Of a stretch of DNA of 27,987 nt, positions 1 through 27,987 are shown one piece after another. How positions within the stretch are numbered: the first letter of the stretch is position 1; each line of letters starts with the position of its first letter. Below the pieces are notes generated by a model. That model saw only the letters and a program-made list of their open reading frames with translations, was not told where the DNA came from and did not search any database. The position numbers and the translations under genes are program-made. Source of the DNA: a virus; IMG/VR virus record IMGVR_UViG_3300027861_000155, positions 1-27,987 of that record; one strand, written 5' to 3'.

Positions 1-264
1 TTGACCTAATATAGTGCATCCATCTGTGTGATCTTCCGTATTGCCTGAATGAAATAATAGTGCTGTATGATCAGGTACTACAATCTCAAATGTGTCAGTC
101 CACTTTGTGCCGTGATACCGTCTGCACAGATACCGTCCTGATGGGATTTGGTACTTTTTATAGTCAAAAGCATCAGGCATTAAGAAGGAACAAAAGTACT
201 CACCGTCAAGTACCATTGCCCCCAATGCCCCTTGTCTTGTCTGCTCTAATCTGTATAGATACAT
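1..264 (-). CDS. DUF5675-family phage protein, 3' end cut by window edge
   Basis: An open frame of 88 codons runs from ATG at 264 off the left edge without a stop. The translation begins MYLYRLEQTRQGALGAM and contains VLDGEYFCSF, IPSGRYLCRR and LLFHSGNTEDHTDGC, which match the consensus I recall for DUF5675 (N-terminal LEQT..GTLGAL, central PxGRY.CRR, then FHxGN...D..GC). The spaced His...Gly-Cys arrangement recalls an L,D-transpeptidase-like HG...GC site, but that is only a resemblance. DUF5675 genes are common near phage lysis or tail-end genes; their biochemical role is not established. The start is supported by AAGGATC about 5 bases upstream, overlapping the stop of the preceding gene, so the two are probably coupled. 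A lysis-linked or cell-wall role is inference. Confidence 0.8.
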   Translation of the reverse strand, partial: MYLYRLEQTRQGALGAMVLDGEYFCSFLMPDAFDYKKYQIPSGRYLCRRYHGTKWTDTFEIVVPDHTALLFHSGNTEDHTDGCTILGQ

Positions 265-272
265 GATGATCC

Positions 273-656
273 TTAAAAAGTGAAAGTCACACAGCCTGTA
301 GGAGCGCTAGGAGGCAGATTAATCACTGTTATCATAACCTCATTACTGGGGCCTGACTCAAGCCCTGACTCGTCAAAAGCAGTTAGTACAAAATAATATA
401 TCCCTTCACTATGGCCGGTAAAACGGTCCGATTCAGTGACTAAGCCATATTCACCTATTGCGTTTTCTGCGCCGTATGTATAGCTGCCAGTCGCACTTCT
501 CTTGTAGATCCTATAGCCTGCAAGGTCTGGTTCTGTGTTAGCAAGCCAGCCAAAGCTATATTCTCCGCCGATATCAACAGTCCCTTCATTTTCCTGTGCG
601 GTTGATATCCCTACTGATAATAAGAGCATTAACATTATTACAATTAATTTCTTCAT
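273..656 (-). CDS. Exported fibronectin type III-like domain protein
   Basis: A 127-residue protein with a clear N-terminal Sec signal: MKK, a hydrophobic core (about residues 4-17) and a probable cut after ISTA near residue 20. The mature part is one Ig/FN3-like beta sandwich, with PDLAGYRIYKR near the start, a central acidic loop, and YYFVLTAFDESGLESGPSNE at the end, the typical strand F/G signature of FN3 domains. No membrane anchor or lipobox is visible, so the product should be periplasmic or secreted. It lies 8 bases upstream of the DUF5675 gene and 20 bases after another signal-peptide gene, apparently in one operon. FN3 domains in phage virion proteins are usually adhesive, but a cleaved signal peptide is unusual for a virion part, since virions assemble in the cytoplasm. 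Function unknown. Confidence 0.75.
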   Translation of the reverse strand: MKKLIVIMLMLLLSVGISTAQENEGTVDIGGEYSFGWLANTEPDLAGYRIYKRSATGSYTYGAENAIGEYGLVTESDRFTGHSEGIYYFVLTAFDESGLESGPSNEVMITVINLPPSAPTGCVTFTF

Positions 657-676
657 CGTTTTCTCTCCTTTAAAAG

Positions 677-1039
677 TTAGTTCCTGGGCTGATTGATGCG
701 GACCATTGTATTTGTGTCTGTGGCATCAATAGAATTTAACCCGCTACCTCCCAGTAGATCCTCCCCTGTTGTTGTATCTATAAGCGTAAGATCGGATGCG
801 TCTGTTGGTGCTACCGCTCCTGGCCATGTTTCTACACTATACAGATAAAAATCAGATAAGCTATCAACAGTAAATACGTCAATGCTACCATCTGAAGGAT
901 CTGCGGTACACCTATATTCCCTCCAACTTCTATTGTTCCCTAAACTAGACGCATCTGTAAGAACGCATGTTCCTGCCGCTAACCCCCACGTTGGTGTTAA
1001 TAATGATACTGCGATAATTAATGCGATTAATATTTTCAT
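677..1039 (-). CDS. Small exported protein of unknown function
   Basis: A 120-residue protein starting with a strong Sec signal (MKILIALIIAVSLLTP, probable cut near GLA-AG, residues 20-22). The mature protein has two cysteines (in GTCVL and EYRCTA) that could form a disulfide after export, then a polar Asp/Thr-rich beta-type sequence containing SDLTLIDTTTGEDLLGG. I do not recognise a family. AGGAG stands 7 bases before the ATG. The gene sits between the exported beta-helix protein and the exported FN3 protein, so the three look like one functional group. The mature part resembles short beta-rich phage virion proteins, which makes an exported surface protein and a virion protein with a signal-like start the two options. 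Confidence 0.65.
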   Translation of the reverse strand: MKILIALIIAVSLLTPTWGLAAGTCVLTDASSLGNNRSWREYRCTADPSDGSIDVFTVDSLSDFYLYSVETWPGAVAPTDASDLTLIDTTTGEDLLGGSGLNSIDATDTNTMVRINQPRN

Positions 1040-1086
1040 TTTGGTTCTCCTAAAATAAAATGTTATAAGTTACGGAGTTGCTTCAA

Positions 1087-1104
1087 CCCATGTTAAAACA
1101 TGGG
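1087..1104 (-). other. Stem-loop spanning the stop codon of the beta-helix gene
   Basis: CCCATGT (1087-1093) and ACATGGG (1098-1104) form a perfect 7-bp stem with a 4-base loop. On the minus strand most of the TAA stop of the 606-residue beta-helix gene (1093-1095) lies in the loop. No U-run follows, so it is not a standard Rho-independent terminator. It may be an mRNA 3'-end or processing element, or chance. Confidence 0.4.
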
Positions 1105-2913
1105 CATAGCTAAATACCTAGTCCCAACATAATAAATAAGTGCCGCTTTTTCAGTATTATCTAGTGATATATCAGACCCTGTGGTGGTATAGATATTCCC
1201 TGTACCATGCTTAATTACTGTTGTACGGGTAGTTGAAGCTGCCTTGAGGAAAAAAAACACAGGAACAGAATCAGTATCTATTGAATCAAGATCGTCTGTT
1301 GCCGTTGAAGATTCAGTGTCAATTTTCTGGTTAGATGATGTAATTAAAACAATGCCAGCATCAATTCTGGCTGTGCTACCCTCATCTAAGTCTAACCCCC
1401 CAAGACGATTAGTGAACTCTTGAGGGTCAGCCTCCCCGATAAAAGACCCCGCTGTATCAGTCTGGTTCCATAAAGGTTTAAAATCATCGGAAGCTAAAGA
1501 TGTTAGCCCACTATCAACTCCAGGCTCATCAGAATATATATTGCCGCCTTGTAAAGCTCGCACTTGTAAATCACCTGAATTATTAGTTAGATCAATAACT
1601 GCATTTATTATATTTGCTGAACTATTCAATCTACAATCTAAAGCATAAGAGCCATTACCTGTTATAATAGCCCCGTTTGCATTAACAAACCCCCCAAAAG
1701 TAGTGAATATACCAGACAGAGTATTGCTAGTTATTTCTGAATTTATAGCATATATAGTCCCATTAGATTCACTAACTACACCAGATCCGGTATTACCATT
1801 GATAGTAGCTCCATTAATTTGGATGCTACCACCATAATTAATCACAGCCCCATTCCCACCATTTCCATCTACAATTGCGTTATCAGCTATTATACTTCCA
1901 CCATATAATACATAAAGGCCATCAGAAGAACAGTCATAAATTTCAGCTTCAGATATTCTTAAAACCCCACCATTATAACACATACCACCTCTGCCACCAG
2001 AAGCCACTACAATCGCATTCTCTATCTCAGCCATCCCTCCTTGGCAGTATAATGCGGTATTATTAGAATCACAATTACTAAAATATGTTGTAATATGTGC
2101 ATCCCCACCAAGTCTTATATTTAAACTTGTGCTGTGCATTGATATATTGTCGGAAATTAATACACCCTCTACATCAAATGACTTATTAGACGACTTTATC
2201 AATGCATCGTTAATCCTAAGTTTACCTTGCATATCGATATCACTAGATAGGGTAATTACACTATTATAATAAGCCTCCATTAGTACAAGCCTACCACTAG
2301 AATCTGTTGCTTTTAGCACAGATGCTAGTGGTGCAGATCCAGTTGTTGATCCTACTAAAAACCCCGTGCCTAAAAAATTATAATCACCCACCAATGTAAT
2401 ATCAGTAAATAAATATTCATCATCTATTAACATTATATTAGCTGAAGCGGCTAATGCATAATTAATTTCATCCGTCATATCAGTAGTGCCTGGTGTGGTA
2501 TTAGTACCCCACATATTAGGAGATACACAACCACCTGACTCAGTAAACGTAACAGTAGCCCCATCAAATATTTGCTGAGTAGACCCTGCTTTTATATTAG
2601 CAGGTGAGTATATGGCTACAGTGCCACCAGATAACATTGCTCTGGGCTCAAACTCAAAAGACTCATAGTCTTCAAAAGTGACAGCTGAACTAACCTCATA
2701 AGGCGTAGATGCCCCACTTGTATGTATCAACTTGTAATGAGTTGTTGTTCCATCCGCTGCGTATCGTGCAACAGCTTTTGTGTGCATGGCAAGAAGTTCT
2801 GTTCCAGTCGATGGATATAATATCAATCCACTCTGTTCAAAAGTTTTACCCCATGATAATGAGGCAGACATAAAAACAATAAGACCAATGATTATAATTT
2901 TTAATAATTTCAT
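1093..2913 (-). CDS. Exported right-handed beta-helix, tail-fibre/spike-like protein
   Basis: A 606-residue protein. Residues 1-22 form a Sec signal (basic start, core IIIIGLIVFM, cut near LSWG). Residues about 130-157 (VSPNMWGTN..TTDMTDEINYAL) resemble the opening of pectate-lyase-superfamily phage spikes (family-3 type, normally YGAKGDGVTDDTxAIxxA). Residues 269-452 are eight consecutive 23-residue beta-helix coils. The last 100 residues carry a C-terminal module I recall from phage tail fibres: TATDDLDSI, then TVIKHGTGNIY, then SLDNTEKAALIYYVG. Fold and fibre relationship are well supported; enzyme activity is not, since no catalytic residues are evident. The usual particle-binding N-terminal domain is replaced by a signal peptide, which is odd for a tail spike. 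It may act on the host surface or be a fibre that acquired a signal. Confidence 0.75.
   Translation of the reverse strand: MKLLKIIIIGLIVFMSASLSWGKTFEQSGLILYPSTGTELLAMHTKAVARYAADGTTTHYKLIHTSGASTPYEVSSAVTFEDYESFEFEPRAMLSGGTVAIYSPANIKAGSTQQIFDGATVTFTESGGCVSPNMWGTNTTPGTTDMTDEINYALAASANIMLIDDEYLFTDITLVGDYNFLGTGFLVGSTTGSAPLASVLKATDSSGRLVLMEAYYNSVITLSSDIDMQGKLRINDALIKSSNKSFDVEGVLISDNISMHSTSLNIRLGGDAHITTYFSNCDSNNTALYCQGGMAEIENAIVVASGGRGGMCYNGGVLRISEAEIYDCSSDGLYVLYGGSIIADNAIVDGNGGNGAVINYGGSIQINGATINGNTGSGVVSESNGTIYAINSEITSNTLSGIFTTFGGFVNANGAIITGNGSYALDCRLNSSANIINAVIDLTNNSGDLQVRALQGGNIYSDEPGVDSGLTSLASDDFKPLWNQTDTAGSFIGEADPQEFTNRLGGLDLDEGSTARIDAGIVLITSSNQKIDTESSTATDDLDSIDTDSVPVFFFLKAASTTRTTVIKHGTGNIYTTTGSDISLDNTEKAALIYYVGTRYLAMPMF
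1558..2109 (-). repeat. Eight in-register 23-residue coils of the beta-helix
   Basis: Residues 269-452 of the 606-residue protein divide without any gap into eight 23-residue units. Most open with GG or NG, and many have A-I or A-T near positions 9-10 and N-G around position 14. Examples of unit starts are GGDAHITTYF, GGMAEIENAI, GGVLRISEAE, GGSIIADNAI, GGSIQINGAT, NGTIYAINSE and GGFVNANGAI. One 23-residue unit per turn is the normal rung length of parallel beta-helices. The repeat is visible in protein only; the DNA units have diverged. Confidence 0.8.
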
Positions 2914-2925
2914 TTTATCACCCTT

Positions 2926-3564
2926 TTAAATCCAGTTTGAACCATCATAAATTAAAATATGCTTTCCAGGTGCCAATGGCACACCGTCAAGATAAAGTAA
3001 ATCTCCGACCGTACTTGAATTAACAAATGTTCCTCTGAACCCAGTTAAAAACCCTGAACCGGTTGTCAACAGCCTGTCTGATCCATCAGGGTCATATATA
3101 TATGTACCTGCAAGACCTGTAACCCATGCGACCGTCTCATTGCCTGTCATAGTTGAGCTATACGTGGCTTGAGAAACAACAGGAGCGGAAAAGGAAACAG
3201 TCCAGTCTGTAAAAGTGCCTGTTCCTTCATAATAGACAGATTCTGCAACCAATGCCCCAGTGCCTGAATTGTAAGACGTTACACGGCAATTCATCCAATT
3301 ATCAGGATCAGATGTCCTGGCAATCTGGATATACATCCCTGGCAAATAAGATTTTGAAGCATCCACGGTTAAAGATTTTGCCCCTGTGCCTATTGCTACT
3401 GATGTGGTGCTGGTGGATGCAGTGTCATTCAGGTCCATTGCCTCTGCTACTGCATTGCACTCATCAGCGAAAGTGGGCAAAGCCCCTAAAAAAGTATCTG
3501 CCTTTGTTGAAAAATTGGCAGGCTCTGCCCTGCTTGGTGGATCTGGTAATGCAGTTATAGCCAT
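2926..3564 (-). CDS. Phage tail-fibre-associated structural protein
   Basis: A 212-residue protein starting MAITALPDPPSRAEPANFST followed by ADTFLGALPTF. This N-terminus is a widespread signature of short phage tail/fibre proteins (consensus ITxLPxPPSRxDPxNFxxxADxFLxALPxF). It is followed by a short helical stretch (ADECNAVAEAMD) and a beta-rich body containing TVDASKSYLPGMYIQI and WMNCRVTSY, resembling the linker domains that describe fibre shafts. The C-terminus ends in LIYDGSNWI. The N-terminal signature probably mediates attachment to the tail tip; that is inference. Start choice: AGGAG about 9 bases upstream of ATG. Neighbours are the tail-tip protein upstream and the exported beta-helix gene 12 bases downstream. 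Confidence 0.7.
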   Translation of the reverse strand: MAITALPDPPSRAEPANFSTKADTFLGALPTFADECNAVAEAMDLNDTASTSTTSVAIGTGAKSLTVDASKSYLPGMYIQIARTSDPDNWMNCRVTSYNSGTGALVAESVYYEGTGTFTDWTVSFSAPVVSQATYSSTMTGNETVAWVTGLAGTYIYDPDGSDRLLTTGSGFLTGFRGTFVNSSTVGDLLYLDGVPLAPGKHILIYDGSNWI

Positions 3565-3585
3565 GTTAATGATCTCCTATATGAT

Positions 3586-4758
3586 TTATACTAAACCTTC
3601 AACTTCGATTGTGCAGATTGCATATGCTGGATAGCTGATCACTATTGAAAAATCTCTGAAATAACCATAAGCCAGAAGTGTTTCATAAGCCTCTGATCCT
3701 ATCCAAACAAGAGGAGTCGCCCTATAATAAGCTAATAACCTATTAACCTCTGCAATGTCTGCATTAAGTAATTGGACATCACAGCTCATCTTTTTTGAAT
3801 ACGGCCTTTCAACTATTATCGAGTTTCCAAAGTCGTCATTCTCTTTCGTAGAGTAATCATGGATACCGATTGACGGGGAATAAAGGGTGTCTCCAAAGTT
3901 TGCCTGCAAGCCTAAAACTATTTCCCCAATCTTGGCTATTGCTGCATCCCCTGAATATGTTATTGTGACATCTATTACAGCGTTGTAGTAAGGAGGTATA
4001 TCAGTTAAGACAAAATCTGTTATATATGTCAAAGTACTGAAAAAGTACGTATACCAATCTACTACAGCACTAACCCCAGAAACTTCCGTTGACACTAACT
4101 CCTTTGTGTAGTTGTAAACCTCGCCATCTACAGGGTCTGTTGACACGACTTGGACAGACGTAACATTGTTAAGGTTCATAAACGCCATTGAATCTATGAT
4201 CTCTGCTGGCGTAAATTGATAGGTGAAAACACCGTTATATTCAGACTGTGAGTTTATTATCTCATCAAATGATTTCCAGCGGTTATTATACCCGATCTCT
4301 AGCCAGCTAGGAACAGTCTCCAAAACATCAAGAGGCGGGTAGTTTTGAGTATTGCTATCAACTAAAGACTGATATATTTTATGAACATTGTCCGTAGAGG
4401 CCGTAATTGTAGGATAAGCGAGGCCCTGGTCCGCAAGCTTACCAGCGACACCAGTTACCCCAATGATTTCGCCCAAAGTATATGAGCCTGTCCGCTCTCT
4501 CACATAATAAGTAAGTGTGGTGATAAAAGAGACCACCACCGATGTTTCAGACGATGTTTGCCCTGTTATAATATCCCCTGGATCCCAATCAGTGGCAGGA
4601 GCAACATCAAGAGTAAGGATCTCAAGACCCTCAGCAACCATGGTATAGTCATCTGTATCATATGAGCTATTCATTGCAAATTCTGTATAATCATCCTCAG
4701 CAAGAGAGGAGCCTGTCAGAACTGCATCAGTGATTTCTATGGGTCGTATTATTTTCAT
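3586..4758 (-). CDS. Tail-tip structural protein with an inserted beta module
   Basis: A 390-residue protein directly after the tape measure, overlapping it by 4 bases (ATGA). It starts MKIIRPIEITDAVLTGS and continues after an interruption with NVHKIYQSL, then GYNNRWKSFDEIINSQ, and ends with IVERPYSKKMSCDVQL, VWIGSEAYETLLAYGYFRDF and an Ile/Tyr-rich final strand. This is the pattern of a widespread but unnamed siphophage tail-tip protein of about 300 residues in which the opening motif is followed quickly by xxHRIYESL. Here about 80 residues (roughly 40-122), including GDIITGQTSSETSVVV and a GEIIGVTGVAG segment, separate the two halves. Its position suggests a distal-tail or tail-tip component; no enzymatic motif is seen. 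Confidence 0.7.
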   Translation of the reverse strand: MKIIRPIEITDAVLTGSSLAEDDYTEFAMNSSYDTDDYTMVAEGLEILTLDVAPATDWDPGDIITGQTSSETSVVVSFITTLTYYVRERTGSYTLGEIIGVTGVAGKLADQGLAYPTITASTDNVHKIYQSLVDSNTQNYPPLDVLETVPSWLEIGYNNRWKSFDEIINSQSEYNGVFTYQFTPAEIIDSMAFMNLNNVTSVQVVSTDPVDGEVYNYTKELVSTEVSGVSAVVDWYTYFFSTLTYITDFVLTDIPPYYNAVIDVTITYSGDAAIAKIGEIVLGLQANFGDTLYSPSIGIHDYSTKENDDFGNSIIVERPYSKKMSCDVQLLNADIAEVNRLLAYYRATPLVWIGSEAYETLLAYGYFRDFSIVISYPAYAICTIEVEGLV

Positions 4759-7700
4759 ACAAGCCTTTCTGCTGGCATACCGTCATCATCAAACCTGCCT
4801 AGTATTTTAGATATTTTCAATGTGTTTTTTGCTAGCTGATAGTTTCCTGACTCTGTTACCTCTCTCAAGCCCCTAAGCTCATTCTTAAGCTCTTTGAACT
4901 CATTAAGTGAGGTTACGTTACCACTTTTTGATTTGCGCCACTCTTCGGCCTGTGGTGCGGTTAGAACAGCCTCATTTTTATGTGCTTTCATTAAATAACC
5001 ATCATAAGGCACATTGTTTAGGCCTGTGGCATGTCCTGGTATTGATGCGGCCAGCATTTCACCTTGAGAGGTGCTGAAACTTGCTGCCTGGGCCAACTGG
5101 TTAAGCACCTGTGATTCAGTGCGCCTGTAGTCAAGCTCTGTCTGACTCATTGAATAGGCAGAGGCAAGAAAGGTTTTTGCTGCTGCTGGTAGAGCTGTAA
5201 GGGCCTCAGTATCTCCACCCATGGCCTGGGTGTATAGAGTGTTAAACCCTGCCTGAGTTGATACTGTAGCGTTTCCGCTTATATCGTCTATAGCTGATGA
5301 TAAAGCCTCTGTAATAGAGGTATATGTCTCCATGGCGTCATTTAAGTCTTCCTGAGCCCATATTTGTTCTTGTATAGACCGCAAAGACTCGTCCATAGCG
5401 TCAAGTTCATATTGCCTTGCAAGTGCGAGGGCTTGTTCTGATTCTCCCTGTGCCTTTAACAATTCAAGCTCAAGAGATAACCTATCTTCTATTAAATCCT
5501 TTGCCTCTGACTCCAGATCCTCAAGGCCTGAGTAATATGATGCAGCCTGCTCAGATAAAGTCAATAAAGCAACATAGGCCTGCTGTCCAGCCTCAGTTGA
5601 TAAATCCAGACCCTGTACAAGGTCCCTATATCCATCTCTAGTATCAGGTAAAAGAGTGTTGATATCAGATAGAGCCCCTGATAAATCCGCCTGTAAATTT
5701 GTGAACCTTTCTGCTTCTGGAATAAATTCTGTATAAAAGATGTCAAAACTATCTCTAAGGTTGTCAATGCCGTCTGCCATGGCAATAATTGTTTCGCTGA
5801 ATTCTATTATTTCAGGGATGGTTCCAGTAAAAGCCTGTCCTGATTTTTCAAGCATATCTACAATAATTGCCTTATCGGTGACAAGCCTAATTGCAGTCTC
5901 ATAAAGTCCTTCACCTATCTGCTGATATCCTTCAACAATAGACCCAAACAACTCACTTACAGCCGTATCTCCTAACCCTGAGAAAAAGGAGACAAAAGCT
6001 GAGTCTATCTCTTCGGCTGTTTTACCAGTAATGTCTATAAACTCAGACTCAAAAGTGTATGCAAGTGTGGATGTTAAGTCAGTCCCAAATTGAGAGGTTA
6101 AATCAATCAATGTGTCAGAAATATCTTGATATACTGATGATATGCTGTCTTTTGTGCTTTCGCTTAATTCCTCTTCTATAGTAATCCCGCTAGAGGTTAA
6201 AAGCGCGGAGGAATCAATACCCCCTCCTGATGATAACGATCCAACCCCAGCCCCACCTATCGATAATCCATATTGTGCATATGCTGCCAGAACCTCTCCA
6301 ACTAGAGAGTATGTTCGGATCTCTGCTAGCATATTAGTGAAAATACCTACATCGTATTTGATCACATCTGCTGCCAATCCAGAGATATTACTATTCAAAT
6401 TTATCATGGACTCATTAAGGTTAGACAGCTCTCTAAGCTCCATGTTATAAGTGTCTTCTAGGATTTCATACGCATTACCAACTGACTCACTTCCAGAGTC
6501 CCCAGTCATAGAGGCCTCTGTGTATGAAGAACCTGAGCTACTGCCACCACCACCAAAAGCAAGCCCGATTGATCCTAGTAAAGTTGCAACTGTCCCAATC
6601 ATTGCAGCCATTCGGAAAGGAGCCGAATAGGGGTCACCTTGGGCCTGGTTTAAGACGGCATTAACCGCCTCAACTGCTGCAAGCGCATTTTGAGTGATGA
6701 CCATCGCCTGTGCAGCTTGTTGCATCTTTTTATAACTGCCTGATCCCTGCTCATACATAGACCCTATGGATTGAAAGGCTGAACCCATTTGGCTTAAAGT
6801 AGCGTCTGTCTGCTCTCTCTTGGCATCAAATACAGCTTTATCAAAGTCCGCTATTTGTTGTCTTGCTTTTATATTAGCTGCTGCCTCATCAAGTCCAGCG
6901 TCAATTCTGGCCTGTCTTTCTATCTCAATCCACTCTAAATTAGCTTCCCTATATTCATTTTCATAAGCTTTAAGATCTTCATACATGTCTATCTTTGCTT
7001 TTATTATAGCTTCTGCTTCTTTTTGTGCTGCATCTTCTGCTTCTTTGGGATCAACGAATAAGGAAGGACCAGAATCAAGTAGACTTGGTAAATCACCGTT
7101 ATCCTGACCGATACCAGTAGGGGCGGTTATTAATGCTTCTTTAAACTCTTTAATTTTCTCAATAAAGTTATCATAGGCGTCATTTGTTTTTCTTATATCT
7201 GCTAGAACATCCTTTGTAACGTCTCCTGATGATAGTCTAAAAGTTTCCAGTGAAGATTCAACAGCATCAAAAGGGTTAAAATCTAAAGCTTTTATTTTAA
7301 CTAATCCGTCGAATATAGCATCTAAAGGCTTTGATATTATACGCAATAGATTGAACATTTCATCAAGAGCAATAGCTATTCCCTGTATGGCTAAAGTGCC
7401 TACAAGTTTAATACCCAACCATGCGTTTTCAAAAAACCTCATCACGTTGACTGTAAAAACAATTGCGTCTGCAATTTTCTCTATGTAATGTGGTATATTC
7501 TGATCGATTAATGATTTGTTGGAAAGTAACCAGTTGTTAGATTGTGTTATCATCTCTTGATAATAAGGCAAGATTGCTTGACCTAATAGAGTAGATATGT
7601 CAGTCAATAAAGCTTTCTGTTGTTTCTCCTGGTTTGCTGCGCTGTCCATGGTCCTTTCCATGTCACCAAGTGCAGCCGTTGAGCCTTCCACCATAAGGGC

Positions 7701-8360
7701 ATACGCTGCCTGGGCTTTCTGTCCTGCTGTTAGTTCGTCAACAGTATCTGCCATACCCATGGTCATAGCTTTCTGCTGTACTATGGTAGCGTTCAATACT
7801 ACCCCGTACTTTCTCATCACCTGATATTCACCAGTCAATGCACTCTGTATATTAAGCATAACCTGCTCAGTTGGCAAGTCATTAAATGATCCTAGATCAG
7901 CAGCCAGCTTTACTATCTCATTCGATAGCTTACCGGCAGATACCGAAGACATCCCCATAGGAACAAGTAAATCCTGCACAGAGGATAAGTACTTTTTAGC
8001 CTCAATAGTAGACATAGCATATGAGCCTACAAGGGTTTTGCCCCACTTTTCAGCTTCTGCTCTCTGCCCAGCAAATACAACATCAAATTTGCCCTGAACC
8101 TCTTGAAGTTCTGAGGCAAGACCTATCGCAATCCTAGTTTGTTTCTGAATTTGATATATTGCAAGGGCTGTGCTTGCTGCTAATGCATATTTGGCATAAG
8201 TGTTGAGTTGTTTTCCCAGCTTGTCAAAACTGCTGGCGAGGGAGTCTGTTGCTTTTTCTGTCGTCTTACTTGACCCAGTGAGCTTATCAAGACGTTTATC
8301 CGCAGTAACCACGCCGTCAGAATCAATCTTTATATATAAATTGGCTAAATCTTGAGTCAT
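4755..8360 (-). CDS. Tail tape measure protein
   Basis: A 1201-residue, largely helical protein, the longest gene here, in the canonical place after the chaperone frameshift pair. The N-terminus (MTQDLANLYIKIDSDGV, then a coiled region with ALAASTALAIYQIQKQ) is typical of tape measure proteins. Hydrophobic stretches lie around residues 310-335 (LVGTLAIQGIAIAL) and 580-600 (MIGTVATLLGSIGLAFG followed by a Gly/Ser run). The C-terminus has HATGLNNVPYDGYLMKAHK, a motif recurrent at the end of phage tape measures. At the usual roughly 0.15 nm per residue the tail would be near 180 nm, an estimate. No lysozyme or peptidase domain is evident. Its ATG overlaps the stop of the frameshifted chaperone (ATGA), implying translational coupling, because the Shine-Dalgarno site is weak. 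Confidence 0.95.
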   Translation of the reverse strand: MTQDLANLYIKIDSDGVVTADKRLDKLTGSSKTTEKATDSLASSFDKLGKQLNTYAKYALAASTALAIYQIQKQTRIAIGLASELQEVQGKFDVVFAGQRAEAEKWGKTLVGSYAMSTIEAKKYLSSVQDLLVPMGMSSVSAGKLSNEIVKLAADLGSFNDLPTEQVMLNIQSALTGEYQVMRKYGVVLNATIVQQKAMTMGMADTVDELTAGQKAQAAYALMVEGSTAALGDMERTMDSAANQEKQQKALLTDISTLLGQAILPYYQEMITQSNNWLLSNKSLIDQNIPHYIEKIADAIVFTVNVMRFFENAWLGIKLVGTLAIQGIAIALDEMFNLLRIISKPLDAIFDGLVKIKALDFNPFDAVESSLETFRLSSGDVTKDVLADIRKTNDAYDNFIEKIKEFKEALITAPTGIGQDNGDLPSLLDSGPSLFVDPKEAEDAAQKEAEAIIKAKIDMYEDLKAYENEYREANLEWIEIERQARIDAGLDEAAANIKARQQIADFDKAVFDAKREQTDATLSQMGSAFQSIGSMYEQGSGSYKKMQQAAQAMVITQNALAAVEAVNAVLNQAQGDPYSAPFRMAAMIGTVATLLGSIGLAFGGGGSSSGSSYTEASMTGDSGSESVGNAYEILEDTYNMELRELSNLNESMINLNSNISGLAADVIKYDVGIFTNMLAEIRTYSLVGEVLAAYAQYGLSIGGAGVGSLSSGGGIDSSALLTSSGITIEEELSESTKDSISSVYQDISDTLIDLTSQFGTDLTSTLAYTFESEFIDITGKTAEEIDSAFVSFFSGLGDTAVSELFGSIVEGYQQIGEGLYETAIRLVTDKAIIVDMLEKSGQAFTGTIPEIIEFSETIIAMADGIDNLRDSFDIFYTEFIPEAERFTNLQADLSGALSDINTLLPDTRDGYRDLVQGLDLSTEAGQQAYVALLTLSEQAASYYSGLEDLESEAKDLIEDRLSLELELLKAQGESEQALALARQYELDAMDESLRSIQEQIWAQEDLNDAMETYTSITEALSSAIDDISGNATVSTQAGFNTLYTQAMGGDTEALTALPAAAKTFLASAYSMSQTELDYRRTESQVLNQLAQAASFSTSQGEMLAASIPGHATGLNNVPYDGYLMKAHKNEAVLTAPQAEEWRKSKSGNVTSLNEFKELKNELRGLREVTESGNYQLAKNTLKISKILGRFDDDGMPAERLV

Positions 8361-9189
8361 TTTTTTAAGCTCTCTGAAATAAAGATTCGATCAATTTGTT
8401 TTAGCACTTGAATTTCCCACGCTTGAGGGTCCTGCCTTGTTAAATCAGACCAAGCCTTGATCTCTGTGTAAGTTAAAGGAGATGGCCCTGCTTCGCTGTA
8501 TCCACGCCCGCCTGACAAATCACAAAACCAACCCCATATATACTGTATGCATTCATCATACTCGATTGATTCAAGTTGCTCTGGAGTCCGTCCTGTCTGT
8601 CTTTCAACGACCTGTAAATGTTCTCTGAGTGTACTGCCGTCTTTCTGCCTTTTGTTCAGCCTAAATTCTTTTTGAACATACCCGATAAGGCCATATCCAG
8701 GGATTAGGTTTTTCTCGCCGTCCTCCCCGGCTGGTTCTCCTATCAGGCTTTGATAAAATTTGCCCTGTCACCTATGGCAATGTCTATCTGCTCTTTGATC
8801 CATGGGAAGCGTGAATATAAAGACTTTGCGTTATCTACAGAAAATACAACATCCTTTTTGTCAAGAAATATAGAGTCCTTATATTCCCCATTCTCATCTG
8901 ATGATTTCCACCCTGTTGTGCATTCTGCCAGAAGATCAAGACCATTGGCCTCTATTTCTTCCTGAGATGGAGAAGATATCTTTCCAGATCTAAATCCATT
9001 CTTTGACATCATATCCATTCTTTTTTTGTTCTGCTTCTTTGTGATTTGTTGAAAACAGTCTGAATCCTTGCCCAGTACAGTAATAATGATTCCTGTATCC
9101 TCATTGGTGGCAGGATTGTAAAGGTTAACGTCAAAACCGTCATTAGACCCCTTTACAGTATCAAGGCTATTCAAATCAAATTTGCCCAT
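8357..9189 (-). CDS. Tail assembly chaperone GT-type fusion by -1 frameshift (277 aa)
   Basis: Downstream of the chaperone stop, the -1 frame is open from the slippery site to a TGA at 8357-8359. It adds 132 residues to the first 145 of the upstream protein. The junction reads ANF-YQSLIGEPAGEDGEKN, and the extension contains YDECIQYIWGWFCDL, PLTYTEIKAW and a closing WEIQVLKQIDRIF. This is the signature of the second (T-like) half of tail assembly chaperones, which in lambda-type phages is made only as a fusion through a -1 frameshift. The -1 frame has a stop (TGA) just upstream of the site, and no good independent start or ribosome site precedes the extension, so frameshifting is the natural reading. 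The fusion recruits tail tube subunits onto the tape measure. It overlaps the tape measure start by 4 bases. Confidence 0.88.
8743..9189 (-). CDS. Tail assembly chaperone, G-like (short form)
   Basis: A 148-residue protein between the tail tube and tape measure genes, the fixed place of the lambda gpG-type chaperone. It starts MGKFDLNSLDTVKGSNDG, has a beta-type N-terminal half (FDVNLYNPATNEDTGIIITV), a basic helix (KKQNKKRMDMM), then LLAECTTGWKS and a helical C-terminus with LYSRFPWIKEQIDIAIGD. The domain order and the TxGWK motif are typical of tail assembly chaperones. The zero-frame stop lies 9 bases beyond the slippery site, so the short form differs from the fusion only by its last three residues before divergence. 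GGAG stands about 11 bases before the ATG. It coats the tape measure before the tube polymerises and is absent from the mature virion. Confidence 0.88.
   Translation of the reverse strand: MGKFDLNSLDTVKGSNDGFDVNLYNPATNEDTGIIITVLGKDSDCFQQITKKQNKKRMDMMSKNGFRSGKISSPSQEEIEANGLDLLAECTTGWKSSDENGEYKDSIFLDKKDVVFSVDNAKSLYSRFPWIKEQIDIAIGDRANFIKA
8755..8761 (-). promoter_or_regulatory. Programmed -1 ribosomal frameshift site A AAT TTT
   Basis: In the reading frame of the G-like chaperone the codons are GCA AAT TTT ATC AAA GCC TGA. They contain the canonical X XXY YYZ heptamer A AAT TTT 9 bases before the stop. After the slip, TAT CAA AGC CTG continues into the T-like half. A GC-rich 4-bp hairpin (GCCG...CGGC) occurs about 23 bases downstream, and AGGTG stands about 9 bases upstream; whether either stimulates shifting is unknown. 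Confidence 0.88.
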
Positions 9190-9225
9190 ATTCTTTCTAT
9201 CTCCATAATTAAAGGTTTTTGTTAA

Positions 9226-9243
9226 AGGGGCCTCTCAGCCCCT
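9226..9243 (-). terminator. Stem-loop after the tail tube gene, possible weak terminator
   Basis: AGGGGC and GCCCCT pair across a 6-base loop directly after the tail tube stop codon. On the minus strand only TTTAA and then an A-run follow, so the U-tract is poor. It may act as an mRNA 3'-end stabiliser more than a terminator. The same stem sequence recurs after the major capsid gene. Confidence 0.45.
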
Positions 9244-9248
9244 GGGTG

Positions 9249-10505
9249 CTATGATAAAGTGCTGTCCTGAATGCTGATGGTTGTTGCAAGGGTGTCTGTG
9301 GCTGTGGCTCCTGTTTCTGCTCCTGCGTTTATATCAAATAGGGCAGTGAAAGGCATGGTCTGGATTATGCATTTTTCACCGTCGTCTTTTGATGATCCGC
9401 TAAGCTTAACCCGTGGAAGAGTAAAGGATATAAAGTCGGCATCACTCTCGTTGCTGGTAGTAAAAACGGCTGCAATGGTTATCTCTGTTTCATCTACAAA
9501 GTAATCCCTTAAGGTCTCATCCTCAAGAAAGGCAGAAAAAGAGCCTGTCACACCAACCCTACCAGGGCAGATGTTAGGCTTGACATTAGATCCTACAACC
9601 GGCTCGCTGGTCATATTGCCTGTTATGTCTAAAGACAGCCCTGTCAAAACAGCAACCTGTGTACCCTCAATTATAATTGCTCCGTTCACGGCAGCAACTA
9701 CGCCAGTGGTAGACGCATCCAGAACCGCAGTAAAATAAGGAGACGAAGCCGAATCAAGAGCGTTGAAGTTCAACCCCATCATACCTACATCAAGGCTTGA
9801 TATGCCTGTGGGTGGTAGCCCTATTGCCATGGTGCTTGGCTTCATATCATAAAACACCTCCGACACATCAATGTCTGAATAATTGTGCTCCATGGTAAAC
9901 CAATTCTCAGTATGTCCAGTCTCAGGAATCCATGTTTTTTGACCCACTCCTGTAAATGTTGCAGCGTCCCCTGCTATCTTTGCTGCTGCTGCATCACCAT
10001 CAAGGAAAATGCCGGTCATTATAAGGTCCGTTACGGCTGTTACAAAAAAGTTTCGGTCATTATTGTCTGCCCCTGTGGTTGTCCACCCTGACCACCTGCC
10101 AACATCACCCACTTTGATACCATCCTGTAGGAAGGTTCCTGTAGCTGCTGATGTAAATGTGGCAGAGGCACCGGAAACCACAGCACAAGCAATGTCAGAT
10201 TCAGGCCCGGCAACTGGAGCCGCAACAAAGTCTTTTCTGAGGATTGCAGCCATCAATAGGTCATAGGTTCCAGGTGATAATTCACCGTTTATAGGCCCAT
10301 CTGAAGACCTTACCCCATGCCTAAAATCTGAGGTTTGCTGGTCGGTCCTGATTTCGTTTGACTGGTAAGTTTCCTTGGTCAATTCAACACCGCTCGTTAC
10401 CCTCCGCATATACTGAGCTGTGGCAAGGTCGGAAACCGCAACAGTCCCCTGTGTGGCCTGTGGTGCAAGAACTACTTTTTTTGATATCCCTGATGCTATT
10501 GCCAT
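9249..10505 (-). CDS. Major tail tube protein (Phage_tube_2-like)
   Basis: A 418-residue beta-rich protein starting MAIASGISKKVVLAPQATQG. It contains the region MRRVTSGVELTKETYQSNEI, then SSDGPINGELSPGTYDLLM, and a second half with WFTMEHNYSDIDVSEVFYDM. These are hallmarks I recall from the tail tube family 2, whose members carry xxTSxxLxxxKxTYxSxEIRxDxQ near the N-terminus and GEL in the early strands. The last 130 residues (LSLDITGNM.SEPVVGSN, then IQTMPFTALFD) match the repeated tube half. It forms the hexameric rings of the tail tube. The order tail terminator, tube, chaperones, tape measure is the normal siphovirus order. AGGAG precedes the ATG at normal spacing. Confidence 0.88.
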   Translation of the reverse strand: MAIASGISKKVVLAPQATQGTVAVSDLATAQYMRRVTSGVELTKETYQSNEIRTDQQTSDFRHGVRSSDGPINGELSPGTYDLLMAAILRKDFVAAPVAGPESDIACAVVSGASATFTSAATGTFLQDGIKVGDVGRWSGWTTTGADNNDRNFFVTAVTDLIMTGIFLDGDAAAAKIAGDAATFTGVGQKTWIPETGHTENWFTMEHNYSDIDVSEVFYDMKPSTMAIGLPPTGISSLDVGMMGLNFNALDSASSPYFTAVLDASTTGVVAAVNGAIIIEGTQVAVLTGLSLDITGNMTSEPVVGSNVKPNICPGRVGVTGSFSAFLEDETLRDYFVDETEITIAAVFTTSNESDADFISFTLPRVKLSGSSKDDGEKCIIQTMPFTALFDINAGAETGATATDTLATTISIQDSTLS

Positions 10506-10524
10506 AATCTATCTCCTTTATTGG

Positions 10525-10926
10525 TTACTGTACCCCGGCGAACCACCGGATATTTATAGGTATCATCCATCTATCACCATCCGCTCTGCCTTGCAGTATC
10601 TCAGGTGTTTTGTTTACTCTTACGGTGATGCCCCCTGATGTCATAGAGGTCCCACGTTTAAAAGTTGTTTTTATAAGTTCGGCCCTTGCCTCTGCTGTAG
10701 CGGTTCCGGCCAGTAAGGGATAATATAAATTTACCTTAAATATCCCTATAAGTCTATGGTAATCATCCCCCATGGTAGGGTTTTCAACTGATGGTAGCAC
10801 ATATGCTGCTTGGTATGGTGTGCCGTCAATGGGATCATACTTTACGTTTTCCCATGCAACATCAATAGATCCTGGAATGTTGTTTAGCTCGGTTTGCAAT
10901 GCAGCTCTAACAGAAACTATGCTCAT
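10525..10926 (-). CDS. Tail terminator protein (DUF4128-like)
   Basis: A 133-residue protein starting MSIVSVRAALQTELNNIPG. It contains PYQAAYVLPSVENPTMGDD, then YHRLIGIFKVNLYYPL, AEARAELIKTTFKRGT and IPINIRWFAG. This pattern (RxALExxL, central Pxx....G, FxVxLxYP, helix ending TFKRGxxxxxxG) fits the DUF4128/phage tail terminator-like family. The product caps the finished tail tube and stops its growth, then docks to the neck. It overlaps the upstream completion protein by 4 bases (ATGA) and lies 19 bases before the tail tube gene, as expected for this role. Confidence 0.82.
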   Translation of the reverse strand: MSIVSVRAALQTELNNIPGSIDVAWENVKYDPIDGTPYQAAYVLPSVENPTMGDDYHRLIGIFKVNLYYPLLAGTATAEARAELIKTTFKRGTSMTSGGITVRVNKTPEILQGRADGDRWMIPINIRWFAGVQ

Positions 10927-11369
10927 TTTAATTTTTCAACCTCTTCTGATACTATCCCGTCAAACTCTGCGACTGTCAAAGCCACGAATCCATGTGGAGC
11001 TTGATTTTTACTGTGACCATTTTCAAGAGCCTCAATATACGGAACTGAGTTTTGTATATAATGCACATTATCTCCAGGCTCTTTAGGAACACTGTTAATT
11101 AATTTTTGCAATGTTGCTGCTCCGTCTGGTGAAGTATCTACTCCAGGTATTTCCTGTACAACTCTTGATCCAGTGGAAAACATCCAGTTAAAACGGGCGT
11201 GGCCTCCGACATATCCTGGTGGTGGTGGACTTTGCCAGTATTTAGCATCACCAACAGGGGTCCTGGCAATAACTCTTTGTCCTACATCAATCACAGTTCT
11301 TCTTATGACTGTGTTTGAATTGCCCACGGCCTTCTTTGCAAACTTGTTTATATCATCAGCAAAACCCAT
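10923..11369 (-). CDS. Neck/tail completion protein (HK97 gp10-like)
   Basis: A 148-residue protein starting MGFADDINKFAKKAVG. It has the sequence VIDVGQRVIARTPVGDAKYW, PPPPGYVGGHARFNWMFST, then VHYIQNSVPYIEALENGHS and a closing helix (FVALTVAEFDGIVSEEVE). The TPVxxxxY..PPPxGYxGGxAR..W and NxxPYIxxLExGxS motifs are characteristic of HK97-gp10-like tail completion proteins. It sits between the head-closure and tail-terminator genes and probably joins the portal-side neck to the tail terminator. It is directly adjacent to the upstream stop and overlaps the next gene by 4 bases, so translation is coupled. Confidence 0.83.
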   Translation of the reverse strand: MGFADDINKFAKKAVGNSNTVIRRTVIDVGQRVIARTPVGDAKYWQSPPPPGYVGGHARFNWMFSTGSRVVQEIPGVDTSPDGAATLQKLINSVPKEPGDNVHYIQNSVPYIEALENGHSKNQAPHGFVALTVAEFDGIVSEEVEKLK

Positions 11370-12092
11370 TTAAGCCCTCAGATTGATCTTATACAAAACC
11401 ACTGTGCCGGCTGGAGAAACTCTGTCAAATGGTGCTACCATGGTGTAAGTTGTACCTGCTGCATCTGTTATCTTATCCCCCAAAACAGGAGCATCAAGGA
11501 CCTCTCCAGCAGTGTTTAAAGGAGATAACAAAAGGAGCTTATCAGTATTCTTTATGGTAGTTCCATCAATCATGTTGTTTTTCCACCCAACTATTGCACC
11601 CGTTCCTGTCTGCTCTGTCTCTGTGTTTGTGACTCCACCTGTTGCGGGGTCATACTCACCTTGAACTATATGAGTGAGTGTTACGCCCTGCCCCTTGCCC
11701 TGTAAAAGCCTATTGGCGGTTAATGCCATCTTACTATAAAAGCCATCTGAGGTGCTTACAAACGCCCCTGATGCTGAAGAATAGGTGCCCAACACATCAT
11801 CAATAGTGATTCCATCTTTTATGTTCCCAGCCTCACAATTAGTTATTGAAGAGGCTCTTTTTGTGCCAGTTAAAGTGCTGCCCTCATAATCATAAGTGAC
11901 ACCATTCCAAACATTAGCAACACCTGGGTCTGAATACCCACCAACTCCACCTGGATCATAGGTGCCTAAAACACTATCACCCCTATCAACATCAAGCTTG
12001 ACCTCATCTGCTCCAGGCAGGAAAGCAAGCCTGTATGCAATAAAATTATAATCACCTGGTGTTGTGGATCTATCTCTGAGCCTGTAAGCCAT
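11370..12092 (-). CDS. Head-closure (head-tail joining) protein with extra N-terminal domain
   Basis: A 240-residue protein made of two parts. The C-terminal part (about residue 116 on) reads DGFYSKMALTANRLLQGKG, then VTLTHIVQGEYDPATGGV, EQTGTGAIVGW, IKNTDKLLLLSP, DAAGTTYTMV and PAGTVVLYKINLRA. That is the full pattern of small head-closure proteins (about 120 residues: FYxxMxxTAxRLLxxxGQxVTL...YDPATG...GDKRLLLSP...PAGTxVLYELxxR). The first 115 residues are additional: LRDRSTTPGDYNFIAYRLAF, then repeated xGxxxxxVLGTY-like segments (GDSVLGTY, GSTLTGTK, DDVLGTY) seen in fibre-like or decorative phage proteins. The ATG overlaps the upstream stop by one base (TAATG). It seals the capsid after packaging; the extra domain presumably projects from the neck (inference). 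Confidence 0.75.
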   Translation of the reverse strand: MAYRLRDRSTTPGDYNFIAYRLAFLPGADEVKLDVDRGDSVLGTYDPGGVGGYSDPGVANVWNGVTYDYEGSTLTGTKRASSITNCEAGNIKDGITIDDVLGTYSSASGAFVSTSDGFYSKMALTANRLLQGKGQGVTLTHIVQGEYDPATGGVTNTETEQTGTGAIVGWKNNMIDGTTIKNTDKLLLLSPLNTAGEVLDAPVLGDKITDAAGTTYTMVAPFDRVSPAGTVVLYKINLRA

Positions 12093-13147
12093 TAAGGGAC
12101 CACCTCAATCATATCATCCAGTTTATCAGCTATCGCCTTTGTTGCGTCAACCTCTGTCTTTGTGAGTGCCAGCGTTCCTCCTGCTGCCTCAAGAGCTGTC
12201 TTAATTTCTGCGGCTGTTGGTGCTGTTCCTGCGGCATCTGGGACAACAGTATTTGCACCGTAGTCAGTCAAAGCCGTGTCGCATGCTGCGTTTACCTCTG
12301 CGCTTGAAATATTATTAAGAGCTGAGATCTGCGCTGGTATAGTCGTGCCGGTATCAACTAGGATTGCATCAACATTAGTATCAATGATGTCCTGTTTTGC
12401 TTCTTTTGCTACTGTTGAATTTAAAGCCATATCCGCCGGAGCCGTGATGGTCTGTGCTGTTCCTGGTTTACTTACTGTTGCATCCTTCGCTACTGTGCTA
12501 TCAAGTGCCATGTCTGCTGGCGCTGCTGTGGTAGCTGTCTTAATGCCTGTGCTGGTCAAGAGTGTGTTTAAGGCTGTTAATCCATATGTTGCAAATTCGT
12601 TAACTGCTGCCACAATCGCCTGAACGAATGTGGAACTCTTCAGGATTAAGTCTGCACCTGTTGAAGATAGTGCAAAGCCTGTTTTATTGGTTAAGGTTGT
12701 CACAGTCGGGATAGTGTTGCCTGTTCCTGCGTACCCTGTTCCATCAAAGAAAGATTCGGCGTTGTCGGCTGCGGTTGAATCTCCTGAAATTGCAATCACA
12801 TCAGAGTTGAAATTTCCACTGCCATATTTAGCATCCCAATATTGCTGAGATACTACATTTATTTCTATCTCAAAAGACAACCCTCCAGCCACATGAGTGA
12901 AGATCTTTGCAGGACCTAGTGTATTGGTGTCAGTGGCATCCAGCACGGCGTAATAAATACCATTAGAGATATGAGTAGCACCGCCACTATTTTTACTGGC
13001 CAGTGTTGTGGCTCCCCATTTCCAAACCTTTATATCAGTATTGGCAATGGTTAATGCTGTTTCTTCGGTGTCTCCATCTGTTGAGTCAAGGAAATACCCT
13101 AATGGCACTTCTTGACCTGCCGTGTTGTATCTTAATTCAATTGCCAT
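12092..13147 (-). CDS. Fibre/decoration-like virion protein
   Basis: A 351-residue protein. The N-terminal domain (about 1-110) starts MAIELRYNTAGQEVPLGYFL and contains IKVWKWGATTLASKNSGG, then HISNGIYYAVLDATDTNTLG. This is a beta-sandwich pattern common in phage neck or fibre proteins (engineered-looking ligand domain with GxYxxxLxAxDTxTxG). Then comes a low-complexity Ala/Thr/Asp-rich region. APADMALDSTVAKDA and APADMALNSTVAKEA form a direct protein repeat about 30 residues apart. The end is helical (TALEAAGGTLALTKTEV, ATKAIADKLDDMIEV), suggesting a trimeric coiled shaft. I infer a neck- or head-attached fibre. It overlaps the head-closure gene by one base. Confidence 0.6.
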   Translation of the reverse strand: MAIELRYNTAGQEVPLGYFLDSTDGDTEETALTIANTDIKVWKWGATTLASKNSGGATHISNGIYYAVLDATDTNTLGPAKIFTHVAGGLSFEIEINVVSQQYWDAKYGSGNFNSDVIAISGDSTAADNAESFFDGTGYAGTGNTIPTVTTLTNKTGFALSSTGADLILKSSTFVQAIVAAVNEFATYGLTALNTLLTSTGIKTATTAAPADMALDSTVAKDATVSKPGTAQTITAPADMALNSTVAKEAKQDIIDTNVDAILVDTGTTIPAQISALNNISSAEVNAACDTALTDYGANTVVPDAAGTAPTAAEIKTALEAAGGTLALTKTEVDATKAIADKLDDMIEVVP

Positions 13148-13149
13148 AA

Positions 13150-14130
13150 TTACCGCCTATGTTGTCTAAAATGATGCATCGATACTGGTATTGATATGCC
13201 TCCTGCTGACACATACTCAAAAGCTCCGATGCTTGGAGGGTCATTCCATGTTGTGCCTATTATGTCAGTTGTTAATCCTGATATTGCTATGCCTGCATGG
13301 TAAAGAGGTGAATCAGTATCTTGCACACTCCAATCAGGCCCTAATCCATCAGTATCGGTAAAGCAGGTTGAATCCCATGTTGCACTTATATCAACTGTAT
13401 TTGTGCCTTCTGCTTTGCCTTGATCCATTGCGTTATAACTAAGGGAGTTATACGCACCATCTATGTCATCAATATTGTTAAATACAGCATTATTAATTAA
13501 ATCATAATTAGAGTTACTTGCAATACCTATATGACAATAGCAAATTGTGTTATTGTATATTTCAGCAACGGACCCACTGGATGCTGACAGAATACCGTGG
13601 TTGAGCTTTGCAGTATCATCTACATTTAAAAAACCATTTATTAGATTATTTTTTATTACTATGCCTCTAGCATCTGAATCACTTAATCTGATAGCATAAT
13701 CATTCGCACACGATGGACCTGATAAATGTCCAATAAATATGCAGCTATCTATTATATGGCCCGACCCTCCTTCTTCTACTCCGGAGAAAATAATACAACC
13801 ATAAACAGAAGAGCTAGTTCCTGTATGATCAAACTGGATATTTATTATATTAACATACTGTTCGCTGATTGTAATAGATCTCGTATTAGAACTTTTTATT
13901 ACATACTTTGTGTCATCCCAAACACCATCACTCGGAAAGTCTGACCCTGTTACTTCAACTAAATCACCAGTACCGGAAAAAGTAACAGCAGTTGTATCAT
14001 CAGACCCATCACTAGAAAAACAAGAAATATAAATGTCATTTCCTGCACCTGGAGCAGCCGCTTCAGCAAGGGATAAAGAGGAATAATCCCCTGTTCCTCC
14101 AGGGTCTACTGTTTTGGTCCAATCAGCCAT
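13150..14130 (-). CDS. Right-handed beta-helix virion or adhesin-like protein
   Basis: A 326-residue protein starting MADWTKTVDPGGTGDYSSL, the usual beginning of pectin-lyase-like repeat proteins (dxGGxGDYxSLxxAxxA). Coil-like repeats follow (YVNIINIQFDHTG, GHIIDSCIFIGH, RGIVIKNNLINGF, AEIYNNTICYC, YDLINNAVFNN), all with the NN/xI pattern of parallel beta-helices. It ends DIIGTTWNDPPSIGAFEYV, the standard GAFEY closing motif of such proteins, plus a short basic tail. No signal peptide is present, unlike the beta-helix protein near 2 kb. No catalytic residues are recognisable. Its place in the neck module suggests a virion accessory protein that binds a surface polysaccharide (inference). Confidence 0.7.
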   Translation of the reverse strand: MADWTKTVDPGGTGDYSSLSLAEAAAPGAGNDIYISCFSSDGSDDTTAVTFSGTGDLVEVTGSDFPSDGVWDDTKYVIKSSNTRSITISEQYVNIINIQFDHTGTSSSVYGCIIFSGVEEGGSGHIIDSCIFIGHLSGPSCANDYAIRLSDSDARGIVIKNNLINGFLNVDDTAKLNHGILSASSGSVAEIYNNTICYCHIGIASNSNYDLINNAVFNNIDDIDGAYNSLSYNAMDQGKAEGTNTVDISATWDSTCFTDTDGLGPDWSVQDTDSPLYHAGIAISGLTTDIIGTTWNDPPSIGAFEYVSAGGISIPVSMHHFRQHRR

Positions 14131-14505
14131 TTACTTACTCCCAATAATAGTAGTTAAATTCTCAGCATATCGTGAGTAATTCTCTTTAATCGTTTTATCT
14201 TCGTACCGTGTTTTATATTTAGGATCTTTTACAATCTCTTTCCATGACTCATCTTTATCTTGCCAAACGTTTTTCCTTTCTGGCTCTTCATCTGTCCAAT
14301 CAAGAGATTTCCCTCTGTAGATAGTTTTATTCTGAGGCTTAACAAGATCAATGGCATCTTTTGTATCTTCAACTTTTATTATCTCAAAATCAGCGAGTTC
14401 AGTTGATGTGAATTTTTGATCATCAGAAAACTCTCCAATGATATCACCAATCTCATTGACCCCTTCACGATATTGTTTTTCTGTAATCAAAACTAATTGT
14501 GTCAT
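14131..14505 (-). CDS. Hypothetical acidic/basic helical protein
   Basis: A 124-residue protein starting MTQLVLITEKQYREGVNEIG, with high charge (many Asp, Glu and Lys), a central WTDEEPERKNVWQDKDESW and a helical C-terminus ending NLTTIIGSK. I do not recognise a family. AAAGGA, 6 bases before the ATG, lies inside the end of the portal remnant upstream, so this gene may have arrived together with that fragment. It ends one base before the beta-helix gene. Possibly a small fibre-associated or chaperone-like protein; there is no direct evidence for either. Confidence 0.55.
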   Translation of the reverse strand: MTQLVLITEKQYREGVNEIGDIIGEFSDDQKFTSTELADFEIIKVEDTKDAIDLVKPQNKTIYRGKSLDWTDEEPERKNVWQDKDESWKEIVKDPKYKTRYEDKTIKENYSRYAENLTTIIGSK

Positions 14506-14508
14506 TTT

Positions 14509-14904
14509 CTATCCTTTTGGATCAAGTTCTAAACTGTTTTTTTCTTCCTCAACTCGGTTGTCATCAATAGATACATAAGTGCCTTTCTCAGCAAGTTGTG
14601 CCATAACATCCATCTTATTTATAACATCTGCATCTAAGTAAGTCTGGTCCCTAGTAGCATTGCTAGCATCAATAGTTGCCTGCTCTTCTTCTGTAAGCTG
14701 TTTCAAAGGAAGGAATACATATTCAAAATTATCCAGATCATATTCTGAGGATTTTAAAATTATGGAATCCATCCAATCAATTGCAGGTCTTAAAACATTT
14801 TCCTGAAGTGATTGTACTCTATCATAATAATTATTCATATCAGATTCACCAGTAGCATTCATGCCACCAGGAGATACTCCAACCAGCCACAAGGCCCCCT
14901 GCAA
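14509..14904 (-). pseudogene. C-terminal remnant of a second, unrelated phage portal-type protein
   Basis: The 131-codon frame opens only at a TTG. From about codon 6 it reads VGVSPGGMNATGESDMNNYY, then LQENVLRPAIDWMDSIIL, FVFLPLKQ-type (here YVFLPLKQLTEEEQATIDA) and MAQLAEKGTYVSIDD. This is the well-conserved C-terminal third of DUF1073/Phage_portal_3-type portal proteins (xGxSPxGxNATGESDxxNYYDxxxxLQ...LxPL.xTExEQAxID), a family also described as the N-terminal region of Acb1-like proteins. The phage already has a full DUF4055-type portal at 21972-23372, and the first two thirds of this one are absent. The fragment begins at a junction near 14880 with another gene remnant. It is probably not functional, although ATG at 14862 could allow a truncated product. 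Confidence in the homology is high, in its being dead moderate. Confidence 0.75.
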
Positions 14905-14953
14905 GTGGGTGGTATCTGTTTAATAATACTCCTTTAGGTGGTTTTAAAATCAT
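14846..14953 (-). pseudogene. N-terminal remnant of a LamG/concanavalin-like phage protein
   Basis: A 35-codon frame starts at ATG 14953, 2 bases inside the upstream stop region. It reads MILKPPKGVLLNRYHPLAGG and then LVAGW before going out of homology and stopping at TGA 14846-14848. The opening matches the recurrent start of phage/bacterial LamG-domain proteins (xRGxLLNRxHPLARGLVGCWLxNEG). Similarity ends at Trp-25, and the overlapping different frame then carries portal homology. This is what an illegitimate recombination or deletion junction at about 14880-14886 would leave. Confidence 0.6.
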
Positions 14954-14954
14954 A

Positions 14955-15368
14955 TTAGCTCGCTACGGGTATAGATGCTGTTTTGTACTTCACTGTAACC
15001 GCCAATTCTTGTCCACCCTCATTCAGGACTGCGATCTTGAAGTTGTCATAATACTGAGGGCTAATTGGAAACTGGAAATGCACAGTGTCATTCTGAACAG
15101 GCGTAATCTGAAATTGATATGGGGAACCTATCGTTGTTTCCTCATAAGCAAGATCCGTTTCACCTAATATAAAGATAGTTGAGGCCCCATCTATGGCACC
15201 TGTGTTATCCTCAGCAAGAGCAATACCTATTATACAGCCAGCCTTACCACTCAGGCTTAGGGCATCCCCTGTTTCAGTTGCGTTGTCTGCTAAAGCATCA
15301 GCGTCCCAATCAGCTGCACCTTTCTGCATAAAAGCCCATGCGGACCATTCATATCCTGTGTTTGCCAT
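14955..15368 (-). CDS. Beta-rich phage protein, possible virion decoration
   Basis: A 137-residue protein starting MANTGYEWSAWAFMQKGAAD, with GKAGCIIGIALAEDNTGAID and a C-terminal beta half (YQFQITPVQNDTVHFQFPIS, YYDNFKIAVLNEGG, VTVKYKTASI). The pattern recurs as an unnamed small protein between adaptor and neck genes in related phages. It is probably a virion surface or connector accessory protein. A good TAA stop lies just before the LamG-like remnant start. No signal peptide or membrane segment. Confidence 0.6.
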   Translation of the reverse strand: MANTGYEWSAWAFMQKGAADWDADALADNATETGDALSLSGKAGCIIGIALAEDNTGAIDGASTIFILGETDLAYEETTIGSPYQFQITPVQNDTVHFQFPISPQYYDNFKIAVLNEGGQELAVTVKYKTASIPVAS

Positions 15369-15369
15369 A

Positions 15370-15642
15370 TTATGACTCCCTTGCTTCTAAATTCGTTTTG
15401 GCTGCTGTTTCCAGATCTGCAATAAAAGTGTTTATTGCGTCTTTCTCTGCCACTGCTTCCAGGTGTTTATTCCATACATCATTTAGGATTGCACCTTTCT
15501 GGGCATTGGTGTCGATAATGGCCTGAGAGAAATTATAAGATTCTGTTTCCCCTGTCTCATCATCCAAGCGGGTGAAGGATATGTCTGCACTCTTTTTGAC
15601 TTTATTTACATTTGATATTTTTACTGTCCATGTTCCTGCCAT
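15370..15642 (-). CDS. Small conserved phage protein
   Basis: A 90-residue protein: an N-terminal beta part (MAGTWTVKISNVNKVKKSAD, FTRLDDETGETESYNFS) followed by a helical half (QKGAILNDVWNKHLEAVAEK and FIADLETAAKTNLEARES). The type recurs next to adaptor genes in siphophages, function unknown. It is separated by one base from the upstream adaptor stop and by one base from the downstream start, so it is read in the same coupled operon. It may be a neck accessory or assembly factor. Confidence 0.6.
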   Translation of the reverse strand: MAGTWTVKISNVNKVKKSADISFTRLDDETGETESYNFSQAIIDTNAQKGAILNDVWNKHLEAVAEKDAINTFIADLETAAKTNLEARES

Positions 15643-15643
15643 A

Positions 15644-16150
15644 TTAAACCCTCACTAATGGGATACATATCCCGTTGTTTGTCATACCCAAATAAGGCTT
15701 GAGCATTGCGTCAATCGACCTATACCGTGTATATTCTGGGCTATATCTGTCATATTCTGTCTCGATTACATCAATTTTCTCTCTTATAACCTTTCTGGTT
15801 AGGTCTGGAGCCAACTCACCCGAACTCGCTTTCAGTGCCAGCTCTGCACATGCCCTCTGCACCTCAACCGGAACCTCATCTGTATCAACTGACCAACTAT
15901 CCCTAACTACTCCGGTCCTGGGCCAATCAAGGGACTGATCCTCTGTGTATCGTGCGCCCTCCCACCTGGACCTGTACATCTGTGTCATGTACTCAGTGGC
16001 AAGTCTAAGATAAGCCTCTCTTAAAGCGTCTGTGGCTATTGCAGCCCATGTGGTGTTGCCACGATTACTAAAATAGGTCGTTGCATCAGCTACGCTTATG
16101 TAGCTCTCTGCTGTTGATAACCCTGTTCCATCTTCGACTATAAGTGCCAT
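15644..16150 (-). CDS. Head-tail connector/adaptor protein (DnaT_2-like)
   Basis: A 168-residue protein starting MALIVEDGTGLSTAESYISV, then ADATTYFSNRGNTTWAA, REAYLRLATEYMTQMYRSRW, DQSLDWPRTGV and VPVEVQRACAELAL. This is the pattern of the family labelled DnaT-like in Pfam (MALIVEDGTGLxxAxSYxSVAxAxxYxxxRG...W....LRxATxYLdxxYxxxWxG...QxLxWPRxGV...VPxxVxxAxxELAL). Such proteins act in phages as HK97 gp6-like head-tail adaptors. The all-helical N-terminus and the WPR motif are conserved. It forms the ring docking onto the portal after packaging. The ssDNA-binding label is a historical name and not supported here. Confidence 0.8.
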   Translation of the reverse strand: MALIVEDGTGLSTAESYISVADATTYFSNRGNTTWAAIATDALREAYLRLATEYMTQMYRSRWEGARYTEDQSLDWPRTGVVRDSWSVDTDEVPVEVQRACAELALKASSGELAPDLTRKVIREKIDVIETEYDRYSPEYTRYRSIDAMLKPYLGMTNNGICIPLVRV

Positions 16151-16160
16151 TCTATTTATC

Positions 16161-16436
16161 CTAAAAAGTAATTTTTCTGACTATGGCCTGGGTCACTACG
16201 GCCAAAAACCCGCCCACAATACCAGACACACCAGACAGCCCAGTGTCAAACCGTTTCCGTTTTTCTATTTTTTCAAACTTTTCGCCACAAGATTTTTGCA
16301 TTGAAACACACCCTGTCTTTATCTCTAATTGATGACCTCTTATATCTGATAGCATGTCATAGGTTAAAGATCTGCCTGTTGGCGCGTCTGATTTGATATA
16401 AGTCTCTCGTGATATGCCCGGAAAATCTTTTGACAT
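16161..16436 (-). CDS. Small protein with C-terminal membrane segment
   Basis: 91 residues from ATG 16434-16436, chosen over the upstream TTG because CAAGGA stands 9 bases before it. The sequence starts MSKDFPGISRETYIKSD, has two cysteines (KTGCVSMQKSCGEKF), a basic segment (EKIEKRKRFD), then a hydrophobic C-terminus (TGLSGVSGIVGGFLAVV) ending AIVRKITF. One transmembrane helix with a short positive tail, and a coiled basic stretch before it, resemble hemolysin-XhlA or holin-associated small proteins, but position among head genes argues caution. It could be a small membrane-associated accessory; holin function is inference. Confidence 0.55.
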   Translation of the reverse strand: MSKDFPGISRETYIKSDAPTGRSLTYDMLSDIRGHQLEIKTGCVSMQKSCGEKFEKIEKRKRFDTGLSGVSGIVGGFLAVVTQAIVRKITF

Positions 16437-16465
16437 TTTTAAAAATCCTTGTAACAAAAATAAGT

Positions 16466-17359
16466 TTATTGATCTATCAATAACAAGTCAAACCCACCTA
16501 CAACTCCAACTGTTCCTGTAACCTCTGTGCATTCAATTTTTATATCTGTTTTCTCTGGTATCATACCAACAGGTATTCCGTATTCATATTGCCACCACGA
16601 GCTCCCATGGGTGATGCACTCTATCTGACCCTTGGTTTGCCATGCTCCGGTTGTGCCGTTGAGTAATCTCATTTTCCACTTAAACTCGGCAGCGTAAACC
16701 GTAGCACCTCCACCCTTGCTTATTCCAACGTAGCCCTTTATAAACATGCCTGTTTTCCCTGATGGGATTGTGTATATTGCCTGTTGGGTCTGTCCGTCTG
16801 ACGATGCTATATGGGCTCCGACAATACCACCACCTGATATTTGCACAGATATATTGCCATCATTAACCATACTGGTACCAGCCGTCAAAACTATAGCTCT
16901 ATGCATTCGGATGTATGTATTTGTTAGAGATACCGCACTGGTCCCGTTCATCTCCACGGTTTCGGATATATCGTTGAAGTCGCCATCCTTGCCATATACT
17001 AATACGGTCCATGCTCCAGTACCTGTGGTCATTGTGTCGCCACTAGATGTGCTTACTATCTCCATTGCCTGAGCTGTGGCAGGATAAAACGCATAAACGC
17101 CACCTGCGGACCACACGTCCTCTGGATCTGTTGATGTGGATATGGATGGATTGTGGCCGAATTTATTGACTGAGGAATACCCAGGGACATTACCTTGAGC
17201 GACTTCATATAGGAAAGGAGGCTTATTCATTCTGGTAAACATGGCAGATAGCCACCCCCTGATCCCCCAACCGCCTGATGGCATAGCGTAGGGGCTAGAG
17301 ATATCAGCCCCGTCCTGTGCCATCTGCCGCGTCGTTTCTGTGCTGCCTGGTAGTGCCAT
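16466..17359 (-). CDS. Beta-rich virion-like protein (conserved in phages)
   Basis: A 297-residue protein. The N-terminal 60 residues (MALPGSTETTRQMAQDGAD ... GWLSAMFTRMN) are followed by a region I recall from phage head proteins: VAQGNVPGYSSVNKFGHNPS, DVWSAGGVYAFYPATAQAME, then WTVLVYGKDGDFNDISETVE and SLTNTYIRMHRAIVLTAG. The end is beta-rich (IPSGKTGMFIKGYVGISKG, VGMIPEKTDIKIECTEVTG). It is probably a capsid-surface or fibre protein; its exact virion role is not established. No signal peptide or membrane segment. It is in the head half of the operon, 10 bases after the gene for the next upstream protein. Confidence 0.65.
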   Translation of the reverse strand: MALPGSTETTRQMAQDGADISSPYAMPSGGWGIRGWLSAMFTRMNKPPFLYEVAQGNVPGYSSVNKFGHNPSISTSTDPEDVWSAGGVYAFYPATAQAMEIVSTSSGDTMTTGTGAWTVLVYGKDGDFNDISETVEMNGTSAVSLTNTYIRMHRAIVLTAGTSMVNDGNISVQISGGGIVGAHIASSDGQTQQAIYTIPSGKTGMFIKGYVGISKGGGATVYAAEFKWKMRLLNGTTGAWQTKGQIECITHGSSWWQYEYGIPVGMIPEKTDIKIECTEVTGTVGVVGGFDLLLIDQ

Positions 17360-17372
17360 TTAAGCCCCTTAA

Positions 17373-18017
17373 TTAATAAGCGGTTCCGAGCGTTACCCTG
17401 CGCCAATTATCACCGGATACCGTGTTTACAGCAATGCAATGATACAGGTATGATCCATCTGCACAAAACTCGTTTGCTACTCCTACAGTGCCATCTATAC
17501 CGCCAACCAGAGCCACATCGGCATTATCCCATGATATCTGGTCACTATCGTCTTCGGTAACAATTGAGTTTCCTGCGGTGCCTTTTGTGTCTGCTGTTAT
17601 TGTCACATCATCTGTATCAGTTACGGCTCCACTTGCAAGAGGATGTTCCTCTGTTCCAGTCCCGTACGTTGTACCCTCTCCTGCCGTTCCGTTTATAGCT
17701 GCTACAAGGTTTGAGGCTGTGGCTCCTGTGTTTGCTCCCAAAAGCACCTCATATGCAACAGTGGGATCTGCGGAAAGTGCCGTTTTTAGGGTATAAACAA
17801 CGGTCCCTACAGTGACGGTTTCAGCATCAGAGGCCAGAGTGCCAGTTGATACCATTTTGCCTGATGCCGCGACACCATTTACAGGTGTTTTTTCTGGTAG
17901 GGCTAAAAGTGTGGGGGTAATTTTAGATGCCTCTATATCGTCAACTTTTTTAATAGCCCCGCCTATATATAAATCACCTTTTACAACTTGATCGCCATCT
18001 ATTACTTTTGAACTCAT
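17373..18017 (-). CDS. Beta-rich structural protein with repeated-strand phage domain
   Basis: 214 residues from ATG 18015-18017, preferred over an upstream TTG because AAAGGAG lies 9 bases before it. Starts MSSKVIDGDQVVKGDLYIGG. The middle (STGTLASDAETVTVGTVVYT then GATASNLVAAINGTAG, TDDVTITADTKGTAGNSI) is a beta domain of the type VxIGxxxYxxxxxLxxTLxNLxAAIN found in phage virion proteins. The C-terminus (DGTVGVANEFCADGSYLYHC) is a short beta module. Its ATG overlaps the TGA of the 44-residue gene upstream (ATGA), so the two are likely translationally coupled. Probable capsid decoration or fibre protein; role inferred from domain and place only. Confidence 0.65.
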   Translation of the reverse strand: MSSKVIDGDQVVKGDLYIGGAIKKVDDIEASKITPTLLALPEKTPVNGVAASGKMVSTGTLASDAETVTVGTVVYTLKTALSADPTVAYEVLLGANTGATASNLVAAINGTAGEGTTYGTGTEEHPLASGAVTDTDDVTITADTKGTAGNSIVTEDDSDQISWDNADVALVGGIDGTVGVANEFCADGSYLYHCIAVNTVSGDNWRRVTLGTAY

Positions 18018-18148
18018 TTGTGTAACTCCTTTAAAATGCCGCCAGAAAGACAATAGGGTGAGTCAAGCCCCTTCGCTGGAGGAGTGGCGGGTGTCAATCC
18101 AGCGGCATAGATATTATTTGCCCAGGCTTGGTGGTTTGAGTAATTCAT
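18014..18148 (-). CDS. Hidden 44-residue phage protein coupled to the next gene
   Basis: An ATG at 18146-18148, inside the 3' end of the SAP/HeH gene, opens a 44-codon frame ending at TGA 18014-18016. It reads MNYSNHQAWANNIYAAGLTP then ATPPAKGLDSPYCLSGGIL. The stop overlaps the next gene's ATG in the ATGA arrangement, and no other gene fills the 18035-18113 gap. The peptide is ordered-looking (AGLTPATPP, then SPYCLSGGILKEL), not random. No strong Shine-Dalgarno site is visible (GAAGAGAT only), so translation may depend on the overlapping upstream gene. Function unknown. Confidence 0.6.
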   Translation of the reverse strand: MNYSNHQAWANNIYAAGLTPATPPAKGLDSPYCLSGGILKELHK

Positions 18149-18434
18149 TTATAATCTCTTCCTTTTTTTGATTCGCTGGAATGCCGTGCTTAATGGCTAG
18201 CGATTGCAACGCCTTATAGTCCATGCCCTTAAGCCTCATAGCCTCACCGCTATCGCCTGTTTCATCACCCTGAACATTGCTATCATCAACAGCCTTTTTA
18301 ATGCCACTAGGATCAGCAGACCACCGCCCAGACGGATGTTCAAGAAATTCTCTTGCGTCAGTCAGAAAACATTGTAATGGCTTACCATCGTTTTTAGTAT
18401 CGTAAATGGTGACAAGCCCTGTGTCCTTAATCAT
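18114..18434 (-). CDS. SAP/HeH-domain small protein
   Basis: 106 residues from the ATG that follows AGGAGG by 5 bases; an upstream frame start (18455) is less likely. It starts MIKDTGLVTIYDTKNDGKPL, then CFLTDAREFLEHPSGRWSAD. The last 35 residues (MRLKGMDYKALQSLAIKHGI, then KKEEIINELLK) are a helix-extended-helix motif as in SAP/HeH domains, which bind DNA or stabilise small structural proteins. The protein lies just after the cement protein. It could be a head component that touches packaged DNA; that is inference. Confidence 0.65.
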   Translation of the reverse strand: MIKDTGLVTIYDTKNDGKPLQCFLTDAREFLEHPSGRWSADPSGIKKAVDDSNVQGDETGDSGEAMRLKGMDYKALQSLAIKHGIPANQKKEEIINELLKPPSLGK

Positions 18435-18484
18435 TTCATCCTCCTGTAGGGGCATAAAATTAATTATACCCCATGGAATAATGT

Positions 18485-18952
18485 CTATGCACGTTTGATA
18501 GATAGCCAGATCTTGGTTGTGATTGTCTCGGCTGTACCGTTAAGGATAAGCAGGTAGGCCCTGACATATCTCATTACGGTTCCGTCCTGCTCATTCCGAA
18601 AAGGCACAACAAAGCGTGAGCCATCGCCACCAACTGCTGTGGTCCCCACAACTGTGTCAGCGTGTCCAAGCTCTACCATGGACAAGGTAACAAAGTCAGA
18701 TCCGAATCCAGTTGTATTGGTACCCTGAAGCTTGATCTCATAATTCTCATCTGTGCCAAGCTCGATATCTGACACGTCCACAATCATGTTGCCAGTTACA
18801 AGGCCATCACCAAGATCAACCTCTTTTGCGACATCGAGCACTTTACCAGCCTGAGAGGCGACTATGGGTGAAGAGTCCCCAGCACTGTCAAGGGAGTCCT
18901 CAAGAAGCATGTCGGCATCATAGAGAAAATCCTCTTTTAAATATGTAGTCAT
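18485..18952 (-). CDS. Capsid cement/decoration protein (Bbp16-like)
   Basis: A 155-residue protein immediately after the major capsid gene. It reads VDLGDGLVTGNMIVDVSDIE, then YEIKLQGTNTTGFGSDFVTL, RFVVPFRNEQDGTVMRYVRA and LNGTAETITTKIWLSI. The LGxG...V.V....YE..L.GT......V.L.........VPFRNE..xxMRYVRxYLxxxGT pattern resembles Bbp16-family cement proteins (about 110-160 residues, beta sandwich). Products of this type coat the capsid surface and stabilise it after expansion. A stem-loop separates it from the capsid gene. The N-terminal 38 residues (DADMLLEDSLDSAGDSSPIV) are more acidic than the rest. Confidence 0.7.
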   Translation of the reverse strand: MTTYLKEDFLYDADMLLEDSLDSAGDSSPIVASQAGKVLDVAKEVDLGDGLVTGNMIVDVSDIELGTDENYEIKLQGTNTTGFGSDFVTLSMVELGHADTVVGTTAVGGDGSRFVVPFRNEQDGTVMRYVRAYLLILNGTAETITTKIWLSIKRA

Positions 18953-18981
18953 TTTTATTATCTCCTGTTTAAAAAGTTTAT

Positions 18982-18999
18982 GCCCCTAATTAAAGGGGC
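18982..18999 (-). other. Stem-loop after the major capsid gene
   Basis: GCCCCT and AGGGGC form a 6-bp stem with a 6-base AATTAA loop just after the capsid stop. The minus strand continues ATAAACTTTTTAAA, a weak U-tract about 5 bases away, so it could terminate part of the transcripts or protect the mRNA end. Nearly the same stem appears after the tail tube gene. Confidence 0.5.
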
Positions 19000-19005
19000 T
19001 TATTA

Positions 19006-19944
19006 CTATGCTGTGACTGCCGTGGCTGTTGAAATGTTCCAGAGCCTTGTTGCTGCCCTTGGATGATAAAGAGCCATGCCCACAAGCCACTCAACCAGAG
19101 TTCTATAAATTACTCCAGAATCTGTAAGGCCAAGGTCTTCAACTTCCATTGGTGCATTCTGGATACCCTCAATCATTCCAGGAAGGAACGATGCTACATA
19201 AAGGCTTGTTGCGTCTGCCCCTGCGTCACCTGCTGTCTCTGTCAGTGGAATGATATCCGTGTTGGTATTGTCCTTGCCTGCATCTAGGATAGGAAGGTCC
19301 GCATATTTGGCAACCTGTCTGCCCCAGCTATCAGTGGTATAGGTGATATACCCGCCTATAGTTGAGGTTCTGGAGGCCTGAGTTAAAAGCCGTCTCAGCT
19401 TTTTATTCATGATAAGGTGAGTTGGGTCCTCGGTCTGATCTATAGCCTCATCCAGCTTTGCAAGAGTCAGAGCACCAACAGAGTCAGTATCATTGGTGGT
19501 AACTGCAATTTTCTGATCATTGTCAAGTCTGCGCTGTAGACCATCAAACTCTTTTGGGTCAGATGTGGAATCACCCTTGATTACCATTCTGGCTATTTTC
19601 AAAGACAGGGCCTTTACTTTCATGGCCTCATGCTTTGATCTAACACCATCCCCCTGCATCTTGATAAGAGCCCTATCAACATCAAGAGTACCACCAGCGA
19701 TCTTGAGAGGGTCATGCATAGGATTGATAACACCAGCTGATGCGGTGTACTCCTCATTTATACCCCTAAACGCCACACCTGGCAGAGCTGCTTCCTGGTC
19801 GTAATCAACGCCACTACCATTAACGCTCTCAAAAACCATCGCATTAACAATGGGGTTTGACTTTGCAAACAGTTCAATAATTGTTCCTTTTTTTGTATTG
19901 AGCCCTGCAAGTTTTGCAGCCTCTAACAGTGATATTGCTGCCAT
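19006..19944 (-). CDS. Major capsid protein (gp7-like family)
   Basis: A 312-residue protein. It begins MAAISLLEAAKLAGLNTKKG, then NPIVNAMVFESVNGSGVDYD, LPGVAFRGINEEYTASAGVI, IAGGTLDVDRALIKMQGDG and MVIKGDSTSDPKEFDGLQRR. This is the opening of the gp7-type major capsid family (LLEAAKL...LPxVAFRGxNExYxxSxGxxxPxxxxLxIxGGxxDVDxALxxxxG...GD....FDGLQxRL). HK97-fold elements follow (a spine-helix region, then the second part with YGRQVAKYADLPILDAG-like text and ending DLGLTDSGVIYRTLVEWLVG). It is the protein assembled around the scaffold. AAAGGAG precedes the ATG. The start lies 28 bases downstream of a strong terminator, so expression needs read-through or processing. Confidence 0.92.
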   Translation of the reverse strand: MAAISLLEAAKLAGLNTKKGTIIELFAKSNPIVNAMVFESVNGSGVDYDQEAALPGVAFRGINEEYTASAGVINPMHDPLKIAGGTLDVDRALIKMQGDGVRSKHEAMKVKALSLKIARMVIKGDSTSDPKEFDGLQRRLDNDQKIAVTTNDTDSVGALTLAKLDEAIDQTEDPTHLIMNKKLRRLLTQASRTSTIGGYITYTTDSWGRQVAKYADLPILDAGKDNTNTDIIPLTETAGDAGADATSLYVASFLPGMIEGIQNAPMEVEDLGLTDSGVIYRTLVEWLVGMALYHPRAATRLWNISTATAVTA

Positions 19945-19971
19945 AATCTTTCTCCTTTAAAATTTACGTTT

Positions 19972-20022
19972 AAAATAAAAAAAGCCTGTCCAAGAGTTTT
20001 GTGATCCCTTGGATCAGGCTTT
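19972..20022 (-). terminator. Rho-independent terminator between scaffold and major capsid
   Basis: On the minus strand AAAGCCTG pairs with CAGGCTTT (8 bp) and inside it CCAAG pairs with CTTGG (5 bp). The stem is followed at once by TTTTTTT A TTTT. This is the clearest Rho-independent terminator in the window. It lies between the scaffold stop (20080) and the capsid start (19944), with no good promoter in the remaining gap. Confidence 0.85.
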
Positions 20023-20079
20023 GCCGTTTTATCTATCCCCTTTGGAGAAAGATCTAAATTGTATTATTACTGAGTGCTG

Positions 20080-20706
20080 TTACTTTTCCCCACCTGCCTT
20101 GTTTAGTACATCAAGCCGTGCCTCTGGTGATAGCTTCGCCATATCCTCACTTGATCCACCGCCACCGTTATTCCCACCGCCACCGCCACCTTTGTTGATT
20201 GCAGCGTCAACAAACTCTTTACCGTCATCTGACCCAGCCCACTCTTTGACAAACTCATCAAGAGTTTTATCACCAACCTTGGCCACCCTCTTGTCTCCGT
20301 CAATATCAAGTGCGACCTGGCCCTTAAGCATTGCCTTTGCTGCTGTCAGGTACTGAGGCTTTTTAACCCCGTTCTCCAGGAGTGATTTGGAAAGGCCCTG
20401 GTCAACCAGCAGATCATGCACCACTTTAGACTCACCTTCAAAGCTCTTCTTTGACTTCTCGGCCTCTGCTGTGGCTGTCTTGGCTTCTTTTAGGGCCTTA
20501 CTGAGCTTATCATTCGCCTGGTCAAGCTCAGTATGTAATGCGTTGTAATCGTCTGGGTCAATCTCTGCTTTCTTCTGCAACTTCTTGACTTTGCCTAACA
20601 GCTCTGAGTTTTTGTTTTTAAGGCCCTCTGTGGCCTCACTTACTGCCTCTGCCACTGCTTCTTTAATCGCCTTCTTTGTCTCCTCATCCTTCGGATCGTA
20701 CGCCAT
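20080..20706 (-). CDS. Capsid scaffolding protein
   Basis: A 208-residue, Lys/Glu-rich helical protein directly before the major capsid gene. It begins MAYDPKDEETKKAIKEAVAE, has a long heptad-like region (about 20-110: LGKVKKLQKKAEIDPDDY, LDQANDKLSKALKEAKTATA), then LVDQGLSKSLLENGVKKPQ and KTLDEFVKEWAGSDDGKEF. The Gly/Asn-rich linker GGGGGGNNGGGGSS is followed by LSPEARLDVLNKAGGEK. The DPDDYxALxxELDxxxxKL motif and the C-terminal Gly-rich linker are typical of the scaffold type used by such phages. AAAGGAG precedes the ATG. It forms the internal core of the procapsid and is released on expansion. Confidence 0.9.
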   Translation of the reverse strand: MAYDPKDEETKKAIKEAVAEAVSEATEGLKNKNSELLGKVKKLQKKAEIDPDDYNALHTELDQANDKLSKALKEAKTATAEAEKSKKSFEGESKVVHDLLVDQGLSKSLLENGVKKPQYLTAAKAMLKGQVALDIDGDKRVAKVGDKTLDEFVKEWAGSDDGKEFVDAAINKGGGGGGNNGGGGSSEDMAKLSPEARLDVLNKAGGEK

Positions 20707-20761
20707 GAATTTGTCTCCTTTGGAGTGGGTTAAGGGCCTAGCCCTGTGGTTAATACCTATA

Positions 20762-20790
20762 AAAATATCTTAAAACCGTACACATGTCAA
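20762..20790 (-). promoter_or_regulatory. Sigma70-like promoter for the scaffold gene
   Basis: On the minus strand -35 TTGACA (20785-20790, perfect) is followed by 17 bases and -10 TATTTT (20762-20767, 4 of 6, including the two most conserved ends). The predicted start is near 20755, about 50 bases before the scaffold ATG. A short hairpin AGGGC-TAG-GCCCT lies in the leader. Confidence 0.6.
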
Positions 20791-20805
20791 TGATAATTCT
20801 TGACA
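20785..20805. promoter_or_regulatory. Inverted repeat TGTCAA-N9-TTGACA over the scaffold -35 box
   Basis: Two perfect 6-base arms, 9 bases apart, give a TTGACA box facing each way. The leftward one is the -35 of the scaffold promoter. The symmetric pair can be an operator, or the -35 boxes of two divergent promoters. The rightward -10 candidate (TAATCC at spacing 16) is poor. Confidence 0.45.
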
Positions 20806-20865
20806 CATCCCATTATCTATGTAATCCTTAGTACATTCTTTTCATTGCTTCGCCTCCATAACAGG

Positions 20866-20893
20866 CCCCTGGGATTAAGTTCTCAGGGGTTTT
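20866..20893 (+). terminator. Plus-strand Rho-independent terminator between minus-strand genes
   Basis: CCCCTGGGA and TCTCAGGGG form a 9-bp stem with one G-U pair across a 6-base loop, followed on the plus strand by TTTTGTTATTT. On the minus strand the G-U becomes a mismatch and no U-tract follows, so the element works better for rightward, antisense transcription. No rightward coding gene ends here. It may stop antisense transcripts or close a short RNA starting near the divergent TTGACA at 20800. Confidence 0.55.
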
Positions 20894-20904
20894 GTTATTT
20901 ACGA

Positions 20905-21966
20905 TTATTTTAGCCCTGCCCTAAGCTCTTTAAGCGTCAGCTCTCTTCCTCTGCCATCAACCAAGTCTGTAAGCGTGATCTTGCCGTCTCTCCATAGTTG
21001 CGCCCTGCCTGGTCCAAGCATCTTATCTTGATATTCCTTGGAGTGCCTATTTAAAAAACTATCAAAGGACGTCCCAGCGTCTATTTGGCCCAAATCGCTG
21101 GCCCTGGTCCCTGGTGGTGGTTGTTTAATGTTGGGGTATCCCAGCTCTTTGTAAGATTTCAGGATCATTAAAATAATGCTCCGGCAGTTCGGGTGGCGAG
21201 GACAGCCCCCATCAAAAGGGAGACTTGAAGGTGGCAAAGGCTGGTAGTCAAGATCCCACTCAGCACCTGCATAAGCCATGCATGTTTTTGAGGTGTGGCT
21301 ATCCAGGGTAGAAAGCTGATAATACCCCTTTGCGATGTCCTCATTTTCCTTATATGTCGCCATGCGTGCATCATTTGTCACCTGGGCTATGGTATCATGC
21401 ACCATGGTTGATACATTGCGCCTGAGGGTCTTATCAGTAAAACCTATGCCTGGTATTCCTTTCCTTGGAGATCCGAACACCCTTGTAATGATCTGCTGTT
21501 GTGTCTCACCGGATAGTATGCCAAGCCTCACTTGGCTTGAAAAGCTCCTCTTAAGACCATCTGACTGTCTACCCCACCAATCTGATAAGGGTAGGCCCTC
21601 AAGGAGCGGATCTTTTGCCAGTGACTTAAACACACTTGCAGAGGGTAAGGAAGCATCAAGACCAATTCCACCAAACACGGCTACGGTATGGTCACCCTCA
21701 TATTTAGCCAGGTCCAGGAGATCAAAAGAACCCTCAATCTCTGTGTATGCGCTTTGGATCATCTTGTTAGTCTGGCCTAGCAGTTTATTGACACGGGCCT
21801 TTTGGAACGATGTAAGATCGTTGTTAAGCTTGTTTTTAAGCTCAACCCTGAGCTGATCCAGGAGCGCAAAAACACGCTTGCGCTCTGATGCAGACAGGCG
21901 CATTAAAGCGAGCTGGTGTTCTATACTCTGGTCTATTAATGTGAGTTCAGCTCTGTTCAAGGCCAT
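20905..21966 (-). CDS. Minor head protein (Mu F / SPP1 gp7-like)
   Basis: A 353-residue protein directly after the portal. Residues about 1-75 are helical, including a coiled-coil stretch (LLDQLRVELKNKLNND). The C-terminal half holds the Phage_Mu_F domain: LRRNVSTMVHDTIAQVTNDA (about 182-200), then STLDSHTSKTCMAYAGAEWD (219-238), and FDGGCPRHPNCRS (251-263). The Asp-222/His-224/Cys-229 and Cys-255/His-258/Cys-261 set matches the zinc-like motif of the family. Such proteins enter the procapsid next to the portal, a few copies each, and aid DNA ejection or head assembly. Only 5 bases separate it from the portal stop. It is of normal length and intact. Confidence 0.88.
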   Translation of the reverse strand: MALNRAELTLIDQSIEHQLALMRLSASERKRVFALLDQLRVELKNKLNNDLTSFQKARVNKLLGQTNKMIQSAYTEIEGSFDLLDLAKYEGDHTVAVFGGIGLDASLPSASVFKSLAKDPLLEGLPLSDWWGRQSDGLKRSFSSQVRLGILSGETQQQIITRVFGSPRKGIPGIGFTDKTLRRNVSTMVHDTIAQVTNDARMATYKENEDIAKGYYQLSTLDSHTSKTCMAYAGAEWDLDYQPLPPSSLPFDGGCPRHPNCRSIILMILKSYKELGYPNIKQPPPGTRASDLGQIDAGTSFDSFLNRHSKEYQDKMLGPGRAQLWRDGKITLTDLVDGRGRELTLKELRAGLK

Positions 21967-21971
21967 TAACC

Positions 21972-23372
21972 CTACACCCTCTTACTGTTAAGCTGTGCCT
22001 GGTGATCCTCAAAAGTAAGATCAGGAGGAACGGCCTCTTTTTTCTGTAGATTCCAGAAGAAAACCTCGTCTGAGATAGAACCCATTTGCTGTGCTCCTAC
22101 CCATGCAGTAAGCTCCTGAGGTTCGATATCTGATGGCAGAAAATCCTTGTTCAGTGTCACTGACACATTAGGATCTTGAGCCCCTGCCCACTCACAAAAT
22201 AAGCTCATTGCATGGGTAAGCCCTATGCCCATGTTGACCGCTATGCTTGCAAGTATACTGTCCTCACCTGCCCTGTGGATCTGTGCAGTCTGTGCCGTCT
22301 CTGTGGCTTTCTTTTCTGAGGATAGGAGCCTTGCGCCCAGGATGGCCATTTCCTCTTTGATCTTGTCTTTTTCGCCGGATATGGCACCCAGGCCCTGTCC
22401 AGTAAACTCCAGGAAGTCTGCTTTTGCCTCCGAATCAGGGAAAACCCATGCAGAGGCAGACCCAATACAAAGCTTATCCCCTTCTTTATCAGGCGTATAT
22501 CCTGCGACCCAAGGCTGAGGCAACCCAGTGAAATGTAACCCATGCTTGAGATCAGCATCAAGCTTGTAATGCGCTATATTGCAATCCATCAAATCAATCA
22601 AAGGCGGTTCTTTTACGTCTGGTGTGGTGTCGTCTGGATTGATAAAAAAGAAGGGGATACGGCTTAAATTTGCGTTATTGGCTGTAGGGTATAGATCATC
22701 TCCTATCTGCACATCATGCCCGTCAATGATCTTAAAGATCCTCACCCTATACACATACCCTATTTCAGTCTTAACAAGATCCAGGACCCTGTATTGATCC
22801 TCACACTTATGCTCAAACTCATTTTCTGAGACATCATCACTCTCTTTGATCACCACAAGAGTCAACATCATCTCGTTATTAATGCGCTGAGTCTTCCAAT
22901 TTATAATGCTCTCTGTGATGTAGTAGTTCATGGAGGGCCTAAGATTAGATCTTTCGGCCTCGGCCTGAGACAGCCCCTCTGTACTGCCCTGGGGATAGTC
23001 AACAAGGATACCCACACGCCCCATGGTTTCCACCTCGTTTGCTACCTGCTTTGCAAATGTGGTGAAGTCCTTACCGCCCATTGTAACGTCCTCAAGCAGA
23101 GGCAATACGGATTTAGGCACCTCAATATCTGGCTCTTTGCGGAACAGCATACCGGATAGGGCTTCTATGGTGCGCCAGGCGGCGTTAAAGAATTGCGCCC
23201 GGCCCTTATATGCCTTGTACTCCTCTGTGGTCTGCTCGGACAGTTTAGGCAGGTAGGTTGCCCCGGCCTCATGCATAGCCTTCTGACCTGATGCGGTGTC
23301 CCTGCATTTCTGCCACTGAGTGATCATATCATTATAATCAGGATGGTGAATTGATACTTGACTTTCTGCCAT
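21972..23372 (-). CDS. Portal protein (DUF4055 type)
   Basis: A 466-residue protein between the terminase/PLD block and the minor head gene. It begins MAESQVSIHHPDYNDMITQW, then YLPKLSEQTTEEYKAYKGRA, FFNAAWRTIEALSGMLFRKE and VANEVETMGRVGILVDYPQ. This opening (HPxY......W......GxxAVKxxGxxYLPxL.....eeY.aYxxRA.FxNaxxRTxxgLxGxxFRkxP) is the DUF4055-containing portal family. The C-terminal half is helical with the ARLLSSEKKATETAQTAQIH helix and a final WNLQKKEAVPPDL segment. It forms the dodecameric DNA channel and packaging-motor dock. It is full length and intact. Start: GGAGG before ATG; upstream lies a terminator. Confidence 0.9.
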   Translation of the reverse strand: MAESQVSIHHPDYNDMITQWQKCRDTASGQKAMHEAGATYLPKLSEQTTEEYKAYKGRAQFFNAAWRTIEALSGMLFRKEPDIEVPKSVLPLLEDVTMGGKDFTTFAKQVANEVETMGRVGILVDYPQGSTEGLSQAEAERSNLRPSMNYYITESIINWKTQRINNEMMLTLVVIKESDDVSENEFEHKCEDQYRVLDLVKTEIGYVYRVRIFKIIDGHDVQIGDDLYPTANNANLSRIPFFFINPDDTTPDVKEPPLIDLMDCNIAHYKLDADLKHGLHFTGLPQPWVAGYTPDKEGDKLCIGSASAWVFPDSEAKADFLEFTGQGLGAISGEKDKIKEEMAILGARLLSSEKKATETAQTAQIHRAGEDSILASIAVNMGIGLTHAMSLFCEWAGAQDPNVSVTLNKDFLPSDIEPQELTAWVGAQQMGSISDEVFFWNLQKKEAVPPDLTFEDHQAQLNSKRV

Positions 23373-23419
23373 GGGGTACCCTCCGGTTTATTTATCCCTA
23401 GATATTATTCCTATTTATA

Positions 23420-23453
23420 ATAAAAATCAACCCCACCCTGTGCATAGGTGGGG
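23420..23453 (-). terminator. Rho-independent terminator after the PLD-like gene
   Basis: CCCCACC (23431-23437) and GGTGGGG (23447-23453) pair over a 9-base loop. The minus strand then reads TTGATTTTTAT, an adequate U-tract. It lies in the 81-base gap between the PLD-like gene and the portal. A weak promoter-like pair (TTGATT, 17 bases, TAATAT) overlaps its 3' side and could restart transcription for the portal. Confidence 0.7.
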
Positions 23454-24104
23454 CTATTTAAAACTAACAATACCATCAAAGTATTTTTTGTAAAATTCAA
23501 AAATCCCTTTATCTATGGTGATACATCCGTTTTCAGTTCTTGGATTTGTGTTTATATTAGCACTTGTTTCAACTCCGAAAGCGAATTTATCACCATACCC
23601 TGCAAATATTTTAGAGTGGTTCCTGAAGATAGCTAACCTCCCCCCAAACTGCTCAACTATAGGCTTAAACAGCTTATATTCTTCTTTGTATGAGCCAGGG
23701 AAAATTTCACCCAAATAAGCATCTAATTTTTTAATCTTACCTGCTTTAAGCCACGAATGTATTTGATAGATATCCTCATTAGCCATGCACCATGACGATA
23801 ACAAGCAATAATCAAGATCTTGCTGTCTTAATATTATCTTTAGATATGACAATGCGTCAACGTCACCACCTGTTATAAAATGGTAACTATCACCATCCTT
23901 AAAGGGCATATCACATATATCTAATAATTGAGTTTCACTAAAAGCACGCCTGTATGTGTTTTGGTGCCGTCTTTTTATAGTGCTTGATCTTTTTTGTTTA
24001 GGCTTTTCAGCTTTAATTTTAGGTAATTCTTCTGGTTCAATAATATCTTTTTTTTGTGAACTATTACCCAAATTTAAAGGGTCGAAATTGTCAAAAGAAC
24101 TCAT
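23454..24104 (-). CDS. Phospholipase D-like (HKD-type) phage protein
   Basis: A 216-residue protein with a basic, low-complexity N-terminus (residues about 15-55). The conserved part runs from GDSYHFITGGDVDALSYLKI (71-90) through LDYCLLSSWCMANEDIYQIH and LDAYLGEIFPGSYKEEYKLF to FRNHSKIFAGYGDKFAFGVE then TSANINTNPRTEN (160-192). His-163-x-Lys-165, Asp-172 and Ser-181/Asn-183 form a PLD-type HxK...D...SxN motif, with only one copy, so an active form would need a dimer. PLD-fold enzymes include nucleases and phospholipases; the substrate here is not evident. It overlaps the large terminase by 4 bases (ATGA), the slot where an HNH or other packaging-linked nuclease often sits. A role in DNA processing is inference. 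Confidence 0.72.
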   Translation of the reverse strand: MSSFDNFDPLNLGNSSQKKDIIEPEELPKIKAEKPKQKRSSTIKRRHQNTYRRAFSETQLLDICDMPFKDGDSYHFITGGDVDALSYLKIILRQQDLDYCLLSSWCMANEDIYQIHSWLKAGKIKKLDAYLGEIFPGSYKEEYKLFKPIVEQFGGRLAIFRNHSKIFAGYGDKFAFGVETSANINTNPRTENGCITIDKGIFEFYKKYFDGIVSFK

Positions 24105-25468
24105 ATTCCTACCATCTTAACCCTAGAAACGCCCTGACCGACAACAGGAAAGTCATACTCTACACGGTACCCAATAGCATCAGAAATATGGGTAAGCTTA
24201 GGTGTGGCTTTTTTGTCTATCTCTCCTGCCCCGCCCTTGAGTGTCTGAACTCCGTCAAAATCCTTGACCACATTAGGAGCCTTGTAAGGGTCAACCATCA
24301 TCCTGATTGTACCGTTAGAGCTTAAAAGCCTTGAGTTCATAGCATTAACCCTTGACCGCTCAGTTGGGTTTGATTTCTTGACTCTGAATATAAGCTTATC
24401 TTTAAACACCGGCTTAAGCTCATCCCTGATAATATCCCAGTCTGAACCGCTTACCTTGGCTGTTCCCCTCGATCCACCGGTTGCATCACCATAGCACACC
24501 ACCTTACCTTGATGTCCTTTCCAAACCTGGGCAATCTTCCTGCATACCGCTGGAGTGTTGCTGTTTTGTGGAATGTACACCTCTCCTATTATGCCTGTGC
24601 CAATTATAGGCCTGTCCATCAACATGATCCCGTTTTCATCACGCTCATACTGTCCTGGTAGGACCTGCTCTTGAGTTATAGCGCACACTCCAGGCTCAAC
24701 GTTAAAATCAAAGCACAGGCACAGGTTTTGAATAGGATCATATTTAAGTCTTGCCGTGTGGGTTTTGTCGGTGAAAGTGTAATAAATACGGCCAGCAAAA
24801 TTGACAAAGCTTGCCTCATACTCCTGGTTAAAAGACAGTTCGTCAAGATCCCTTTTAGCTGCTTCGATCTCTGAGGCTGGAAGGATATCAGAAGAGGGCC
24901 AATTATAAGATCCCCATTCACTCTCATTCCCAAACTCTTCCATCAAAGCCTTGGCGTTCTTGTCTATATCATAGTAATGATTCCGCCCTTCAGGAACACC
25001 GATAAGATCACACCACCCCATTCTATCAGATAATGCAGGTCTAACATTCTCAGACCATGCCTTTTCCTTCATATTGGCTACTTCGTCGAGGATACCACCA
25101 TCCCACGGCTGGCCCTCTATACGCTCTGGCTTATCCATGCCTAACACCCATATTTCAGAGCCGTTTATCAATCTAATTCTTAGGTCTGATTCTGAGGGTC
25201 TGCACGCAAGAAACTGTTTAGGAACCATGGCCTTGAGGTCATCCCAGTATATTCTCTTTGCCTGGTCCCTAGTGGGTGCTGCTGCGAAGAATCTAGGGAC
25301 CCATGGAGCGGTTGACTCAAAGGCCTTAATTACAAGCTTTCTTTTAGCCCTTTCCGTCTTCCCGCTTCTACGACCTGCTGGAACGGTATTGAATCTGTGT
25401 GGTGATGCTGTGTAGGCTTCACCGGCTGGATGTGCTCTAAACTGTGTCCACCTATCAGTCAGTGTCAT
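24101..25468 (-). CDS. terL: Terminase large subunit
   Basis: A 455-residue packaging ATPase-nuclease. Walker A is GRRSGKT at residues 32-38. Walker B is GGILDE with Asp-128/Glu-129. A coupling motif region follows (WSENVRPALSDRMG). The nuclease half shows NLCLCFDFNVEPG (about 245-258), GDATGG (about 335) and THISDAIGYRVEYDF (about 425-440), the three acidic positions of the RNase-H-like nuclease. The length and order are normal for the Terminase_6 type. It drives DNA into the procapsid and cuts concatemers. It overlaps the small subunit by 14 bases and the PLD-like gene by 4 bases. No truncation or missing key residue is seen. Confidence 0.93.
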   Translation of the reverse strand: MTLTDRWTQFRAHPAGEAYTASPHRFNTVPAGRRSGKTERAKRKLVIKAFESTAPWVPRFFAAAPTRDQAKRIYWDDLKAMVPKQFLACRPSESDLRIRLINGSEIWVLGMDKPERIEGQPWDGGILDEVANMKEKAWSENVRPALSDRMGWCDLIGVPEGRNHYYDIDKNAKALMEEFGNESEWGSYNWPSSDILPASEIEAAKRDLDELSFNQEYEASFVNFAGRIYYTFTDKTHTARLKYDPIQNLCLCFDFNVEPGVCAITQEQVLPGQYERDENGIMLMDRPIIGTGIIGEVYIPQNSNTPAVCRKIAQVWKGHQGKVVCYGDATGGSRGTAKVSGSDWDIIRDELKPVFKDKLIFRVKKSNPTERSRVNAMNSRLLSSNGTIRMMVDPYKAPNVVKDFDGVQTLKGGAGEIDKKATPKLTHISDAIGYRVEYDFPVVGQGVSRVKMVGI

Positions 25469-25940
25469 TGGTGGCCTTTTTCATATCTGCAATAGCATCT
25501 CTAATGCTCTTTGCTGTGTCTTCTGGCTTTTCGCCTACTGGGTCAGGCTGGTCTTTCCACCCCATTAGATTTTTAGAATGGAAAATCCAAACCGCTGCGC
25601 TCGTTTCGGCAAGCTTAAATCCTGTCTTCCTTAGGCTTACTACACCCCCTGCTCTTTTTTGCTTAAAAACTGTGTAGAATGTGTCCTTGTAGGTATCTTT
25701 GCACCATCTTTCAAGAGTTTTTCTTGTTATATCAAAAACATTGCATATATCATCCATGGTACATTGTATACCGCAAAGGCCTTCAAAAACATCCTTATCT
25801 ATCTCCTTTTTAGGCCTCCCCATTCTCTTCTTCCCAGGGGCCTTGCAATTTTTCCTCTTGCAATACTTCTGCCCCCCTGACTTAGGAGTAAAAGGCTTTT
25901 TGCATGTTTCGCATATTTTCTTTTTGAACTTTTTAGCCAT
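25455..25940 (-). CDS. terS: Terminase small subunit with N-terminal zinc ribbon
   Basis: A 161-residue protein, first gene of the leftward operon. The N-terminus has Cys-10, Cys-13, Cys-27 and Cys-32 (ICETCKKPFTP ... YCKRKNCKAPG), a small zinc ribbon. It is followed by a basic linker (KKRMGRPKKEID) and a helix-turn-helix (TMDDICNVFDITRKTLERWC, about 61-80). The second half (RKTGFKLAETSAAVWIFHSK, then NLMGWKDQPDP) is a recurring terminase small-subunit pattern, in which xAExSxxxAIFxxKNxxGWKD is typical. It recognises the packaging site and recruits the large subunit. The zinc ribbon is less common in such proteins. AAGG lies 5 bases before the ATG. Confidence 0.85.
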   Translation of the reverse strand: MAKKFKKKICETCKKPFTPKSGGQKYCKRKNCKAPGKKRMGRPKKEIDKDVFEGLCGIQCTMDDICNVFDITRKTLERWCKDTYKDTFYTVFKQKRAGGVVSLRKTGFKLAETSAAVWIFHSKNLMGWKDQPDPVGEKPEDTAKSIRDAIADMKKATNDTD

Positions 25941-26012
25941 GTAACCTTGTCTGGGCCAACGGATTGTCTTGGTCCTTACTCTCTCCTTGGACTATTTATC
26001 ACTGACATACCT

Positions 26013-26041
26013 ATAATACAGCTATTTACTGCATAAATCAA
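26013..26041 (-). promoter_or_regulatory. Candidate promoter of the terminase operon
   Basis: On the minus strand TTGATT (26036-26041, 4 of 6) is followed by 17 bases and TATTAT (26013-26018, 5 of 6). The predicted start near 26006 leaves a leader of about 65 bases before the small terminase ATG. Confidence 0.5.
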
Positions 26042-26077
26042 TATAATATACCACGCTCCCAGCCTTCACCCTTCACC

Positions 26078-26095
26078 AGTACAATATCCTGTACT
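26078..26095. promoter_or_regulatory. Operator-like palindrome AGTACA-N6-TGTACT
   Basis: Perfect 6-base arms at 26078-26083 and 26090-26095. It lies about 40-80 bases upstream of the leftward promoter, the position of an activator or operator site. No protein that could bind it is identified in this window. Confidence 0.45.
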
Positions 26096-26297
26096 TTAGG
26101 TATTATATATTGTCCCTCCTATATCCACTATTTATAGCCCTCTCCCTGATGCCTCTATTTAAGCGGTACATTTTTTTATACTTTGGCTGTATTGCTATGT
26201 GTGTATAGCTCATCTGAGACAATAATATATATTTATAATGTCTAATGATTACGCATACTTATATCTTTTTATATAAAAATATCTATTTTTTATAGTT

Positions 26298-26325
26298 TTG
26301 GCACACCGCATGCAATGTATATAAT
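26298..26325 (+). promoter_or_regulatory. Strong sigma70-like promoter of the rightward operon
   Basis: -35 TTGGCA (26298-26303, 5 of 6), 16-base spacer and perfect -10 TATAAT (26320-26325). Predicted start near 26332, giving a short leader of about 27 bases before the ATG at 26359. The spacer contains GCATGC, a possible repressor half-site pair. Confidence 0.75.
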
Positions 26326-26358
26326 TAACTTTAACGCACACTCAAAAAGGAGAACATC

Positions 26359-26787
26359 ATGAGAGATTACACAAAAACAATAGAGCTAAAAACAACAACA
26401 GGCGCAAAAATAACAGTAAGCCAGACTTTAACACTTAGCAAGACGATCAACGCAGACGGTGACAAGGTCTGTGTTGAGTGCTGTGATCTTGGCCCAGTAG
26501 AAGCCGTGATTGACGGATTCCCAGATCAAAGCTGTTTTATTAATTTTCCGGAACCCAAACAAGAAAAAATGGGCCTTATTTACGGATGTATAGGAAAGCT
26601 TGGATTGCTAAAAGACAATTACGACAAAGTGGTTGAGCTTGTTGAAGCTGTAAAGAGACATCCAGCATGGATAGCAAAACAATCTAAAATAGACGATAAC
26701 ATTAAAGCAAATAAAGCTCTTGACGCACAAAGGAAAGCAAACGGATACTGCGAAAAATGCGGGTCTTATTGTTACGGAGATTGTTAA
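26359..26787 (+). CDS. Hypothetical protein with Cys-rich C-terminus
   Basis: A 142-residue protein, first of the rightward operon. It begins MRDYTKTIELKTTTGAKITV and has a beta-type N-terminal half with cysteines (KVCVECCDLG), then a helical middle (GCIGKLGLLKDNYDKVVELV, HPAWIAKQSKIDDNIKANKA). The C-terminus GYCEKCGSYCYGDC holds five cysteines in 13 residues, a probable metal site. I do not recognise a family; similar starts (YTKTIELKTxxG) occur in prophage genes. AAAAAGGAG precedes the ATG by 6 bases, in a leader shared with the next two genes. Confidence 0.65.
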   Translation: MRDYTKTIELKTTTGAKITVSQTLTLSKTINADGDKVCVECCDLGPVEAVIDGFPDQSCFINFPEPKQEKMGLIYGCIGKLGLLKDNYDKVVELVEAVKRHPAWIAKQSKIDDNIKANKALDAQRKANGYCEKCGSYCYGDC

Positions 26788-26807
26788 GCCTAAACTAAAA
26801 AATAAAC

Positions 26808-26821
26808 GGGGCTACGGCCCC
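26808..26821 (+). other. UACG-tetraloop hairpin before the RadC-type gene
   Basis: GGGGC-TACG-GCCCC is a 5-bp GC stem closed by a C(UACG)G tetraloop, among the most stable small RNA hairpins. It ends just before the AAAAGGAG ribosome site of the RadC-type gene. No U-tract follows, so it is not a terminator. It may stabilise or separate the two coding segments of the mRNA. Confidence 0.6.
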
Positions 26822-26835
26822 AAAAGGAGAACAGC

Positions 26836-27315
26836 ATGAACACATATAAGCAACTGGAAACAAGGATTCAATTAATTCAGGAAAATAAACCCGAGTTAAA
26901 AGAAGCAATATGTTCAGCAAAGACCGTCTTTGATATTGTCAAACCTATGGTCGATTTGTGGGATAGGGAAAAAGCCTTAGTTATCTACGTGGACAGAAAT
27001 AATAATATATTGGGAATAAATCAGGTCTCTACAGGCTCGCTCTCAGGGTCCGCTGTTTATCCTAGAGAGGTATTTAAAGCCGCAATTTTGGGGCAGGCGT
27101 CTGGAATTGTTTTAGTACACAATCACCCTTCCGGCGATCCTGAACCCTCAGCAACAGATGATAAGCTCACAAGGGAGATTATATTGGGAGGTCAGGCTCT
27201 AGGCATACAAGTGCTTGATCATTTAATCATAGGAGACACTTATTACAGTTACGGCGATAAAGGCAGAATATCGGCTTTTTATGATCTTGTAAAAACTGCC
27301 GTTGCTAACTTTTAA
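26836..27315 (+). CDS. radC: RadC-type JAMM/MPN domain protein
   Basis: A 159-residue protein with a full RadC-like JAB1/MPN domain. Residues 26-60 contain KTVFDIVKPMVDLWDREKAL and VIYVDRNNNILG; then VYPREVFKAAILGQASGIVL leads to the JAMM motif His-95, His-97, Ser-105 and Asp-108 (HNHPSGDPEPSATD). The C-terminus QALGIQVLDHLIIGDTYYSY is the usual RadC end. The N-terminal helix-hairpin-helix of chromosomal RadC is absent, as in the short versions on prophages and mobile elements. Such proteins bind divalent metal through the JAMM residues; a DNA-repair role is disputed and an anti-defence or recombination-linked role is often suspected. AAAAGGAG precedes the ATG. Confidence 0.88.
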   Translation: MNTYKQLETRIQLIQENKPELKEAICSAKTVFDIVKPMVDLWDREKALVIYVDRNNNILGINQVSTGSLSGSAVYPREVFKAAILGQASGIVLVHNHPSGDPEPSATDDKLTREIILGGQALGIQVLDHLIIGDTYYSYGDKGRISAFYDLVKTAVANF

Positions 27316-27344
27316 TATTAAACCGCCCCAAAAGGAGAAACAGC

Positions 27345-27593
27345 ATGAACGCATATTACGACAAGCAAGAAAGTAATTTATTTGCGATATTTGGCGTAAA
27401 TAGTAAGGTAGAAGCTCTGGAATACTGCCAGGGCAAATTGGTTGAGACGGCCCTTGATCTTCCTTTTGATCATCTGGAACCTATTGACATTAAAGAATTA
27501 ACAGACTTTCTCCAAGACGGTGAGGCCCTCTCCTTGTGCGGGATACATGACGAAGAGAGCGTTGAGGATCTGTACAACGCCCTAATAATCTAG
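27345..27593 (+). CDS. Small acidic hypothetical protein
   Basis: An 82-residue, strongly acidic protein starting MNAYYDKQESNLFAIFGVNS and ending DEESVEDLYNALII. Acidic residues are spread through the second half (DLPFDHLEPIDIKELTDF, then GEALSLCGIHDEESVEDL). I do not recognise a family. It shares a near-identical ribosome-site leader (AAAAGGAGAAACAGCATGAAC) with the RadC-type gene, so it is translated alongside it and the operon ends at the terminator 18 bases downstream. Small acidic proteins beside RadC in mobile elements may be DNA mimics or anti-restriction factors, but nothing here proves it. Confidence 0.6.
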   Translation: MNAYYDKQESNLFAIFGVNSKVEALEYCQGKLVETALDLPFDHLEPIDIKELTDFLQDGEALSLCGIHDEESVEDLYNALII

Positions 27594-27610
27594 CTTACAA
27601 ATGGTAATAA

Positions 27611-27656
27611 CCCCCCCCCATCGGTGTACAAATCCAGGATGGGCGGGGTTTTGGTT
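27611..27656 (+). terminator. Rho-independent terminator of the rightward operon
   Basis: A run of C with ATC (27612-27622) pairs with GATGGGCGGGG (27638-27648), 10 of 11 bases, over a 15-base loop, followed by TTTTGGTTGGTTATTTT. It closes the rightward operon 18 bases after its last stop. On the minus strand the stem also exists but is followed only by TTATT, so it may work weakly in both directions. Confidence 0.8.
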
Positions 27657-27658
27657 GG

Positions 27659-27796
27659 TTATTTTCGCTCGATGATGTACTTAAGCCTCTTGACCTCCAT
27701 CTCTAAATAATAAACCCTGTCGCACAGCTTAAAAAGTATTAACGCAAATATAAAGACCGTCATTACCCCCACCCACCATAATATAATCTGCATCAT
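27659..27796 (-). CDS. 45-residue membrane protein
   Basis: A short frame from ATG 27794-27796 to TAA 27659-27661. It reads MMQIILWWVGVMTVFIFALI then LFKLCDRVYYLEMEVKRLKY, ending IIERK. The first 25 residues form one transmembrane helix; the rest is a short charged amphipathic helix. AAAGGGGG lies just before the double ATG. Its stop is at the edge of the shared terminator. The type (one TM plus charged helix) resembles small holin-like or spanin-like partners, but length alone cannot decide. It follows a second small gene on the same strand. Confidence 0.55.
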   Translation of the reverse strand: MMQIILWWVGVMTVFIFALILFKLCDRVYYLEMEVKRLKYIIERK

Positions 27797-27821
27797 ACCC
27801 CCTTTGTATGTAAGTACTCAG

Positions 27822-27971
27822 TTATATGTAGGCTCCTTTATACCCCTTATAAAGCCCTTGGTAATAGGTTGACTTTCTTTCTGCCTCTCTGCGCCTTTTT
27901 ATCTCTACCTCATACAAGACTTGTAAGGTAAAGAGATTTCTGGACAGCTCCCCTTTTGTTGGTTCTTGCAT
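27822..27971 (-). CDS. 49-residue basic hypothetical protein
   Basis: A short frame from ATG 27969-27971 to TAA 27822-27824. It reads MQEPTKGELSRNLFTLQVLY then EVEIKRRREAERKSTYYQGL, ending YKGYKGAYI. AAGGA stands 7 bases before the ATG, a good ribosome site. The protein is basic in its second half, helix-forming in the middle, with no membrane segment or recognised motif. It lies 25 bases upstream of the membrane-protein gene and probably forms an operon with it. Confidence 0.5.
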   Translation of the reverse strand: MQEPTKGELSRNLFTLQVLYEVEIKRRREAERKSTYYQGLYKGYKGAYI

Positions 27972-27987
27972 GAGGTATCCTTATTTA

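Follow-up and report, generated by a model that had tools for sequence, protein, structure and literature searches.

How is a reading frame translated when it overlaps the end of another gene and has no start of its own? This question is raised by a tail locus in a viral record (IMG/VR IMGVR_UViG_3300027861_000155, positions 1 to 27,987; the window is this whole stretch of 27,987 nucleotides), where two overlapping ORFs lie between the tail tube and tape measure genes. Judging from the sequence, we put the probability at about 95% that the locus is a tail assembly chaperone pair of the λ G/GT type, made by a -1 frameshift at the heptamer A_AAT_TTT. Frameshifts of the λ G/GT kind are known; what is added here is a well-supported slip site and a conserved 3' structure.

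Two overlapping frames between the tail tube and tape measure genes

Profile matches to the neighbours give the gene order tail tube, chaperone pair, tape measure (Table 1). The 148-residue ORF ends in ...GGT GAC AGG GCA AAT TTT ATC AAA GCC TGA TAG, its TGA lying at 8745-8743 on the minus strand. The second ORF is in the -1 frame relative to the first and meets it at a conserved heptamer of the X_XXY_YYZ form, read in frame. The initial annotation had placed this heptamer, A AAT TTT, in the codons GCA AAT TTT, 9 bases before the short stop; it had described the -1 frame as blocked just upstream, without a start of its own, and open for 132 residues until it ends in the tape measure start, giving a full fusion of 277 residues. 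When the sequence was re-read, all of these elements and numbers proved correct. The extension has no usable start, because the first ATG, GTG or TTG in its frame is a TTG (8518) 83 codons in. Its stop overlaps the tape measure ATG (8360-8358) as ATGA. On slippage base 8755 would be read twice, and the extension would then read YQSL...SLKK.

Table 1. Positions of the chaperone locus features in the window, in the order of transcription
Feature	Position	Strand	Basis or remark
Tail tube protein, upstream neighbour	9249..10505	-	PF18906 Phage_tube_2, 2.4e-25
Short tail assembly chaperone (G-like), zero frame	8743..9189	-	148 aa, stop included in the coordinates; ORF and phrog_313 match
GGTGA	8768..8772	-	its TGA (8770-8768) closes the -1 frame, 6 nt upstream of the heptamer
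Slippery heptamer A_AAT_TTT	8755..8761	-	in frame; invariant in 17 distinct sequences
-1-frame extension	8357..8755	-	132 residues after the predicted slip, plus stop TGA (8359-8357); open frame, PF23812, AlphaFold
Outer helix, 5' arm	8739..8748	-	starts 6 nt past the heptamer; contains the zero-frame stop
Inner helix, 5' arm	8722..8730	-	weaker in the window than in relatives
Inner helix, 3' arm	8697..8705	-	folding and covariation
Outer helix, 3' arm	8680..8689	-	folding and covariation
Tape measure protein	4755..8360	-	1201 aa; phrog_7740 5.1e-23, phrog_24709 1.6e-21

The slip site is fixed among relatives

In-frame XXXYYYZ sites (Y = A or T) occur 32 times in the 7648 codons of the window's genes, so that about 0.03 would be expected by chance in the 7-codon overlap; conservation is a stronger test of the site than this count. 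A single-sequence search of viral contigs with the short half returned no close relatives, an alignment query did find them, and a scan of genome contigs gave only one distant relative. The profile search of viral contigs with the short half found 18 loci, 17 of them readable to the slip site, which, apart from the window, reduce to 16 distinct sequences. These are all environmental, and their short halves are 52-80% identical to that of the window. AAATTTT stands in frame at the same place in every one of the 16, their extensions are all in the -1 frame, and the short ORF ends 3 or 9 nt past the heptamer, with one exception at 51 nt.

The codons themselves are equally telling. When the window and its 16 distinct relatives are aligned by codon, the short half has 51 columns with a conserved residue and a degenerate codon; a single codon is used throughout in five of them, and four of these five are the GGT, GCA, AAT and TTT of the slip site. 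The arginine codon that separates GGT GAC from GCA is free to vary, and therefore the fixed site does not reflect general low divergence. The exact slip site, which the initial annotation had inferred from the sequence, is thus better supported by an invariant heptamer and fixed site codons. The glycine codon is GGT in 17/17 sequences though its wobble position is free, and GGT creates the TGA of the -1 frame. GGTGA may have a further role, such as pairing with 16S rRNA. We considered it as a stimulatory Shine-Dalgarno sequence and set this aside, given the short spacing and an equally good account of GGTGA as the -1-frame stop.

Downstream of the site, substitutions in the extension against its two nearest relatives fall on the three -1-frame codon positions as 18/10/59 and 38/22/68, which, at the level of sequence, is the pattern of a protein read in the -1 frame. 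Scanning for exact GGTGAYNGNGCAAATTTTAT matches yielded 50 loci, most of them with a long -1-frame extension, some of quite different appearance; because the scan picks the site by its pattern, it is no evidence of site conservation. Among these loci L112, L122 and L134 looked unrelated and L113 was cut by the contig end, while L109, L114, L117, L123 and others have quite different extensions at the same exact GGTGAYNGNGCAAATTTTAT site.

A conserved RNA stem begins 6 nt past the heptamer

Sliding-window folding of 31 sequences from the GGTGAYNGNGCAAATTTTAT scan gave a signal just past the heptamer that is clear in groups A and B and weak in group C. In group A, mean folding z reached -2.9 and -2.6 only in windows starting at most 10 nt from the heptamer end and was near 0 in all other windows. 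When synonymous codons of the -1 frame were permuted and the protein kept, the window scored z -2.8 (3 of 500 shuffles as stable); z fell below -1.5 in 12/12 sequences of group A and 9/9 of group B, with relatives down to -7.8, and in only 3/10 of group C.

Folding a longer stretch revealed the outer helix that starts 6 nt past the heptamer, the usual heptamer-to-structure spacer being 5-9 nt (PMC7618472). The initial annotation had not noticed this stem. In a column-by-column covariation alignment of only eight sequences, the outer helix and inner hairpin are paired in 92% of cells, two-sided changes affect 7 of 22 stem pairs, and such changes number 14 versus 5.6 in shuffles; sliding the partners by 1-3 bases lowers pairing to 28-59%. 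In four other sequences the 3' partner is shifted, yet the two-tier stem they form is equivalent. RNAalifold found no joint structure for the 12 group A sequences, because subgroups pair in different registers, and a consensus was found after splitting them into subgroups. The window's own 79-nt element folds at -27.9 kcal/mol and is weaker than the stems of its relatives (z -2.4, and -2.8 in the synonymous shuffles), and in one locus (L141) the minimum-energy structure has no outer helix. Covariation and shuffles together identify a conserved RNA structure after a 6-nt spacer, in the place of a 3' stimulator, and this stem probably stimulates slippage. It is not general, because group C and the G_GGA_AAG loci have no consistent stem. 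A small GCCG/CGGC hairpin was also considered as the stimulator and rejected, being neither conserved nor close enough to the heptamer.

The extension could instead be a separate small gene, translated from a non-AUG start or by re-initiation past the short stop near GGAG and GGGGAGGA. Purine-rich runs do lie just past that stop, and several annotations of cultured phages put an arbitrary start inside the extension. However, its first 45 codons contain no ATG, GTG or TTG in 11 of the 12 group A sequences, the window among them, and a separate gene would leave unexplained the invariant AAATTTT, the fixed -1 relation and the stem 6 nt past the heptamer. We consider this reading improbable.

Both halves belong to tail assembly chaperone families

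The frameshift reading joins two halves that each belong to a recognizable family. The short half matches phrog_313, a tail assembly chaperone family, over residues 6-147 (4.9e-12). The extension, first described as T-like, was searched for a T-like profile, and one was found in substance: it matches Pfam PF23812 (Phage_TAC_18) at 1.6e-18, with 67 bits against a cut-off of 27 and over positions 1-78 of the 79-position profile, as do 33/33 of its aligned relatives. The description holds for position and role, although the profile matched is Phage_TAC_18 and no λ T profile. Pfam gave no match for the short half, NCBIfam gave none for either half, and sequence searches of the PDB gave only matches at chance level.

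AlphaFold, run on each half separately rather than on the joined 277-residue protein, gave mean pLDDT values of 91 (extension) and 78 (short half). Among predicted viral structures, both halves match the same long chaperones: A0A0A0RTG6 of phage Seurat, A0A7L8ZK78 and K4K660 of CcrColossus. Foldseek of the extension against the PDB returned nothing better than E 0.6, and VIA-align gave only low-Z matches. The HK97 gp13 fold (2ob9_A) aligned with the short half at Z 3.7 (rmsd 3.8, 88 aligned residues), tied with unrelated proteasome chains.

The wider family has other likely slip sites

At distant loci with PF23812 nearly all extensions are in frame -1 relative to the short ORF, and the likely slip site differs, the candidates being A_AAT_TTC, G_GAT_TTT/C, C_GTT_TTT, T_TTT_TTC, G_GGA_AAG/C and A_AAA_AAG; several of these assignments come from inspection of single sequences and are leads only. 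By the synonymous test, a stable downstream structure is present in most G_GAT_TTT/C members and in 3/3 members with C_GTT_TTT, and is missing from most with G_GGA_AAG/C. The C_GTT_TTT junctions lie at about 1670-1690 in L013, 2610-2630 in L043 and 2975-2995 in L057; this heptamer is not a canonical XXXYYYZ, and downstream folding is strong at all three (synonymous z -2.8 to -5.1). At two other loci the Phage_TAC_18 extension is in the +1 (or -2) frame: in Limnohabitans phage DC31, near TTT CGA (L091, about 1885-1915), and in L065, near TTT TTT CGC (about 2955-2985).

The relatives also bear on two further readings. In the first, RNA polymerase rather than the ribosome slips in the T run and alters the mRNA; an extra base there would also give the fusion frame. 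Nevertheless, such slippage has no need of a constant AAA ahead of TTTT, the slip sites of relatives include G_GGA_AAG and G_GAT_TTT/C, and a stem placed at 6 nt suits a translating ribosome. Moreover, transcriptional slippage normally needs much longer runs, and we regard this reading as very improbable. That a sequencing error or mutation split an ordinary fused gene has a negligible probability: the change of one base would indeed look like two overlapping frames, but the relatives already refute it, the same arrangement recurring in 16 other distinct contigs at 52-80% identity of the short half and, at other slip sites, in cultured phages.

A probable λ-type chaperone pair with its own signal

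A ribosomal -1 frameshift at the chaperone locus is therefore the reading we retain. Most ribosomes would complete the short chaperone of 148 residues. A minority, when AAT and TTT of the heptamer A_AAT_TTT occupy the P and A sites with the folded RNA stem 6 nt ahead, would slip back one base at exactly this heptamer (AAT to AAA, TTT to TTT) and add a further 132 residues, yielding the 277-residue fusion. Computation shows the two frames, the conserved site, the -1-frame protein with its family and the conserved stem; we infer the slippage, its exact place and its efficiency, the stimulation by the stem and the roles of the two products. By analogy with λ, the N-terminal part common to both products would coat the tape measure protein, and the C-terminal domain gained by slippage would recruit tail tube subunits.

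The locus has the sequence-testable features of the λ G/GT type. As in λ, a short chaperone and its -1-frame C-terminal extension lie between the tail tube and tape measure genes, and the slip site is close to where the short ORF ends. In contrast to λ, the extension here matches Phage_TAC_18 and no λ T profile, and a conserved stem stands 6 nt downstream of the heptamer. To our knowledge, the λ frameshift requires no downstream stem. The heptamers also differ: λ gpG and gpGT arise by a -1 frameshift at G_GGA_AAG (PMC5009743, PMC7618472), in place of the A_AAT_TTT found here. In λ the shift occurs at a low level; the short protein binds the tape measure protein, and tail tube subunits are bound by the T domain (PMC5009743). 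It is tempting to speculate, although we find it doubtful, that the signal of this clade is unusually elaborate, combining a fixed GGTGA with its -1-frame stop, A_AAT_TTT and, 6 nt further, a two-tier stem with the zero-frame stop inside it; such a stem would set the ratio of short to long product and might allow its tuning by cell conditions, unlike the simpler λ signal.

Escherichia phage Seurat (KM236243) offers a close annotated parallel. Both halves match its single 268-residue fold, the extension's model matching part of this tape measure chaperone; the annotation gives its long form as a joined CDS immediately ahead of the tape measure gene and marks its short form with the note 'ribosomal slippage'. 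In contrast, the annotated site lies in AAT TTT TTC TAA (T_TTT_TTC) instead of A_AAT_TTT, and sequence identity is low (16-26% in structural alignments). The extension and the short half match PF23812 and PHROG 313 well, but membership is silent on how they join, to which the slip site and the stem are added here. The bacterial dnaX -1 signal works alike, with a heptamer followed by a stem-loop; however, dnaX is an unrelated gene, and the locus, with just GGTGA 6 nt upstream, lacks a clear Shine-Dalgarno sequence at the spacing used in dnaX.

As a single finding this is ordinary phage biology; such frameshifts are textbook knowledge for long-tailed phages. Our literature search, which covered a minority of subscription papers, returned nothing published about this group of chaperones. 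Annotation often misses frameshifted tail chaperones, and the joined product was annotated in 0/14 of the cultured-phage regions opened from the first similarity search. Within one family the -1 arrangement stays, the slip heptamer changes and many members keep structured RNA just downstream, which makes the family well suited to the question of how the ratio of two proteins persists while its signal changes.

Elsewhere in the window, two ORFs drew attention by eye. The first (23454-24104, minus strand), between the large terminase and portal-like genes, has a NHSKIFAGYGDKFAFGVETSANINTNPR motif that looks phospholipase D-like; the second (26836-27315, plus strand), with HNHPSGDPEPSATDD, resembles a RadC/JAB-domain protein.
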